Positions 1 to 64,000 of a stretch of 64,000 bases of DNA are shown one piece after another. The stretch's first letter is position 1. Every line of letters starts with the position of its first letter. Origin of the DNA: Paenibacillus sp. UNC451MF (GTDB lineage Bacteria > Bacillota > Bacilli > Paenibacillales > NBRC-103111); contig NZ_JMLS01000018.1 in assembly GCF_000686845.1 (NCBI RefSeq), forward strand, positions 124,001 to 188,000. Direction: 5' to 3'. The notes beneath the pieces were generated by a model, which saw only the letters and a list, made by a program, of their open reading frames with translations, was not told where the DNA came from and made no database searches. Position numbers and translations under genes: made by a program.

Positions 1-561
1 TCCGGGTTTAGTACTGCAGATAAAATTTCGGATATTTCTGGTCGTGGAGTTGGATTGGACGTTGTAAAAACGAAGATTGAGAGCTTGGGAGGAACAGTAC
101 AGGTTGAATCGAAATGGGGAAAAGGCTCGAAGTTCTCTGTACAGCTTCCGCTTACTCTATCCATCATTTCGGCGATGCTAATCCGGCTGAGCAATGAGAA
201 GTATGCGATTCCGCTATCTTCAATTGTTGAGACGGCTGCTATTAAGCAGGATCAAATTCGTTTCGTGCACGGCAACAAAATGGTTAATTACCGCAACAGT
301 GTTATTCCATTAGTTTCTCTTGGTAAGCTATTCGACGTACCGAATACAGTTGAAGCGACTGAGGGTGAGACGCAAATCGTTGTCATCCGCAAAGGGGAGA
401 AGCTTGCTGCTCTTGTAGTCGACGAGTTTATTGGACAACAGGAGATTGTTTTGAAATCTCTTGGGAAATATTTAACGAACTTGTTCGCTATTTCTGGCGC
501 TACGATATTAGGAGACGGCCAAGTAGCTCTTATCATCGATACCAATGCATTAATTAAGTAA
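1..561 (+). CDS. cheA: Chemotaxis histidine kinase CheA, C-terminal part (truncated by window edge)
   Basis: The frame is open from base 1 and ends at 561, giving 186 residues of the end of CheA. The first residues contain the kinase ATP-lid segment GRGVGLDVV, followed by the P5 CheW-like regulatory domain (roughly residues 50-186), which docks CheW and the receptors. CheA autophosphorylates on His and passes phosphate to CheY. The catalytic core and P1-P3 domains lie upstream of the window. A methionine at base 55 is internal, not the start. It is followed 50 bases later by cheW, as in the Bacillus fla/che operon. Confidence 0.95.
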   Translation, partial: SGFSTADKISDISGRGVGLDVVKTKIESLGGTVQVESKWGKGSKFSVQLPLTLSIISAMLIRLSNEKYAIPLSSIVETAAIKQDQIRFVHGNKMVNYRNSVIPLVSLGKLFDVPNTVEATEGETQIVVIRKGEKLAALVVDEFIGQQEIVLKSLGKYLTNLFAISGATILGDGQVALIIDTNALIK

Positions 562-611
562 TTAGTCATAGCGTTTCCTAATCGATACACATTCTAAGGG
601 AGGCAAGGAAT

Positions 612-1073
612 ATGGGAGAAGAAATCAAAGTCATTGTTTTTGCTCTGGCACATGAGGAATATGGCGTAGAAGTAGAGAAGGTACGCACGATTGAACGGAT
701 GCAGCCAATGACAAGGGTGCCTAAGACACCTGAGTTTGTCAGAGGGGTCATTAACTTGCGAGGTGTTGTGACTCCAGTTATCGATCTACGTGGACGATTT
801 GGATTCAAGGAAAGCGAATTTACGGATAGCTCACGGATTATCATTGTCGCTGTGAATGATATCGAAGTCGGATTAATTGTAGATTCGGCTAATGATGTTA
901 TCGATGTGGATACAGATAATATTGATGATCCGCCAGAAATTGTTGGCGGCATTAAAGCAAAATATTTACACGGAATTGCTAAGGTGAGTGATAACAGGTT
1001 GCTAATCCTATTAAATTTACAAGAAGTATTGAATAAGAGTGAAATTATCCAACTAGAAAGCCTAGAGGAGTAA
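612..1073 (+). CDS. cheW: Chemotaxis coupling protein CheW
   Basis: A 153-residue single-domain CheW protein that links chemoreceptors to CheA at the membrane-associated signalling array. The beta-barrel signature RGVINLRGVVTPVIDLR is clear near residues 45-60. A good ribosome site (AAGGGAGG) sits before the ATG. It lies between cheA and cheC, 4 bases before cheC, so it is surely co-transcribed with them. Length is normal for the family. Confidence 0.96.
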   Translation: MGEEIKVIVFALAHEEYGVEVEKVRTIERMQPMTRVPKTPEFVRGVINLRGVVTPVIDLRGRFGFKESEFTDSSRIIIVAVNDIEVGLIVDSANDVIDVDTDNIDDPPEIVGGIKAKYLHGIAKVSDNRLLILLNLQEVLNKSEIIQLESLEE

Positions 1074-1077
1074 TCAC

Positions 1078-1698
1078 GTGGAATTATTCAACCGACTAGC
1101 AGATTTTCAAATGGATGTTCTGAAAGAAGTCGGCAACATAGGTGCGGGGCATGCGGCAACGGCTTTATCCAAACTTTTGGATAAGCCCGTTGATATGCTT
1201 GTACCTAAAGTGCGAGTAGTTGCATTCGAAGAAATCGCTGACAGCGTTGGCGGTGCGGAAGAGGTCGTTATCGCTATTTTCCTTCGTGTAGAAGGGGAGA
1301 CACCTGGTAATCTGTTTTTTATTATGACGATGGAGTCCGCAAAAAAATTACTTCGCAGTTTAGTAGGAATTATGGCGACTCATGACGAAAATTATACAGA
1401 GATGGAACTTTCTGCTCTATGCGAGATTGGCAATATTTTAGCAGGGTCCTATTTGTCCTCACTTGCAGATTTCACGCAATTGGCTATGTCACCTACGGTT
1501 CCTTCTATAGCTATTGATATGGCAGGAGCAATCCTAAGCTTTGGTCTCCTTCAATTCGGTCAAATGGGTGATCATGCATTATTAATTGATACGAAGTTTT
1601 TGGATGGTAATGAGGAAGTGAAGGGTCATTTCTTTTTAATTCCTGATCCGGAATCATTCGATAAAATTTTTAAAGCTTTGGGAGTAGAATCGCCATGA
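1078..1698 (+). CDS. cheC: CheY-P phosphatase CheC
   Basis: A 206-residue CheC. Two repeats carry the phosphatase helix signature: EVGNIGAGHAATAL near residue 17 and EIGNILAGSYLSSL near residue 120, each with the Glu and Asn needed for CheY-P hydrolysis. In Bacillus, CheC forms a complex with CheD that feeds adaptation. The start is GTG with a GAGG ribosome site inside the end of cheW. The last codons overlap cheD (ATGA), which fits coupled translation of the two partners. Confidence 0.95.
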   Translation: MELFNRLADFQMDVLKEVGNIGAGHAATALSKLLDKPVDMLVPKVRVVAFEEIADSVGGAEEVVIAIFLRVEGETPGNLFFIMTMESAKKLLRSLVGIMATHDENYTEMELSALCEIGNILAGSYLSSLADFTQLAMSPTVPSIAIDMAGAILSFGLLQFGQMGDHALLIDTKFLDGNEEVKGHFFLIPDPESFDKIFKALGVESP

Positions 1699-2189
1699 TC
1701 CAGGACAATTACATCAAGGTGGGCATGGCTGACCTGAATGTTACTCACTTGACCGGAGTGTTGAAGACGACGGGTTTAGGATCTTGCGTAGGACTTACTC
1801 TATATGATGCTAAAGCAAAAGTAGCCGGAATGGCGCATGTGATGCTGCCGACCTCGGAAATAGCGAGGGAAGGAAAGCTCAATATTGCGAAATATGCCGA
1901 TACGGCCGTTCCTGAGATGATTCAGAGAATGGAGGGCTTAGGCGCTTCTATTAAAAGAATGGAAGCCAAAATGGCTGGAGGCTCCCAAATGTTTGCATTT
2001 GGTGGGAACTCTGACACCATGAGGATCGGACCGAGAAACGTGGAGTCCTGCAAAGAAATGTTAAAGCGGTATTTAATACCTTTGAAGGCTGAAGATACGG
2101 GTGGCAACTACGGCAGAACGATTGAATTTGACTGTGAGACAGGCACTCTATTTATTAGAAGCGTTCAACAGGGAGTAAAGGAGCTTTAG
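1695..2189 (+). CDS. cheD: Chemoreceptor glutamine deamidase CheD
   Basis: A 164-residue CheD, which deamidates Gln residues on methyl-accepting receptors and is controlled by CheC. The active site is visible: Cys31 in TGLGSCVGL and His48 in GMAHVMLP, both in the family's expected positions. The start codon overlaps the cheC stop by four bases. Length and motifs are complete, so the enzyme should be active. Confidence 0.95.
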   Translation: MIQDNYIKVGMADLNVTHLTGVLKTTGLGSCVGLTLYDAKAKVAGMAHVMLPTSEIAREGKLNIAKYADTAVPEMIQRMEGLGASIKRMEAKMAGGSQMFAFGGNSDTMRIGPRNVESCKEMLKRYLIPLKAEDTGGNYGRTIEFDCETGTLFIRSVQQGVKEL

Positions 2190-2192
2190 CTT

Positions 2193-2618
2193 ATGATTGG
2201 AACTATTCGATGGAACGTTATGCTTGGTCTTATTTCATTAGTTATAACGTTCCTAAGCTCTATCTCAACAAATGTTTGGATGACGAGCTTGCTTAGGAGT
2301 GTATACAGTTTTTTCATTGTTTTTTTTCTCGTCTTTCTGTTTCGGTGGATTCTTGGCACGATTGCAGGGCTAAACCAGTTACAAACTGAGCCGAAGAATA
2401 CTGCTTTAGAGGATGAAAGCAAAGGTACCGCTTTCGATGTGCAGACACCAGATGACGAGGCATCCATTCATCAAATGTTAAAGGATTCGCTTGATCCTAA
2501 AGCACCCGCGATGGATTCCGGTTTTGCACCGTTGAATCCACCGAAGCTGTCCAGCAAGACTAACAGCATGGAACCAGGAGAGATGGCACAAGCGGTACGT
2601 CGTATGACGGAAGAATAA
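2193..2618 (+). CDS. Membrane protein of unknown function between cheD and sigD
   Basis: A 141-residue protein I do not recognise. The N-terminal 60 residues hold two hydrophobic segments (about 8-27 and 33-58). The rest is hydrophilic and acidic, ending in a short tail that includes MAQAVRRMTEE. B. subtilis has sigD directly after cheD, so this gene is an addition at this spot. It starts 4 bases after cheD with an AAGGAG site and ends 18 bases before sigD, so it is read with the chemotaxis operon. A role in motility or sigma-D control is only suggested by position. Confidence 0.8.
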   Translation: MIGTIRWNVMLGLISLVITFLSSISTNVWMTSLLRSVYSFFIVFFLVFLFRWILGTIAGLNQLQTEPKNTALEDESKGTAFDVQTPDDEASIHQMLKDSLDPKAPAMDSGFAPLNPPKLSSKTNSMEPGEMAQAVRRMTEE

Positions 2619-2636
2619 GGGTGGTGACAACCGGTT

Positions 2637-3422
2637 ATGATTCAACAAAAATCGCATTTACAAAATATCGATGTATGGAAACAGTGGAAGGAATTCGGTG
2701 TAATTGAAGCAAAACAGTCACTGATTGAAAATTATTTGCCACTGGTCGAATATGTATCGAACCGTCTGTCTATCGGCCTGCCCAAAAATGTATCGAAAGA
2801 CGATTTGGCTAGCTACGGAGTCATGGGTCTTATCGATGCTATTGAGAAGTTTGATTATGAACGCGGACTGCAGTTTGAGACCTATGCATCTTGGCGGATT
2901 CGTGGTGCTATCATTGATGGATTACGTCAAGGGGACTGGGTGCCTCGTTCGATCAGAGAAAAGTCCAAAAAAATTGAAGAAGCATATCAGATGCTAGAAC
3001 AGCAATATTTGCGTTCAGTTACGGATGCAGAAATAAGCTCTTATCTGCAAGTAAGCGAGAATGAATTTCACCAAATGGTTCAGGAAATTGCGATTACAAC
3101 GGTTTGCTCGATTGATGATCCCATACGTGAAGAAGATTCTGAGACCCGGCTGTCTCTATTGATTGACGAGAAGGCCAAGAACCCTGAGTATAAGGTCAAT
3201 GAGTTTTACTTAAAAGAAACATTGGCAAAAGCGATTGAGCGTCTGACGGATAAGGAACGAACAGTCGTCTCTCTATTTTATTACGAGGAGCTATCTTTAA
3301 GTGAAATAGCGGAGGTCATGAGTCTATCGCCATCAAGAATCTCACAACTTCATTCCAAAGCGATTCTTCGTCTACGCGGCTCTTTAGGCCGGTTTAAGAC
3401 ACAGTTATTTCAAGAAACTTGA
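2637..3422 (+). CDS. sigD: Flagellar/motility sigma factor SigD (FliA family)
   Basis: A 261-residue sigma-28 family factor that directs RNA polymerase to late flagellar, chemotaxis and autolysin promoters. Region 2 is visible near residues 60-105 (YGVMGLIDAIEKFDYERG, then FETYASWRIRGAIIDGLRQ in register). The region 4 helix-turn-helix (LSEIAEVMSLSPSRISQL) is near residue 225. The start has a GGTGGTGAC site. Its place at the end of the fla/che operon matches B. subtilis, where distance from the promoter limits SigD level. Confidence 0.96.
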   Translation: MIQQKSHLQNIDVWKQWKEFGVIEAKQSLIENYLPLVEYVSNRLSIGLPKNVSKDDLASYGVMGLIDAIEKFDYERGLQFETYASWRIRGAIIDGLRQGDWVPRSIREKSKKIEEAYQMLEQQYLRSVTDAEISSYLQVSENEFHQMVQEIAITTVCSIDDPIREEDSETRLSLLIDEKAKNPEYKVNEFYLKETLAKAIERLTDKERTVVSLFYYEELSLSEIAEVMSLSPSRISQLHSKAILRLRGSLGRFKTQLFQET

Positions 3423-3446
3423 TCGGAAAGAAAGTGGGGGAGAATA

Positions 3447-4853
3447 ATGAGTGAATCTTCAATTCCGCTAAGTTATTATGCCGAGATTTCATTGTCGGAT
3501 GATAAGGCGCAGGCTTATTTGCAATTTAAGCACAATGAAGAAGGTATCAATGTGTCATTAACTCAGTTGGAAGAGTTGCTCAATTCCTATAAAATTGTTC
3601 ACGGCATTGATTTAGATATGCTCAGCGCGATTGCCCGCAATCCAAAAGCTTACTTTCAGGCCAAAACTTTAGTCGCGAGCGGAACGTCGCCTGTTGCTGG
3701 GAAAGACGGTTATATCAAACTTACATACGAAGTTGCGAATGAAACGAAAAAACCGGTTGAGCTAGAAAGCGGAAAAGTTGATTTTAGAGAAATTACAACG
3801 ATCAGCAATGTCCGTAAAGGGCAATTGCTTGCCCAGAAAATGCCGGCAACCGCTGGAACTCCAGGAAAAGCGGTTACCGGTGAAGTACTTCCTGCAAAAG
3901 AAGGCAAGGAAGCCCGTCTGAAAATTGGTAAAAACGTTGTAGCAGATCCTGAACAAAAAGCATTATACGCAGCAATCGATGGCATGATTGTCAAAACCGA
4001 GCGGGATAAAATTAACGTATTTCCTATTTTTGAAGTCAATGGGGATGTCGATTACAACGTTGGTAATATCGACTTTGTCGGTTCCGTCGTCATTCGTGGT
4101 AACGTACTCAGTGGATTTAAAATTAAAGCATCAGGGGATATCCGGATTACCGGCAGCGTGGATGGCGCAGATCTTGAAGCGGAAGGATCTATTGAGATCA
4201 GTGCGGGGATTCTCGGTCATAATAAAGCTATAATTCGTGCAGGAAAAAGGGTTAAGAGTTCTTTCATCCAAGATGCTACAGTAATAGCCGAGGAAATCTT
4301 TGTTACGCAAAGCATTATGCATTCTAACATCCGAGCGTCCAAAAATGTAGTTGTAAAAGGAACTAAAGGATTAATTGTAGGCGGAATTATTCAATCGGGA
4401 GAGAACGTAGTAGCCAGAACGATTGGTAATTCTATGTCCACTGCAACCGTAATTGAAGTGGGAGTACTCCCTGAGCTGCGTAACGAGCTAGTCCAGCTGC
4501 GTGTTCAGCTTAGGGCCGTTAATGAGAACTTTGACAAAACGGAGAAAGCGCTAGCATTGCTCGATCAATTAGCGGCAGTGGGGCAGCTTAGTCCGGATAA
4601 AGTGGCTATGCGAATCAAACTTAACCACACAAAGAAGCAAATTGGGGAAGAACAGGCAGGCTGCAAGGAACGTATTTTCGAAATAGAACGCTCGCTTGAA
4701 GATTCCGATAAAGCTAAAGTAGAAGTTGTTTCTACTATATATAGTGGAGTTAAGATTGTTATAGGCAGGTACACCAAATTTATAAAAGATCATGTGTCCC
4801 ATGTGAAGTTTCAATTAGCCAATGGAGACATTGCCATGATTCCTATTACATAA
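3447..4853 (+). CDS. FapA family protein (DUF342)
   Basis: A 468-residue DUF342 protein. The N-terminal third is a mixed domain, then come beta-helix-like repeats with alternating Gly and Val/Ile (about residues 190-320, such as GNVLSGFKIKASGDIRITG). A coiled coil follows (about 340-410) and then a small C-terminal beta domain. Proteins of this family are annotated as flagellar assembly protein A. Its place directly after sigD, with a GTGGGGGAG ribosome site, fits a motility or envelope role. The biochemical function is not established. Confidence 0.85.
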   Translation: MSESSIPLSYYAEISLSDDKAQAYLQFKHNEEGINVSLTQLEELLNSYKIVHGIDLDMLSAIARNPKAYFQAKTLVASGTSPVAGKDGYIKLTYEVANETKKPVELESGKVDFREITTISNVRKGQLLAQKMPATAGTPGKAVTGEVLPAKEGKEARLKIGKNVVADPEQKALYAAIDGMIVKTERDKINVFPIFEVNGDVDYNVGNIDFVGSVVIRGNVLSGFKIKASGDIRITGSVDGADLEAEGSIEISAGILGHNKAIIRAGKRVKSSFIQDATVIAEEIFVTQSIMHSNIRASKNVVVKGTKGLIVGGIIQSGENVVARTIGNSMSTATVIEVGVLPELRNELVQLRVQLRAVNENFDKTEKALALLDQLAAVGQLSPDKVAMRIKLNHTKKQIGEEQAGCKERIFEIERSLEDSDKAKVEVVSTIYSGVKIVIGRYTKFIKDHVSHVKFQLANGDIAMIPIT

Positions 4854-4882
4854 TGAATGAACAAGCCTAGGGAGGGATTGCG

Positions 4883-5206
4883 ATGAGCTTGAGGCCCGTA
4901 GAGCTGCAGTTTGTGTTACATAAGAATGATGAAGCCGGTTTGAAACAAAACCAGTTGAATCAAAAGCCAGTCCAAGATCAAGCGTTACTTGCCGATGATG
5001 CGTTGAAACATACGGAAAAAGAACGTCATTTAACAGGGAAAAGCGAAAATCCCCACAAAGCAACCCTTTTTGAGAAAGACAAGGAAAAATCAGAGCATCA
5101 AAATAAAAAGTCTCCTAGAAAAAAAGAGAGTGCTAGTTCATCGTCTACTCATCCAGAGAAGAGCGAGCACCCTTTTAAAGGAAAGCACATCGATTATTCA
5201 CTATAA
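4883..5206 (+). CDS. Small hydrophilic protein of unknown function
   Basis: A 107-residue, highly charged protein rich in Lys, Glu, Gln, His and Ser, with no membrane segment and probably disordered. A strong ribosome site (AGGGAGG) precedes the ATG, which is the main support that it is translated. The first 15 residues (SLRPVELQFVLHKND) are the least low-complexity part. It sits inside the motility operon between the FapA-like gene and a SwrB-like gene. I do not recognise a family. Confidence 0.7.
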   Translation: MSLRPVELQFVLHKNDEAGLKQNQLNQKPVQDQALLADDALKHTEKERHLTGKSENPHKATLFEKDKEKSEHQNKKSPRKKESASSSSTHPEKSEHPFKGKHIDYSL

Positions 5207-5248
5207 ACAGCTCAGATGTAACGTGACTAGCAGAAAAAGGTGATTGGT

Positions 5249-5836
5249 ATGTATCAACCTTGGGTATATATTGTTCTGGTGGGCCTAGTTCTTATTGTAT
5301 ATGCCACGCTTGTACCAAAGTCAAGCTCATCCAAAGCCAAGGCAGCTCCAGGCATAGACGAAATTGAACAAACCATGGAGCATTTTGCAGGAGAGTTAGA
5401 GGAACAAAATGAGGCATTAATCCGGCAACTGGCAGACATTAAGAAGGATAACGAAGTTCATCAAGCCAAGCTGTCCTCAAAAATGGAGACGTTGGAAAGT
5501 CAATTCGCACATTCTAATCAAGAGCTTATGAAGCTTGGTCTGGCTTATGATGAGCTTCAAAAAAAGCTGGATCAACAAATAGATTCGAGAGTTAGCAGTA
5601 GAAACGAAGTTGTAATGGTGCAACCAGATGAATTGGATGCTCTAGCAACTGATGACGAAGTACAGCCAGAAGCAACGGGAATGAATATCCGGAGTAGATA
5701 TGCTGAATTGTTCGAGCTTTACGAGCAAGGTAAATCTACTGACAGTATTGCCAAAAAAATGAACATGAACAAAGGTGAGGTCAACCTGATCCTTCAATTA
5801 GCCAAGCAGGAGGAACAGTTGAATGCTCAAAAATAG
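5249..5836 (+). CDS. SwrB-like membrane-anchored protein with C-terminal helix-turn-helix-like segment
   Basis: A 195-residue protein: one N-terminal membrane helix (about 5-22), a long coiled coil (about 35-115), an acidic linker, and a C-terminal segment resembling a DNA-binding helix-turn-helix (YAELFELYEQGKSTDSIAKK, then MNMNKGEVNLIL). The layout and the location just after sigD match SwrB/YlxL of B. subtilis, which helps activate the flagellar basal body. I chose ATG 5249 because AAAGG lies 8 bases before it; the in-frame GTG at 5240 overlaps that site. Assignment rests on layout and synteny, not clear identity. Confidence 0.75.
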   Translation: MYQPWVYIVLVGLVLIVYATLVPKSSSSKAKAAPGIDEIEQTMEHFAGELEEQNEALIRQLADIKKDNEVHQAKLSSKMETLESQFAHSNQELMKLGLAYDELQKKLDQQIDSRVSSRNEVVMVQPDELDALATDDEVQPEATGMNIRSRYAELFELYEQGKSTDSIAKKMNMNKGEVNLILQLAKQEEQLNAQK

Positions 5837-6326
5837 ATCATTGCTTCTTGGGCTGGGTACAGGATTGATAGCCGGCGCTCTATTGCTTCAAGTAATGAAT
5901 ATTGCAGCATCACCTGAGCAGATGGCTAAAGGCATGGAACTGCAGGAGATGGATAAGCAGAAGCTGAAGGAAGCCGCGGCTAAGTACTATCAAGTGAACG
6001 AATTGGATCAAAAATTATACAATCAGACGCAAGCGGATGCTCTTGTTCAGCAGAAGTTGAAGGAAGAGCAGGATAAGCAAGCAACGGCGGCTCCAGCGCA
6101 GACATCTAAAGAAACGATGAAGGAAACCTACATTTTTATATCTAAGGGCCTTACAGCGGGCAATGTAGCCGATTTACTGCAGCAGAGCGGAGTTATTGCG
6201 GATCGTAAAACGTTTGAGGATGCTATGTATAAACAGCAGCTCAATGATAAGATTGTAGCTGGAGTTCATGTATTTAAAGGCCCCCAAGACCTGACACAAG
6301 TGCTTACAAATTTAACTTCACAATAA
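5823..6326 (+). CDS. Membrane-anchored protein with MltG/YceG N-terminal-like domain, no catalytic domain
   Basis: A 167-residue protein with an N-terminal signal anchor (about 5-23), a Gln/Lys/Ala-rich helical linker, and a C-terminal module (about 103-165) that reads like the LysM-like module preceding the catalytic part of MltG endolytic transglycosylases (FISKGLTAGNVADLLQQSGV). The catalytic domain of MltG is absent, so it probably binds or scaffolds at the cell surface. The ATG overlaps the end of the previous gene, with AGGAGG 9 bases upstream. It is the last gene before the operon terminator. Confidence 0.7.
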   Translation: MLKNRSLLLGLGTGLIAGALLLQVMNIAASPEQMAKGMELQEMDKQKLKEAAAKYYQVNELDQKLYNQTQADALVQQKLKEEQDKQATAAPAQTSKETMKETYIFISKGLTAGNVADLLQQSGVIADRKTFEDAMYKQQLNDKIVAGVHVFKGPQDLTQVLTNLTSQ

Positions 6327-6330
6327 GAGT

Positions 6331-6358
6331 CTAACCTTGTTTGAGGTTAGGCTTTTGT
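6331..6358 (+). terminator. Intrinsic terminator ending the fla/che operon
   Basis: A 7-bp stem (6331-6337 with 6344-6350, CTAACCT/AGGTTAG) with a 6-base loop, followed by a T-rich stretch. It lies 4 bases after the stop of the last motility-operon gene and before the rpsB promoter, so it separates two transcription units. Confidence 0.75.
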
Positions 6359-6375
6359 TCTAATAATAGAAGATG

Positions 6376-6404
6376 TTGCATACGATAATCAGTTGTGGTA
6401 TATT
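6376..6404 (+). promoter_or_regulatory. Sigma-A promoter for rpsB
   Basis: TTGCAT at 6376-6381 and TATATT at 6399-6404 are separated by exactly 17 bases. It follows the operon terminator and precedes rpsB by about 120 bases, leaving a long leader that can fold (see the leader entry). Confidence 0.7.
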
Positions 6405-6420
6405 TATTGACGGTGTTAAA

Positions 6421-6495
6421 ACGCACGCAGGTCAATTCGCGTAATGGTGCTGCCGATTCCGGTAGTTTTATGTCGAAAATGCGACCTTGCGGAGG
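6421..6495 (+). promoter_or_regulatory. Structured leader RNA upstream of rpsB (candidate S2 autoregulatory leader)
   Basis: Between promoter and start codon, 6426-6433 (CGCAGGTC) can pair with 6483-6491 (GACCTTGCG) through 8 base pairs with one bulged base. The closed domain includes an internal hairpin (6451-6464, stem TGCCG/CGGTA with one wobble pair and an ATTC loop). Ribosomal protein genes often bind their own leaders; that S2 binds this one is inference. Folding is read by eye. Confidence 0.45.
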
Positions 6496-6531
6496 AGACC
6501 CAAAAAACCAATTTAGAGGAGGTGTGTGAAG

Positions 6532-7230
6532 ATGGCAGTAATCTCCATGAAGCAGCTTTTGGAAGCTGGGGTACACTTCGGTCATCAAACCCGTCGTTGG
6601 AATCCAAAAATGGATCGTTACATCTTCACTGAAAGAAACGGAATTTATATTATCGACCTGCAAAAAACGGTCAAGAAAGTGGAAGAAGCTTACAACTTCG
6701 TAAAATCCGTTGCTGACGAAAACGGCACGATTTTGTTCGTAGGTACCAAAAAGCAAGCTCAAGATTCCGTTGCGGAAGAAGCTGAGCGTTGCGGTATGTA
6801 CTACATCAACCAGCGTTGGTTGGGTGGTACACTGACTAACTTCCAAACTATCCAAAAGCGTATTGATCGCTTGAAACAGCTTGAGAAGTGGGAAGAAGAT
6901 GGCACATTCGAAGTGCTGCCTAAGAAAGAAGTTATTATTCTTCGCAAGGAAAAAGACCGTTTGGAAAAATTCCTTGGTGGAATTAAGAATATGAAAGGTC
7001 TTCCGAGCGCATTGTTCGTAATTGACCCTCGTAAAGAGCGCATTGCAGTTGCAGAAGCTCGCAAATTGGGTATCCCAATCGTTGGTATCGTTGATACTAA
7101 CTGTGATCCGGACGAAATCGATTATGTTATCCCTGGTAACGACGATGCAATCCGTGCGGTGAAATTGTTGACAGCTAAAATTGCTGATGCAGTTATCGAA
7201 GCACATCAAGGTGAACAAACAACAGCTTAA
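6532..7230 (+). CDS. rpsB: 30S ribosomal protein S2
   Basis: A 232-residue S2, full length, starting [20 protein letters not shown], a clear family signature, with GTKKQAQ and [10 protein letters not shown] following. I chose ATG 6532 because AGGAGG at 6517-6522 is 9 bases upstream; the in-frame GTG at 6526 is only 3 bases from that site. S2 is a late-binding small-subunit protein needed for mRNA recruitment. It precedes tsf as in most bacteria, but an intrinsic terminator lies between them. Confidence 0.97.
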
Positions 7231-7242
7231 TTGCTGAATAGG

Positions 7243-7287
7243 AAAGGGTGGTTCAAAGGTGCAAAATCCTTTCACCGCCCTTTTTTT
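7243..7287 (+). terminator. Intrinsic terminator between rpsB and tsf
   Basis: AAAGGGTGGT at 7243-7252 pairs with ACCGCCCTTT at 7274-7283 (10 bp, one wobble), with an inner AAAGG/CCTTT helix, and then a run of seven T (7281-7287). It would reduce read-through from rpsB to tsf, so that S2 and EF-Ts need not be made in equal amounts. Confidence 0.8.
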
Positions 7288-7320
7288 AGGGTCATAGACA
7301 AATTATAAGGAGGCCAAATC

Positions 7321-7971
7321 ATGGCGGTTAATGCAGCATCGGTAAAAGAATTGCGTGAAAGAACAGGAGCAGGAATGCTCGATTGTAAAAAAGCGTTGGA
7401 AGAGGCTAATGGTGATTTGTCCAAAGCAGCTGATATCCTTCGTGAGAAAGGCTTGTCCGCAGCGGCTAACAAAGCAGGTCGTATCGCTACTGAAGGCACT
7501 GTAGAATCCTACATCCACGCTGGCGGCCGTATCGGCGTATTGGTAGAAGTTAACTGTGAAACAGACTTCGTTGGTAAAACAGATCAATTCCGTGAATTTG
7601 TTAGAGACGTTGCTATGCATATTGCAGCTTCGAGCCCGCTGTATGTTCGTCGTGAAGAAGTTCCTCAAGATGCTTTGGATAAAGAGCGTGAAATTTTGAC
7701 TGCACAAGCTTTGAACGAAGGCAAACCAGCTAACATCGTTCAAAAAATGGTAGAAGGCCGTCTTGGCAAATACTACGAAGAGTACTGCTTGATGGAGCAG
7801 CCTTTCGTTAAAGATCCAGACAAAACCATCAGCCAATTGGTTAACGAAAAAGTATCAACAATCGGTGAGAACATCACGATCCGTCGTTTCGCTCGTTTTG
7901 AACTGGGCGAAGGCTTGGAGAAAAAACAAGAGAACTTTGCTGAAGAAGTAATGGCTCAAGTGAAAAAATAA
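7321..7971 (+). CDS. tsf: Translation elongation factor Ts (short form)
   Basis: A 216-residue EF-Ts that recharges EF-Tu with GTP. The N-terminal UBA-like domain ([20 protein letters not shown]) and the core signature [14 protein letters not shown] near residue 77 are intact. EF-Ts of B. subtilis is about 290 residues, so this is a short form with a reduced core, closer in size to the Thermus type. AAGGAGG precedes the ATG. No frameshift is visible; the short length seems genuine and typical of Paenibacillus-like genomes. Confidence 0.96.
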
Positions 7972-8021
7972 TCGAGATACTTCATTCGACGTATCTTAGC
8001 TTATAGCTTTGGGATTTCATC

Positions 8022-8071
8022 TACGGTAAATGATAAGGTTTCACCAAAATGGAAATTTATCATTTACCGTA
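8022..8071 (+). repeat. 15-bp perfect inverted repeat between tsf and pyrH
   Basis: TACGGTAAATGATAA (8022-8036) and TTATCATTTACCGTA (8057-8071) are exact reverse complements around a 20-base centre that itself extends the pairing partly. No T-run follows, so it is not a standard terminator. It could be an operator, an mRNA-stabilising hairpin or a small dispersed repeat. Confidence 0.85.
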
Positions 8072-8096
8072 CATAAATACGGAAAAGAAAAACGTG

Positions 8097-8122
8097 GGAA
8101 CACTTAGTGTTCCTTCTTTTTT
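8097..8122 (+). terminator. Intrinsic terminator after tsf
   Basis: A 7-bp stem GGAACAC (8097-8103) / GTGTTCC (8107-8113) with a TTA loop, followed by TTCTTTTTT. It separates tsf from pyrH. Confidence 0.8.
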
Positions 8123-8167
8123 AAACATAAACAGGCAAGATAGCTGATTTACGAACGGGGGTAGTAA

Positions 8168-8896
<729 letters not shown>

Positions 8897-8901
8897 CGAT
8901 T

Positions 8902-9456
8902 ATGCCACAATCCATTAAAAAGAGTGCGGAAGACCGCATGGAAAAAGCAATCGGTTCATTAAAAAAAGAATTGTCCAGCCTTAGAGCAGGCAGAGCAACT
9001 CCCGCATTGCTGGATCGTGTTCAAGTTGAATACTACGGGGCTATGACGCCAGTTAATCAATTAGCTAATATCAATACACCGGATTCCCGTACTCTTATGA
9101 TTCAACCATGGGATAAAAGCTCCGTTAGCGCTATTGAGAAAGCAATCATGAAATCGGACTTGGGCTTGACTCCTTCTAACGACGGTTCAATGATTCGTAT
9201 CGTTATTCCTGCACTAACTGAAGAGCGTCGTTCCGAGTTGGTGAAAATGACACGTAAATTCGGAGAAGAAGCAAAAGTTGCTATTCGTAACGTGCGCCGT
9301 GATGCGAATGACGATATTAAAAAGCTGGAGAAAGCAGGCATCTCCGAGGATGAGTCGCGTAAGCATCAAGAAGATATCCAGAAGTTCACGGATAAATTTA
9401 TCGGTGAAGTCGAAAAAGTACTAGCTGCTAAAGAAAAAGAAATCATGGAAGTATAA
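8902..9456 (+). CDS. frr: Ribosome recycling factor
   Basis: A 184-residue RRF, which with EF-G splits post-termination ribosomes. Family signatures [16 protein letters not shown] near residue 22 and the C-terminal coiled-coil arm are complete. Length is the standard one. It follows pyrH and ends at a strong terminator, so pyrH-frr form one unit. Confidence 0.96.
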
Positions 9457-9466
9457 TGATAGAAGA

Positions 9467-9487
9467 CCCCCTTTCGAGGGGGCTTTT
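9467..9487 (+). terminator. Intrinsic terminator after frr
   Basis: CCCCCT / AGGGGG stem (9467-9472 with 9477-9482) closed by a TTCG tetraloop and followed by CTTTT. It is compact and strong, and lies between frr and uppS; no clear promoter is visible in the 27 bases before uppS, so some read-through is likely. Confidence 0.88.
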
Positions 9488-9514
9488 ACACTTTCCTTAT
9501 TGGAGGAAAAAGAA

Positions 9515-10282
9515 ATGATGCCTTTCAAAAAATGGTTTGGAAGCAAGGCTCAGAATGACGAGTGGACAGAACGTATCGACGCCGATAATATTCCGAACCA
9601 TGTTGCGGTTATCATGGATGGCAATGGACGATGGGCTCAGAAGCGGGGCTTGCCGCGCGTAGCAGGGCACCATTCAGGAATGAAAAATGTAAAGAAAATT
9701 ACAATGGCAGCGAATTCAATCGGCGTGAGTGTGCTAACATTGTATGCTTTTTCAACGGAAAATTGGAAAAGACCCAAAGAAGAAGTCGAGTATTTAATGA
9801 AGCTTCCTCTTGAATTTTTCCCAAAAGAAATTGATGAGCTGATCGCGAATAACGTGCAAATTCGGATGACGGGATGGCAGGAGGGACTGCCAAGCTATAC
9901 GTTGGAGTCCATTCAAAATGCGATTGAGCAAACGAAAAATAATACGGGCCTTATTCTAAATTTTGCATTGAATTATGGTAGCCGAAAGGAAATGCTATCT
10001 GGCGTCAAGAAGCTCACTGAGGATGTTGCAGCCGGGAAAATATCATTGAATGAAGTGGATGAATCGGTCTTTAGTCAATATTTATTAACCCACCCTCTAC
10101 CAGATCCCGATCTGCTGATTCGTACGAGTGGTGAGCTTCGTATCAGTAATTTTATGATGTGGCAGTTAGCCTATTCGGAATTATGGTTTACGGACTTGTG
10201 TTGGCCAGAATTTTCGGAGAAGCATTTTTATGAGGCGATTCAGGAGTATCAACGACGGGCTCGTCGATATGGTGGATTGTAG
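9515..10282 (+). CDS. uppS: Undecaprenyl diphosphate synthase (isoprenyl transferase)
   Basis: A 255-residue cis-prenyltransferase that builds the C55 lipid carrier for cell wall synthesis. The catalytic motif HVAVIMDGNGRWA near residue 30 and the IPP-binding RTSGELRISNF near residue 203 are present. I chose ATG 9515 because GGAGG at 9502-9506 is 8 bases upstream; the in-frame TTG at 9500 overlaps the site. It starts the uppS-cdsA-dxr-rseP block shared with Bacillus. Confidence 0.95.
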   Translation: MMPFKKWFGSKAQNDEWTERIDADNIPNHVAVIMDGNGRWAQKRGLPRVAGHHSGMKNVKKITMAANSIGVSVLTLYAFSTENWKRPKEEVEYLMKLPLEFFPKEIDELIANNVQIRMTGWQEGLPSYTLESIQNAIEQTKNNTGLILNFALNYGSRKEMLSGVKKLTEDVAAGKISLNEVDESVFSQYLLTHPLPDPDLLIRTSGELRISNFMMWQLAYSELWFTDLCWPEFSEKHFYEAIQEYQRRARRYGGL

Positions 10283-10302
10283 CAGTTATTGGAGGAATGG
10301 AT

Positions 10303-11100
10303 TTGAAACAGCGAATCATTACAGGAGTCATCGCCGGATTAGGGTTTATGATTCTGTTGTATCTAGGCACATATTGGTTTGCCGGATTGATTGTCATTCT
10401 GTCTCTGATCGGCTTTAATGAGTTTTTGCGAATGAACGGGCTCACAAAGTATAAAATAACCGCTCTTTTCGGGTACATAGGTACAGCTTGCTTAACGATA
10501 CCTTGGAATTCGTTTGAACTCTCTTCAGTAGGTTCCATGGACCGTTGGATATGGTTATTTATGTTTATTTTATTGTGCGCTACAGTTGTTTCGAAAAATA
10601 AAGTAACCATAGATCATGTTGTCATGATGTTTCTAGGGATGGTATACGTCGGTATCGGTTTCCATTATATGATTGAGACTCGTGCTTTGGATCATGGGAT
10701 GTTCTGGACACTTCTTGTCTTTTTTTGTATTTGGGGAACGGATTCAGGAGCGTATTTCACTGGATCGGCTATTGGGAAGCATCCATTGTGGCCGACGATT
10801 AGTCCTAAGAAATCCATTGAAGGGGCTATAGGTGGCGTCATTATTTCCATCATCGTGGCCATTTGTTTTTCATTGGTATCGCCTGAACTGCTGTCATGGC
10901 AGCAAGCACTGCTGCTTGGGATCATTATTGCGGTAGTCGGACAGATGGGAGATTTAATTCAATCTGCATATAAACGAGTAAAAGGTATTAAAGATACGGG
11001 GGCTATATTGCCCGGACATGGCGGTGTGCTGGATCGGGTAGACAGTTGGTTAATCGTATTCCCGATTGTTCATTTGCTGTCATTAATTCCCCCTGTATAA
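10303..11100 (+). CDS. cdsA: Phosphatidate cytidylyltransferase
   Basis: A 265-residue integral membrane enzyme with about eight hydrophobic segments, making CDP-diacylglycerol from phosphatidate and CTP. The family signature near the C-terminus (KRVKGIKDTGAILPGHGG, then LDRVDS) is intact, as is SPKKSIEGAIGG near residue 168. Start choice: GGAGG at 10291-10295 is 7 bases before TTG 10303, but only 1 base before ATG 10297, so TTG is favoured. The product feeds pgsA, also in this window. Confidence 0.92.
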   Translation: MKQRIITGVIAGLGFMILLYLGTYWFAGLIVILSLIGFNEFLRMNGLTKYKITALFGYIGTACLTIPWNSFELSSVGSMDRWIWLFMFILLCATVVSKNKVTIDHVVMMFLGMVYVGIGFHYMIETRALDHGMFWTLLVFFCIWGTDSGAYFTGSAIGKHPLWPTISPKKSIEGAIGGVIISIIVAICFSLVSPELLSWQQALLLGIIIAVVGQMGDLIQSAYKRVKGIKDTGAILPGHGGVLDRVDSWLIVFPIVHLLSLIPPV

Positions 11101-11121
11101 ATCGATGGCTTGAGGTGAAAC

Positions 11122-12264
11122 ATGAAGCACATTTCCATACTTGGCTCCACTGGTTCGGTTGGAACACAGACGCTGGACGTTATCTCTCATTACCCGGATC
11201 AGTTTAAAGTCGTAGGTTTGGCAGGCGGACATAACGTGAAGCTGTTATTGGAACAAGCGAACAAATTCCGTCCCTCTAAGGTATCGGTAGCGACCAAAGA
11301 GCTAGCCGAAGAATTAAAGTTATGGATACCGACTGGTACCCAAGTGTTTTATGGGGATCAAGGACTTTTGGAAATTGCTGCAGGTACCGATGCGTCCGAT
11401 GTGGTAACTGCTGTTGTAGGTAGCCAAGGTCTTCAACCTACGCTTGCAGCTATCCAAGCTGGCAAAAATATCGGGCTAGCAAATAAAGAAACCTTGGTTA
11501 GCGCAGGACATCTTGTTACGGCTGAAGCCAAACGTTATGATGTTAAATTGATTCCGATTGATAGCGAGCATTCTGCTATTTTCCAATGCTTAAACGGTGA
11601 ATCCAAGAAAGACATTCGGAAAATTATGCTGACGGCTTCAGGAGGTTCCTTTCGTGATTTTACGCGCGATCAGTTAAAGAATGTAACGGTGGAACAGGCG
11701 TTAAAGCACCCTAACTGGTCTATGGGCGCAAAAATCACTATTGATTCTGCAACAATGGTCAATAAAGGCTTGGAAGTTATTGAAGCACATTGGTTGTTTG
11801 AGCTCCCGTATGAGCAAATTGAAGTTCTTGTACATCCGGAAAGCATCATTCACTCCTATGTCGAGTTCGCCGATTACAGCATTATTGCCCAATTAGGCAA
11901 TCCAGACATGCGGGTTCCAATTCAATATGCCCTTACCTATCCGTCCCGGATGCAAACACCGACACAACCTTTGGATTTGGCGGCTATAGGGAAGTTAACG
12001 TTCCGCGAAATGGATTACGTACGTTTTCCTTGCCTTAAAATGGCGTTTGACAGCGGCAAAGCAGGAGGGACGACGACTACAGTATTTAATGCAGCCAACG
12101 AGGTTGCCGTTGCTCGGTTTTTAAAAGGTGAAATCGGATTTTTACAAATTGAAGATATTATTGCAGACGTGTTGGAAAAGCACGAAACCGTCTCACTTCC
12201 AAATCTGGAGCAAATCACAGCCGCTGACACATGGGCTAGACAGACAGCACGAATAGGAAGGTAA
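11122..12264 (+). CDS. dxr: 1-deoxy-D-xylulose 5-phosphate reductoisomerase
   Basis: A 380-residue enzyme of the MEP isoprenoid pathway (DXP to MEP with NADPH). The N-terminal nucleotide fold GSTGSVGTQTLDV is at residue 8 and the substrate/metal site IPIDSEHSAIFQCL near residue 146. GAGGTG precedes the ATG. It supplies precursors for UppS two genes upstream. Confidence 0.96.
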   Translation: MKHISILGSTGSVGTQTLDVISHYPDQFKVVGLAGGHNVKLLLEQANKFRPSKVSVATKELAEELKLWIPTGTQVFYGDQGLLEIAAGTDASDVVTAVVGSQGLQPTLAAIQAGKNIGLANKETLVSAGHLVTAEAKRYDVKLIPIDSEHSAIFQCLNGESKKDIRKIMLTASGGSFRDFTRDQLKNVTVEQALKHPNWSMGAKITIDSATMVNKGLEVIEAHWLFELPYEQIEVLVHPESIIHSYVEFADYSIIAQLGNPDMRVPIQYALTYPSRMQTPTQPLDLAAIGKLTFREMDYVRFPCLKMAFDSGKAGGTTTTVFNAANEVAVARFLKGEIGFLQIEDIIADVLEKHETVSLPNLEQITAADTWARQTARIGR

Positions 12265-12268
12265 TATG

Positions 12269-12301
12269 AATGAAATGTGAATTCCCTAGCATCATTTCAT
12301 T
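12269..12301 (+). repeat. 9-bp perfect inverted repeat after dxr
   Basis: AATGAAATG (12269-12277) and CATTTCATT (12293-12301) are exact reverse complements with a 15-base centre. There is no T-run after it. The remaining 135 bases up to rseP show no promoter I would defend. It may mark the end of the dxr message or a protein-binding site. Confidence 0.6.
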
Positions 12302-12436
12302 GACAAGATAATATGTTCATAACATGGCTCGGCTTGTATTCATATCGCAAATAATGTTAATCTTAATGAAAAGAATGAGCCTAACCATGGAACTGGTCTT
12401 TGACTAATCGCGATGCTTAAAGGGAGGACGTTCGAT

Positions 12437-13690
12437 TTGGCTACATTGCAAATTGCGTTTCAAATTGTTCTGTTATTTTTTGTTCTGGTGACGATACATG
12501 AGTGGGGACACTTTTATTTTGCCAAAAGGGCAGGCATCCTGGTAAGGGAATTTGCCATCGGTTTCGGACCAAAGCTGCTTTCGTTTAAAAAAGATGAGAC
12601 TCGCTATACGCTGCGTTTGCTGCCTATCGGCGGTTTTGTGCGAATGGCGGGGGAAGATCCTGAGATCGTACAGATTAATCCTGGTCAACGCCTCGCTTTG
12701 GCATTGAACGGTAACCAAGTGACCCACATTTATTTAAATGATTTTGAAGATCGTTCTGACTCCGTTGTCGGTGTCGTCGAAGATATTGACTTGGAACGCC
12801 GTCTGTTTATTAAGCTGGATTTGGATGGAGAAATGAAACAGTTTTCCGTGCATCCTCAAGCAATGATGGTGAGTAAAGACAAAGAGACACAGATCGCTCC
12901 GTGGGATCGCCAATTCGGAAGCAAAACGGTGGGACAGCGTGCAATGTCAATTTTTGCTGGTCCTATGATGAATTTCATTCTAGCGTTCATTTTGTTTGTT
13001 ACTGTTGCTTTTATGGCAGGGGTGCCTGACAAAGTGAAAATTCAAAGTACCGTTGCAGGTTCACCTGCGGAAAAAGCGGGACTAATGGCGAATGATATTA
13101 TTATTTCCGTCAATAATGAGCCGATCGGATCAGATCGCAATAAATTAACTTCTTTAATCAAGCAGTCTGTGAACAAGCAGATGATTTGGATTGTAGAGCG
13201 GAATAAGGAACAGATCCGCAAAGAAGTGACTCCAGAAGATAAAGGCGGCGGCTTGGTTGGTGTCAGCCTTATCTCTGAGAACCGCGAAGCTTCGTTTACA
13301 GATGCAGTTAGTAACGGGTGGAGCAGTCTCTCGTCCGCAACGGTCTCTATACTCGATAGCTTTGGCAAGCTTGTTACTTTGCAGGTTAAAATGGATGATT
13401 TGGGCGGACCGGTCCGCATTGTAGAATTCACGAGTGAACAAGCAAGCGCAGGTTTGCCTCAATATACATTCTGGGCCGCCATTATGAGCCTATATCTCGG
13501 GATGTTTAACTTGCTGCCTTTCCCTGCTTTGGATGGAAGCCGATTGGTATTCTTGGGCTTTGAAGCGCTGCGTGGGAAGCCGGTTGACCCGAGTAGAGAA
13601 AGCATTGTGCATTTTGTCGGGTTTGCCATGCTGATGCTGCTCATGATTGCAGTCACCTACAACGACATTTTAAGACTAATAAAAGGCTAG
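12437..13690 (+). CDS. rseP: RIP metalloprotease RseP/RasP (site-2 protease)
   Basis: A 417-residue intramembrane zinc protease that cleaves anti-sigma factors and leftover signal peptides. HEWGH is at residues 21-25 in the first membrane helix. A PDZ domain is central (about residues 200-280, AGSPAEKAGLMANDII), and the third metal ligand LDG lies in NLLPFPALDGSRL near residue 360. I chose TTG 12437 because GGGAGG at 12422-12427 is 9 bases upstream; ATG 12413 has no site. Length matches B. subtilis RasP. Confidence 0.94.
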   Translation: MATLQIAFQIVLLFFVLVTIHEWGHFYFAKRAGILVREFAIGFGPKLLSFKKDETRYTLRLLPIGGFVRMAGEDPEIVQINPGQRLALALNGNQVTHIYLNDFEDRSDSVVGVVEDIDLERRLFIKLDLDGEMKQFSVHPQAMMVSKDKETQIAPWDRQFGSKTVGQRAMSIFAGPMMNFILAFILFVTVAFMAGVPDKVKIQSTVAGSPAEKAGLMANDIIISVNNEPIGSDRNKLTSLIKQSVNKQMIWIVERNKEQIRKEVTPEDKGGGLVGVSLISENREASFTDAVSNGWSSLSSATVSILDSFGKLVTLQVKMDDLGGPVRIVEFTSEQASAGLPQYTFWAAIMSLYLGMFNLLPFPALDGSRLVFLGFEALRGKPVDPSRESIVHFVGFAMLMLLMIAVTYNDILRLIKG

Positions 13691-13703
13691 TTCATGCTCA
13701 AGT

Positions 13704-13738
13704 CATAGCCTTGCTGATGCAGGGCTATGTTTATGTTT
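13704..13738 (+). terminator. Intrinsic terminator after rseP
   Basis: An 11-bp stem (13704-13714 with 13719-13729; CATAGCC...GGCTATG with one wobble) closed by TGAT and followed by TTTATGTTT. It ends the uppS-rseP unit. Confidence 0.8.
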
Positions 13739-13777
13739 ACACAGCATGCAAACTTTCTATCGAAAGTTTTTAGGAGG
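13735..13777 (+). promoter_or_regulatory. Ribosome-site-proximal hairpin before proS
   Basis: AAACTTTC (13750-13757) pairs perfectly with GAAAGTTT (13762-13769) around a TATC loop; the next bases are TTAGGAGG, the proS ribosome site. A weak copy of the upstream heptamer seen elsewhere (GTTTACA, 13735-13741) precedes it. The same CTTTC-TATC-GAAAG hairpin occurs before dapG, and the same architecture before pnp. Confidence 0.7.
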
Positions 13778-13788
13778 AGAAGCACTAC

Positions 13789-15237
13789 ATGTCCAAAGAT
13801 AAACAGTTTGTAAAGGAGATCACGCCTCAAAGCGAGGATTTCTCCAGATGGTACATCGATGTCATCAAGAAAGCGGATTTAATGAGCTACTCTCCTGTTC
13901 GTGGATGTATTGTATTTAAACCGGATAGCTATGAAATCTGGGAGAATATCCAACGCGAATTGGATGCCAGATTCAAAGAAACAGGTCACCGCAATGCGTA
14001 TTTTCCTATTTTCATCCCAGAGAGCTTTTTTCAAAAAGAGAAAGAGCATGTCGAGGGCTTTAATCCTGAACTCCCGTGGGTAACTGAGGCAGGCGGAGAA
14101 AAGCTCGAAGAGCGTCTTGCCATCCGTCCTACATCGGAGACTATGATTGGTCACATGTACTCGGAGTGGATTAACTCTTATCGTGATCTTCCGCTGCTGA
14201 TCAATCAATGGGCTAACGTTGTTCGTTGGGAGAAACGGACGCAGCCATTCCTACGGACAAGTGAGTTTTTGTGGCAGGAAGGCCACACGGCACATGAAGA
14301 CGAAGCGGATGCACGTCGCGAAACGATGCAAATGCTTGAAACGTATCGTGATTTTGCCGAGAACTTCCTTGCTATTCCGGTTATCGTTGGGCAGAAGACC
14401 CCGTCGGAGAAGTTTGCTGGTGCTGTGGACACCTATTCTATCGAAGCGATGATGAAGGACGGCAAAGCAGTTCAAGCCGGAACCTCTCACTACTTGGGTA
14501 CCAACTTTGCAGTGGCGTTCGATATTAAATACTTGGATCGTGAAAATCAGCATACATTTTGCCATACGACTTCGTGGGGCGTAAGTACACGTCTTATCGG
14601 AGCCTTGATTATGGTGCACGGTGACGACAGAGGATTGGCTTTACCTCCTAAAGTTGCTCCTACACAGGTTATTATGATTCCAATCGGCCCTCCTAAAACG
14701 AGAGAGCAAGTCGTTGGACGTGTGGACGAATTATATGCTCAACTGAAGCAAGCTGGCGTTCGCGTAAAAGTGGATGATCGTCCGGATCAAAGCCCAGGCT
14801 GGAAGTTCAATGAATATGAAATGCGCGGCGTACCCATTCGTGTAGAACTGGGACCTCGTGATATGGAAAACGGACAAGTCGTTCTTGTTTCGCGAATTTC
14901 CGGGGAAAAACGCGTGGTTCAGCAGGATCATTTTGTCGAAGAAGTGCAAAATATGCTGGCAGAAATTCATCAACAAATGTATGATAGAGCTAAGCAGTTC
15001 CGTGACGAGAATTTCACTTCGGTTGATAGTCTGGATGAATTCCAATCGTTCCTAGAGCAAAAACGCGGCTTTGCCCTTGCAGGATGGTGCGGGTCGGATG
15101 CATGTGAAGCTCAGGTTAAGGAAGAAACAGGCGCTACAAGCCGCAATATCCCGTTTGAGCCGGGTGAGCATAAGACAACGTGTATAGCTTGTGGAGAAGC
15201 GGCTAAACATACCGTAGTATTTGGTAGAGCGTATTAA
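13789..15237 (+). CDS. proS: Prolyl-tRNA synthetase, archaeal/eukaryotic-type
   Basis: A 482-residue class II synthetase. Motif 2 region (RWEKRTQPFLRTSEFLWQEG) and motif 3 are present. It lacks the large insertion (editing) domain of the usual ~565-residue bacterial enzyme and has the archaeal-type C-terminal zinc-like domain: Cys434, Cys439, Cys465 and Cys468, with the chain ending in the typical terminal Tyr. So the canonical proS locus holds the other class of enzyme. No T-box leader is visible; instead a hairpin abuts the ribosome site. Separate Pro-tRNA editing would be needed elsewhere. Confidence 0.94.
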   Translation: MSKDKQFVKEITPQSEDFSRWYIDVIKKADLMSYSPVRGCIVFKPDSYEIWENIQRELDARFKETGHRNAYFPIFIPESFFQKEKEHVEGFNPELPWVTEAGGEKLEERLAIRPTSETMIGHMYSEWINSYRDLPLLINQWANVVRWEKRTQPFLRTSEFLWQEGHTAHEDEADARRETMQMLETYRDFAENFLAIPVIVGQKTPSEKFAGAVDTYSIEAMMKDGKAVQAGTSHYLGTNFAVAFDIKYLDRENQHTFCHTTSWGVSTRLIGALIMVHGDDRGLALPPKVAPTQVIMIPIGPPKTREQVVGRVDELYAQLKQAGVRVKVDDRPDQSPGWKFNEYEMRGVPIRVELGPRDMENGQVVLVSRISGEKRVVQQDHFVEEVQNMLAEIHQQMYDRAKQFRDENFTSVDSLDEFQSFLEQKRGFALAGWCGSDACEAQVKEETGATSRNIPFEPGEHKTTCIACGEAAKHTVVFGRAY

Positions 15238-15250
15238 TTGCAAGGATATT

Positions 15251-15298
15251 AAGGGCAAATCGGAAAGCAACATCTCCTGTTTGCCCTTTGTATGTTTT
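15251..15298 (+). terminator. Probable terminator after proS
   Basis: AAGGGCAAA (15251-15259) pairs with TTTGCCCTT (15280-15288) over 9 bp with a 20-base loop, followed by TGTATGTTTT. The tail is only moderately T-rich, so read-through into polC is possible. Confidence 0.65.
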
Positions 15299-15314
15299 AC
15301 GGGGGAGGAAGTTC

Positions 15315-18300
15315 ATGAGCAGTACGGCAGTGAAAAGAGAACGGTTTGAGATGCTGATGCAGCAGGCCCACGTGCCTGCGGATGTAGTGAACTCTTTTTT
15401 TCAGGATGGATATATCGATAGAGTAGAAACAACCAGGAAGAATAGGGAATGGACTTTTTATATCGTTAAAAGCACGATCGTTCCTCATGAGGTATATCGT
15501 TCTTTTTGCAAAATGATCCGGGACAAGTTTGCTCATATTGCAGCGACTAAGTTTATGTTGAAATATACGGACGAGGTTGAACCGGAAATAGTAGCTCGAG
15601 AATATTGGGGAATGTTTATCGAATGGGTACAGCGGGAAGCGACATCCGTCAACGGCTGGATGAGCAGAGCCAAAATTGATGTGCAGGGGCACCAACTAAC
15701 CCTTATGCTGCTGGATTCCATAGGTCTGGAGCTTGCTAAGAAGAAAAATATCGGACAGTGGATTCAAACCTATTTCTCCGATTTTTTTGGAGTGGAGTTC
15801 CAGGTGCGATATGCAGTGGATGAGAACAGGGAAGCCGAGTTCGAGAAATTCGCCAAGAAGATTGAAGAAGAAGAGAAAGTAGTTACACAGGAAATCATGA
15901 CTTCAATCGAAGTGGAGGAAGCAGAATCTCTTCCTGAAGCAGATCTTAAGCTTATGGTGGGTTATGAGATTAAAGATCCTCCAGTACCGATTCAAATGGT
16001 TCAAGACGAAGAAAAGAAAGTTACGCTGCAAGGCGCCGTATTCGGATTGGAAATGAAGGAGCTAAGAAACGGCAGCACCTTGTTTACGTTTAATATAACG
16101 GATTTTACCGACTCGATGATGATCAAAGCCTTCGCGAAAACAAAAGAGGATGTTAAAATTTTTAGTTTGATTCAAAATGGAACATGGGTTAAAGTGCGCG
16201 GGAAAGTGGAATATGACCGTTTTATGCAAATTCCTGAGCTGGTCTTGATTCCGAATGATGTCAATGAAGTGATGGCACCTCCAGATCGCAAAGATGACGC
16301 GGCGGAAAAGCGGGTTGAATTCCATCTGCATACGACAATGAGTACCATGGATGCAATTACGCCGATTGATCAATATGTCAAAATGGCGGCCAAATGGGGA
16401 CATAAAGCCATTGCCGTTACCGATCATAGTGGTATCCAATGCTACCCCGATGCAAACAAGGCTGCGAAGAAGCATGGTATTAAAATGATTTATGGTCTTG
16501 AAGCCAATGTAGTTAACGATGGAGTGCCTGTAGTTGAGAACGCACGTTCGATGGAGTTGAAAGATATCGAATACGTTATTTTTGACATCGAGACGACGGG
16601 ATTGTCTATCGTCAACAACAGGATTATTGAAATTGCCGGTGTGAAAATGAAGGATGGCAAAGAGATTGACCGTTTTGCTACATTCATCAATCCACATGAG
16701 CGTATACCCTACAACATTCAACAGTTGACAAACATTACGGACGATATGGTGAAGGATGCGCCTGAACTGGCAGAGATGCTTCCCAAATTCATCGATTTTG
16801 TCGGTGACTGCGTACTTGTAGCGCACAACGCGAGATTCGATATGGGCTTTATTCAGGCTAATTGCAAGCAGCTAGGGCTACCGGTTGTTACCAACCCTTC
16901 TCTCGATACATTAGAGCTGGCAAGACTTTTGTTCCCTACAATGAAAAATCACCGACTGAATACTCTTGCTGATAAATTCAAAGTCGGTCTTGATAATCAT
17001 CACCGTGCGATTGACGACTCTATTGCACTGGGCTATATATTATTTCATCTTATCAAAGAGGCAAATGAACGCGGTATTACCGATTTGGAACGTTTGAATG
17101 ATAATGTCGGCAAAAATTTGAAAAACACCCGGCCGTTCCATTGCTGCATTTATGCTACGAATATGATCGGGAAGAAAAATTTATATACTTTGGTTTCCTT
17201 GTCTCATACCGAATACTTTCATAGAGTGGCATGTATTCCTAAAAGTTTGCTTGCTAGCATGAGGGAAGGATTAATTATCACTTCAGGCTGTGAGAAAGGT
17301 GAATTCTTTGAAGCGGTATTGAATAAGTCCGTGGAAGAGGCAGAGGAAGTTGCGCAATTCTACGACGTGCTGGAAATTCAACCTACAGGTGTTAATATGC
17401 ATTTAGTGGATAAAGGCCTTGTAGGGAGTAAGGAACAATTAGAGGATGCCACACGAAGAGTGTTGGATATCGGACGCAAGCTGAATAAACCGGTTATTGC
17501 CACCGGCAATGTTCACTATTTGCAGCCTCGGGATAAAATTTGCCGCGATATTACGATTAACGGAATTACCGGCTTCAGTCCATTGAAGGATATGAAAAAG
17601 CCGGATGTTCACTTTAGAACAACGAAGGAAATGCTTGCAGAATTTCAGTTTCTAGGTGAAGAAACCGCGTTCGATGTCGTAGTCAAAAATACGAGCGATC
17701 TGGCGGATCAGTTCGAGGATTTGGAGTTGTTCCCGGATAAACTGTTTGCTCCGATTATTGAAGGGGCGGACGATGAGATCCGATCCAAATGCTACGACAC
17801 GGCCAAACGCATTTACGGTGAACCGATACCGGAAGTAGTTACGGCTAGATTGGAAAAGGAACTAGTACCTATTATCAAATATGAGTTCTCGGCGAACTAT
17901 TTGGTATCAGAGCGTTTAGTTAAGAAATCCAACCAAGACGGTTATTTGGTAGGTTCCCGTGGTTCAGTAGGCTCGTCTGTCGTTGCAACGTTCCTTGGCA
18001 TTTCCGAAGTAAATCCGCTGCCTCCGCATTATGTTTGTCGATCCTGCCAGTATAATGAATGGTTCCTCGACGGAAGCATCCCAAGCGGATTTGATCTTCC
18101 CGACAAGGACTGCCCTAACTGTGGAGAAAAGCTTAAGGGTGAAGGCCAGGATATCCCGTTTGAAACGTTCCTTGGCTTTAAAGGGGATAAAGTTCCCGAT
18201 ATCGACTTGAACTTTTCCGGTGAATATCAGCCTGTTGCTCATAACTATACGAAGGAATTGTTCGGGCCTAAAAATGTATTCCGAGCAGGAACCATCGGTA

Positions 18301-19619
18301 CGATCGCCGAAAAAACCGCTTTTGGTTATGTGAAGAAGTTTGAAGAGGAGCAAGGGAAAAAGTGGCGTGGTGCAGAGGTTAGTAGACTTGCCTCAGGCTG
18401 TACCGGGGTAAAAAGAAGTACAGGTCAGCATCCCGGCGGTATCGTCGTTGTGCCGGACTATATTGACGTGGATGACATAACTCCTGTTCAATTCCCAGCG
18501 GATGATGTGAATGCCGAATGGAAGACAACACACTTTGACTACCATGCTTTTGATGCGAACTTGTTGAAGCTCGATATACTCGGTCATGATGATCCGACCA
18601 TGATGCGGATGCTGCAGGATTTAACTGGTGTCGATCCTACGACGATTCCTATGAATGATCCGAAGGTTATGAGCATGTTCAACTCGACTAAAGCGCTGGG
18701 TGTCTCTCCACAGCAAATACGCAGCACGGTAGCGACTTACGGAGTTCCCGAGATGGGGACGAAATTCGTTCGTCAAATGCTTGATGAGACGCAGCCTTCG
18801 TCTTTTGCCGACTTGCTCCAAATATCCGGTTTGTCCCACGGAACAGGTGTTTGGCTAGGCAACGCGCAGGAGCTAATTAAGAAAGGCACATGTACGATCA
18901 AAACCGTAATTGGTTGTCGTGATGAGATCATGCTCTACTTGATCTATAAGGCGGGTATGGATGCCGGACTTGCTTTTAAAATTACGGAGAGCGTTCGTAA
19001 AGGTAAAGGTTTGACCCCGGAGTGGAAAGAGGATATGAAGAAGCATAAAGTTCCTGCGTGGTACATCGAGTCTTGCGAGAGGATCGAGTACATGTTTCCG
19101 AAGGCGCATGCCGCCGCATATGTTATATCTGCGGTTCGCACCGCTTACTTTAAACTGTACCATCCGATTGCTTACTATGCGACCTATTACACGGTTCGTG
19201 CGGAGGACTTCGAGCTTGATTTGCTCTGCCAAGGTTATGATGCGATACTCCGCAGGTTGATCGAAATTGAGGAGAAAGCATTCCAGGCGACGCCAAAAGA
19301 GAAGGCCATGATCTCAATCCTTGAGATGGCTCTTGAAATGACGGCCAGAGGCTTCTCTTTCAAAAGTATCGATCTGTATAAATCAGATGCAACTAAATTT
19401 TTGGTCGATGGCGACTCATTGATTCCTCCATTCTCCGCTATAGGGGGGATAGGGGTGAATGCCGCTAAAAATATTGCCGCTGCTAAAGATGACGGACCCT
19501 TTCTCTCAATAGAAGATTTCCAAACACGTAGTAAAGCATCGAAAACGATTGTTGAGTTGTTGGGCTCCATGGGCTGCTTCCGCGGTTTGCCGGAATCCAA
19601 CCAGCTTTCGCTTTTCTAG
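15315..19619 (+). CDS. polC: DNA polymerase III PolC-type alpha subunit
   Basis: A 1434-residue Gram-positive replicative polymerase with built-in proofreading. Order: N-terminal and OB domains (to about 310), PHP domain split by the exonuclease (HLHTT at residue 337), DEDD 3'-5' exonuclease starting at FDIETTGLS (Asp424), zinc finger (paired CxxC, about residues 906-938), then the palm with catalytic PDIDLNFSGEYQ near residue 962. I chose ATG 15315 because GGGGAGG (15302-15308) precedes it; TTG 15288 has no site. Length matches B. subtilis PolC (about 1437). Confidence 0.97.
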   Translation: MSSTAVKRERFEMLMQQAHVPADVVNSFFQDGYIDRVETTRKNREWTFYIVKSTIVPHEVYRSFCKMIRDKFAHIAATKFMLKYTDEVEPEIVAREYWGMFIEWVQREATSVNGWMSRAKIDVQGHQLTLMLLDSIGLELAKKKNIGQWIQTYFSDFFGVEFQVRYAVDENREAEFEKFAKKIEEEEKVVTQEIMTSIEVEEAESLPEADLKLMVGYEIKDPPVPIQMVQDEEKKVTLQGAVFGLEMKELRNGSTLFTFNITDFTDSMMIKAFAKTKEDVKIFSLIQNGTWVKVRGKVEYDRFMQIPELVLIPNDVNEVMAPPDRKDDAAEKRVEFHLHTTMSTMDAITPIDQYVKMAAKWGHKAIAVTDHSGIQCYPDANKAAKKHGIKMIYGLEANVVNDGVPVVENARSMELKDIEYVIFDIETTGLSIVNNRIIEIAGVKMKDGKEIDRFATFINPHERIPYNIQQLTNITDDMVKDAPELAEMLPKFIDFVGDCVLVAHNARFDMGFIQANCKQLGLPVVTNPSLDTLELARLLFPTMKNHRLNTLADKFKVGLDNHHRAIDDSIALGYILFHLIKEANERGITDLERLNDNVGKNLKNTRPFHCCIYATNMIGKKNLYTLVSLSHTEYFHRVACIPKSLLASMREGLIITSGCEKGEFFEAVLNKSVEEAEEVAQFYDVLEIQPTGVNMHLVDKGLVGSKEQLEDATRRVLDIGRKLNKPVIATGNVHYLQPRDKICRDITINGITGFSPLKDMKKPDVHFRTTKEMLAEFQFLGEETAFDVVVKNTSDLADQFEDLELFPDKLFAPIIEGADDEIRSKCYDTAKRIYGEPIPEVVTARLEKELVPIIKYEFSANYLVSERLVKKSNQDGYLVGSRGSVGSSVVATFLGISEVNPLPPHYVCRSCQYNEWFLDGSIPSGFDLPDKDCPNCGEKLKGEGQDIPFETFLGFKGDKVPDIDLNFSGEYQPVAHNYTKELFGPKNVFRAGTIGTIAEKTAFGYVKKFEEEQGKKWRGAEVSRLASGCTGVKRSTGQHPGGIVVVPDYIDVDDITPVQFPADDVNAEWKTTHFDYHAFDANLLKLDILGHDDPTMMRMLQDLTGVDPTTIPMNDPKVMSMFNSTKALGVSPQQIRSTVATYGVPEMGTKFVRQMLDETQPSSFADLLQISGLSHGTGVWLGNAQELIKKGTCTIKTVIGCRDEIMLYLIYKAGMDAGLAFKITESVRKGKGLTPEWKEDMKKHKVPAWYIESCERIEYMFPKAHAAAYVISAVRTAYFKLYHPIAYYATYYTVRAEDFELDLLCQGYDAILRRLIEIEEKAFQATPKEKAMISILEMALEMTARGFSFKSIDLYKSDATKFLVDGDSLIPPFSAIGGIGVNAAKNIAAAKDDGPFLSIEDFQTRSKASKTIVELLGSMGCFRGLPESNQLSLF

Positions 19620-19655
19620 GCATTGTATCTTTAAATGAAGCAAGCCGTCCTCATA

Positions 19656-19684
19656 TTGCATACCTATAAGGCTTATGGTATAAT
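19656..19684 (+). promoter_or_regulatory. Sigma-A promoter for the rimP-nusA-infB operon
   Basis: TTGCAT (19656-19661), 17-base spacer, TATAAT (19679-19684), preceded by an extended TGG. This is one of the best promoter matches in the window, and the only clear one before the long operon ending at ribF. Confidence 0.85.
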
Positions 19685-19721
19685 CTTCTTTGGTAACAAC
19701 CGTTATAAGTTCGGATCTTAG

Positions 19722-19750
19722 AGAGTGGGGAAACCCACTCTTTACATTTT
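19722..19750 (+). terminator. Leader hairpin/attenuator before rimP
   Basis: AGAGTGGG (19722-19729) pairs with CCCACTCT (19734-19741) around a GAAA loop and is followed by TTACATTTT. It lies about 30 bases after the expected transcription start, inside the 5' untranslated region. It looks like a weak intrinsic terminator. In B. subtilis the corresponding operon leader is a NusA-responsive attenuator; that this one is too is inference. Confidence 0.65.
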
Positions 19751-19802
19751 GTTACAGAGATGAAAGCATTAGGCTTTCCATTTGATGATAGGAGGTTGCA
19801 GG

Positions 19803-20261
19803 TTGATTTCGCAAATTAAACCTATAGTTGAATCACTTCTTCAGCCTTTTTTAGACGAAAACAGCTTTGAATTAGTGGATGTTGAGTATGTGAAAGAAGG
19901 CAGCAATTGGTTTCTGCGAGTTTATGTAGACAAAGAAGGCGGCATCGATATCGACGATTGCGGCCGTATTAGTGAATTCCTTAGTGAAAAATTGGATGAA
20001 AAGGATCCGATTCCTACCGCTTACTTCTTGGAAGTATCCTCTCCTGGGGCAGAGCGTCCGTTGAAAAAGGTGCAGGATTATCATAAAGCAGTAGGACAAC
20101 ATGTGTTTGTTACTACCTATGAGCCGGTAGACGGGCTTAAAGAATTCGAAGGAATGCTGCTGTCGTTTGACGAGCAAACCGTGGTCGTTGAAATCGGAAA
20201 GAAAAAACACGAGATTCCATATAACAAAGTAGCTAGCGCTAGATTGGCGATCGTGTTCTAA
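19803..20261 (+). CDS. rimP: Ribosome maturation factor RimP
   Basis: A 152-residue RimP (YlxS), needed for 30S subunit maturation. Family features [19 protein letters not shown] and SSPGAERPL are visible. I chose TTG 19803 because AGGAGG at 19790-19795 is 7 bases upstream; the ATG at 19782 lies before that site. It heads the rimP-nusA-rnpM-ylxQ-infB-rbfA operon as in most Firmicutes. Confidence 0.94.
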
Positions 20262-20300
20262 AACTGTGGTGGATTTTATGAGAGGGGGAGCTCCGTTCAA

Positions 20301-21398
20301 ATGAATATGGATTTTATTGAAGCATTGTTGGAAATCGAAAGGGAAAAGGGAATAGCTAAGGAAGTGCTGATTGATGCTATTGAAGCGGCACTGATCTCCA
20401 GCTATAAACGTAATTTTAATACAGCTCAAAACGTTCGTGTAGATATTAACCGCCACACCGGCTTAATTAAAGTGTACGCTCGTAAAACGGTGGTAGAGGA
20501 TGTTTTGGACCCTCGCTTGGAAATATCTTTGTATGCGGCACGTGAAATGAATCAAAATTATCAATTGAACGATATTGTTGAAATCGAGGTTACACCTAGA
20601 GATTTTGGACGTATCGCGGCACAGACTGCCAAGCAGGTCGTTACTCAACGCATTCGCGAAGCGGAGCGCGGACTGATTTATAACGCATTTGTCGATAAAG
20701 AAGAGGATATCGTGACCGGTATTGTGCAAAGACAGGATTTGCGCAATATTTATATCGATTTAGGCAAAATTGAGGCAGCACTTCCCTTAACTGAGCTTAT
20801 GCCGACAGATAAGTTTAAACAAGGCGATCGTGTTAAAGCTTATATTACTAAAGTTGAAAATACGACTAAAGGCCCGCAAATCATTTTATCGCGTACACAC
20901 CCGGGTCTTTTAAAACGTTTATTTGAGCTTGAAGTGCCGGAAATTTTCGACGGTGTCGTTGAAATTCGTTCCGTTGCCCGCGAAGCAGGCTTCCGTTCCA
21001 AAATTGCTGTATTTTCACGCAACGCGGAAGTGGATCCTGTCGGTTCTTGCGTAGGCCCAAAAGGGATGCGCGTACAAACTATCGTCAATGAGCTGAAAGG
21101 CGAGAAAATCGATATTGTGCGTTGGGTCGAGAATGTGGATGAGTACGTTGCTAACGCTCTCAGCCCTTCTAAGGTGCTTGAAGTGAATGTATTTGAGAAC
21201 GAGAAGATGGCTCGTGTTATCGTTCCTGATTATCAGCTATCGCTTGCCATCGGCATTAAAGGGCAAAACGCTAGATTAGCTGCCAAGCTGACTGGTTGGA
21301 AAATTGATATCAAGAGCGAAACTCAAGCAGAACAAGAATACGGCCGTCCTAAAACATACACCGAGGAAATGCACCAGGATTCGGTCAGTATTGATTAG
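20301..21398 (+). CDS. nusA: Transcription termination/antitermination factor NusA
   Basis: A 365-residue Gram-positive-length NusA without the C-terminal acidic repeats of E. coli. Domains: N-terminal RNA polymerase-binding domain (1-125), S1 (about 130-200), and two KH domains (about 205-340; VGSCVGPKGMRVQTIVNEL and AIGIKGQNARLAAKLTGW). It acts at pauses and terminators on nascent RNA. A GGGGG-type ribosome site precedes ATG 20301. A possible attenuator at the head of this operon would let NusA limit its own level. Confidence 0.96.
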   Translation: MNMDFIEALLEIEREKGIAKEVLIDAIEAALISSYKRNFNTAQNVRVDINRHTGLIKVYARKTVVEDVLDPRLEISLYAAREMNQNYQLNDIVEIEVTPRDFGRIAAQTAKQVVTQRIREAERGLIYNAFVDKEEDIVTGIVQRQDLRNIYIDLGKIEAALPLTELMPTDKFKQGDRVKAYITKVENTTKGPQIILSRTHPGLLKRLFELEVPEIFDGVVEIRSVAREAGFRSKIAVFSRNAEVDPVGSCVGPKGMRVQTIVNELKGEKIDIVRWVENVDEYVANALSPSKVLEVNVFENEKMARVIVPDYQLSLAIGIKGQNARLAAKLTGWKIDIKSETQAEQEYGRPKTYTEEMHQDSVSID

Positions 21399-21430
21399 TA
21401 TAAGCAGCTGACAAGTAGAAGGTGATCTAG

Positions 21431-21742
21431 ATGAAGCAAAAGAAAATCCCTCTTCGCAAATGTGTAGCATGCCAGCAAATGATGCCCAAAAAAGAGCTGA
21501 TTCGTGTCGTGAAAACACCAAATGACGAAATCATCATTGATTTAACGGGTAAAAAAGCGGGACGTGGAGCTTATTTGTGTGGAAAGCTGTCTTGCTTCAG
21601 ATTGGCCAAAAAGAGCAGAGCATTGGACCGCGCGTTGAAGCATTCAGTCAGCGCAGAGATTTACGATGCTTTGGAACAGGATTTCATTAAAGTAGAAGAT
21701 GAATTCATTGCCGGCAAAGAAGCGGCGGTGGACGATGAATAA
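21431..21742 (+). CDS. rnpM: RNase P modulator RnpM (YlxR)
   Basis: A 103-residue YlxR-family RNA-binding protein. The signature RKCVACQQMMPKKELIRVV near residue 9 and GRGAYLC near residue 47 are intact. B. subtilis YlxR has been described as binding and modulating RNase P. It follows nusA by 32 bases and overlaps ylxQ. The C-terminal 25 residues are an acidic extension. Confidence 0.92.
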   Translation: MKQKKIPLRKCVACQQMMPKKELIRVVKTPNDEIIIDLTGKKAGRGAYLCGKLSCFRLAKKSRALDRALKHSVSAEIYDALEQDFIKVEDEFIAGKEAAVDDE

Positions 21743-22061
21743 TAAATGGTTTAACCACCTAGGATTGGCCATGAGAGCAGGCAAAGTCATTACGGGTGAA
21801 GACACCGTCATTGATTCTGTTCGTAAGGGCGAAGCCAAGATGGTCATTGTAGCAGAAGATGCCTCCCCCAACACTTTGAAAAAAGTGAGCGATAAATGCA
21901 GTACGTATCGGGTTCCCATACATCAGTACGGCAGCCGTGAGCAATTAGGAGCAAGTATCGGAAAAGAAACGCGGGTTGTCATAGCCGTAATCGATGCTGG
22001 ATTTGCGAAAATGCTGAAGAAAAGTCTGGAAAATCGTACGGAGGTGGACAGTATTGAGTAA
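21735..22061 (+). CDS. ylxQ: L7Ae-family ribosomal protein YlxQ
   Basis: A 108-residue L7Ae/L30e-like protein, related to kink-turn binding ribosomal proteins. Features: [15 protein letters not shown] and a VVAEDAS-like strand. The best start is ATG 21735, which overlaps the rnpM stop by 8 bases; a farther ATG at 21699 would overlap by 44. Its cellular role in bacteria is poorly defined. It overlaps the infB start by 8 bases, indicating tight co-translation. Confidence 0.9.
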
Positions 22062-24885
22062 ACAAGAGAATAATAAGGATAATAAACTCAGAGTATATGA
22101 ATATGCCAAGTCTTTAAATATGAGCAGTAAAGAGATCATTACAATCCTTAAAAGATTAAGTATTCCGGTTAACAATCATATGAGCGTAATGGAGAACGAT
22201 ACAGTGGAGAGTGTGGAAAAATTTTTTAAAGACGTAAAAGCAAACGCAGCAGCCAAACGAGGAACTAATGAAACGGGGAATGCTTCTATCAGTACGAATA
22301 CGAGTACAAATACAGTGAACAAAGACGCAAACGCACAAGCACAAACACAAGCTGGACAACAGCCTAAGACGGAAACTAAGCCTCAAGCTCCGCAAGGCCA
22401 GTCGAGTAATCCACAAGGCCAATCGAGTAATCAGCAAAGAACAGGCTCCAGCCAACAAGGTCAAGGCTCGGGCCAATCCAACCGCGAACATAGCGGACAA
22501 CGTTCAGGCGACCGTAGACCTGACCAACAAGGTCAAGGTAGCGGCAATCGCGGACAATATGGTGATCGCAGACCGCAAGGACAAGGGTCCCAAGGCGGAG
22601 GCTACAACAACCAGCAACGCAGCGGCAATCAACAAGGCGGAGGCTACAACCAAAACCGTGGCGGCAGTCAACAAGGTGGAGGCTACAATCAAAACCGTGG
22701 CGGTCAACAAGGCGGAGGCCAAGGTGGCCAAGGTCAGAACCGTCCAAGCGGTGGTTATAACCAAGGTCAAGGTAACCGGAGTGGAGCACCAAGCGGAAGC
22801 AACAATAGTAACCGCCCTGGTGACCAACGTTCCAGCCGTCCACAAGGCGGGTTTGAGCAACGTAAGCCGTTCGAGCAGCGTGGAATGGGTCAAGGGGCTC
22901 CTAATTCATACAATAAATCCGTTGGTGCGGGTCCAGCAAGAACTGGTGCACCTGTAGATGTGGATATGGATGACGCTTCAAAAGGCAAGACAACCAAGAA
23001 GACAAAACCGAATCAAAAGCGTTTTGACGATAACAGAGTGAGCTCTTCCAGAGGTCCTCAAAATAGAGGTAACAACCGTAATCAAAAAGGCAGATACCAA
23101 CAAGAGCCTGTGAAAAAAGAGAAGATCGACAATACGCCTAAAAAAATTATTGTCCGCGGCACAATGACGGTCGGCGAATTGGCTAAAGCTCTGCATAAGG
23201 ATGCTTCGGAAGTTATTAAAAAGCTATTGTTCCTGGGTATTATGGCTACAATTAACCAAGAACTTGATCTCGATGCGATCCAATTGCTTGCTGGCGACTA
23301 CAACGTAGAAGTTGAACTGAAAATTCCGGTTGAGGAAGATAAGTTCGAACAGTTCGAAGAAAAAGATGATGAAGCAGATTTGCTTGAGCGGCCTCCTGTT
23401 GTAACCATTATGGGTCATGTTGACCATGGTAAAACGACTTTGCTGGATGCGATTCGTAAAACGAGCGTAACAGAAGGCGAAGCAGGCGGAATTACTCAGC
23501 ACATCGGTGCTTATCAAGTGGAAGTTCACAATAAGAAGATTACATTCCTGGACACTCCGGGTCACGAAGCGTTTACATCCATGCGTGCTCGTGGTGCACA
23601 AGTTACTGATATCACGATTATCGTAGTTGCAGCTGACGACGGTGTTATGCCTCAGACTGTAGAAGCCATCAATCACGCAAAAGCTGCTAAAGTTCCGATT
23701 ATTGTTGCAGTTAACAAAGTGGATAAGCCGGACTCCAACCCTGACAAAATCAAGCAGGAGCTTACAGAGTATGAATTGGTACCGGAAGAATGGGGCGGAG
23801 ATACCATCTTCTGCAACATTTCCGCTAAACAGCGCATTGGACTTGAAAACTTGCTTGACATGATTCTGCTTGTGGCTGAAGTTCAAGAGCTGAAAGCCAA
23901 TCCGAACAAACGTGCTAGAGGTACAGTGATTGAGGCTGAGCTGGATAAAGGTAAAGGCCCAGTTGCACGCGTTCTGATCCAACACGGTACGCTTAAAGTC
24001 GGAGACAGCTTCGTTGCCGGCGTATGCTTTGGTCGCGTTCGCGCCATGGTTAATGACAAAGGTAAGAAGCTGAAGGAAGCAGGACCTTCAACACCAGTCG
24101 AAATTACTGGTTTGACTGAAGTACCTCAAGCGGGCGATCCGTTTATTTGTTTCGAGGATGAGCGTAAAGCCAGAGCCATTGCCGAGAAACGTGCCGTTAC
24201 TTTGAGACAGTCTGAAATGGGCGCGAACGTTCGTGTTACTTTGGATGATTTGTACAAACATATTAAAGACGGCGAAATCAAAGACTTGAACGTTATCATC
24301 AAAGGGGACGTACAAGGTTCTGTTGAAGCACTGCGTGGTTCTCTTGAGAAGATCGATATTGAAGGCGTACGTGTCAAAATTTTGCATAACGGCGTAGGTG
24401 CTATTACTGAGTCTGACGTAATCTTGGCTTCCGCATCCAATGCGATCGTTATCGGATTCAACGTCCGTCCTGAACCGCAAGCAAAAAATACGGCGGATCA
24501 AGAGAAAGTGGACATTCGTCTGCACAGCATTATTTACAAAGTGATGGAAGAAATTGAACAGGCTATGAAAGGGATGCTGGATCCGATCTTTAAAGAAAGT
24601 GTTATCGGTCAAGCAGAAGTTCGTAACATCTTCAAAGTTTCCAAAATTGGCGTTATAGCTGGTTGTATGGTCATTTCGGGTAAAATTTCCCGTAATGCAC
24701 AAATGCGCTTGATTCGCAACGGAATCGTTGTATTTGAAGGCAATATCGATTCCCTCAAACGTTTCAAAGACGATGCCAAAGAAGTGGCTCAAGGTTACGA
24801 GTGTGGTATATCTCTGGATAAATTCAACGATATTAAAGAAGGGGATATTATCGAAGCCTTCGTGATGGAAACTGTTGAGAGGTGA
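22054..24885 (+). CDS. infB: Translation initiation factor IF-2 with long Gly/Gln-rich linker
   Basis: A 943-residue IF-2, which brings fMet-tRNA to the 30S subunit. An IF2-N helical module ([15 protein letters not shown]) opens it. Then a Gln/Gly/Asn/Arg-rich tract fills about residues 93-290, followed by a second IF2-N module ([18 protein letters not shown]). The G domain follows (GHVDHGKTT near residue 453, [14 protein letters not shown]), then domains II-IV. The start is TTG with GAGGTGG 7 bases upstream. The linker is much longer than in B. subtilis IF-2 (about 716 residues in total) and has internal repeats. Confidence 0.97.
22560..22740 (+). repeat. Gly/Gln/Asn repeat tract within infB
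   Basis: Units encoding [10 protein letters not shown]-like decapeptides recur at least three times ([39 protein letters not shown]), and the DNA repeats too (GGCGGAGGCTACAA-type words). It codes for a low-complexity, RGG-like disordered linker. The reverse strand is open here only as a by-product of composition. Confidence 0.85.
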
Positions 24886-24890
24886 TCTGA

Positions 24891-25247
24891 ATGGCGCGTA
24901 TTCGCGTAGGTAGAGTCGGTGAACAAATTAAAAAAGAACTAAGTCAAATCATTCAGTCGGAGCTTAAAGATCCTAGAATCGGATTCATTACGGTTACAGG
25001 TGTCGAAGTAACGAATGATTTGTCTCAAGCTAAAATTTTCCTGAGCGTTCTCGGTACCGACGAGCAAAAGGAAGAAACTTTAAAAGCACTTGGTCGCGGG
25101 AGCGGGTTTATCCGTTCGGAACTGGGCAAACGGATTCGATTGCGCAAAATTCCTGATCTGATCTTCCGCTTTGATGCATCTATTGATTACGGTAGCCACA
25201 TTGAAAAGCTGTTGAGCCAGATCAATGGGGAGAATGCACAACCATGA
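24891..25247 (+). CDS. rbfA: Ribosome-binding factor A
   Basis: A 118-residue RbfA with a KH-like fold, needed for 16S rRNA 5'-end maturation. Signature [20 protein letters not shown] near residue 26 is typical. It starts 5 bases after infB with a GAGGTG site overlapping the infB stop, and its end overlaps nrnA by 4 bases. Confidence 0.95.
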
Positions 25248-26248
25248 CGGCATTATCTCAGCAGAATGATTACGCTGCGCATCTAGAAGCTGCAGCGCAA
25301 TTCATTCGCGCGAACAATGATTTTCTGGTGGTGTCCCATATTCACCCGGATGGGGATGCCGCCGGATCAACCTTCGCGGTAGCTTGGATATTGACATCTC
25401 TAGGCAAACGTTTCACCCTGATTAATGAAGGGAGTACGCCAGAGAAATACATGTTTATGGCAGCCCAAACGCAAAAGATTATCAATTACGAAGCTTCTGA
25501 AGGTACGATAAGTGGCAAGTTCACACATGTCATATCCGTGGATTGTGCTGACTTTTCCCGTATGGGCAGCGTAAGCAAGCTATTTGCCGATGATATCCAA
25601 TTGCTAAATATAGATCATCATGCAACTAACGATCGCTTTGGCAGCTGCAATCTAGTCGTAAATGATGCCGCGGCGACAGTTGAAGTGCTATATGATCTGT
25701 GCGAAACAATGAATATTCCGTTTTCACATGAACTGAATGTGTGCATTTACTCAGGGCTTTTGACAGATACGGGCGGTTTTCGGTACGCCAATACTACTCC
25801 AAAAGTAATGCGCATTGCGGCTGATATGCTTCAGCGTGGGGTTAAAGGCCATGAGCTCGCAGAGCATTTGTTGGAGAAGCTCTCTTATCCACAAATCTCA
25901 CTTATTAAGAGCAGTCTGTCCACCTTATCTTTCGCTCATCATAACCAAGTAGCTTGGCTTTCAGTCACCTTATCGGAGCTTGAGCTAAGCGGTGCGAGCA
26001 ATGAGGATCTGGATGGATTGGTCAACTACCCGAGAAATGTGGAAGGTGTTGAAGTAGGCATTTTGTTCAAAGAACGGGAAGACATCGTTAAGGTGAGCCT
26101 GCGTTCCAATGGGAAAGTTGATGTGGCACAGGTCGCCAAATTGTTTGGCGGCGGAGGACATGTACGTGCTGCAGGATGTGCTGTCAAAGGAACATTGAAT
26201 GAAGCTATTGAACGTGTTGTTAGGGAAGTAGGTTTGGCACTGGAATGA
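25244..26248 (+). CDS. nrnA: Oligoribonuclease NrnA / pAp phosphatase (DHH family)
   Basis: A 334-residue DHH-DHHA1 phosphoesterase that degrades nanoRNA and dephosphorylates pAp. The metal-binding motifs are complete: [11 protein letters not shown] near residue 35, [10 protein letters not shown] near residue 101, NIDHHATND (DHH) near residue 124, and the DHHA1 glycine motif [10 protein letters not shown] near residue 303. It overlaps both neighbours by ATGA, so it belongs to the operon. Context with PNPase and two RNases in the same window fits RNA turnover. Confidence 0.93.
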
Positions 26249-27171
26249 CAAATGAAGCATTGGAAGGAATACTCCCAATTTGGAAGCCAGTTGGATTCAC
26301 ATCCCACGATGTAGTGGCTAAAGCTAGGCGTATTCTTAGAATAAAAAGGATTGGCCATACAGGTACTTTGGATCCTCAGGTAACGGGGGTGCTGCCTTTA
26401 TGTATTGGGCGTGCTACCCGGCTTGTGGAATATATCCAAGAGCTTCCCAAAGAGTATGAAGCCACTCTAAAGATCGGATTGGCAACCGATACGGAGGACG
26501 CAAGTGGTCAAGTGATCGAGCAAGTAGATCAGGTTCATTTGACGGAAGAACAGGTACGTAAGACGCTGCATTCTTTTGTAGGTGAAATTGAACAGGTGCC
26601 TCCGATGTATTCTGCGGTTAAAGTAGATGGTAAGCGTTTGTACGAATTAGCACGCCAAGGTGTCGAAGTAGAGCGCAAATCCCGTAAAGTAACCATTTAC
26701 AGTATAGAGATTTTAGAAACGAATCTTGAAATGAATCACCCGGAAATTCGCTTCCGTGTCCGATGCTCCAAAGGAACCTATATCCGTACTTTATGTGTGG
26801 ATGTAGGGAAAGCGCTCGGCTATCCGGCTGTCATGTCGCAGCTCGTTCGCACCTCCACCGGCAGCATTGGTCAGGAGCAATGTCTTACCTTGGAGCAGCT
26901 GGAGCTGCTTCAACAGCAAGGCGGGTTATCGGACAAGCTAATTCCGGCCGAGACTGCTTTAGCTCATATGCCGACGGTGCGTTTGAGTGAAGGACAGACT
27001 CGCAAGGCACTGCTTGGGCAAAAACTGACCTTGACTCCTTCGGAGCAGACGGCTTTGATGGATGCTGCCGAGCTTAATTATGCGGTGTATAGTGAAAGCT
27101 CCCGCTTTGTAGGGATTTTTCAGTGGGATCGCGATAAACGGGAACTGCAGCCTGTTAAAGTATTTTCGTAG
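26245..27171 (+). CDS. truB: tRNA pseudouridine(55) synthase
   Basis: A 308-residue TruB that makes pseudouridine 55 in the tRNA T loop. The catalytic Asp43 sits in GHTGTLDPQVTGVL; the RNA-binding motif YSAVKVDGKRLYELAR is near residue 127. A C-terminal PUA-like extension is present. It overlaps nrnA by 4 bases and is followed by ribF, the usual truB-ribF order. Confidence 0.95.
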   Translation: MTNEALEGILPIWKPVGFTSHDVVAKARRILRIKRIGHTGTLDPQVTGVLPLCIGRATRLVEYIQELPKEYEATLKIGLATDTEDASGQVIEQVDQVHLTEEQVRKTLHSFVGEIEQVPPMYSAVKVDGKRLYELARQGVEVERKSRKVTIYSIEILETNLEMNHPEIRFRVRCSKGTYIRTLCVDVGKALGYPAVMSQLVRTSTGSIGQEQCLTLEQLELLQQQGGLSDKLIPAETALAHMPTVRLSEGQTRKALLGQKLTLTPSEQTALMDAAELNYAVYSESSRFVGIFQWDRDKRELQPVKVFS

Positions 27172-27208
27172 TAAGCTTCGTCTGAAAAGAATGCAGGTGA
27201 CATATTGG

Positions 27209-28156
27209 ATGCAATCGATACATTTAAACTACCCTATAGTCGAAGGCAAGGATACGTTGGCTATGACGCCGCAAGTACTAGCAATTGGGGAATTTGACGG
27301 TATTCATCTCGGCCATCAGGAAGTGATCAGACGAGCTCTGCAGACGGCAGAACGTATGCGCATTCCCGCATCGATCATGACCTTCCACCCACATCCCAAA
27401 GAGGTGCTGGGCCAGCAAAAGTATACTCAACTGCTCACCCCTACTGCACAAAAGGAGCAGGTGCTCTCCAAGATGGGGTTAGATAATAGCTATCTTGTAG
27501 CTTTTGACCCTAACTTTATGAAGGTGACACCTGAAGAGTTCGTTGAAAACATGCTGATCCCTATGAATGTCAATACGGTGATCGTAGGTTTTGATTTCAC
27601 CTTCGGCTTTCGAGGTGCAGGAACACCGGATACGTTATGCGAGCTTGCTGCAGGCCGCTTTGCTGTAGAGGTGATAAGGCCGTTTCAACTGAACGGTTGC
27701 AAGGTAAGCAGTACACTTGTTCGGGAGTATTTACAAAATGCTCAGCTAGAGGAAGCTAACCGCCTACTGGGGCGCCCTTACACCATTACAGGTACTGTTG
27801 TAACTGGAGATGGTAGAGGACGTACGATCGGGTTTCCAACGGCTAACATTGAAATGTCAGAGCCGTTCGTTATTCCCACACTTGGTGTCTATGCCGTGAG
27901 GGTGACATTGGATGGCGAAGTTTACAATGCAGTAATGAATGTTGGTAAGAAGCCTACCTTTGTTGAAGATTTGGAAAAGCCTACGTTGGAGGCGCATCTC
28001 TTTGATTTCTCTCGTATGATTTACGGGAGCGCACTCTCTGTAGAGTTTATTTCATTCCTTCGTCCTGAACGAAAATTCGGTTCCGTAGATGAGCTGATAA
28101 CCCAAATTCGTACGGATGCGGACAAAGCGCGCTCGCTTTTATCTGATAACGTTTAA
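27209..28156 (+). CDS. ribF: Bifunctional riboflavin kinase / FAD synthetase
   Basis: A 315-residue RibF converting riboflavin to FMN and FAD. The N-terminal adenylyltransferase has GEFDGIHLGHQEV near residue 23 and SSTLVREYL near residue 170. The C-terminal kinase domain begins near residue 185 (GTVVTGDGRGRTIGFPTANI). I prefer ATG 27209 because AGGTGA at 27195-27200 is 8 bases upstream; ATG 27191 has no good site. No FMN riboswitch is seen upstream. Confidence 0.93.
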   Translation: MQSIHLNYPIVEGKDTLAMTPQVLAIGEFDGIHLGHQEVIRRALQTAERMRIPASIMTFHPHPKEVLGQQKYTQLLTPTAQKEQVLSKMGLDNSYLVAFDPNFMKVTPEEFVENMLIPMNVNTVIVGFDFTFGFRGAGTPDTLCELAAGRFAVEVIRPFQLNGCKVSSTLVREYLQNAQLEEANRLLGRPYTITGTVVTGDGRGRTIGFPTANIEMSEPFVIPTLGVYAVRVTLDGEVYNAVMNVGKKPTFVEDLEKPTLEAHLFDFSRMIYGSALSVEFISFLRPERKFGSVDELITQIRTDADKARSLLSDNV

Positions 28157-28172
28157 TAAATCTTTTCTCTAT

Positions 28173-28202
28173 TTTACATTTATAGTACACCTGTGCTATA
28201 CT
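28173..28202 (+). promoter_or_regulatory. Sigma-A promoter for rpsO
   Basis: TTTACA (28173-28178), 18-base spacer, TATACT (28197-28202) with an extended TGC before the -10. It lies after ribF and about 115 bases before rpsO, leaving a leader of roughly 105 bases. Confidence 0.75.
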
Positions 28203-28208
28203 ATAAAA

Positions 28209-28315
28209 CGTTGTCGAACCAATATGGGTCCGGCATGAACCATGGCATGGAGAATCGACTACTCCGGCGCTCTCTGGGCCATAGGGGATATACAATTGAT
28301 GGAGGTGAACGAACA
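28209..28315 (+). promoter_or_regulatory. Structured rpsO leader (candidate S15-binding RNA)
   Basis: The leader can form several helices: GTCGA (28213-28217) with TCGAC (28255-28259); ATGG-type segments near 28224-28227 with CCAT at 28240-28243; and ATGGC (28242-28246) with GCCAT (28278-28282). These alternatives suggest a junction or switch. S15 autoregulation through leaders is known in several Firmicutes; assignment here is by position and folding by eye. Confidence 0.5.
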
Positions 28316-28585
28316 ATGGCATTGACACAAGAACGTAAGCAAGAATTGATCCAAACGCACAAAACTCATGAGTCCGATACAGGATCTCCTGAAGTGCAAA
28401 TCGCGATTCTGACTGAAAATATTGTGAACTTGACTGGCCATTTGAAAACGCACAAGAAGGATCACCATTCTCGTCGCGGTCTTTTGAAAATGGTAGGTCA
28501 ACGCCGTAAACTTTTAACTTATTTGAAAAACAAAGACGTTAAACGTTACAGCGCCCTTATCGAAAAGCTTGGTCTTCGTCGATAA
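28316..28585 (+). CDS. rpsO: 30S ribosomal protein S15
   Basis: An 89-residue S15, full length, beginning [20 protein letters not shown] and containing the SPEVQIA and [15 protein letters not shown] signatures. GGAGGTG at 28301-28307 precedes ATG 28316. S15 binds 16S rRNA early in 30S assembly. It has its own promoter and terminator and is followed by pnp, the conserved rpsO-pnp pair. Confidence 0.97.
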
Positions 28586-28603
28586 TAGGATTGACTTCAA
28601 AGG

Positions 28604-28670
28604 AGCAACCTCGGTTGTCTGCTGTTCGGGTCCAGATTGGGCTTGGACAGCCGCAGCGCGGTTGCTTTTT
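28604..28670 (+). terminator. Large intrinsic terminator after rpsO
   Basis: AGCAACC (28604-28610) pairs with GGTTGCT (28660-28666) as the basal stem. An inner GTCCA/TGGAC helix lies within, and TTTTT follows. The large loop region is itself structured, so the hairpin is long. It separates rpsO from pnp. Confidence 0.75.
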
Positions 28671-28757
28671 CGTATGTTTCTTTTAGGTGAAGCGAGATTT
28701 ATTTCGAAAAAGAAGGAAATACTAGGCATTATGAAGAAGTGTTAGTAGAACCATTCA

Positions 28758-28839
28758 GCAGCGTGTAGGAAGAAAGTTTCTTGGTTAAACAGAAGCTATC
28801 GCTTACGTAGAAAGTTTCTTAGCAGAAACTCTTAGGAGG
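28758..28839 (+). repeat. Two 38-nt tandem hairpin units ending in the pnp ribosome site
   Basis: Unit 1 (28758-28795) and unit 2 (28796-28833) share AGAAAGTTTCTT at the same offset. Unit 1 forms a 7-bp stem (28775-28781 with 28791-28797, one wobble, 9-base loop). Unit 2 forms AGTTTCT/AGAAACT (28813-28819 with 28824-28830) around a TAGC tetraloop, directly followed by CTTAGGAGG. GCTTACG (28801-28807) stands 5 bases before the second stem. Period, spacing and junction match the dapG leader exactly. Confidence 0.75.
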
Positions 28840-28844
28840 ATTTT

Positions 28845-30947
28845 ATGGAAAAAAGAGTACAAATGGATTTGGGCGGACGTCCGTTCATTCTTGAAACCGG
28901 ACGTTTAGCCAAGCAAGCGAATGCTGCCGTAACCGCACGTTATGGGGATACAGTGGTGCTTTGTACGGTAACGGCTTCTGCCGAACCAAAGGATCTTGAT
29001 TTCTTTCCTTTGACCGTGAATTATGAGGAACGCCTGTATTCGGTTGGTAAAATTCCAGGAGGGTTCATTAAACGGGAGGGACGTCCTAGTGAAAAGGCGA
29101 TTCTTGCAAGCCGTTTGACAGACCGTCCGATTCGACCGTTATTCCCTGAAGGATTTCGTAACGATGTCCAAGTAGTCGCTATTGTTATGAGCGTGGATCA
29201 AGAATGCTCACCAGAGATTGCAGCGATGATTGGGGTTTCCGCAGCGCTGAGCATCTCTGACGTACCGTTCAACGGACCGGTAGGTGGAGTTATTGTAGGT
29301 CGTGTTAACGGACAATTCGTTATCAATCCGACTCTGGAACAAGCGGAGAAAAGCGACATTCATCTCGTTGTAGCTGGAACCAAAGACGCTATTATGATGG
29401 TTGAAGCAGGAGCCGATGAAGTACCAGAAGAAGTGATGCTGGAAGCGATCATGTTTGGTCATGATGAAATCCGCAAAATTGTAGCTATCCAAGAAGAATT
29501 AGTGCAAGTTGCCGGCAAGCCGAAGATGGAAGTCAAGTTACATAGTGTGGAAGAGAGTGTTAGCCGTGAAGTGCGCGCTTTCGCTCAAGAACGACTCGTT
29601 GAAGCGGTTAAAATTGCAGAGAAGCACGCAAGACAAGAAGCGATTGATGCGATCAATGCAGAAACCGTGGAACATTTTAACGTGCAATACGAGGAAACTC
29701 CTGAGAAGCTGAAGGATGTCAAGGAGACCTTGTACGACATCGTTAAGGAAGAAGTTCGTCGCCTGATTACTCATGATAAAGTAAGACCGGACGGACGTGG
29801 ATTAGATGAAATTCGTCCGATTGAGTGCGATATTAACCTGCTGCCGCGTACTCACGGTTCAGGATTGTTTACACGCGGCCAGACTCAAGCGTTAAGTATT
29901 TGTACTTTAGGCGCTCTTGGCGACGTACAAATTCTAGACGGTTTGGATTTGGAAGAAACCAAACGCTTCATGCACCATTACAATTTTCCTCCGTTCAGCG
30001 TAGGGGAAGCAAGACCGCTTCGTCCTCCAGGTCGTCGCGAGATTGGCCATGGTGCTTTGGGTGAGCGTGCTCTTGAGCCGATTATTCCATCAGAAACCGA
30101 TTTCCCGTATACCATTCGCCTTGTATCCGAAGTTTTGGAATCTAACGGTTCAACTTCGCAAGCAAGTATTTGTGCAAGCACATTGGCAATGATGGATGCA
30201 GGGGTACCTATTAAAGCGCCTGTTGCAGGTGTTGCTATGGGTCTGATTAAGGACGGGGAGCATTTCTCAATCTTAACGGATATCCAAGGTATGGAAGACC
30301 ACCTCGGTGATATGGACTTTAAAGTTGCAGGAACTGCAAGTGGGGTAACAGCGCTTCAAATGGATATTAAGATTGACGGTATTGATCGTGCGATTCTTAC
30401 GCAAGCATTGGAACAAGCCAAAAAAGGTCGCATGCACATCTTGGGCAAAATGCTAGAACGTATTCAACAGCCTAAGCCGCAATTGTCGCAGTATGCACCA
30501 AAAATTCTCACTATGCAAATCAACCCGGATAAAATCCGTGATGTTATCGGCGCTGGTGGTAAAATCATTAACAAAATTATTGAAGAAACCGGCGTGAAAA
30601 TCGATATCGAACAAGATGGCCGCGTATTTATCGCATCCTCCAATGAGCAGATGAATGATAAAGCACGTCAAATCATCGAAGGTATCGTGAAAGAAGTTGT
30701 AGTAGGAGAAACGTACCTGGGTACAGTTAAGCGCGTTGAGAAATTCGGTGCCTTCGTAGAAATTTTGCCTGGTAAAGAAGGTTTGGTACACATTTCCCAG
30801 CTTTCTACTGAGCGAGTGGCTAAGGTTGAGGACGTTGTAGCAGTTGGGGATACCATTACTGTGAAAGTGACCGAAATCGACCAGCAGGGCCGCGTGAATC
30901 TGTCTCGTAAAGCTGTATTGACAGCACAAGTGCCTGCCCAATCGTAA
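28845..30947 (+). CDS. pnp: Polynucleotide phosphorylase
   Basis: A 700-residue PNPase, the phosphorolytic 3'-5' exoribonuclease of the RNA degradosome. Two RNase PH domains (about 10-140 and 310-450, the second with [12 protein letters not shown]), a KH domain near residue 555 ([16 protein letters not shown]) and a C-terminal S1 domain (from about 620) are all present. AGGAGG is 5 bases before the ATG. It is preceded by the hairpin element, a plausible place for post-transcriptional control of this gene. Confidence 0.97.
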
Positions 30948-30973
30948 TGTACAGCTCATATAGCAAGAACGAT

Positions 30974-31006
30974 AAAGAGTCAGAGTCGTCTGTCTCTTTT
31001 TGTTTT
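30974..31006 (+). terminator. Intrinsic terminator after pnp
   Basis: AAAGAG (30974-30979) pairs with CTCTTT (30994-30999), with an inner CAG/CTG helix after one mismatch, and a T-rich tail (TTTTTGTTTT). It ends the pnp message. Confidence 0.7.
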
Positions 31007-31090
31007 GTCTGAAAACCTACTGATTCTGTCATAATCTTGTCCGCTGACGCATATGAATGGGACAAACGATCTAACGACAGGAGCAAGGTT

Positions 31091-32140
31091 ATGAAACGAG
31101 TTCAGGTGTTAGTATTGTCCGGACTATTTGCAGCTGTTTTCTTAGGTATACAGCAATCGGAGAACATACAGCTGTTTGTCCAGAATGCCAAGCTTAACGG
31201 TGAATTGAGTGCCGAAGCTATCCCTCATCATTGGGATATTTCATCAGTCGCAGCGTCTGTTTGGGGTGGAACAAGACAGCAGCAGGAGGACAAGCGTGAA
31301 CTGCTGGAGCAGAGATTACGCCAGGAAGCACAGAAACGATATATTGCGCCTATTAACGCTAAGGTAGACCGCGTCTGGAAAGCCATTCCTGGTTATAACG
31401 GTCTCGAGGTCGATATTGAGCAATCACTTGCATTAACAGAACAGCAGACAAATACGGACAATCTGAAAATAGTTACAAAAGAGATCAAACCAGCTATTGG
31501 ACTCGAACAGCTTGGGGCACAGCCCATCTATAAAGGAAATCCGAACAAGCCTATGGTATCGTTAATGATCAATGTTGCTTGGGGAAATGAGTATCTGGAC
31601 AAAATGCTGGATGTGCTGGAGAAGGAGAAGGTCCACGCAACGTTCTTTTTTGATGGGAGCTGGTTAAAAAATAATATCCCTACAGCACAGCGCATTAAAG
31701 AAAAAGGGCACGAAATGTCCAATCATGCGTATTCCCACAAAAACATGAGCGAGATATCCAATGCAAAGGCAGTCGAGGAGATAACAAAGACACAGGTGCT
31801 GCTTGAAAAAGAATTGGGTGTTCAAAACAAGCTGTTTGCTCCTCCATCCGGTGATTTTAACCAGGAAACTGTGAATATTGCTCATAGCTTAAAATTGCAA
31901 ACGATTCTTTGGACCTTAGATACTGTAGATTGGCAGAAGCCCGAGCCTATGACAATCGTTCGTAAAATAGCTACGAGAGTGGAGCCGGGGTCTTTAATAC
32001 TGATGCATCCTACCGCATCCTCGAGCAACGCGCTTCAACAAATGATTGAAGTGATCAAAAGCAAGGGGCTTGTTTTGGGGACGGTTAGCGAGTTAATTTC
32101 TTCGAATCGTGTTCCTGAAGTTGAGTCTGCTCAACAATAA
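31091..32140 (+). CDS. Polysaccharide deacetylase family protein (YlxY-like)
   Basis: A 349-residue exported protein: signal anchor at about residues 5-20, a linker with charged repeats, then a NodB homology domain (about 150-330). Motifs include FFFDGSWLKN, a zinc-type SNHAYSHKNM, and LMHPTASS near the end. I chose ATG 31091 with an AGGAGC site; ATG 31037 has none. In B. subtilis the ylxY gene holds the same place between pnp and mlpA. The first metal Asp is replaced (LMINVAWG instead of LTFDDG-like), so activity is uncertain. Confidence 0.85.
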   Translation: MKRVQVLVLSGLFAAVFLGIQQSENIQLFVQNAKLNGELSAEAIPHHWDISSVAASVWGGTRQQQEDKRELLEQRLRQEAQKRYIAPINAKVDRVWKAIPGYNGLEVDIEQSLALTEQQTNTDNLKIVTKEIKPAIGLEQLGAQPIYKGNPNKPMVSLMINVAWGNEYLDKMLDVLEKEKVHATFFFDGSWLKNNIPTAQRIKEKGHEMSNHAYSHKNMSEISNAKAVEEITKTQVLLEKELGVQNKLFAPPSGDFNQETVNIAHSLKLQTILWTLDTVDWQKPEPMTIVRKIATRVEPGSLILMHPTASSSNALQQMIEVIKSKGLVLGTVSELISSNRVPEVESAQQ

Positions 32141-32191
32141 TGGTAATATCATTAAGATACATTCAGAGAATTTCCGAGGAGGCTCCTTTCA

Positions 32192-33442
32192 TTGAATAAA
32201 TACGTATTGAACAATGGGCTGCGGGTCATCGTGGAACCAATTCCTACGTGCCGCTCCGTATCTTTCGGGATTTGGGTGAAGACAGGTTCGCGCAATGAGC
32301 AAGTGCAGAACAACGGAATCTCCCATTTTATCGAGCATATGCTGTTCAAAGGGACAGATCAATATTCCGCCAAAGATATTGCCGAAATTTTTGATGGCAT
32401 AGGCGGTAATGTAAATGCGTTTACTTCCAAAGAATATACATGCTATTACGCAAAGGTGCTTGACGAGCATTTACCTATTTCGGTTGAAGTTCTGGCTGAT
32501 ATGTTTTTCCGTTCTTCGTTCGACCCAGCTGAGCTGGAAAAAGAGAAAAATGTCATTTTCGAAGAAATATCCATGTACGAGGATACACCGGATGATATGG
32601 TTCATGATTTGATTGCAAAAGCTACCTTCGACGATCATTCCTTGGGTTATACCATTATTGGTACGGAAGAAAACCTTACAGCCATGGATTCGAATACACT
32701 TCGTCAATATATGAAGGAACAATACTCTATAGATCGTACGGTTATTGCTATCGCGGGTAATGTAGATGATAGCTTAATGACTTTAATAGAGAAGCATTTC
32801 GGGGAATTTCACAACAATGGGGTAGAACAAACCTTAGTTGCTCCTTCTTTTGCCGGAAATCTTATGTTTCACGAGAAAAAGTCCGAGCAGAATCACATTT
32901 GTCTCTCTATGCCAGGCTTGTCTGCAAAAGATGACCGGCTATACGCCATGGTATTATTGAATAATGCGATCGGTGGGGGAATGAGCTCTAGGCTGTTCCA
33001 AGAAATTCGCGAAAAAAGAGGCATGGCCTACTCTGTTTATTCTTATCATACTTCATACCAAGATGGCGGTATGTTTACGGTGTACACCGGCACGGCTCCA
33101 AAGCAGACAGCAGATGTTTTAAAAGTGACGATGGAAATTTTAAACGAGATCAAAGATAAAGGCCTGACTGCTGCCGAGTTGAAAAAAGGTAAAGAACAAA
33201 TGAAAGGCAGCTTGATTCTCAGCCTTGAAAGCACAAGCAGCCGGATGAATCGTTTGGGCAAAAACGAGCTGATGCTCGGTAAACATAATACGATGGATGA
33301 AATCATCGAACGAATCGAAAGCGTACAGCTTTCCGATATTCAGGATATGGCTCGTCATATGATGTCAGTACCATTTGCTCTTGCTATGGTCGGGCAAAAA
33401 GACGATGTTATCGACGGCTTCAGGAGGGATCAACTTGTATAA
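32192..33442 (+). CDS. mlpA: M16 family zinc peptidase (MlpA/PepR-like)
   Basis: A 416-residue insulinase-family peptidase. The inverted zinc motif H-F-I-E-H lies at residues 45-49, with the downstream Glu in the expected acidic stretch, so it should be active. The C-terminal half is the usual second M16 domain (GGGMSSRLFQEIREKRGMAY). The start is TTG with GAGGAGG 9 bases upstream. The B. subtilis gene at this place affects extracellular protease production. Its end overlaps dut by 8 bases. Confidence 0.92.
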   Translation: MNKYVLNNGLRVIVEPIPTCRSVSFGIWVKTGSRNEQVQNNGISHFIEHMLFKGTDQYSAKDIAEIFDGIGGNVNAFTSKEYTCYYAKVLDEHLPISVEVLADMFFRSSFDPAELEKEKNVIFEEISMYEDTPDDMVHDLIAKATFDDHSLGYTIIGTEENLTAMDSNTLRQYMKEQYSIDRTVIAIAGNVDDSLMTLIEKHFGEFHNNGVEQTLVAPSFAGNLMFHEKKSEQNHICLSMPGLSAKDDRLYAMVLLNNAIGGGMSSRLFQEIREKRGMAYSVYSYHTSYQDGGMFTVYTGTAPKQTADVLKVTMEILNEIKDKGLTAAELKKGKEQMKGSLILSLESTSSRMNRLGKNELMLGKHNTMDEIIERIESVQLSDIQDMARHMMSVPFALAMVGQKDDVIDGFRRDQLV

Positions 33443-33881
33443 CGTTCAAATCAAGCGCCTTCCGGGGACCGAGGATATTCAGCTTCCACAGAAGATGTCA
33501 TCTTTGGCGAGCGGTTTCGATCTGCATGCTGCTGTAAATGAACCCGTTACTTTGCAGCCCGGAGATCGGATGCTGATACCTACCGGATTTGCACTTGCTA
33601 TGCCGGATGAGCTAGAAGCACAAATTCGCCCACGAAGCGGGCTTGCATACAAGAATGGAATTACAACATTAAATTCACCGGGGACCATAGATGCCGACTA
33701 TCGAGGAGAAGTCAAAGTTCTTCTGATTAATCATGGTAGGGAGCCTTTTACGATAGAAAGAAACGAACGGATTGCTCAGATGGTATTCCAAGTCGTGCCT
33801 TCAGTCCAACTGAATGAGGTAGACGAACTGTCCGAGACGGTACGAGGTGCCGGAGGCTTCGGCCATACTGGAACCAAATAA
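33435..33881 (+). CDS. dut: dUTP diphosphatase
   Basis: A 148-residue trimeric dUTPase that removes dUTP and supplies dUMP for thymidylate. Motif 3 (GTIDADYRGEV) is near residue 77 and the glycine-rich motif 5 closes the chain (RGAGGFGHTG). I chose TTG 33435 because AGGAGGG at 33422-33428 is 6 bases upstream; the methionines further upstream lie inside mlpA. The 8-base overlap implies co-translation with mlpA. Confidence 0.94.
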   Translation: MYNVQIKRLPGTEDIQLPQKMSSLASGFDLHAAVNEPVTLQPGDRMLIPTGFALAMPDELEAQIRPRSGLAYKNGITTLNSPGTIDADYRGEVKVLLINHGREPFTIERNERIAQMVFQVVPSVQLNEVDELSETVRGAGGFGHTGTK

Positions 33882-33884
33882 AGC

Positions 33885-33917
33885 AAAACACCTTCCTGTT
33901 TAGGGAGGTGTTTTTTT
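33885..33917 (+). terminator. Intrinsic terminator after dut
   Basis: A stem of about 12 bp (AAAACACCT at 33885-33893 with AGGTGTTTT at 33906-33914, plus three inner pairs) and a run of seven T. It separates the dut unit from dpaA. Confidence 0.88.
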
Positions 33918-33944
33918 ATTGCTAGGCATCAACCTCATGTCTGT

Positions 33945-33973
33945 AACCCATCCATGGGCGACCGCATAAGATG
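33945..33973 (+). promoter_or_regulatory. Candidate sigma-K promoter for dpaA
   Basis: AACC at 33945-33948, a 16-base spacer and CATAAGATG at 33965-33973 match the sigma-K pattern (mACm, 16 bases, CATAnnnTA) with one mismatch. Dipicolinate synthase genes are mother-cell sigma-K genes in B. subtilis, which supports the call. Confidence 0.5.
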
Positions 33974-34009
33974 AGTTATCGAAAGCGACTTAGAAAGAGG
34001 TGAGATTGA

Positions 34010-34909
34010 ATGCTTACAGGAATTCAAGTGGCTCTCATCGGTGGCGATGCACGCCAGCTTGAAGTTATTCATAAATGCTCTGAGCTTGATGCTTCCATTG
34101 TGTTGATCGGTTTTGATAACCTGCAAAATCAATTTAGCGGGATCACCAAAACGGAGCTGAGCCCCGAAGCTCTTGAGGCAGTAGATGCAATCATACTACC
34201 AGCTGTAGGTACCGATGATCACGGAAATGTAGAAAGCATTTTTTCTACGTCTGAATTGCGGCTTACCGAAGAGCATTTCAAAGCTTTACCGAAGCATGCT
34301 AGGGTCTTTACAGGGATGGCAAAGCCATATCTGCGCAAGCTGTGCTCGCAGTTCTCCATTAGATTGGTCGAATTGTTCGATAGGGATGATGTTGCTATTT
34401 ACAACTCGATTCCAACAGCTGAGGGCGCCATAATGATGGCTATTCAGAACACCGATTTTACTATTCATGGCTCTAATTCCATGGTACTTGGGTTTGGCAG
34501 AACCGGGATCACGGTAGCGAGAACCTTGCAAGGTTTAGGGGCAAAAGTAAGAGTGGGAGTTAACAAGCCGGAGTACTATGCAAGGGCTTGGGAAATGGGC
34601 TTCATCCCTTTCTACACACAGGATTTGTATTCTCAGGTGGCGAATATTGACTTGCTTTTTAACACAATTCCGTCTATGATAATCACAGCACAGATTATTG
34701 CCAATATTCCACATCGTGCAGTGATCATTGACTTGGCCTCAAAGCCCGGCGGAACAGATTTTCGTTTTGCTGAGAAGCGGGGGATCAAGGCTTTGCTTGC
34801 GCCAGGACTCCCTGGAATTGTTGCGCCGAAAACAGCCGGTCGCATCATTGCCGACACCTTGAGCCGAATTATTCTTGAGGATGCAGGACAGAGGAGGAAT
34901 GTGGAATGA
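34010..34909 (+). CDS. dpaA: Dipicolinate synthase subunit A
   Basis: A 299-residue SpoVFA, which with DpaB makes dipicolinic acid from dihydrodipicolinate in the mother cell during sporulation. A nucleotide-binding fold appears in the second half (VLGFGRTGITVARTLQGLGA near residue 162) and PGLPGIVAPKTAG near the end is typical. AGAGGTGAG precedes the ATG. It overlaps dpaB by ATGA. Its presence is good evidence for endospore formation. Confidence 0.95.
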   Translation: MLTGIQVALIGGDARQLEVIHKCSELDASIVLIGFDNLQNQFSGITKTELSPEALEAVDAIILPAVGTDDHGNVESIFSTSELRLTEEHFKALPKHARVFTGMAKPYLRKLCSQFSIRLVELFDRDDVAIYNSIPTAEGAIMMAIQNTDFTIHGSNSMVLGFGRTGITVARTLQGLGAKVRVGVNKPEYYARAWEMGFIPFYTQDLYSQVANIDLLFNTIPSMIITAQIIANIPHRAVIIDLASKPGGTDFRFAEKRGIKALLAPGLPGIVAPKTAGRIIADTLSRIILEDAGQRRNVE

Positions 34910-35499
34910 ATTGGCAGGGAAAGACCGTAGGTTTTGCCTTAACAGGATCACACTGTACGTTTGCTGAAGTAATGCCGCAAATCCAACGATTTGTTGATGC
35001 CGGAGCCAAGGTGGTTCCGATCGTTTCGTTTACGATACTTACTACAGATACGCGCTTCGGTACGTCTGAGAACTGGCAGAAACAATTGAAAGAGATAACT
35101 GGGAACGAAATTATTGCTTCAATTGTGGATGCAGAACCGCTAGGTCCGTCTAAATTGCTGGATGTACTTGTCATTGCCCCCTGCACAGGGAATACGACTA
35201 GCAAGTTAGCTAATGCAATGACAGAAAGTCCTGTCTTGATGGCCGCGAAAGCGCAAATGCGCAATCATCGGCCTCTCGTTTTGGCTATATCCACCAATGA
35301 TGGTCTTGGTCTGAATGCTATGAATATCAGCAAGCTGCTGATAACCAAAAACATTTACTTTGTTCCGTTCGGTCAAGATGCTCCGACAGCTAAACCTAAT
35401 TCTCTCGTCGCTCGTATGGATCTAATTATGGAAACTTGCGAAGTCGCATTAGAGGGAAAACAGCTTCAGCCTATGGTTATTGAACGGTTCAATTACTAA
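34906..35499 (+). CDS. dpaB: Dipicolinate synthase subunit B
   Basis: A 197-residue flavoprotein-like SpoVFB, partner of DpaA. Features: VGFALTGSHCTFAEVMPQI at the N-terminus and VIAPCTGNTTSKLANAMTES near residue 86. It overlaps dpaA by 4 bases and is followed by asd 33 bases later, the B. subtilis order, placing dipicolinate synthesis beside the supply of its precursor. Confidence 0.95.
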   Translation: MNWQGKTVGFALTGSHCTFAEVMPQIQRFVDAGAKVVPIVSFTILTTDTRFGTSENWQKQLKEITGNEIIASIVDAEPLGPSKLLDVLVIAPCTGNTTSKLANAMTESPVLMAAKAQMRNHRPLVLAISTNDGLGLNAMNISKLLITKNIYFVPFGQDAPTAKPNSLVARMDLIMETCEVALEGKQLQPMVIERFNY

Positions 35500-35532
35500 T
35501 AATGATTTTTGCATAGGGGAGAGACAAACTAG

Positions 35533-36573
35533 ATGTCGAGTCAAAAATTATTCAACGTTGCGGTAGTTGGAGCAACAGGAGCAGTAGGAGAACAGATCAT
35601 TCGTTTGTTAGAAGAACGAAATTTCCCTATTCAAGAACTCAAGCTATTATCTTCGTCTCGTTCCGCTGGAACAAAATTGAACTTTAAGGGTCAAGAGGTT
35701 ACTGTTCAAGAAGCAACTCCAGATAGCTTTAAAGGAATTGATATCGCCCTGTTCAGTGCTGGGGGAAGTGTGAGTCTTGAATTGATTCCGGAAGCTATTA
35801 AACATGGAGTGGTTTGTATCGATAATACAAGCGCGTACCGTATGGATTCGGAAACTCCTCTGGTCGTACCAGAAGTTAATATTGATAAAATCAACGAACA
35901 CAAAGGGGTTATTGCTAACCCTAACTGCTCCACGATTCAAATGGTTGCAGCTCTTAAACCGTTGTACGATCGTTATGGCATTTCCCGTATCATAGTTTCC
36001 ACTTATCAAGCGGTTTCTGGTGCTGGAGCGCGAGCTATTGATGAAATGCTGCGTCAATCCAAAGAGGTTTTGGCTGGAAACCCAGTTGAACCGCAAATTT
36101 TGCCGGTGGGTGCATTGCCGGTTAAACATCAAATCGCATTTAATGCGATTCCGCAAATTGATAAGTTTACAGAAAATGGATTCACTTATGAAGAAATGAA
36201 AATGATCAACGAAACGAAAAAAATTATGGGCGATGAGTCGCTGGAAGTTACGGCTACTTGCGTACGCATTCCTGTAGTTTATGGACATTCTGAATCGGTT
36301 TATGTCGAATTGAAAGAAGATTTCGACATTGAGGAAGCAAAACAGCTGATCGCTGATGCTCCAGGAATCGTTCTTCAGGATAACCCAGCAGAACAACAAT
36401 ATCCTCTTGCTGCGGATGCTGCAGGAAAGCTAGAAACATTCGTTGGTCGTGTACGCCGCGATTTAAGCAATCCACGTGCCTTGAATATGTGGATCGTTTC
36501 CGACAATCTGCTAAAAGGCGCTGCATGGAATGCTGTGCAAATCGCAGAATATATCGCTATCGAGCAGAAGTAA
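35533..36573 (+). CDS. asd: Aspartate-semialdehyde dehydrogenase
   Basis: A 346-residue Asd that reduces aspartyl phosphate to the semialdehyde, a branch point for lysine, diaminopimelate, threonine and methionine. NADP fold VVGATGAVGEQIIRLL is near residue 11 and the active-site Cys132 in NPNCSTIQM is intact. A GGGGAGAG ribosome site precedes the ATG. The gene ends at a terminator, so dapG has a separate leader. Confidence 0.96.
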   Translation: MSSQKLFNVAVVGATGAVGEQIIRLLEERNFPIQELKLLSSSRSAGTKLNFKGQEVTVQEATPDSFKGIDIALFSAGGSVSLELIPEAIKHGVVCIDNTSAYRMDSETPLVVPEVNIDKINEHKGVIANPNCSTIQMVAALKPLYDRYGISRIIVSTYQAVSGAGARAIDEMLRQSKEVLAGNPVEPQILPVGALPVKHQIAFNAIPQIDKFTENGFTYEEMKMINETKKIMGDESLEVTATCVRIPVVYGHSESVYVELKEDFDIEEAKQLIADAPGIVLQDNPAEQQYPLAADAAGKLETFVGRVRRDLSNPRALNMWIVSDNLLKGAAWNAVQIAEYIAIEQK

Positions 36574-36579
36574 TAAAGC

Positions 36580-36612
36580 AGGCTTCCAAACGGAAGCCTA
36601 GCTTTTCTTTTA
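36580..36612 (+). terminator. Intrinsic terminator after asd
   Basis: AGGCTTCC (36580-36587) and GGAAGCCT (36592-36599) pair perfectly around AAAC, followed by AGCTTTTCTTTT. It splits the dpa-asd unit from dapG-dapA. Confidence 0.85.
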
Positions 36613-36640
36613 TAATGAACCGCTTTCGGGGAGGAAGACA

Positions 36641-36775
36641 GCTTACGAGAGAAGGCTGTTGACTTCCCTTTGGGAGTGGAATGAAAGCTTGCATTATGCT
36701 AACGAAGATGGCTTTCTATCGAAAGCTCAGTATATGCTTACGAAGATAGCTTTCTATCGAAAGCTCTTAGGAGGG
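36641..36775 (+). repeat. Tandem hairpin leader ending in the dapG ribosome site
   Basis: Two 38-nt units (36693-36730 and 36731-36768) match at 32 of 38 positions. Each has GCTWACG (36698-36704, 36736-36742) and a GCTTTC/GAAAGC hairpin around TATC. The second stem (36748-36754 with 36759-36765) runs straight into CTTAGGAGG. A third GCTTACG is at 36641-36647, within ACAGC/GCTGT. Spacing from heptamer to stem is 5 bases, as before pnp. Confidence 0.8.
36681..36749 (+). CDS. Possible 22-residue leader peptide before dapG
   Basis: ATG 36681 opens a 22-codon frame (MKACIMLTKMAFYRKLSICL then RR) that spans both hairpin units and stops at TAG 36747-36749, inside the second stem. GGGAG at 36672-36676 is 4 bases upstream, rather close. 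The 38-nt period is not a multiple of three, so the repeat was not kept as protein. It may be chance; translation here would disturb the hairpins. Confidence 0.2.
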   Translation: MKACIMLTKMAFYRKLSICLRR

Positions 36776-36780
36776 ACCTC

Positions 36781-37998
36781 ATGAAAATTCTGGTTCAGAA
36801 ATTCGGAGGCACGTCCCTTTCCAACGTCGAAGCAAGAGCACTCGTCCTAGAACATATTGAAGAAGCCTTAGCACAAGAATACAAGCTAGTAGTCGTCGTA
36901 TCGGCAATGGGGAGAAAAGGCGAGCCTTATGCTACAGATACTTTGATTGATTTTATTAATCAGAATGGCAACCATTTGCCGCCACGCGAAAAAGATATGC
37001 TCCTTTGCTGCGGAGAAATTATATCAGCGGCAACCCTATGCAGCTTGCTTCGTGCAAAAGGAATCCCCGCCAGCGCACTTACGGGAGCACAAGCAGGAAT
37101 AACAACGAATAACGATTTTGGCAATGCCCAGATCTTATCCATTCAGCCTACGCGTATTTTAGAGTTGTTAGAAGGCGGGCAAGTTGTCATAGTAACAGGA
37201 TTTCAAGGCCAAACCAAGACGCATGATTATACAACCTTGGGCAGAGGCGGCAGTGACACGACCGCAACAGCGCTAGGCGCGGCATTAAAAGCGGAAATTG
37301 TTGATATATTTACCGATGTAGATGGAATATTAACGGCAGATCCCCGCATTGTAGAAGATGCCAGACGTCTTTCTATTGTTTCCTACTCGGAAATATGCAA
37401 TATGGCTCATCATGGAGCCAAGGTGATTCATCCAAGAGCGGTTGAAGTGGCCATGAATGCCAGTATCCCGATTCGGGTTCGTTCTACATTCAGTAAAGAC
37501 TTGGGAACTTTAGTTACCCACTCTGATGCGATTGAGCACAGTAGAGATGCTATTCAAGACCGTTTCGTAACGGGAATAGCGAGCTTTTCGAGCACTTCGC
37601 AAATACAAGTGGCTGCGGGCGATGGGGTTTACGATTTACAGCTGCAAGTTTTTAAAGCAATGGCTCAACAGCATATTAGTGTTGACTTCATCAATGTGAA
37701 TCCATCCGGAGTCGTTTATACAGTTTATGACCATGAACTGGACAGAGCAGTCCATATTTTAAATGAGCTTGGATATAAGCCGCAATGTACTTCCAATTGT
37801 GCCAAAGTCTCTATAATCGGCGGAGGAATGAATGGTGTGCCGGGGATAATGGCGCAAATTGTCGAAGCGTTGACGGAAGAAGATATAAGCATTTTGCAAT
37901 CAGCGGATTCCAATACGACCATATGGGTGCTTGTTCAAGGTATCGATATGGTGAGAGCGGTCCGTGCATTACACAGAAAATTTGAATTACATCGATAA
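36781..37998 (+). CDS. dapG: Aspartokinase I (diaminopimelate-type)
   Basis: A 405-residue aspartokinase starting the aspartate pathway. KFGGTSLSNVEAR is at residue 7, the catalytic domain has GRGGSDTTATALGAAL near residue 158 and TDVDGILTADPR near residue 178. Two ACT regulatory domains fill the C-terminus (about 260-405). It starts at ATG with AGGAGG 6 bases upstream. Adjacent to dpaA/dpaB and dapA, it corresponds to DapG of B. subtilis, which is inhibited by diaminopimelate. No lysine riboswitch is seen. Confidence 0.94.
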   Translation: MKILVQKFGGTSLSNVEARALVLEHIEEALAQEYKLVVVVSAMGRKGEPYATDTLIDFINQNGNHLPPREKDMLLCCGEIISAATLCSLLRAKGIPASALTGAQAGITTNNDFGNAQILSIQPTRILELLEGGQVVIVTGFQGQTKTHDYTTLGRGGSDTTATALGAALKAEIVDIFTDVDGILTADPRIVEDARRLSIVSYSEICNMAHHGAKVIHPRAVEVAMNASIPIRVRSTFSKDLGTLVTHSDAIEHSRDAIQDRFVTGIASFSSTSQIQVAAGDGVYDLQLQVFKAMAQQHISVDFINVNPSGVVYTVYDHELDRAVHILNELGYKPQCTSNCAKVSIIGGGMNGVPGIMAQIVEALTEEDISILQSADSNTTIWVLVQGIDMVRAVRALHRKFELHR

Positions 37999-38021
37999 GA
38001 GAAAAGTAGGAGGAGTTTGTC

Positions 38022-38897
38022 GTGGATTTCGGAAGACTCATTACGGCAATGGTTACGCCATTTGATGCCAATTTACAAATTGATTGGGATCAAGTTGCAA
38101 AACTAATGGATTATTTGATTGAAGAACAGACAAGCGACAGCTTAGTAATTAACGGTACAACCGGGGAGTCGCCAACACTGACTGAAGAAGAGAAGCTGCA
38201 GCTATTTCACTTTGCAGTGAAGCATGCTAATGGACGCGTTAAAATCATCGCCGGTACAGGAAGCAATGATACGGCGCATTCGATCCATCTTTCTAAAGAA
38301 GCTGAGAAATTAGGCGTAGATGCCTTGTTGTTAGTAGCGCCCTACTACAATCGTCCGTCCCAGGAAGGATTGTTCCAACACTTCAAAGCAATCGCTGAGG
38401 CAGTATCAGTGCCTTGTATCATATATAATGTACCTAGTCGAACCGGAGTCAATATTAATGTAGATACAACGATTCGTTTATCGCATATCTCGAATATTGT
38501 TGCTACGAAAGATTGCGCTGACCTCGATCAGCTTACACAAATTGCTCATGGAGCTGCTCCAGGTTTTCTTGTATACAGCGGGGAAGATAGCATGACATTG
38601 CCTGCTCTTGCTATTGGTGCTCACGGCATTATCAGTGTGGCGAGTCATGTGATTGGAAAAGATATGAAGAATATGATAAACTGTTATTTACAGGGAGATG
38701 TTCGTGAAGCAGCACAAATCAATTCCAGACTTCACCCTATTTTCAAAGGTTTGTTCGAATGTCCTCACCGTGTTCCAAGCCCTGCTCCTGTGAAGTTTGC
38801 ATTGAACCACAAGGGGATTGAAGTGGGAGGAGTTCGTTTACCGTTAATAAATGTAACCGAAGAAGAAGGACGATTCATTGCTTCGTTATTTGAGTGA
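38022..38897 (+). CDS. dapA: 4-hydroxy-tetrahydrodipicolinate synthase
   Basis: A 291-residue DapA condensing pyruvate with aspartate semialdehyde. Visible: NGTTGESPTLTEEEK near residue 42, the Tyr of YNVPSRTGVNI near residue 135, and the Schiff-base Lys in ATKDCADL near residue 163. The start is GTG with TAGGAGGAG upstream. It follows dapG by 23 bases and ends at a terminator. The product feeds both cell wall diaminopimelate and spore dipicolinate. Confidence 0.95.
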   Translation: MDFGRLITAMVTPFDANLQIDWDQVAKLMDYLIEEQTSDSLVINGTTGESPTLTEEEKLQLFHFAVKHANGRVKIIAGTGSNDTAHSIHLSKEAEKLGVDALLLVAPYYNRPSQEGLFQHFKAIAEAVSVPCIIYNVPSRTGVNINVDTTIRLSHISNIVATKDCADLDQLTQIAHGAAPGFLVYSGEDSMTLPALAIGAHGIISVASHVIGKDMKNMINCYLQGDVREAAQINSRLHPIFKGLFECPHRVPSPAPVKFALNHKGIEVGGVRLPLINVTEEEGRFIASLFE

Positions 38898-38907
38898 TAT
38901 GTCTAAG

Positions 38908-38945
38908 AAAATCGGTGCGTTTTTTAGCATCGATTTTATTTTTTA
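38908..38945 (+). terminator. Intrinsic terminator after dapA
   Basis: AAAATCGGTGC (38908-38918) pairs with GCATCGATTTT (38927-38937) over 11 bp with one wobble, followed by a T-rich tail. It ends the dapG-dapA unit. Confidence 0.85.
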
Positions 38946-38976
38946 AGGCTACATTACGGTCTAAAAAAGCATAAAC

Positions 38977-39006
38977 TTGTAATTGCAGTTTTTCTTCATG
39001 TATAAT
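38977..39006 (+). promoter_or_regulatory. Sigma-A promoter for the RNase J gene
   Basis: TTGTAA (38977-38982), 18-base spacer, TATAAT (39001-39006). Transcription from here gives a leader of about 75 bases before the TTG start. Confidence 0.65.
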
Positions 39007-39085
39007 GGTGGCAAGTGACTGGTGCGGTTTTTGGTTTTTGGCTCATACAAAAATTCGTCGTCAATTTGAATTAGGAGGTATTTCT

Positions 39086-40762
39086 TTGTCAAAGAAAAAT
39101 ATTGATAAACTTTCGATCTTTGCTCTGGGCGGCGTGGGCGAAATCGGAAAAAATATGTATGTTATACAGTATGCCAATGATATTGTGGTCGTCGATTGTG
39201 GTTTGAAGTTCCCTGAGGAGGACATGCTCGGTATTGATATCGTCATTCCTGATATCACATATTTATCGGAGAACCGGGATAAAGTCAGAGGAATTATCAT
39301 AACGCACGGACACGAGGACCATATTGGTGGATTGCCTTATGTTCTTAAACATTTGAATGTTCCTGTATACGGTACCAAACTTACGCTAGGGTTAATTGAA
39401 ACAAAGCTGAAGGAAGCGAATTTGTTAGGTGAAACGAAACGAATTCTCATTAACTCTGAAAGCGAATTAAAGCTTGGAACCATTGCTGCTACATTCTTTA
39501 AGACTAATCACAGTATTCCTGATTCTGTAGGTGTATGCCTGGAGACTCCGGAAGGTAATGTCGTTCATACGGGAGACTTTAAATTCGACCAAACTCCTGT
39601 TAACGAGCAATACGCTGATTTGCATAGTATGGCAGCTATCGGGAAGAAGGGTGTATTGGCACTCCTCTCGGACAGTACCAATGCAGAGCGTCCAGGCTAC
39701 ACTGGATCTGAAAGAAGCGTAGGTATTCAAATTGAGGAAATATTCCGCAGAGCAAAGCAGCGGGTTATTATTGCCACCTTTGCTTCGAATATTCATCGGA
39801 TTCAGCAAGTTATTGACGCTTGTGAGGTTACTCGGAGAAAACTAACAGTAATTGGCCGCAGTATGGTCAATGTCGTGGGCATTGCTCATGAACTCGGATA
39901 TTTGCGTATTCCTGATGGAATGCTGATCGAGCCGGAGGAAGTTAACAAGCTTGCTGCGGATCGTGTTGTTATCCTGTCTACAGGAAGTCAGGGAGAGCCG
40001 ATGTCAGCGCTCACTCGTATGGCGAGATCCACTCATCGTAAAGTGGATATTTTACCGGGAGATACGGTTATTATCGCGGCAACGCCAATTCCTGGAAACG
40101 AGCGTTATGTGGGTAGAACTGTCGATGAATTGATGCGTATTGGCGCTCATGTCATATATGGTCCCGGTTCCGTTACGGGAGTCCACGTTTCCGGACACGG
40201 AAGCCAAGAAGAGCTCAAGCTGATGTTAAATATCATGAAGCCTAAATACTTTATTCCGATCCACGGTGAATACCGTATGCTTCGTCAACACGGCACACTC
40301 GCCGAATCCGTTGGTATCGCCAAGGAAGACATATTTATTGTAGACAATGGTGAAACGGTTGAGATTCAAGACGGTGTTGCTCGCAAAGGATCCAAAGTAA
40401 CGGCGGGTAATATTTTAATCGACGGTCTAGGAGTCGGAGATGTTGGGAATATTGTTCTTCGCGATCGGAAGCTGCTCTCGCAAGATGGTATTCTAGTCGT
40501 AGTTGTTACACTTAGCAAACAAGACGGTGCCATTTTATCCGGGCCTGATATTATATCCCGAGGTTTCGTGTATGTTAGAGAATCGGAAGGCTTGCTGGAT
40601 GAAGCAAACCGGATCGTGACAAGCACATTGAATCGTTTAATGAATGAGAATGTAAATGAATGGGCTTCCTTGAAGACTCATGTAAAAGATGCACTTGGAC
40701 GATTTTTGTACGAACAAACCAGAAGAAGACCTATGATCCTTCCAATTATTATGGAAGTATGA
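39086..40762 (+). CDS. rnjB: Ribonuclease J (RnjB-locus paralogue with complete metal site)
   Basis: A 558-residue beta-CASP metallo-beta-lactamase RNase (5'-3' exo and endo activity). The metal motif HGHEDHIGG starts at His74 (H74, H76, D78, H79); HTGDFKFD and VSGHGSQEE follow. The locus is that of rnjB in B. subtilis, and several stretches resemble J2 as I recall it, yet the catalytic motif is complete as in J1. I chose TTG 39086 because AGGAGG at 39073-39078 is 7 bases upstream; the ATG at 39005 overlaps the promoter. Confidence 0.93.
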   Translation: MSKKNIDKLSIFALGGVGEIGKNMYVIQYANDIVVVDCGLKFPEEDMLGIDIVIPDITYLSENRDKVRGIIITHGHEDHIGGLPYVLKHLNVPVYGTKLTLGLIETKLKEANLLGETKRILINSESELKLGTIAATFFKTNHSIPDSVGVCLETPEGNVVHTGDFKFDQTPVNEQYADLHSMAAIGKKGVLALLSDSTNAERPGYTGSERSVGIQIEEIFRRAKQRVIIATFASNIHRIQQVIDACEVTRRKLTVIGRSMVNVVGIAHELGYLRIPDGMLIEPEEVNKLAADRVVILSTGSQGEPMSALTRMARSTHRKVDILPGDTVIIAATPIPGNERYVGRTVDELMRIGAHVIYGPGSVTGVHVSGHGSQEELKLMLNIMKPKYFIPIHGEYRMLRQHGTLAESVGIAKEDIFIVDNGETVEIQDGVARKGSKVTAGNILIDGLGVGDVGNIVLRDRKLLSQDGILVVVVTLSKQDGAILSGPDIISRGFVYVRESEGLLDEANRIVTSTLNRLMNENVNEWASLKTHVKDALGRFLYEQTRRRPMILPIIMEV

Positions 40763-40827
40763 TCAAAAACCACCAGTCAATAGCTTGAAACCTTTTATAA
40801 TACAGGTGTTTGCATCGATCACTATAA

Positions 40828-40870
40828 AGAGATCACTTAGAGAATTTCTCTATGTGATCTTTTTTTATTT
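40828..40870 (+). terminator. Intrinsic terminator after the RNase J gene
   Basis: AGATCAC (40830-40836) pairs with GTGATCT (40854-40860), with an inner AGAG/CTCT helix, followed by seven T. Confidence 0.82.
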
Positions 40871-40977
40871 TTGATGGCATGTTCCATTTAAGATCGTATA
40901 ACGTCTGCATATTTTTAACCTCTCGATCCATACTATGGGGGATGATGTAACCATAGAATAGGGAGGATTTTCCTTAT

Positions 40978-41715
40978 ATGAACAATTTCACTCAAGATAC
41001 GCAGCCACAACAGCCAAACCCGGACGAAGCCAAGAAAAATCCAACTGTCGAGAATATTCAACAGTTAGGTCAAACGGTTACGCCGCAAGCGGAATCGAAT
41101 ATTTTTTGCATGACCATTATTGGACAAGTAGAGGGACATTTAGTACTGCCACCTCAAAATAAAACAACCAAATACGAACATTTGATCCCACAGCTTGTTG
41201 CTGCAGAACAAAACTCCAAAATTGAAGGTGTTCTGATCATTTTGAATACCGTCGGTGGTGACGTTGAAGCAGGCTTGGCTATAGCCGAAATGATAGCAAC
41301 TCTCTCCAAGCCTACGGTCACACTCGTATTAGGAGGAGGACATTCCATAGGGGTTCCGATAGCGGTATCCTCGAATTACTCCATCATTGCAGAAACAGCG
41401 ACGATGACAATACATCCAATTCGTTTGAATGGATTGGTTATTGGAGTGCCTCAGACCTTTGAGTATTTGGATAAAATGCAGGAGAGGGTCAATCGATTTA
41501 TTACACGTCATTCCAGGGTAACAGAGGAGAAATTGAAGGAACTGATGTTTAAAACCGGAGAATTAACGAGAGACATTGGAACGACCGTTATCGGACCGGA
41601 TGCAGTTAAATACGGTTTAATTAATGCCATTGGTGGCGTAGGTGATGCCATTCGTGAATTGAACCGTCGTATCGAGGAGAAACGTAACACCCAGACTGGG
41701 GGCATGGTGCAATGA
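40978..41715 (+). CDS. tepA: ClpP-like protease TepA (YmfB)
   Basis: A 245-residue ClpP/crotonase-fold protein. The N-terminal 40 residues are a Gln/Pro/Asn-rich tail; the core follows ([33 protein letters not shown] with the likely catalytic Ser, and TMTIHPIR with a possible His). In B. subtilis TepA was linked to protein export and later to spore small-protein degradation. AGGGAGG precedes ATG. It overlaps the next gene by 4 bases. Confidence 0.9.
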
Positions 41716-41933
41716 TTCAGTATACAGTAATGCCTCTTGAGGTTGTAATGGAAGGCATTGAAGAAATGGAGTCCAACCAGATGGAGATTGTAATGAATGG
41801 GATCACAATGCAGGTTCAGCCATTGAATTCGACTCAAGCAACCATAGTTCGATTGATAAGCGGAAACCCGCAAGATTTTTTGAATCCGCAATTCACTCCT
41901 GGACGTGTAATTGAGTTTCAGCCGAGGATCTAG
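41712..41933 (+). CDS. YlzJ-like small protein
   Basis: A 73-residue protein starting with [17 protein letters not shown]. Its place right after tepA (4-base overlap) and before spoIIIE corresponds to ylzJ in B. subtilis. It has no membrane segment. Function is unknown; the overlap suggests it is made together with TepA and might act on it. Confidence 0.82.
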
Positions 41934-41984
41934 TTCTAAGGTCTGATGTTTTGCCATCATATTAAGGTTCTATCCAAAGTATGG

Positions 41985-41990
41985 TATAAT
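41985..41990 (+). promoter_or_regulatory. Likely extended -10 promoter for spoIIIE/ftsK
   Basis: TATAAT preceded by ATGG (extended TGn) lies 23 bases before the TTG start. The -35 at 17 bases (TTAAGG) is poor, so it rests on the extended -10. Confidence 0.45.
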
Positions 41991-42012
41991 TTGTACTTGG
42001 GGGTGAGCCGCG

Positions 42013-44556
42013 TTGGCAAGGCCAAAGAAGAGAAGTAAGGTTATGAAAACGAATTTGAAGTATGAGCTGTATGGCATTGTCATCTTGACATTGTCTGTCA
42101 TAGCTATATCCCAAGAAGGCCCTGTCTCCAGATCCTTTAAGTACTTGTTCCGTTTTTTGATCGGGTCGATGGAATTTATTATTCCGCTTGTTTTCATCTA
42201 CATAGGACTTTATGTTTTGGTGAAAAGATCATGGCCTGTGTGGAGGACGACTCGTAAGGCAGGGATTTTGCTAATTATTCTCGCGTTCATCCTCATGAGT
42301 CACATCACGTTGTTCGATGATTTGTACCCAAAAGGGAAGATCACGGCAGGAATGATTATGTCACAATCATGGTCCAGCTTGATGACAGCGATGGAAGCCT
42401 CAGAGAGAGGTAGGGCTGCGCTTGACCGTGAAGTGGGCGGGGGCATTATCGGAGCATCTCTGTACAGCATGCTGTACTTTTTGTTCGCGAATCTAGGAGC
42501 AAAGCTGATACAATACATGCTGATTCTCATTGGCATTCTGTTAGTGACGAGATTGTCCATCGGCGATATCGTTCAGAAAGTAAAAGGTCGCCGAAAATTC
42601 GCGGATACGCTGCTTGGACAATACATACAGAGGAAAATGCTTGCCCGCAAACATAAGCCGATACCTGTAGCAGTAAAGAAAAAGCCTGCGGCTATACCGT
42701 ATATTCCTGAGGATAATGAGTTTGATGAGGAAACATTGAAGCCGGAACGAAAAGAGAAGAAAAATGGGAAGAAACGTTCCTTATTTTTTGATCTTATACA
42801 GCCTAAAGCTAAAACAGAGCCGTCAGCTCAACAAGCTTTTGGTCAGGATGAGGTATCTGAAGAGTTCGAGCATACAACAGACCAAGTCAAACCAACGAAG
42901 GAACAAACCGTATATCATGCTGCTGATGAAGCGGAAGAAATCGAACATGAGCCGGTTATTCCTGTCATTCGCGATTTTCAGGAGCATGTTAAGCAGGAGT
43001 CATTCAACCCACAAGATGACCAAGCGGTACAAGCAGCTCCAGTGACAGCTAAGGCGAAATCAACGGGTGCAGCTGCTACAGAAGATGAAGGTGGAGCACC
43101 TGAAGATTTTGATATTCTGAATCAGCCTCTCGCAGCACCTTATGAGCTTCCATCTTTTCAGTTGTTGTCCAAGCCTAACCTTGCAAAAGGGGCTGAATCA
43201 TTGGATTACAAAGCGGTTGCTCGCAAGCTGGAAGCAACACTTGAAAGCTTTGGTGTAAGGGCGAAAGTATTGGAAGTTGTAAGAGGACCTTCTGTTACAC
43301 GATATGAAATTCAGCCGGATGTTGGGGTAAAGGTAAGCCGAATAGTAGGATTAACAGATGATATTGCACTGGCCTTAGCGGCTAAAGATATTCGGATGGA
43401 AGCTCCTATTCCTGGAAAATCCGCAATCGGGATTGAGGTTCCGAATACGGAAGTTTCTATTGTCACTATGCGTGAAGTTATGGAGACTACAGCTTTTCAG
43501 GAGTCAAGCTCTAGGCTCTCTATCACGTTTGGTAGAGACATATCCGGACAACCTATCGTCGGTAATTTGGCGCGCATGCCACATATGCTGGTTGCAGGTG
43601 CAACAGGATCAGGTAAATCCGTTTGTATTAACGGGATTATTACGAGTATTTTGTATAAGGCTAAACCGGATGAAGTGAAGTTTTTGATGATTGACCCGAA
43701 AATGGTTGAGTTAAACGTATATAACGGTATTCCTCATTTGCTAGCACCGGTCGTTACGGATCCTCGCCGTGCGTCTCTGGCCTTGAAAAAAGTTGTAGTT
43801 GAGATGGAAAAACGCTACGAGCTCTTCTCAAAGAGCGGTACGCGGAATATTGAAGGCTACAATAATATGCTGGTGGAAACCCAGACGGGTGCGCCGCTGC
43901 CTTACATCGTAGTCATTGTCGATGAGTTAGCCGACCTCATGATGGTGGCTGCCAATGATGTAGAGGATGCGATATGCCGCTTGGCTCAAATGGCACGGGC
44001 CGCAGGGATTCACTTGATTATAGCGACTCAGCGGCCTTCTGTAGACGTCATTACGGGTGTTATCAAAGCCAATATTCCTTCCCGGATCGCCTTCGGGGTA
44101 TCGTCACAGGTCGATTCTAGAACGATTCTGGATATGGCGGGCGCGGAAAAATTGCTTGGACGTGGGGACATGCTTTATCTCCCAATGGGTGCATCGAAGC
44201 CTGTGCGCGTTCAAGGAGCTTTTTTATCAGATAATGAAGTGGAGTCCGTTGTTAACTTTGTAAGGACACAAGGTCAGGCCAACTATGTGGAAGACATGGT
44301 ACCACAAATCGAAGAGCAGACCGAAGCACCCGATCAAATGGAAGACGAGCTCTATGATCAAGCCGTACAAATCATTTTAGAAGCGAAACAGGCATCCGTA
44401 TCGTTATTACAGCGCCGTATGCGCGTTGGCTATACCCGTGCGGCCCGGTTGATCGATTCTATGGAAGCTAAGGGAATCGTCGGCCCATATGAAGGAAGCA
44501 AGCCTAGGGAAGTGCTTGTCTCCCTTGAGCAATATCAAGGAAGGCTTTCGTCATAA
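42013..44556 (+). CDS. spoIIIE: DNA translocase SpoIIIE/FtsK
   Basis: An 847-residue septal DNA pump that moves the chromosome into the forespore. Four N-terminal membrane helices (about 15-190) are followed by an acidic, Gln-rich linker (about 215-380), then the motor: Walker A GATGSGKS near residue 528 and Walker [12 protein letters not shown] near residue 634. A C-terminal gamma winged helix (from about 780, [21 protein letters not shown]) reads DNA polarity. The start is TTG after GGGGGTGAG. It is somewhat longer than the B. subtilis protein, mainly in the linker. Confidence 0.95.
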
Positions 44557-44565
44557 TTATAGAAG

Positions 44566-44595
44566 AGCATACCGAATAGGTGTGCTTTTTCTTTT
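44566..44595 (+). terminator. Intrinsic terminator after spoIIIE
   Basis: AGCATACC (44566-44573) with GGTGTGCT (44579-44586), one wobble pair, then TTTTCTTTT. Confidence 0.82.
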
Positions 44596-44631
44596 GTCCA
44601 TTTTCCAGTCCCAGTACTTTCCTTATTTAGC

Positions 44632-44662
44632 TGAATAGAAGCTTACTTCCTTTCTCATAATA
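44632..44662 (+). promoter_or_regulatory. Sigma-G (forespore) promoter for the SleB-like gene
   Basis: TGAATA at 44632-44637, an 18-base spacer and CATAATA at 44656-44662 match the sigma-G pattern (GHATR, 18 bases, CATnMTA) at every position. It lies 49 bases before a cortex-lytic enzyme gene, which is the kind of gene sigma-G transcribes. Confidence 0.75.
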
Positions 44663-44710
44663 ACCTTAAAAAGGTTGCCAATATGAATGTGGGAAAGGTG
44701 AGGACAGTTG

Positions 44711-45499
44711 ATGAACAAACGTCTTGTTTTTATTACGTTCTGTTTGGTTTTTGTTTTATTTGCAGGCTATCAAGTCAAACACCGGCTGGAAGTACAGCAA
44801 ACCTTTAGTAAAACGGATGTTCACTATGGAGCCACAGGAAAAGATGTATATGAACTGCAAGGAAGACTTAAGCTCTTGGGCTTCTATAGTGGCTCAGTAG
44901 ATGGAGACTTTGGCTACAACACGCTTCGGTCATTGAAATGGTTCCAATCGGAGTTTGGTTTGAAGGTGGACGGGATTGCAGGGTCCAAAACGAAATTAAA
45001 GCTTTGGGAAGCGACTAAGCACTATCGTCCGACAGCAGATGAACTGCCCCAATCGGCACAAACCGGAAATGCAGGTGCAGGTCAAGGTGGGGGTGGAGGT
45101 GGTGGTCAAACGACGAATTTGCCTGCTACCAATCATCTCGGCTTGTCTGAGCAAGACTTAAACTTAATGGCGAACGCGGTGTATGGTGAATCAAGAGGTG
45201 AGCCTTACATAGGGCAGGTTGCTGTAGCGGCGGTAATACTCAATCGTGTTAAATCGGCTAGCTTCCCTAATACCGTCTCCGGTGTTATTTTTCAACCAGG
45301 AGCATTCACAGCAGTAGCTGACGGACAAATTTGGCTGACTCCTAATGAAAATGCTAAAAAAGCCGTGAGAGACGCTTTAAACGGAAATGATCCGAGCGGC
45401 GGTTGCATATATTACTTTAACCCAGAGACTGCAACCTCCAAATGGATTTGGACCCGTCCTCAGATCAAGCAGATCGGTAAGCATATTTTCTGCAAGTAA
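44711..45499 (+). CDS. SleB-like spore cortex-lytic enzyme
   Basis: A 262-residue exported protein: N-terminal signal segment (about 5-22), a peptidoglycan-binding domain (about 42-90, DVYELQGRLKLLGFYSGSVD), a Gly-rich linker, then a hydrolase-2 (SleB/CwlJ) domain (about 150-262) with the catalytic Glu in NAVYGESRGEP. The layout is that of SleB, which degrades spore cortex at germination. I chose ATG 44711 over TTG 44708; GGTGAGG is well placed. B. subtilis sleB is elsewhere, next to ypeB; no ypeB is seen here. Confidence 0.9.
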   Translation: MNKRLVFITFCLVFVLFAGYQVKHRLEVQQTFSKTDVHYGATGKDVYELQGRLKLLGFYSGSVDGDFGYNTLRSLKWFQSEFGLKVDGIAGSKTKLKLWEATKHYRPTADELPQSAQTGNAGAGQGGGGGGGQTTNLPATNHLGLSEQDLNLMANAVYGESRGEPYIGQVAVAAVILNRVKSASFPNTVSGVIFQPGAFTAVADGQIWLTPNENAKKAVRDALNGNDPSGGCIYYFNPETATSKWIWTRPQIKQIGKHIFCK

Positions 45500-45587
45500 T
45501 GTTCTGCGAGAAGTAACCCTTGTGGTTGCTTCTTCTGTTTATGAAGGAATATAATGGAATAAAGCCAATGAAAGGAGCAATGTCCCG

Positions 45588-46871
45588 TTGAAAAACATTC
45601 AATTTGAGCGTGGCACCATAAGAAACATCCGAGTACATGTGCTGCCTACAGAACAATTTAAGACTTATGCATTATCGGTATACATCGGTACTCCCTTGGA
45701 GGAGCAGTCTGTTACTCCAACGGCTTTCACTCCTTTCGTGCTGCGCCGCGGCACACAGAAGTACCCGGAAACCAAACAATTTCGGGAACGGTTGGATGAT
45801 CTTTATGGAGCAGGCTTCGGTTTTGATATTTACAAGCGTGGCGACTATCAAATGGTTCAGTTTCGCATGGATTTGATTCAAGATCATTTTGTGAATAGTC
45901 CTGAATCACTTCTGCAAAATGGCATCGAGTTTCTTGGCGAAGTCATCACCAGACCCGCCCTTGAAAATAATCGATTTGTCGGTAAGTATGTTGAGTCAGA
46001 GAAAGTCACGCTGCAAAAAAGGATCGAATCCATCATTAACGATAAAATCAGATATGCAGCCGAACGTTGTATTGCCGAAATGTGCAGCCAAGAACCTTAC
46101 AGACTGCATCCATTAGGCAGCATCGACCAATTGCAGCGGCTGACACCTGAAACATTGTATTCTTATTATCAGCAGTGGCTTCAGAACTCGGTAATTGATA
46201 TATATGTCGTAGGTAAAACCAATCTTGAGGAAGTTATGCCGCTAATTGAAAGAAGCTTTGTAGTGGAAAGATCACAAGCCGGAAAATATCTGAATAAGCC
46301 TGGACATCGTCAAGTCGAGCAGGTGAAGGAAGTGGTGGAGCGGCTTGATGTCAACCAAGGCAAGCTGAATATGGGCTTACGAGCCTATTCAACCTATGCG
46401 GATCCTACATATCCAACGATGCTGATGTACAACGGCATACTTGGAGGCTATCCTCATTCCAAGCTGTTTACTAACGTGCGGGAAAAAGCCAGTCTCGCCT
46501 ATTATGCTTCTTCTCGATTGGATGGGCATAAAGGGATTTTAACGATACAATCAGGCATCGAGATTCAAAACTTTGAAAAGGCGGTAGCCATCATTCGTCA
46601 ACAGTTGGAAGCTATGACGAAAGGCGAAATTAGCGAGACGGAGCTTCAGCAGACAAGAGCCATGATAACTGGACATTTGCGTGAAATGCAGGATTCTGCC
46701 TTTGAGCTTGTCTCCTTTGATTTTAACAATATATTGTCGGGTGTTGAGCGTTCCGTTCCATCCCTCATTCAAGATGTACTTAACGTGGATAAAAAAGATA
46801 TCCAAGAGGTAGCCAATCAGGTCAAACTAGACACGATCTACTTTTTGCGCGACCGGAAGGGAGGAGAATAG
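45588..46871 (+). CDS. ymfF: M16-family protein lacking the zinc motif (YmfF-like)
   Basis: A 427-residue insulinase-fold protein. At the place where the active enzymes have HxxEH it reads FTPFVLRRGTQKY, so no zinc site is formed. The second M16 domain is present (GGYPHSKLFTNVREKASLAYY near residue 285). It is followed 3 bases after its stop by an M16 protein with an intact site, so the two probably form an active/inactive heterodimer as in other split M16 peptidases. TTG start with AAAGGAG upstream. Confidence 0.9.
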   Translation: MKNIQFERGTIRNIRVHVLPTEQFKTYALSVYIGTPLEEQSVTPTAFTPFVLRRGTQKYPETKQFRERLDDLYGAGFGFDIYKRGDYQMVQFRMDLIQDHFVNSPESLLQNGIEFLGEVITRPALENNRFVGKYVESEKVTLQKRIESIINDKIRYAAERCIAEMCSQEPYRLHPLGSIDQLQRLTPETLYSYYQQWLQNSVIDIYVVGKTNLEEVMPLIERSFVVERSQAGKYLNKPGHRQVEQVKEVVERLDVNQGKLNMGLRAYSTYADPTYPTMLMYNGILGGYPHSKLFTNVREKASLAYYASSRLDGHKGILTIQSGIEIQNFEKAVAIIRQQLEAMTKGEISETELQQTRAMITGHLREMQDSAFELVSFDFNNILSGVERSVPSLIQDVLNVDKKDIQEVANQVKLDTIYFLRDRKGGE

Positions 46872-46874
46872 AGC

Positions 46875-48161
46875 ATGAAGGCAATTCCGTATCCTAATGT
46901 GAATGAAACCTTATATGTGGAGCAGCTTCCCAATGGATTATCGGTATTTCTTTTGCCAAAGGAAGGCTTTCAAAAAACGTACGCTACCTTTTCCACCAAG
47001 TACGGCTCAATTGATAATCATTTTAAGGTACTGGGCGGACAAGAGAAGCGGGTTCCTGACGGCATCGCTCACTTTTTGGAGCACAAAATGTTTGAGGAGC
47101 CTACAGGTGATATTTTTGCCGTATTTGCTTCCAATGGTGCTTCAGCGAACGCATTTACAAGCTTTGATAAAACGACTTATTTATTCTCGGCAACAGAGCA
47201 TATCCATGAGAACTTGAAGACACTTATCAATTTTGTGCAAAACCCGTATTTTACGGACGAAAATGTTGAAAAAGAAAAAGGGATTATCGGGCAAGAGATT
47301 AAAATGTATGAGGACAATGCCGATTGGCGCTCTTATTTCGGTCTGATCGAAACGATGTATCATAAACATCCCGTTCACATTGATATAGCAGGGACAGTCG
47401 AATCGATTTCTCATATTACGAAAGAGCTTCTGTACGATTGTTACCACACGTTTTACCACCCGAGCAACATGAGCTTGTTTGTCGTAGGTGGTATAAATCC
47501 TGAGGAAATCATGGAGCTAATTCGAAACAATCAGGCAGAGAAAAATTACAAGACGCAAGGGGATATCGAACGTTTCTTTGACAATGAGCCTTCAACAGTC
47601 AAACAAAAAGAGAAGGTTACCGTACTACCTGTTTCTCTACCCAAATGCTTGTTCGGGTGTAAGGAACCTGACCAAAAAGCGTCTGGAAAAGAGCTGCTTG
47701 AACGAGAGCTTTCCATGAAGGTGCTTCTGGATATTTTGCTAAGCCCTAGCTCCGACATTTATCAGAAATTGTATGACGAACAGCTGATTTCGGATAACTT
47801 CGGCAGTGAGTATAATATCGGAGAGAATTATGCTTTCACGGTTATCGGCGGCGATACGAAGGATCCTGATCGACTGATCGCAAGAATCCAAGAAGAAATC
47901 GACAAAGTCAAGGAACAGGGAGTTCCTGCAGCAAGCTTCGAGAGAAGCCGTAAGAAAAAAATAGGCGGATTTATGAGATTGCTCAATTCTCCTGAAGCCA
48001 TTGCCAATGAATTTACAAAATATCGCTTTAAAGGGATTGATCTCTTTGATATTTTGCCGGCTTATGAACAAATGACACTTGAACAAGTAAATGAACGTCT
48101 TCGTCAGCACTTTAACTGGAATCAATTGGCGGTTTCCATTGTAAGAAGCGAACAACAGTGA
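46875..48161 (+). CDS. ymfH: M16-family zinc peptidase (YmfH-like)
   Basis: A 428-residue M16 peptidase with the inverted zinc motif H-F-L-E-H (in GIAHFLEHKMFEE) near residue 66 and a conserved downstream acidic segment (EKEKGIIGQEIKMYEDN). It is the catalytic member of the pair with the preceding gene. GGGAGGAG precedes ATG. Its stop overlaps the GTG start of the next gene. The substrate is not known. Confidence 0.92.
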   Translation: MKAIPYPNVNETLYVEQLPNGLSVFLLPKEGFQKTYATFSTKYGSIDNHFKVLGGQEKRVPDGIAHFLEHKMFEEPTGDIFAVFASNGASANAFTSFDKTTYLFSATEHIHENLKTLINFVQNPYFTDENVEKEKGIIGQEIKMYEDNADWRSYFGLIETMYHKHPVHIDIAGTVESISHITKELLYDCYHTFYHPSNMSLFVVGGINPEEIMELIRNNQAEKNYKTQGDIERFFDNEPSTVKQKEKVTVLPVSLPKCLFGCKEPDQKASGKELLERELSMKVLLDILLSPSSDIYQKLYDEQLISDNFGSEYNIGENYAFTVIGGDTKDPDRLIARIQEEIDKVKEQGVPAASFERSRKKKIGGFMRLLNSPEAIANEFTKYRFKGIDLFDILPAYEQMTLEQVNERLRQHFNWNQLAVSIVRSEQQ

Positions 48162-48916
48162 GTATTATCCAGCGGCCCTTCACCGATCAAACGGTGCTTA
48201 TCACAGGGGCTAGCAGAGGGATTGGAGCGGCTATTGCTGAACGATTTTCCTCCGTTGGGATGAATGTAGTAATTCATTACTTACAATCTCACGAGGCTGC
48301 CAACGAAACGGCTCGCAGCTGTATGAAGCACGGCGCCAAGGTGCTGACGGCTGCTGCCGATTTGCGGAGCAGAGAACAAATACTGCGATTACAGGAAAAA
48401 TTGGATCATCATGGTATGATGCCGGACATTTTAGTAAACAATGCCGGCATTTCTCACTATGGTTTGCTATCGGATGTGACTGAGGACATGTGGGACGAAG
48501 TGATGGACATCAATCTTAAAGGTACCTTTTTGACAACGCAGCAATTTATGAAGCCGATGATCAGCCAAAAGTATGGAAGAATCATCAATGTTTCTTCCAT
48601 TTGGGGGATTTCGGGCGCATCATGTGAAGTAGTTTATTCTACAGCGAAAGGCGGTATGAATGCCTTCACGAAAGCGTTGGCCAAGGAGTTGGCTCCATCG
48701 GGCGTAACCGTAAATGCTGTAGCTCCAGGTGCTGTGGATACATTAATGATGGCTAATTTCGATACAGAGGAAAAAGCCGCACTGGAGAATGAGATTCCAG
48801 TTGGACGATTTGCGCAGCCAAATGAAATTGCCTCACTGGTCTATTTCCTGGCTTTACCGGAATCAGGGTATATCACCGGACAAATCATCAGTCCTAATGG
48901 GGGCTGGCTTACCTGA
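48158..48916 (+). CDS. ymfI: Short-chain dehydrogenase/reductase (YmfI, FabG-like)
   Basis: A 252-residue SDR oxidoreductase. Cofactor motif TGASRGIGAA is near residue 16, NNAGISHYG near residue 95, and the catalytic Ser and YSTAK (Tyr-x3-Lys) near residues 148-165. It resembles 3-oxoacyl-ACP reductases but the substrate is not evident. GTG start overlapping the ymfH stop shows it belongs to the same unit. Confidence 0.9.
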   Translation: MSIIQRPFTDQTVLITGASRGIGAAIAERFSSVGMNVVIHYLQSHEAANETARSCMKHGAKVLTAAADLRSREQILRLQEKLDHHGMMPDILVNNAGISHYGLLSDVTEDMWDEVMDINLKGTFLTTQQFMKPMISQKYGRIINVSSIWGISGASCEVVYSTAKGGMNAFTKALAKELAPSGVTVNAVAPGAVDTLMMANFDTEEKAALENEIPVGRFAQPNEIASLVYFLALPESGYITGQIISPNGGWLT

Positions 48917-48995
48917 TTTTCCTGAATATTTAGGCCTCCTTTTGCGAAGATTAGTATTTGTAGTGATACTATATACTTAAGGGAGGCTAACACTG

Positions 48996-49244
48996 ATGGC
49001 AACAGCATTGAAGGTATTCGAGCGTTGGAAGGAATTTTTGGGTGAACGTGTAGAACAAGCGCAAAAATCCGGGATGAGCGATGAAACGATCAGTAAGCTT
49101 GCATTCCAGATCGGTGAATTTCTCTCCGACAAGGTTGACCCTGAAAACAATGAAGAGCGCATCTTGAAGGATCTCTGGGATGTCGCCGACGAACAGGAAC
49201 GTAAAACGATGGCACGTCTAATGGTGAAACTTGTAAATAAATAA
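48996..49244 (+). CDS. ymfJ: DUF3243 family protein (YmfJ-like)
   Basis: An 82-residue acidic, helical protein with no membrane segment (FERWKEFLGERVEQAQKSG near the N-terminus). GGGAGG precedes ATG. It stands in the ymf order between the SDR gene and ymfK, though here a lipoprotein gene lies between. Function is unknown. It ends at a terminator. Confidence 0.88.
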   Translation: MATALKVFERWKEFLGERVEQAQKSGMSDETISKLAFQIGEFLSDKVDPENNEERILKDLWDVADEQERKTMARLMVKLVNK

Positions 49245-49259
49245 ACGAATTCCTTATCG

Positions 49260-49286
49260 GCCTCCTTCATAGGAGGCTTTTCCTTG
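49260..49286 (+). terminator. Intrinsic terminator after the DUF3243 gene
   Basis: GCCTCCT (49260-49266) and AGGAGGC (49271-49277) pair perfectly around TCAT, followed by TTTTCCTT. Confidence 0.82.
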
Positions 49287-49340
49287 CTATTCATGATATA
49301 CTTAGATAAAGTATGTTTTAGAAAGGCGGCAAGGTGAAGT

Positions 49341-50186
49341 TTGAGTACTGTGAGATGGGCAAGTTATTTATCTGTTATTGTTAGTTTATTGCTAATTGTT
49401 AGTGGCTGCGGCAAAAATATCCCCGCAATTGATCCGGCTGTTCTTCAAAACAAAGTATCGGTGTTAGTGCTAACTAAACCGAATTTAAAAGATACGACAA
49501 AATCCACATTTACGAATACATTGCTATCCTGGCGGGATACCCAACATATAGCTTTTGAATGGATTCCTGATGTCACGGCAATTTCGGAAGAGCAAGCTAA
49601 TAAAATACGATCTGTAACATATGATTACATACTAGTAGTTGGAAACGAGCTTAATCAGCAACTACTGCCTTTTGCTTCAACGCTTTCTGATAAAAAATGG
49701 ATATTCATGGATGATACGATCAGTCAGAATACTTCAGAAGTGTCTGCTGCGAATATAGAGTGGAAGCAGACAGGTCCTGGTTTCATGGAAAATCAGTGGG
49801 GGGAGTGGGTTAAGCAGCAGCAGGTTATTGGTAAATCCATGGAATGGGTGACTGTGTCCTCGAATCCAATCCCATCAGCCTGGGCTCCATCGGAAGAAGC
49901 GGAGCGGATATCGATCTCGGATGCAGAAGGCTGGTATCCACAATTTCAGCTGCAGGTGAAGCAGCATGCTCCTGATTGGCTTGTAGTTTATTCCCCGCAA
50001 GAGTCTAGTGTTCTACAGCGCATGAAAAACTTACAGGTTCCCATCATCAATATGGCGTCCACCACTATCGATGTGAAGTGGGATATCGTACTTCCTGCGT
50101 TGTTAGCCCAAATGCAAAACAAGCAATGGAAAGCTGGAATCCAGGCTTACTCCACACAAGAGGTGCAAGTAAACAAGCCTCAATAA
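49341..50186 (+). CDS. Lipoprotein, possibly BMP/periplasmic-binding-like
   Basis: A 281-residue exported lipoprotein. The signal peptide ends in the lipobox IVSGC with Cys at about residue 24. The body alternates strands and helices; YDYILVVGNELNQQLLPFA and DKKWIFMDDT look like the basic membrane protein (BMP) substrate-binding fold, though shorter than usual and with no transporter genes beside it. TTG start. B. subtilis has no gene here between ymfJ and ymfK. Function unknown. Confidence 0.75.
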   Translation: MSTVRWASYLSVIVSLLLIVSGCGKNIPAIDPAVLQNKVSVLVLTKPNLKDTTKSTFTNTLLSWRDTQHIAFEWIPDVTAISEEQANKIRSVTYDYILVVGNELNQQLLPFASTLSDKKWIFMDDTISQNTSEVSAANIEWKQTGPGFMENQWGEWVKQQQVIGKSMEWVTVSSNPIPSAWAPSEEAERISISDAEGWYPQFQLQVKQHAPDWLVVYSPQESSVLQRMKNLQVPIINMASTTIDVKWDIVLPALLAQMQNKQWKAGIQAYSTQEVQVNKPQ

Positions 50187-50294
50187 CTTTTTGCAAAAAG
50201 CAGCAGGAATTATGCGAAATTTGTAGAATATTTTCGTAAGATGTTACAAAATATGAATAGATGGTCTCTTGACATCAGTAAGAGGTGTATAAAA

Positions 50295-51059
50295 ATGGAA
50301 ATGAAACAATGGTATATGGAATATCGAATTTTTAAAAATCGCCCCGGTCTGTTGGGAGATGTAGCTTCCTTGATGGGGATGCTGGATATAAATATTGTTA
50401 CGATTAATGGTGTGGAAGACCGTACACGTGGAATGCTTCTTCAAACAAATGATGATGAAAAAATTGACTTAATGGGTAAAATGTTGAAAAAAGTAGATAA
50501 TATAACTATAACTGCTTTGCGGGAGCCTAAGCTTGTAGATATATTGGCCGTAAGACACGGTCGCTATATCGAAAGAGACTCGGATGACCGCAAAACATTC
50601 CGGTTTACCCGCGATGAATTGGGGCTGTTGGTCGATTTTCTTGGGGAAATCTTCAAGCAAGAGGGGAATCAAGTCGTTGGATTAAGAGGAATGCCGCGCG
50701 TCGGAAAAACCGAGTCGATCATTGCGGGCAGCGTATGCTCTAACAAGCGTTGGACTTTTGTATCATCCACCCTCTTACGGCAGACGGTGCGCAGTCAATT
50801 GTCCGAAGATGAAATGAACGCCAACAATGTGTTTATTATCGATGGAATTGTTTCGACCATTCGTTCTAACGAAAAGCACCATATGCTTTTGCAGGATATT
50901 ATGAGCATGCCGTCGACCAAGGTCATCGAACATCCGGATATTTTCATTCGTGAATCGGAATACACCTATGACGATTTTAATTATATTGTAGAGCTTCGCA
51001 ACACACCGGATGAAGAAATATCGTACGAGAGCTTTACGACTGGTTTTGACGAGTATTAA
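50295..51059 (+). CDS. ymfK: DUF3388 family protein (YmfK-like) with ACT-like domain and P-loop-like motif
   Basis: A 254-residue soluble protein. The first 75 residues look like an ACT regulatory domain (YRIFKNRPGLLGDVASLMGM). After a linker a P-loop-like sequence GMPRVGKTES appears near residue 131, followed by a Walker-B-like VFIIDGIVST near residue 183. I chose ATG 50295 because GAGGTG lies 7 bases upstream; the first ATG at 50241 has none. A ligand-sensing nucleotide-binding protein is inferred, not shown. Confidence 0.85.
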   Translation: MEMKQWYMEYRIFKNRPGLLGDVASLMGMLDINIVTINGVEDRTRGMLLQTNDDEKIDLMGKMLKKVDNITITALREPKLVDILAVRHGRYIERDSDDRKTFRFTRDELGLLVDFLGEIFKQEGNQVVGLRGMPRVGKTESIIAGSVCSNKRWTFVSSTLLRQTVRSQLSEDEMNANNVFIIDGIVSTIRSNEKHHMLLQDIMSMPSTKVIEHPDIFIRESEYTYDDFNYIVELRNTPDEEISYESFTTGFDEY

Positions 51060-51104
51060 TTTGAAAATTTCACAACTAAGACATAACCGAAAAGGGGTGA
51101 GAAC

Positions 51105-51965
51105 GTGACTGATCTTGGCCAAATGCTGCGTAAAGCAAGAATGGAGAAGAAAATTTCTCTTGAGCAGCTAGAAGAAACTACTAAAATTCGTAAACGGTAT
51201 TTGGAAGCTATTGAAGATGGTAACTACAAAGTGCTGCCTGGCAATTTTTATGTCAGAGCTTTTATAAAGAGCTATGCAGAAGCTGTTGGTATGGATCCGA
51301 ATGAAGTTCTTCGTATGTATCAGAATGTTATCCCAACTTCTGAGCCAGAGCATGTAGAACCAATCCGATCGAAGAGAACCACCCGAAATACGGAGAAAAT
51401 CGGCAAGTATGCGTCTACCATAATGATGGTTTCATTCGTCGTGTTGATTCTAGGGATTATCTATTACTATCTCAACATGAATTACAGCGGCAAACAGAAC
51501 GAAGCCAATCCGAATAATGAGCCGAAGCGGGTTACGGACAAAGCCGAGCCTGCTCCCACTGTGAGCGGAGATACTTATGGCATTACATTGAATGATAAAA
51601 AAACTACGGCAGTGGTGACACCTACGCCAACACCTCCACCTGCTCCAAGTGTTGAGGTAAAGTTGGTGAAAAGTCAGGGTGGTATTGATTATTATTCGGT
51701 CTCCAACGCGGAGAAGCTTAATATCGATATGAAAGTAACCGGTGATGCTTGTTGGGTACAGGTAGACTCATTGGGACAAAAACGTGAGACGATAGATGAA
51801 GGCACGTACAAGAACGGAAACAATCAGATATGGGAGTTAACGAACTCTGCATTTTTGGTTTTCGGACGGGCTAATGCAGTGGAACTGATGGTGAACGGAA
51901 CCTCAGTTGCTCTTGGGGATGCGCCTAATGCTAAACGAATCCAGGTTGAATTAATCAAAACCTAA
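51105..51965 (+). CDS. ymfM: RodZ-like membrane-anchored HTH protein (YmfM)
   Basis: A 286-residue RodZ-type protein: N-terminal helix-turn-helix (about 1-70, MLRKARMEKKISLEQLEETT), one membrane helix (about 107-127), a Pro/Thr linker, and a C-terminal extracellular beta domain (about 185-286). RodZ links MreB to the envelope and shapes the cell. GTG start with AAAGGGGTGAG. It precedes pgsA in B. subtilis; here a small gene, yajQ and rimO intervene. Confidence 0.92.
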   Translation: MTDLGQMLRKARMEKKISLEQLEETTKIRKRYLEAIEDGNYKVLPGNFYVRAFIKSYAEAVGMDPNEVLRMYQNVIPTSEPEHVEPIRSKRTTRNTEKIGKYASTIMMVSFVVLILGIIYYYLNMNYSGKQNEANPNNEPKRVTDKAEPAPTVSGDTYGITLNDKKTTAVVTPTPTPPPAPSVEVKLVKSQGGIDYYSVSNAEKLNIDMKVTGDACWVQVDSLGQKRETIDEGTYKNGNNQIWELTNSAFLVFGRANAVELMVNGTSVALGDAPNAKRIQVELIKT

Positions 51966-52032
51966 TTAAAGTTTACCTTGTTGCGATTTGGGGCATGCTA
52001 ATACCAACTAGGTTTAAGGGATGGTATATGTC

Positions 52033-52203
52033 ATGACCGCCAGTTGGGTTGTAGTAGTATTAGGGATCATTGTATGTTCACTTGGCTGGTACTTAACGCC
52101 TAACGCATGGGGATACGGTATACTTGGATTCGGCTTAGCGCATATTGTACTTGGAATAGTGGATATGTTTCGTTTTTCGCCAGATCATGTAGAGCAAAGT
52201 TAA
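52033..52203 (+). CDS. Small two-helix membrane protein
   Basis: A 56-residue hydrophobic protein with two membrane segments (about 4-22 and 27-46) and a short charged end. I do not recognise a family. The start is uncertain: ATG 52033 has a weak site, while ATG 52021 directly abuts AAGGG. It follows the RodZ-like gene by about 65 bases and ends just before a terminator. Confidence 0.65.
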   Translation: MTASWVVVVLGIIVCSLGWYLTPNAWGYGILGFGLAHIVLGIVDMFRFSPDHVEQS

Positions 52204-52215
52204 GTACGGCTAATC

Positions 52216-52254
52216 AAGACACCACGGAAGCGATAGCCGAAGGTGTCTTTTTAT
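52216..52254 (+). terminator. Intrinsic terminator before yajQ
   Basis: AAGACACC (52216-52223) pairs with GGTGTCTT (52242-52249) over 8 bp with an 18-base loop and is followed by TTTTATG. Confidence 0.78.
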
Positions 52255-52304
52255 GTTATTCTTCGGTATAGGGAAAATTAAGGATAAAGAAGGGTGTGTC
52301 GTAC

Positions 52305-52796
52305 ATGAGTAGTGAGAGCTCATTTGATATTGTATCCAAAATGGATATGCAGGAGCTAAACAATGCCATTAACCAAGCGGAAAAAGAAATTGCTAACCGC
52401 TTTGATTTTAAAAACAGTAAAAGCAAAATTTCATTGGAAAAAGAAGAACTGGTCGTCCTATCTGACGATGAATTCAAACTGCAAAATGTGTTGGATATAC
52501 TGCATTCCAAAATGGCGAAGAGAGGAATCTCCTTGAAAAACTTGGAATACGGTAAAGTCGAAGGCGCTTCGTCTGCAACTGTACGTCAAAAGATTAAGCT
52601 CAAACAAGGTATCGACCAAGACAACGCTAAAAAAATTAATATTTTGATTCGCGATTCGAAGCTTAAGGTGAAAAGCCAAATTCAAGGAGATCAAATTCGT
52701 GTTACCGGTAAAAGTAAAGATGATCTTCAGCAAATCATTCAATTGCTTCGCAAAGAGGATTTACCGTTGGAGCTTCAATTTTTGAATTTCCGATAA
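52305..52796 (+). CDS. yajQ: YajQ family nucleotide-binding protein
   Basis: A 163-residue YajQ (UPF0234) protein with two ferredoxin-like domains; motifs [17 protein letters not shown] at the start and [20 protein letters not shown] near residue 125. Some homologues bind cyclic di-GMP, and others bind nucleic acid or phage proteins; nothing here decides between these. I chose ATG 52305 after AGAAGGGTG; GTG 52296 lies in the site. Length is standard. Confidence 0.93.
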
Positions 52797-52832
52797 ATAC
52801 TAGGAACCTTAAGAAGTGGTTCTGGTGTTGTT

Positions 52833-52863
52833 GAGAGCCTGTAGTGGCAAGGGTTCTCTTTTG
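52833..52863 (+). terminator. Probable terminator after yajQ
   Basis: GAGAGCC (52833-52839) pairs with GGTTCTC (52852-52858) with one wobble, then TTTT. Its tail overlaps the -35 of the following promoter. Confidence 0.65.
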
Positions 52864-52890
52864 ACACGCTTCATTCCCATGTATTATACT
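52861..52890 (+). promoter_or_regulatory. Sigma-A promoter for rimO
   Basis: Consensus TTGACA (52861-52866), 18-base spacer and TATACT (52885-52890). The rimO start is 41 bases downstream. Confidence 0.82.
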
Positions 52891-52931
52891 TGAAACTAAT
52901 ATAGTAAGGCTTGAACATTGGAGGATATTAC

Positions 52932-54260
52932 ATGACAGAGAAAGTGAAGGTAGTTACGCTCGGGTGCGAGAAGAATCTCGTTGATTCTGAGATCATGTCA
53001 GGATTAATTCATGGTCGTGGCTATGAGCTCGTGAGCGAAAAAGAAGACGCAACAGTTATCATTGTAAATACATGCGGATTTATCGATGCAGCTAAGGAAG
53101 AATCGGTAAATACGATTTTAGATATGGCTGACCTGAAACAAACAGGACAATTGAAGGCCCTTATCGTATCGGGATGCTTGACTCAGCGCTATAAAGAAGA
53201 GCTGATGAAAGAAATGCCTGAAATCGACGGTATTGTCGGTACAGGAGACTTTCACAAAATTAATGAAATCGTGGATGAAGCGCTGGCAGGTAAAAAACCA
53301 ATTCTTGTTGGAAATCCCGTGTTTAACTACGAGGCATCTTTACCAAGAAGAGTTACCACACCTCGTTACACAGCGTATGTGAAAATTGCCGAGGGCTGTG
53401 ACAATGCCTGTACCTTCTGTAGTATCCCTATTATGCGCGGTAAATTCCGCAGCCGCAGCATAGAATCAGTCATCTCTGAAGTTGAACAATTGGCTTCGCA
53501 GGGCGTGAAAGAGATTAGCTTGATTGCACAGGATTCTACGAACTATGGTACAGACTTGTACGATGGTTTTATGTTGCCTACACTTCTGAATAAAGTAAGT
53601 GAGGTTAACGGAATTGAGTGGGTTCGTCTGCATTATGCTTACCCGGGATTCTTCACGGATGAATTGATTGACACAATTGCTAGCAATCCTAAAGTTTGCA
53701 AGTATGTCGATATGCCGCTTCAGCATAGTGAAGATAGTATTCTCAAACGGATGAGAAGACCAGGTAGACAGCAGGACGCTAGAGCCTTGATTGCCAAGAT
53801 CCGTGAGCGTATTCCAAACGTTTCCTTGAGAACCTCATTAATAGTAGGATTCCCGGGAGAAACCGAGCAGGACTTTGAGAATCTTAAGGACTTTATTAAG
53901 GATGTAGAGTTTGACCGTCTAGGCGTGTTCGCTTATTCGCAAGAACAGGATACGCCAGCTTCTCGCTTGCCTGATCAAGTCACTGATGAAGTGAAAGAAT
54001 TCCGTGCCAATACACTGATGGAAATTCAACGTGAAATTTCCAATCTTCGTAACGGTAACCGGATTGGCCAAGTCGTTGACGTATTAATTGAGAAGTACGA
54101 TGGCAGAGGAGACGTCTATGTGGGCCGTTCTCAGTATGATGCTCCTGAAATCGACGGTGAAGTTTTCGTCACCGGCACACAATTAAAGATTGGCGAGGTA
54201 GCTAAAGTTCGCATTACCCACTCGTTCGAGTTTGATTTATCCGGGGAGGTTGTGGCATGA
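52932..54260 (+). CDS. rimO: Ribosomal protein S12 methylthiotransferase RimO
   Basis: A 442-residue radical-SAM methylthiotransferase acting on Asp of S12. The N-terminal cluster Cys lie in LGCEKNLVDSE, NTCGFIDAAKEES and SGCLTQRY; the radical SAM CxxxCxxC is Cys156, Cys160, Cys163; a TRAM domain closes the chain. The NTCGF/DSE features separate it from MiaB. I chose ATG 52932 with GGAGG 7 bases upstream. It overlaps pgsA by 4 bases. Confidence 0.94.
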   Translation: MTEKVKVVTLGCEKNLVDSEIMSGLIHGRGYELVSEKEDATVIIVNTCGFIDAAKEESVNTILDMADLKQTGQLKALIVSGCLTQRYKEELMKEMPEIDGIVGTGDFHKINEIVDEALAGKKPILVGNPVFNYEASLPRRVTTPRYTAYVKIAEGCDNACTFCSIPIMRGKFRSRSIESVISEVEQLASQGVKEISLIAQDSTNYGTDLYDGFMLPTLLNKVSEVNGIEWVRLHYAYPGFFTDELIDTIASNPKVCKYVDMPLQHSEDSILKRMRRPGRQQDARALIAKIRERIPNVSLRTSLIVGFPGETEQDFENLKDFIKDVEFDRLGVFAYSQEQDTPASRLPDQVTDEVKEFRANTLMEIQREISNLRNGNRIGQVVDVLIEKYDGRGDVYVGRSQYDAPEIDGEVFVTGTQLKIGEVAKVRITHSFEFDLSGEVVA

Positions 54261-54835
54261 ACCTGGCCAATAAAATCACTTTGGCGAGGATCTTTTTAGT
54301 TCCTATCATCATGTTTTTTTTATTGGTGAATGTGAAGTTTCCTCATATCCGAATTGAACAATTCGTCATCACGTACAACCAGATTATTGCTGCGCTAATT
54401 TTTATTATTGCGGCCAGTACCGATAGTTTGGACGGTTATATTGCGCGCAAACGTAAATTGGTGACTAATCTGGGGAAACTGCTTGATCCGCTTGCGGATA
54501 AATTATTGGTATCTGCTGTGCTCATCTCTCTTGTAGAGATGGGTAAAGTGGGGGCTTGGATTGCTATTGTCATTATTAGCCGTGAATTTGCGGTTACTGG
54601 ATTGCGTCAGATTGCCTTGCTGGAAGGGCATGTTATAGCGGCAAGCAAGTGGGGGAAATGGAAAACTGCGACGCAAATTACTGCGATAATCGCTCTGTTA
54701 ATTAATAATTTCCCATTTGCTTTTATCAATTTCCGTTTTGACATCATTGCCAGCTGGATTGCTGCAATAATCACTCTGTATTCTGGTTTTGACTATTTCA
54801 TTAAAAATAAACACGTTATTAACTTTAACGAATAA
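54257..54835 (+). CDS. pgsA: CDP-diacylglycerol-glycerol-3-phosphate 3-phosphatidyltransferase
   Basis: A 192-residue membrane enzyme making phosphatidylglycerol phosphate from the product of CdsA. The CDP-alcohol transferase motif (D-x2-D-G-x2-A-R-x8-G-x3-D-x3-D) is complete, starting near residue 56 (DSLDGYIAR). About five membrane helices are seen. The start overlaps the rimO stop. Confidence 0.95.
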   Translation: MNLANKITLARIFLVPIIMFFLLVNVKFPHIRIEQFVITYNQIIAALIFIIAASTDSLDGYIARKRKLVTNLGKLLDPLADKLLVSAVLISLVEMGKVGAWIAIVIISREFAVTGLRQIALLEGHVIAASKWGKWKTATQITAIIALLINNFPFAFINFRFDIIASWIAAIITLYSGFDYFIKNKHVINFNE

Positions 54836-54838
54836 GAG

Positions 54839-54870
54839 ACAGTAGGACTTTCCTATTGTTTTTTGTTTTA
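54839..54870 (+). terminator. Intrinsic terminator after pgsA
   Basis: ACAGTAGGA (54839-54847) pairs with TCCTATTGT (54851-54859) with one wobble and a CTT loop, followed by TTTTTGTTTTA. Confidence 0.82.
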
Positions 54871-54888
54871 TTACAAGGAGATGTTGAT

Positions 54889-56130
54889 ATGAAAGCAGAA
54901 ATTATTGCGGTAGGGACTGAACTGCTTCTCGGTCAAATCGTCAATACGAACGCCCAGTTTTTGTCGCGCGCTTGTGCGGATCTTGGGGTCAGCGTATACT
55001 TTCAAACCGTGGTGGGGGACAATGAAAGCCGCCTTATAGATGCTATACGGATAGCAGCTGGCCGCGCTGATCTCGTCATCTTCACGGGAGGTCTTGGCCC
55101 AACCCAGGATGATTTGACTAAAGATGCTTTAGCTGTATATTTGGGTCGTAAACTACATATTCATCAACCGTCAATGGACAAAATCGAAGCCTTTTTCCGT
55201 CATCGTGGCGCGCATATGGTTGAAAGCAACAGAAGGCAAGCGTTGATGCTTGAAGATAGCGATCCTCTGCCGAATGATACCGGAATGGCAGTCGGAGTTG
55301 CGCTAACCAATGAACAGACGCACTATGTTCTTTTACCAGGTCCTCCTAAGGAAATGAAGCCCATGTTTGAGCGTTATGCCGCAGCTTGGATTTCCAGTAA
55401 AATGACAGGCGTACACCCGCTATATTCGCGTATGCTGAAATTTGCAGGCATTGGGGAATCGCTGCTAGAGCATGAGCTTATTGATCTGGTCCAGGTTCAA
55501 TCAGACCCGACAATCGCTACGTATGCCAAGGAGGGAGAAGTAGCTGTTCGTTTGACGACGCGTTCAGCTACGAGGGAAGAAGCGGAACAGAAGTTATCCC
55601 CTGTGGAGACGGAGATACGCCAAAGACTAGGGCAGCATATTTATGCGAATGAAGACGTTACCCTAGAAGAGGAAATTATACGCCTAATGAAGGTGAGAGG
55701 GCTTCAATTGGCTGTAGCGGAAAGCTGCACAGGTGGACTTGTCAGTGACCTTCTGACCGCTGTATCAGGCAGCTCCTCGGTGTTTCAAGGCGGGATAGTA
55801 GTTTATACTAACGAATGGAAACACAGGCTTTTAGGTATCCCTATGGACGTTCTAGAAGGGAACGATGCCCCTGGAGCAATTAGCGATGTAACGGCGCGTA
55901 TGCTGGCGGAGAATCTACTGGAGCAATCAGGAACCGATTATGCTGTTGCTATTACTGGGGTAGCAGGTCCTGGTGAGTCGGAAGGAAAGCCGGTAGGGCT
56001 TGTTTATGTAGCTGTTGCTCAAAAGGGAGGGGCTACGGCTCTAAAGCAGCTCCAACTCACTGGTAACCGTGAAATGATTAAGCTTCGTGCTGCAAAAAGT
56101 GCTTTATATCAGCTGTGGCAGCTTCTTTAA
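54889..56130 (+). CDS. cinA: CinA family protein (competence/damage-inducible; nicotinamide-nucleotide amidase type)
   Basis: A 413-residue CinA: an N-terminal MoCF-like domain (AVGTELLLGQIVNTNAQ at residue 7; FTGGLGPTQDDLT near residue 65) and a C-terminal amidase-like domain (AVAESCTGGLVSDLL near residue 283). CinA proteins salvage pyridine nucleotides and are often next to recA, as here. I chose ATG 54889 with AAGGAG 8 bases upstream over an ATG/start at 54856 without a site. Confidence 0.93.
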   Translation: MKAEIIAVGTELLLGQIVNTNAQFLSRACADLGVSVYFQTVVGDNESRLIDAIRIAAGRADLVIFTGGLGPTQDDLTKDALAVYLGRKLHIHQPSMDKIEAFFRHRGAHMVESNRRQALMLEDSDPLPNDTGMAVGVALTNEQTHYVLLPGPPKEMKPMFERYAAAWISSKMTGVHPLYSRMLKFAGIGESLLEHELIDLVQVQSDPTIATYAKEGEVAVRLTTRSATREEAEQKLSPVETEIRQRLGQHIYANEDVTLEEEIIRLMKVRGLQLAVAESCTGGLVSDLLTAVSGSSSVFQGGIVVYTNEWKHRLLGIPMDVLEGNDAPGAISDVTARMLAENLLEQSGTDYAVAITGVAGPGESEGKPVGLVYVAVAQKGGATALKQLQLTGNREMIKLRAAKSALYQLWQLL

Positions 56131-56158
56131 ATCGTTCAGGAGACTTATAAAATAGTGC

Positions 56159-56188
56159 TTGTAATTTATTCGTTAGATGTAATATAAT
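56159..56188 (+). promoter_or_regulatory. Candidate promoter upstream of recA
   Basis: TTGTAA (56159-56164), 18-base spacer, TATAAT (56183-56188). Transcription would meet a terminator-like hairpin about 10 bases later. Confidence 0.55.
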
Positions 56189-56202
56189 AGTTTTAACGGA
56201 AG

Positions 56203-56241
56203 AACCGTAACAATGCATATACCTTGTTGCGGTTTTTATTT
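56203..56241 (+). terminator. Terminator-like hairpin in the cinA-recA gap
   Basis: AACCGTAACAA (56203-56213) pairs with TTGTTGCGGTT (56224-56234) over 11 bp with one wobble, then TTTATTTT. It may end cinA transcription or attenuate transcripts from the promoter just before it. Confidence 0.75.
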
Positions 56242-56252
56242 TGACTAACAAT

Positions 56253-56266
56253 CGAATGTATGTTCG
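56253..56266 (+). promoter_or_regulatory. LexA (SOS) box before recA
   Basis: CGAATGTATGTTCG matches the Bacillus LexA site (CGAACRNRYGTTYC) at 12 of 14 positions. A TTGACT lies just upstream (56241-56246), but no good -10 follows it; a second candidate promoter is TTGGCA (56277-56282), 17 bases, TATCAT (56300-56305). Confidence 0.65.
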
Positions 56267-56341
56267 CAAAAAATGCTTGGCAATAGAGCAAAAACAAGTT
56301 ATCATGGAATTAATTATACGAGAGAAAAGGAAGTGACTGTT

Positions 56342-57394
56342 GTGTCAGATCGTCGCGCAGCATTGGAGAATGCACTCCGTCAAATCGAGAAGCAATTTGG
56401 TAAAGGCTCCATTATGAAATTGGGTGAATCCACTCATATGCAAGTAGAAACCATTCCAAGCGGATCTTTGGCTCTTGATATCGCATTAGGTATCGGCGGC
56501 TTCCCGCGTGGTAGAATTATAGAAGTATACGGACCGGAATCCTCAGGTAAAACGACGGTAGCTCTTCATGCGATTGCCGAAGTGCAAAAGGCCGGTGGAC
56601 AAGCTGCTTTTATCGACGCAGAGCATGCCCTTGATCCGTTGTATGCAAGCAAGCTGGGTATTAACATTGACGACTTGCTCTTATCTCAGCCGGATACAGG
56701 AGAACAAGCACTGGAAATCGCTGAGGCACTCGTTCGAAGCGGCGCTGTTGACATTATTGTTATTGATTCCGTTGCAGCTCTCGTCCCAAAAGCTGAAATT
56801 GAGGGCGAGATGGGGGATTCCCACGTCGGTTTGCAAGCGCGTCTGATGTCTCAAGCTTTGCGTAAATTGTCTGGGGCTATTAACAAGTCTAAAGTTATCG
56901 CCATTTTCATCAACCAGCTTCGTGAGAAAGTTGGCGTCATGTTCGGGAATCCAGAAACAACGCCTGGTGGACGCGCACTGAAGTTTTACTCGACGGTTCG
57001 ACTGGATGTTCGTCGCGTAGAGACTATCAAGCAAGGAAATGATATGGTTGGTAACCGTACAAGAATTAAAGTCGTTAAGAACAAAGTGGCACCTCCATTT
57101 AAGCAAGCGGACATTGACATCATGTACGGGGAAGGCATTTCCAGAGAAGGCAGTATCATCGACATCGGAAGCGAGATGGATATCGTTCAGAAGAGCGGCG
57201 CATGGTATTCCTTTAATAATGATCGTCTCGGTCAAGGCCGTGAAAATGCTAAGCAATTTCTGAAGGAAAATCCACATGTGGCAGATGTAATCGAGAAGAA
57301 AATTCGTGAGAACAGCAACTTGATTGTTGCGAACGGCTCCGATCTCCACGAAAAAGATGAGGATGAAGACGATCTTCTGGCATTCGAAGAATAA
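56342..57394 (+). CDS. recA: Recombinase RecA
   Basis: A 350-residue RecA, standard length. Walker [10 protein letters not shown] starts at residue 64, Walker [13 protein letters not shown] near residue 140, and the C-terminus is acidic as usual. I chose GTG 56342 with AAAGGAAG upstream; the first codon of the open frame at 56273 would add 23 residues absent from the family. It controls recombination and, by activating LexA cleavage, the SOS response. Confidence 0.97.
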
Positions 57395-57419
57395 GGATAA
57401 TTGAATAATACGGAATTGG

Positions 57420-57450
57420 GGCACCTGTACTTAGGTATAAGGTGCCTTTC
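57420..57450 (+). terminator. Weak terminator between recA and recX
   Basis: GGCACCT (57420-57426) pairs with AGGTGCC (57440-57446), followed by only TTTC. The short tail suggests partial read-through into recX, a way to keep RecX low relative to RecA. Confidence 0.55.
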
Positions 57451-57472
57451 CTACATGTTTGGGGTGTTTGGA

Positions 57473-58183
57473 TTGGACAATGATACCGAAACGATGCACA
57501 GTGGAACGATTACTAAAATAGAGCGGCAAAAACGAATAAAGGACAGGTATAACCTTTTTATTGACGAGCAGTTCGCCTTCTCTGTACATGAGGATATATT
57601 GATAAAGCATAGGCTTGTCAAAGGTACTGTAATTAGTATCGATGATTTTAAAGTGATCATCCATGCTCAAGAAAAGCAACAAGCGTATCTGGATGCCATA
57701 CGGCTTTTAGCTGTGCGACTTCGTTCCGAGCATGAGCTTAAAGTGCGGTTAAAGCAAAAAGGCTATGAACCTAATATTAGTGCTATCACGATTGAGCGAT
57801 TAAGGCAAGAGAAGTATGTAGATGACATGCTGTTTGCAGAACAGCTTACCATGCAGCGGATACGCTCTCAAAAAAAAGGGCGCCATTGGGTAAAGCAAGA
57901 GCTGCAGCATAAGGGGCTTCAGTCGCAGCATATTGTTCACGCACTGGAAAAGGTGGATGAAGAGACAGAGTATCGTCATGCGTTCGATCTTGTTTTTAAA
58001 CGGTATCGTACTGAATTTGCGGAAGACTCCGTGAAAGCAAGACGTAAAGCTATGGGCTTTCTTATGCGGAGAGGCTATTCATCGAGCCTGGTTTCGCGTG
58101 TAATGAGAGATTTAGTGCAGGCTTATGGGGCTGCGAACGAAGATGAACTCGATAATAATGAAGGTGAATTTGAAGAATATTAA
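57473..58183 (+). CDS. recX: RecA regulatory protein RecX
   Basis: A 236-residue RecX, an inhibitor or modulator of RecA filaments. It has the three-helix repeats of the family (LRSEHELKVRLKQKGYEPNI near residue 82, then the EKYVDDMLFAEQ region). I chose TTG 57473 with GGGGTG 6 bases upstream; ATG 57494 is a shorter alternative. Its place directly after recA is the usual one in many bacteria. Confidence 0.9.
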   Translation: MDNDTETMHSGTITKIERQKRIKDRYNLFIDEQFAFSVHEDILIKHRLVKGTVISIDDFKVIIHAQEKQQAYLDAIRLLAVRLRSEHELKVRLKQKGYEPNISAITIERLRQEKYVDDMLFAEQLTMQRIRSQKKGRHWVKQELQHKGLQSQHIVHALEKVDEETEYRHAFDLVFKRYRTEFAEDSVKARRKAMGFLMRRGYSSSLVSRVMRDLVQAYGAANEDELDNNEGEFEEY

Positions 58184-58271
58184 CAGGGGTATAAACCGCA
58201 GGTTTCCTTGATATATGCGCATTGTTTGGGTGAATAGATCTGCTGGATAAATCATTTATGCAGCGGACACC

Positions 58272-58314
58272 TTGACAAGCTTCTTCGACAAAAGATAAAA
58301 TAATCATGTATAAT
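58272..58314 (+). promoter_or_regulatory. Overlapping sigma-A promoters for rny
   Basis: Promoter 1: TTGACA (58272-58277), 18 bases, TAAAAT (58296-58301). Promoter 2: TCGACA (58285-58290), 18 bases, TATAAT (58309-58314). Both read toward rny and give a leader of about 140-155 bases. Confidence 0.6.
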
Positions 58315-58357
58315 TTTATACACAGAATCTTCCTGCCACTTGAATAGGGAGATTCGC

Positions 58358-58438
58358 AAAGTAAAATCGCCAATTTTTACTTTATCTTACGTTTGTTAAA
58401 CGGATTAAAAACCATACTGTCCCAAGCTTACCCCTTGG
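58358..58438 (+). promoter_or_regulatory. Structured leader before rny
   Basis: Three hairpins follow one another: AAAGTAAAA/TTTTACTTT (58358-58366 with 58375-58383), CGTTT/AAACG (58390-58394 with 58398-58402) and CCAAG/CTTGG (58422-58426 with 58434-58438). None has a terminator tail. They lie between the promoters and the AGGAGG of rny, so they may affect stability or translation of this RNase message. Confidence 0.5.
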
Positions 58439-58462
58439 AGAAACAACGAGGAGGTGAACTGG

Positions 58463-60007
58463 ATGCTGAATCCGGCCATCTGGATCTTAATCATCCTCTT
58501 TGTTGGTGTGATTTGCTTAGGGATTGGTTATATTATCCGCAAGTCCATTGCAGAAGCGAAGATTTCTAGTGCCGAGCAAGCCGCAGAGCAAATTAAAGAA
58601 AATGCTAAGAAAGAAGCGGAGGCACTTAAGAAAGAGACGGTTCTGGAAGCTAAGGATGAGATTCACAAGCTCAGAACCGAAGCTGAAAAGGACATTCGTG
58701 ATCGTCGAAACGAAACACAACGATTAGAGAGACGATTGTTGCAAAAAGAGGAGTCGCTGGATAAAAAATTAGAATCTCTGGAAAAGAAAGAAGAGCAGGT
58801 CGCCAACAAAGAGAAAAGAATCGAAGAAACCCAATCGCAAATTGATGACATTTATAAGAATCAAGTTGCGGAGCTGGAGCGAATATCCGCCCTCACGATG
58901 GAGGATGCCAAGAACATTATCCTCACGAATGTGGAGCAAGAAGTTCGTCATGAAACAGCTCAATTAATTAAAGAAATCGAGCAACAGGCTAAAGAAGAAG
59001 GCGACAAGAAAGCTCGCGAAATTATTACGCTGGCAATCCAAAGATGTGCAGCTGATCATGTGGCAGAAACAACGGTTTCAGTCGTTTCCCTGCCTAATGA
59101 AGAAATGAAAGGGCGCATTATCGGTCGCGAAGGAAGAAATATCCGTGCTCTGGAGACATTGACGGGAATCGATCTTATTATTGACGATACTCCTGAGGCA
59201 GTGATCCTGTCCGGTTTCGATCCTATTCGACGGGAGATTGCCCGTACTTCTCTTGAGAAATTGGTTGCAGACGGACGTATTCATCCCGCTCGCATTGAAG
59301 AAATGGTCGAGAAGTCCCGTAAGGAAGTGGATGAGCGTATTCGTGAATACGGTGAACAGGCAACATTCGAAACCGGAGTACACGGACTGCATCCTGATTT
59401 GATCAAAATTTTGGGCCGTTTGAAATTTAGAACAAGCTATGGGCAAAATGTGTTGAAGCATTCAATGGAAGTGGCCTACTTGACAGGATTAATGGCTGGA
59501 GAACTCGGGGAAGACGTGACATTGGCGAAACGTGCCGGTCTCCTACATGACATCGGTAAAGCTTTGGACCACGAAGTTGAAGGTTCTCACGTTGAAATCG
59601 GCGTAGAAATTGCCAAGAAGTACAAGGAGCATCCTGTAGTCATTAACAGTATTGCTTCTCACCACGGTGATTGTGAAGCCACATCGGTTATAGCGATGCT
59701 GGTTGGCGCGGCAGATGCTTTATCGGCTGCACGCCCTGGAGCTCGTCGTGAAACGCTGGAAACCTATATCAAGCGTCTAGAGAAGCTTGAAGAAATTTCC
59801 GAATCGTTCGAAGGTGTCGAGAAATCGTACGCAATTCAAGCGGGTCGTGAAGTTAGGGTTATGGTACAGCCAGAGAAGGTTGATGATACAGAAGCGTTCC
59901 GTCTGGCACGCGATATAACGAAGAAAATCGAGGGAGAGCTGGATTATCCGGGTCACATTAAGGTAACGGTAATTCGCGAAACTCGTGCAGTAGAATACGC
60001 AAAATAA
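58463..60007 (+). CDS. rny: Ribonuclease Y
   Basis: A 514-residue membrane-anchored endoribonuclease of the degradosome-like network. One N-terminal membrane helix (about 5-24), a long coiled coil (about 30-190), a KH domain (about 205-270, [17 protein letters not shown]) and an HD domain with [16 protein letters not shown] near residue 360. I chose ATG 58463 because AGGAGG at 58449-58454 is 8 bases upstream; GTG 58454 lies in the site. Confidence 0.96.
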
Positions 60008-60028
60008 CAAATTGCATACACTAAGAAG

Positions 60029-60058
60029 AAAAGTGGCTGAATAAGCCACTTTTCTTTT
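60029..60058 (+). terminator. Intrinsic terminator after rny
   Basis: AAGTGGCT (60031-60038) pairs with AGCCACTT (60044-60051), extended by A-T pairs on both sides, and is followed by TTCTTTT. Confidence 0.82.
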
Positions 60059-60097
60059 CCGCTTAGAAGGGTCAACGGATGAAAAGGAGCACAAGAA

Positions 60098-60892
60098 ATG
60101 AGAATTCTATTTATCGGTGATATTGTCGGTTCAGTTGGAAGAAAAGCGGTTAAAGCTTGCTTGCCGGGACTTAAATCAAAATTTAATCCGACTTTTATTA
60201 TAGCAAACGGGGAAAATGCAGCTGCAGGGAGAGGGATTACTTCCACAATAGCGAAAGAATTGTTCGAACTAGGCGTTCATGGAATCACTATGGGGAATCA
60301 TACTTGGGATCAAAAGGAAATATTTGATTTCATTGATGATGAAGAGCGTATGGTTCGTCCGGCGAACTTCCCTAAAGGTACCCCAGGCAGAGGCTTCACT
60401 ACGATTAAAGTAAAGGACCAAGAACTTGTCATTATTAATGTACAAGGGCGTACGTTTTTACCGCCGCTCGATTGCCCTTTCGAGAAAGTAGACTCTATAC
60501 TGGAAGGCATCAAAAAGCGCAACAAATATGTACTGGTTGATTTTCACGCTGAAGCTACTTCTGAGAAGCTGGCTATGGGCTGGCACTTGGACGGCAAGGT
60601 CTCTGCAGTTGTGGGAACCCATACCCATGTACAGACTCATGACGAGCGCATTTTACCGCAAGGAACCGCTTATGTGACCGATGTAGGGATGGTAGGGCCT
60701 AGAGATGGAATCTTAGGCATGGAAAGAGGCGCAGTGCTTCAAAAGTTCAAAACACAGCTTCCTGTCCGGTTCGTTGTAGATGAAGGGAAATGGCATTTTC
60801 ATGCAGTTTGTATTGATGTAGATCCTGTGACAGGCCTAGGAAAAAAAGTACAATTGATCCGTATGGAAGAAGATCAATTCATTATTGAATAA
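60098..60892 (+). CDS. ymdB: YmdB family phosphodiesterase
   Basis: A 264-residue calcineurin-like metallophosphodiesterase that in B. subtilis hydrolyses cyclic nucleotides and affects biofilm choice. Metal-site motifs: FIGDIVGSVGR at residue 4, ANGENAAAGRG near residue 36, MGNHTWDQKE near residue 66, VDFHAEATSEK near residue 149 and VGTHTHVQTHD near residue 172. AAAAGGAG precedes ATG. The order rny-ymdB-spoVS is as in B. subtilis. Confidence 0.95.
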   Translation: MRILFIGDIVGSVGRKAVKACLPGLKSKFNPTFIIANGENAAAGRGITSTIAKELFELGVHGITMGNHTWDQKEIFDFIDDEERMVRPANFPKGTPGRGFTTIKVKDQELVIINVQGRTFLPPLDCPFEKVDSILEGIKKRNKYVLVDFHAEATSEKLAMGWHLDGKVSAVVGTHTHVQTHDERILPQGTAYVTDVGMVGPRDGILGMERGAVLQKFKTQLPVRFVVDEGKWHFHAVCIDVDPVTGLGKKVQLIRMEEDQFIIE

Positions 60893-60936
60893 TTGTCTGA
60901 CAATTCAAAATTATTAGTTAATACTATCTTCGGGAA

Positions 60937-60966
60937 GAAGGAATTATTGTCAATTTCCTAGAATAT
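60937..60966 (+). promoter_or_regulatory. Sigma-H promoter for spoVS
   Basis: GAAGGAATT (60937-60945) matches the sigma-H -35 pattern RnAGGAWWW at every position, and GAAT (60961-60964) stands at the expected spacing for RnnGAAT, with one mismatch at R. B. subtilis spoVS is a sigma-H gene, which supports the call. Confidence 0.75.
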
Positions 60967-61011
60967 GATTAGTACTGGAAGCAATCCATCATTCCCGAGG
61001 AGGTACTTTTC

Positions 61012-61272
61012 ATGGAAGTATTAAAAGTTTCAGCAAAGTCCAATCCTAACTCCGTAGCCGGCGCGTTAGCAGGGGTATTGCGTGAACGCGGAGCAGCTGA
61101 GCTGCAGGCAATCGGGGCTGGAGCTCTCAACCAAGCGATAAAAGCAGTAGCGATTGCACGAGGATTTGTGGCTCCCAGCGGGGTTGATCTGATTTGCATA
61201 CCAGCGTTTACGGATATAGTCATTGACGGTGAAGATCGCACGGCTATTAAGCTCATTGTGGAACCTAGATAG
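61012..61272 (+). CDS. spoVS: Stage V sporulation protein S
   Basis: An 86-residue SpoVS (Alba-like fold), extremely conserved: MEVLKVSAKSNPNSVAGALA at the start and AVAIARGFVAPSGVDL in the middle. It affects spore coat assembly and septation. GAGGAGG precedes ATG. It is a single-gene unit between a sigma-H promoter and a terminator. Confidence 0.97.
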   Translation: MEVLKVSAKSNPNSVAGALAGVLRERGAAELQAIGAGALNQAIKAVAIARGFVAPSGVDLICIPAFTDIVIDGEDRTAIKLIVEPR

Positions 61273-61307
61273 GCAATAGTATTTCATTATATTTATGCAG
61301 CAAACAC

Positions 61308-61339
61308 ACCTGTTTACTATGTAGACAGGTTTTTTATTG
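61308..61339 (+). terminator. Intrinsic terminator after spoVS
   Basis: ACCTGTTTAC (61308-61317) pairs with GTAGACAGGT (61321-61330) over 10 bp with one wobble and a TAT loop, followed by TTTTTTATT. Confidence 0.85.
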
Positions 61340-61447
61340 TTTTCGTATCACGTTGCCCATTGGAACGGAAGTGAATAGGATTACAGCGATTTCCTTCGAA
61401 AAAAGGAATTTACATGTAATTATTCATATCGAGGAGCGTGAAGAAGC

Positions 61448-62392
61448 ATGACAATCATTGATGGACACTGCGATGTATTGTACAAAATGTATGAAAATCG
61501 GGAATTGGACTTTTATAATCCTCAAACGACCGCGCTTGATGTAACCTATTCTAGAATGGTGCAATCAGGAGTTAAGATTCAGTTTTTCGCTATTTTTTTA
61601 CCCGATAAGATCCGACAACCTTATTTTGAACATTATTTAGAGTACATAAATATTTTTTATCAGAAAATCATTTCTGATCCCCGAATCAAACTAATAAAAA
61701 ACCAAACGGACTTGCTCGAAGTCATGAGCGGAAATCAAAAGGGAGCCGTTCTAACATTGGAAGGTGCCGATGCAATTCAAGATAATCCCTTGTACACCCA
61801 AACCTTGTTTCATCTCGGAATTCGATTAATTGGAGCTACATGGAATTATGGGAATTGGGCTGCTGACGGTGTTTTGGAACCAAGAAAAGGAGGTTTTTCG
61901 AGAAAAGGAAAAAGATTTATTAAAGAATGCAATGATTTGGGTATAATGATTGATGTATCCCATCTTTCTGAAAAATCATTCTGGGATGTGGCTGTATTGT
62001 CAGAGAAGCCGTTCGTGGCCACTCATTCCAACGCTAAGGCGATTTGCGGACATCCACGAAATTTGGATGACAATCAAATCCGTGTGCTAATTCAAAAGCA
62101 AGGAAGAATTGGCATCACGTTTGTCCCCTGGTTTGTCAATGATCAGGGATCAGCCTCGATCAGCGACCTTACGAAGCATATAGACCATATATGCGCTTTA
62201 GGCGGGGAGAAACACTTGGTTCTTGGCTCGGATTTTGACGGAATCAGCAAATGGATTCCTGATCTTGAGCATGCAGGTCAGTATAATCATTTGGCTGAAT
62301 GTTTAAGTAAATACTACAAAGATGAATGGATTAATGACTTCTTTTTTCGGAATTGGTATCGGTTTTTACAGCGGCATTTACCTGCTCGTTAA
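61448..62392 (+). CDS. Membrane dipeptidase (peptidase family M19)
   Basis: A 314-residue M19 (renal dipeptidase-like) zinc peptidase. The first metal motif HxD is in DGHCDVLYKMY (residue 5 onward), the bridging Glu in LTLEGADAI near residue 102, and histidines in DVSHLSEKSF and ATHSNAKAICGHPRNLDD. GSDFDG near residue 260 is the last site. It should cleave dipeptides, possibly D-amino-acid ones. ATG 61448 follows GAGGAGCGTG. Confidence 0.92.
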   Translation: MTIIDGHCDVLYKMYENRELDFYNPQTTALDVTYSRMVQSGVKIQFFAIFLPDKIRQPYFEHYLEYINIFYQKIISDPRIKLIKNQTDLLEVMSGNQKGAVLTLEGADAIQDNPLYTQTLFHLGIRLIGATWNYGNWAADGVLEPRKGGFSRKGKRFIKECNDLGIMIDVSHLSEKSFWDVAVLSEKPFVATHSNAKAICGHPRNLDDNQIRVLIQKQGRIGITFVPWFVNDQGSASISDLTKHIDHICALGGEKHLVLGSDFDGISKWIPDLEHAGQYNHLAECLSKYYKDEWINDFFFRNWYRFLQRHLPAR

Positions 62393-62490
62393 ACGTTATA
62401 TCTGTATTGTAGATATATGCTGTACAGACTGATCTCTTTTCGGTATGGATATCATCTAAAAATACTATCTTTCAATTTGGACCAAACCAC

Positions 62491-62519
62491 TTGCTTTTTA
62501 TCTGGTAAAGTCATATTAT
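62491..62519 (+). promoter_or_regulatory. Candidate sigma-A promoter for the oxidoreductase gene
   Basis: TTGCTT (62491-62496), 17-base spacer, TATTAT (62514-62519). It is the best promoter match in the 229-base gap. Confidence 0.5.
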
Positions 62520-62533
62520 TTGGATGACAACTG

Positions 62534-62567
62534 AAAGAAATTTTTTATCCATATGTGAAATTTCTTT
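62534..62567 (+). repeat. 10-bp AT-rich inverted repeat in the leader
   Basis: AAAGAAATTT (62534-62543) and AAATTTCTTT (62558-62567) are exact reverse complements around 14 bases. It sits just after the candidate promoter. A second small palindrome TGTCAGTGACA is at 62593-62603. Either could be an operator; the first could also be a weak terminator of the dipeptidase gene. Confidence 0.6.
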
Positions 62568-62621
62568 TAAGCTTAAGTTGATCTATTGCAGTGTCAGTGA
62601 CATTAAAAGGAGTGGACAACG

Positions 62622-64000
62622 GTGATTAGCCAATTATCTTGGAAGATCGGAGGACAACAAGGGGAAGGTGTAGAAAGTACCGACAAAATCTTCTCGACGG
62701 CATTGAATCGTCTGGGATATTATTTGTATGGGTACCGTCATTTCTCCTCTCGTATTAAGGGGGGACACACCAACAACAAGATAAGAATCAGTACGAAACC
62801 AATTCGTGCTATTTCCGACGACTTGGATATCCTTGTTGCATTTGACCAAGAAACCATCGATTTGAATGCGCATGAGCTTCGTGAGAATGGCGTAGTTGTA
62901 GCAGACGCCAAATTTAATCCTGTTGTGCCTGAAGGCGTTAAAGCTCGTTTGTTCCCTGTGCCTATCACAGCGATTGCTGAAGAGCTCGGAACATCCCTAT
63001 TTAAGAACATGGCTGCTTCCGGCGCATCTTGGGCATTGCTTGGTTTGCCTCTGGAAGTATTTAATAAAGCAGTTGAGGAAGAGTTCGGACGTAAAGGTCC
63101 TGCTGTAGTTGAAAAGAACATTGAAGCAGTTCGTAAAGCGGCTGAGTTCATCTTGGAAATGAACGGCGGTCCATTGCCTGAGTTCCAACTTGAGCCTGCT
63201 GACGGCAAGCAAAAGCTGTTCATCATCGGTAACGATGCTATCGGCTTGGGTGCTGTAGCTGCCGGCTGTCGTTTCATGCCTGCATATCCGATCACACCTG
63301 CTTCGGAGATCATGGAATACTTAATCAAAGCATTGCCTAAATTCGGCGGTACAGTTATTCAAACAGAGGACGAGATCGCAGCGGTAACAATGGCTATCGG
63401 CGGTAACTACGGTGGCGTTCGTACGATGACTGCATCTGCAGGTCCTGGTCTTTCCTTGATGATGGAAGCTATCGGTCTTGCCGGTATGACTGAAACTCCA
63501 ATCGTTATTGTGGATACACAACGTGGTGGTCCAAGTACAGGTCTTCCTACAAAACAAGAGCAATCTGACTTGTATGCGATGATCTACGGAACGCATGGTG
63601 AAATTCCAAAAATCGTTCTGTCCCCATCCACAATTGAAGAGTGCTTTTACGATACAGTTGAAGCGTTCAACTTGGCAGAGAAATATCAAGTGCCAGTTAT
63701 CTTGTTGACAGACCTTCAGCTTTCCCTGGGTAAACAATCCAGTGAATTGTTGGATTACAATAAAATTGTTATCGACCGTGGTCGATTGGTTCAAGGTGAA
63801 TTGCCTCCGACGGAAGAAAACAAATTGTTCAAACGTTACGAGTTTGCACAAGACGGTGTTTCTCCAAGATCGATTCCTGGTCAAAAATATGGTTTGCACC
63901 ATGTTACAGGCGTAGAGCACGACCAAGAAGGACGTCCATCTGAAAGCACGGAAAACCGTAAAAAAATGATGGATAAACGTATGGAGAAATTGAATCACGT
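62622..64000 (+). CDS. korA: 2-oxoacid:ferredoxin oxidoreductase alpha subunit (fused gamma-alpha), partial
   Basis: The frame is open from GTG 62622 to the window end (459 full codons), so the C-terminus is missing. AAGGAG is 9 bases upstream. Residues 1-180 are the gamma-like domain (KIGGQQGEGVESTDKIF, a SRIKGGHTNN stretch); from about 200 the alpha domain (AYPITPASEIMEYL, QTEDEIAAVTMAIGGNYGG, TASAGPGLSLMMEA). The fusion is typical of KorA. It oxidises 2-oxoacids with CoA, reducing ferredoxin; the beta subunit is expected just downstream. Confidence 0.93.
   Translation, partial: MISQLSWKIGGQQGEGVESTDKIFSTALNRLGYYLYGYRHFSSRIKGGHTNNKIRISTKPIRAISDDLDILVAFDQETIDLNAHELRENGVVVADAKFNPVVPEGVKARLFPVPITAIAEELGTSLFKNMAASGASWALLGLPLEVFNKAVEEEFGRKGPAVVEKNIEAVRKAAEFILEMNGGPLPEFQLEPADGKQKLFIIGNDAIGLGAVAAGCRFMPAYPITPASEIMEYLIKALPKFGGTVIQTEDEIAAVTMAIGGNYGGVRTMTASAGPGLSLMMEAIGLAGMTETPIVIVDTQRGGPSTGLPTKQEQSDLYAMIYGTHGEIPKIVLSPSTIEECFYDTVEAFNLAEKYQVPVILLTDLQLSLGKQSSELLDYNKIVIDRGRLVQGELPPTEENKLFKRYEFAQDGVSPRSIPGQKYGLHHVTGVEHDQEGRPSESTENRKKMMDKRMEKLNH

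Follow-up and report, generated by a model that had tools for sequence, protein, structure and literature searches.

Introduction

In Bacillus mRNA, Stab-SD elements and 5′ hairpin stabilizers place a barrier right before the ribosome site that stops 5′-to-3′ decay, and in chloroplast mRNAs the PPR10 footprint is a protein barrier against such decay that also frees the Shine-Dalgarno (SD) sequence. Neither represents a shared repeat family with a tag and a hairpin, and the PPR10 site is a protein footprint. REP sequences, which go with a RAYT (Y1) transposase, combine a palindrome with a conserved 5′ tag at high copy number, and these palindromes stand in both orientations relative to genes. 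The module described here differs from REP/RAYT in that its own genome holds no Y1 transposase, it occurs in one orientation only, and it is fused to SDs.

As described in parts of PMC11780869, the cggR-gapA and glnRA sites of Bacillus subtilis lie between operon genes and resemble the module in having a G/A step upstream and a hairpin at the 5′ edge of the downstream cistron, with an RNase Y cut followed by a stabilizing 5′ hairpin. Each of these sites is individual in sequence, whereas the present module repeats one tag, one geometry, and one SD joint dozens of times per genome and also occurs at 5S rRNA. The cip-cel stem-loops of Ruminiclostridium cellulolyticum are likewise intergenic and set the processing and stability of transcript parts. 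They differ in occupying six loci of one operon, with cuts mostly downstream of or at the 3′ end of the stem-loop, and the abstract reports no common tag fused to an SD (PMC10311766, in part). BOX, RUP, and ERIC resemble the module in being short, dispersed, structured, and sometimes located inside operons; BOX holds a variable number of internal units, and ERIC can trigger transcript cleavage (sections of PMC3049150). According to the same sections, BOX and RUP are over-represented between converging genes, in contrast to a module found in sense and at an SD-like stretch in 67 of 73 arrays. Among dispersed hairpins, the module is set apart by this rigid joint to SD sites and to the 5S end.

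The earlier note on this DNA considered the element possibly undescribed, which agrees with our searches: no Rfam 15 family matches at the element, and we found no description of the module among the matches listed from the open-licence PubMed Central literature. Within the window, Rfam 15 gave no match at the gathering score. A permissive search of eight copy-bearing loci returned a single weak miRNA-family match (25.4 bits, gathering score 66), which lies on the opposite strand just before a unit (L189, 721-772, unit at 796), and the matches of a further Rfam search were rRNA, tRNA, and one c-di-AMP riboswitch, none at the element. Among the matches listed for the tag letters in the open-licence literature, the titles concern unrelated work. 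The main text of a Paenibacillus riograndensis transcriptome study contains neither the tag nor the word "hairpin" (PMC5670726), and the main texts of a stem-loop family survey (PMC2267715) and a REP survey (PMC12306157) do not mention Paenibacillus.

Results and Discussion

The window is the whole stretch of DNA analyzed, 64,000 nucleotides from Paenibacillus sp. UNC451MF. The features discussed below are as follows.

13750..13777, + strand: hairpin (13750-13769) AAACTTTC-TATC-GAAAGTTT running into TTAGGAGG, without the heptamer; precedes a 482-aa ORF at 13789
28801..28839, + strand: single unit before pnp, GCTTACGTAG-AA-stem AGTTTCT/AGAAACT with loop TAGC, then CTTAGGAGG; 23.9 bits
28845, + strand: start ATG of the pnp gene (TIGR03591)
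36641..36647, + strand: lone GCTTACG heptamer that lacks a matching hairpin; filters off, it scores 7.3 bits
36698..36735, + strand: unit 1 of the dapG array, with GCTAACG tag, spacer AAGAT, stem GGCTTTC/GAAAGCT, TATC loop, and linker CAGTATAT; 24.3 bits
36736..36765, + strand: core of unit 2, the terminal unit of the dapG array, with GCTTACG tag, spacer AAGAT, and TATC loop; 37.0 bits
36748-36754 and 36759-36765, + strand: stem arms of unit 2, AGCTTTC and GAAAGCT
36766..36774, + strand: junction CTTAGGAGG of the dapG array, CTTA followed by the SD GGAGG
36781..37998, + strand: aspartate kinase gene dapG (NCBIfam NF006068, E 2e-179), ATG at 36781

Two 38-nt units stand head to tail before dapG, at 36698-36735 and 36736-36773, as the earlier note had it. 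Their identity is 30 of 38 positions on recounting, not the 32 first claimed, and 29 of 31 in the core. The anatomy described for both units holds: GCTWACG, a spacer of five bases, and a stem capped by TATC, which on our count is 7 bp long. The direct joint of the last stem to the SD through CTTAGGAGG, ahead of ATG 36781, holds as well. The element had been started at 36641, where the heptamer lacks a matching hairpin and is not itself a unit; it is perhaps a decayed one. A claimed copy before pnp was found (28801-28830, then CTTAGGAGG); the same site before pnp is occupied in the genome G011 (L109), and L110 has an equal-score match at a like position. For the claimed hairpin before an ORF labeled proS, the hairpin and TTAGGAGG are there, but the heptamer is absent and the 31-nt covariance model finds no match at 13750, which makes it at most a partial copy of the module. 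With filters off, the two dapG units and the pnp unit head the window scan (37.0, 24.3, and 23.9 bits), and the next best candidate reaches 11.7 bits. Separately, a terminator-like hairpin with a T-rich tail is visible by eye at 36578-36612, 5′ of the dapG array and 3′ of an ORF ending at 36573, which we take from its place to be asd; dapG would thus be transcribed by read-through or from its own promoter.

When the dapG leader was used as a DNA query, the own genome returned 36 matches. Fifteen units from those loci went into R1, a covariance model that spans 31 positions with 8 pairs, ends at the stem, and is free of the SD. R1 finds at least 123 matches at E ≤ 1 in the own genome (among the best 150 of 5557 candidates scored), and these group into at least 73 arrays of 1-5 units each. 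In 67 of the 73 arrays, the 3′ arm runs straight into an SD-like stretch and a start codon on the same strand, three of these being judged by eye rather than by script (C38:31542 and C32:1845, with short ORFs, and C19:108461, argH with the SD AAAGGGG). Over the nine bases that follow the stem, 24 arrays carry CTTAGGAGG, 19 carry CTAAGGAGG, and 4 carry TTTAGGAGG; in a few others the SD is weak, for example CTTAGGACG and CTGAGGTGA. The six arrays not at an SD comprise two cut-off pieces, the two strands of one palindrome, and two longer leaders. By eye, the two pieces (C9:107416 and C21:112652) lie roughly 180-220 nt 5′ of another array, from which an inserted GTGGGGTA...TACCCCAC repeat has apparently split them; the palindrome (C1:9132-9168), matched on both strands, has no proper tag; and the longer leaders (C7:62052, with a dnaJ-like gene downstream, and C34:38545) contain a GTCGYTCATC-like segment.

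Recurrence of the module is far beyond chance, as the earlier note had argued. The pattern GCTTACGANG-N16-32-CTWAGGAG, which does not require a hairpin, has 38 matches genome-wide (21 on one strand, 17 on the other), while its reversed version has none in the own genome. In 846 kb chosen around copies, GCTTACGANG occurs 67 times against about 6 expected from base composition; seven scrambled versions occur 2-12 times in the same sequence. The proposed covariance-model search thus yields many copies, mostly directly at SD-like stretches, with compensatory stem changes, and the opposite pattern, i.e., random places and orientations with no covariation, was looked for and is absent in the own genome.

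Each unit is built from the near-invariant tag GCUUACGANG, a hairpin of 7-9 bp whose sequence varies, two free bases between them, and a 3′ end resembling CUUAG. Of 52 units parsed, 39 have five bases between tag and stem, a few of these being chance matches. The offset from stem to AGGAGG is three bases in 59 of the 65 own arrays that were counted, and the dapG junction shows it as well; the spacing between AGGAG and the start codon ranges from 6 to 14. Among 38 distinct pattern sites aligned on an 8-bp stem, pairing holds in 93.7% of stem cells; double changes amount to 40 cells and affect 6 of 8 pairs. The covariation score was reached by 0 of 500 shuffles, with slid structures scoring 0.06-0.12 versus 0.39. 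In the AAG/CUU extension below the stem, covariation was found in 0 of 3 pairs.

Comparison with the relative G011 gave 42 arrays before orthologous genes among the arrays fetched from both genomes; as these sites were picked for holding the module in both, they give no loss rate. When all 42 terminal stems were recounted over 7 outer pairs in a fixed frame, breaks included, 274 of the 294 cells were the same, 15 had changed on both sides and were still paired, 1 had changed on one side and was still paired, and 4 had changed to or from unpaired. Judged from these alignments, stem pairing is maintained, the compensatory changes indicating upkeep. By eye, orthologous arrays also differ in unit number (1 versus 5, 3 versus 6), and at several sites the units have swapped places, so arrays turn over while the SD joint is kept; unit exchange within arrays may explain part of the stem differences. 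Folding of whole leaders is no evidence either way, since the 101-nt dapG leader has a z of −1.5 and its two units pair together. Single cores give a median z of −2.0, with 33 of 65 below −2.

The module is not confined to ribosome sites. G011 has 82 arrays, 57 of them within the stretches fetched, and 47 passed a scripted SD and ORF test. The ten others are argH (SD AAAGGGG), rpmJ (a short ORF, by eye), a TTTAGGAGG site at 7512150 whose start is unclear, two arrays of the GTCGYTCATC type, and five located between 23S and 5S in rRNA operons. Four of these operons were checked against the Rfam 5S model, and in each one CTTAG ends exactly at its position 1; the fifth has identical junction letters. 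These 5S copies have two different stem sequences, and at 5S sites the tag is kept and the SD is absent. A 5S query of 20 genomes, own included, matched in 17 and gave 30 loci. The sequence upstream of 5S could be read at 26 of them (a contig end truncates 3, and the pattern missed 1). Three of the 26 carry the module, one each in G006, G008, and G009, and each of these genomes also holds a module-free 5S copy. A module ending at 5S position 1 cannot be purely translational, and of the earlier suggestions these copies favor the one that it may block 5′ RNases.

As for the genes behind the SD-linked arrays, 20 of the 67 were hand-chosen and checked with NCBIfam, mostly as N-terminal parts, for which reason some matches fall below the whole-protein cut-off. 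They are aspartate kinase (dapG), pnp, ruvB, guaA, argH, argR/ahrC, nusB, panD, mraY, atpC (epsilon), rplX, rpoC, scpA, accC, mtnN, nadK, ku, remA, recJ, and fur. The set has no obvious common pathway, as expected of a gene-neutral module. A same-strand upstream gene precedes 47 of the 52 arrays judged (of the 73, 18 fall outside the long stretches and 3 were wrongly placed within an ORF), compared with 511 of 649 genes of the same stretches. A strong preference for operon interiors is therefore unsupported, and such positions are at most mildly favored.

Taken at somewhat less than even confidence, our preferred reading is that of a portable cis-acting RNA module of Paenibacillales that would shield the 5′ boundary of the RNA behind it, a boundary perhaps made by cleavage. 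The covarying stem, the single orientation, and the fixed joint point to the transcript as the working form, and the 5S copies together with the pathway-neutral genes suggest a general job at an RNA 5′ boundary. The module would act as RNA within the transcript, with its terminal unit set at a fixed distance from what must work downstream; the terminal joint is nearly always to an SD (hairpin-CUWA-GGAGG) and sometimes to the first nucleotide of 5S rRNA. The hairpin would form a barrier at which 5′-to-3′ decay stops before reaching the ribosome site or 5S, and it would also halt structure reading in from upstream. The tag would serve as a landing or cleavage site for a putative factor, either an RNase Y-type endonuclease or an RNA-binding protein, and arrays would grow and shrink through tandem duplication. 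By sequence layout, a G/A step lies in the tag region five bases 5′ of the stem. RNase Y of B. subtilis prefers a G/A step, and in cggR-gapA the cggR hairpin that follows the cut shields the product against RNase J1 (PMC11780869). From this precedent and the G/A step here, our best reading is a barrier whose tag may hold a site of cleavage or binding.

Several observations count against such a barrier. The RNase Y consensus is weak (PMC11780869), whereas the tag of the module is near-invariant. Operon interiors are hardly enriched, the SD behind the module is predicted to be somewhat more paired than at controls, which a pure protector would not need, and site conservation is poor. In f10, another family of the order, 4 of 19 picked sites fall within a longer repeat that is not at start codons.

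In a second reading, the module would be a tamed mobile repeat: a small selfish element that spread and persists only at places where its 3′ end can take over the sequence just ahead of an SD or 5S without harm, any function being incidental. At dapG, 5 of 80 named relatives have an R1 match to the module (L109, L110, L111, L114, and L115); it looks decayed by eye in L112 and L113, and the other relatives have no R1 match before dapG at E ≤ 0.1. The dapG copy thus cannot be essential. Among 40 genomes (own and relatives), 28 have matches at E ≤ 0.01, and counts per genome range from 0 to 169; of twelve other genomes of the same genus, eleven have 48-169 and one has 2. Across the order Paenibacillales, at least 186 of 246 genomes have a match at E ≤ 1e-4, many with few (best 29 candidates per genome). 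A class-wide draw of 250 genomes gave 22 with matches, all except one in the own order; the sole outsider, G278, has a copy (L208) that by eye precedes an ABC-type ATPase.

That module sites differ between species fits a mobile repeat, as do the filled and empty 5S sites within one genome and an SD site filled in G011 and empty in the own genome. Where filled and empty sites could be compared (5S and one SD site; few cases, by eye), the old flank was replaced and no target duplication was seen; at the filled 5S sites of G008 and G009, this replacement covers the final 7-8 bases of that flank. The f10 core within a longer dispersed repeat points the same way. Twenty sites were picked by score and for long-loop forms, 19 from f10 plus G278; 16 stand at an SD-like stretch and 4, all from f10, in the longer repeat (L195 in G047, L199 and L200 in G033, and L201 in G069). 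On the other side, no clear copy at a neutral position, for example where converging genes end, occurs among the 73 own arrays, and the compensatory stem changes speak for upkeep of the pairing. The Y1 transposase (PF01797) is missing from the own genome and from 11 of 16 others, high-copy genomes included, and is present in G013, which has no module matches; reverse transcriptase is absent from the own genome, G011, and G010. Mobility by either enzyme is rejected, as neither co-distributes with the module, and a phage origin is likewise rejected, one strict pattern having 0 matches in viral contigs. The earlier suggestion of a co-opted small repeat thus fits the gain and loss of sites but lacks an accompanying Y1 transposase. 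We consider a tamed mobile repeat unlikely overall, though a serious contender.

A third reading is a translation switch, in which the tag GCUUACGAAG would pair weakly with CUUAGGAGG around the hairpin and mask the SD until a factor, temperature, or ligand opens it. The predicted probability of an unpaired SD is 0.356 at 90 element SDs (own and G011) versus 0.461 at 264 control SDs from own stretches only (Mann-Whitney p 5e-4), and with the hairpin enforced in 71 units it is 0.488 versus 0.611 when the pre-stem bases are shuffled. The exact spacing from stem to SD also fits masking. However, the folding effect is modest, the AAG/CUU extension does not covary in any of its 3 pairs, the tag is retained at SD-less 5S sites, and unrelated housekeeping genes downstream make one common signal unlikely. 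The control of ribosome access proposed earlier thus has weak support from folding. By function, SD masking is the chief rival, and we regard a switch as unlikely. A transcription element (attenuator, pause, or terminator) is highly improbable: there is a strong leader hairpin, and the terminator-like hairpin lies just 5′ of the dapG array, but no T-run follows the module, the next bases being CTTAGGAGG, CTAAGGAGG, or TTTAGGAGG in 47 of 73 own arrays, so that an intrinsic terminator or attenuator is rejected, the terminator on the ground that the earlier note had already given.

Returning to the 5′-boundary shield, a bolder version would make the module a new kind of device, gene-neutral and self-spreading, an order-wide standard part at SD and 5S starts with a placing mechanism and a dedicated putative tag-binding factor; we hold this to be possible but rather unlikely. 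What it targets in spreading may be the 5′ ends of RNA and not sites in DNA, and a repeat found almost only at RNA beginnings, with no matching transposase, raises the question of how it spreads. If the shield is upheld, about 1% of the bacterium's genes (73 arrays; the gene total is a guess based on genome size) would be steered by one hairpin module that annotation missed. It would then provide a ready-made part to set mRNA stability or translation in Paenibacillus, and the filled and empty orthologous sites with 1-6 tandem units would amount to a natural experiment in which expression data could reveal dose and function. The 5S copies tie mRNA leaders, unexpectedly, to rRNA maturation.

Several further structures accompany the module. 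The longer dispersed repeat of f10 has two roughly complementary ends like GTCCCCAGATTTC and GAAATCCGGGGAC and does not lie at start codons. Some f10 loops hold inserts of about 25-30 nt; large-loop units, with ~25-30 extra bases in the apical loop, occur at L192, L193, L196, L202, and L205, some in tandem and joined to TTTTAGGAG. A small inverted repeat, GTGGGGTATNCCC ... ATACCCCAC, seems to have been inserted near 10117-10145 of L082 and near 10253-10275 of L078, splitting module arrays. Finally, a tag and hairpin followed by a GTCGYTCATC-like segment and a second possible hairpin recur at L091 9953-9984 (C7:62052), L101 9946-9977, L209 (G011:2480471), and L230 (G011:6438171), with no Rfam match at L091, L101, or L230. 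This leader, possibly a separate structured RNA, precedes a dnaJ-like gene in both the own genome and G011 and stands at two other places.
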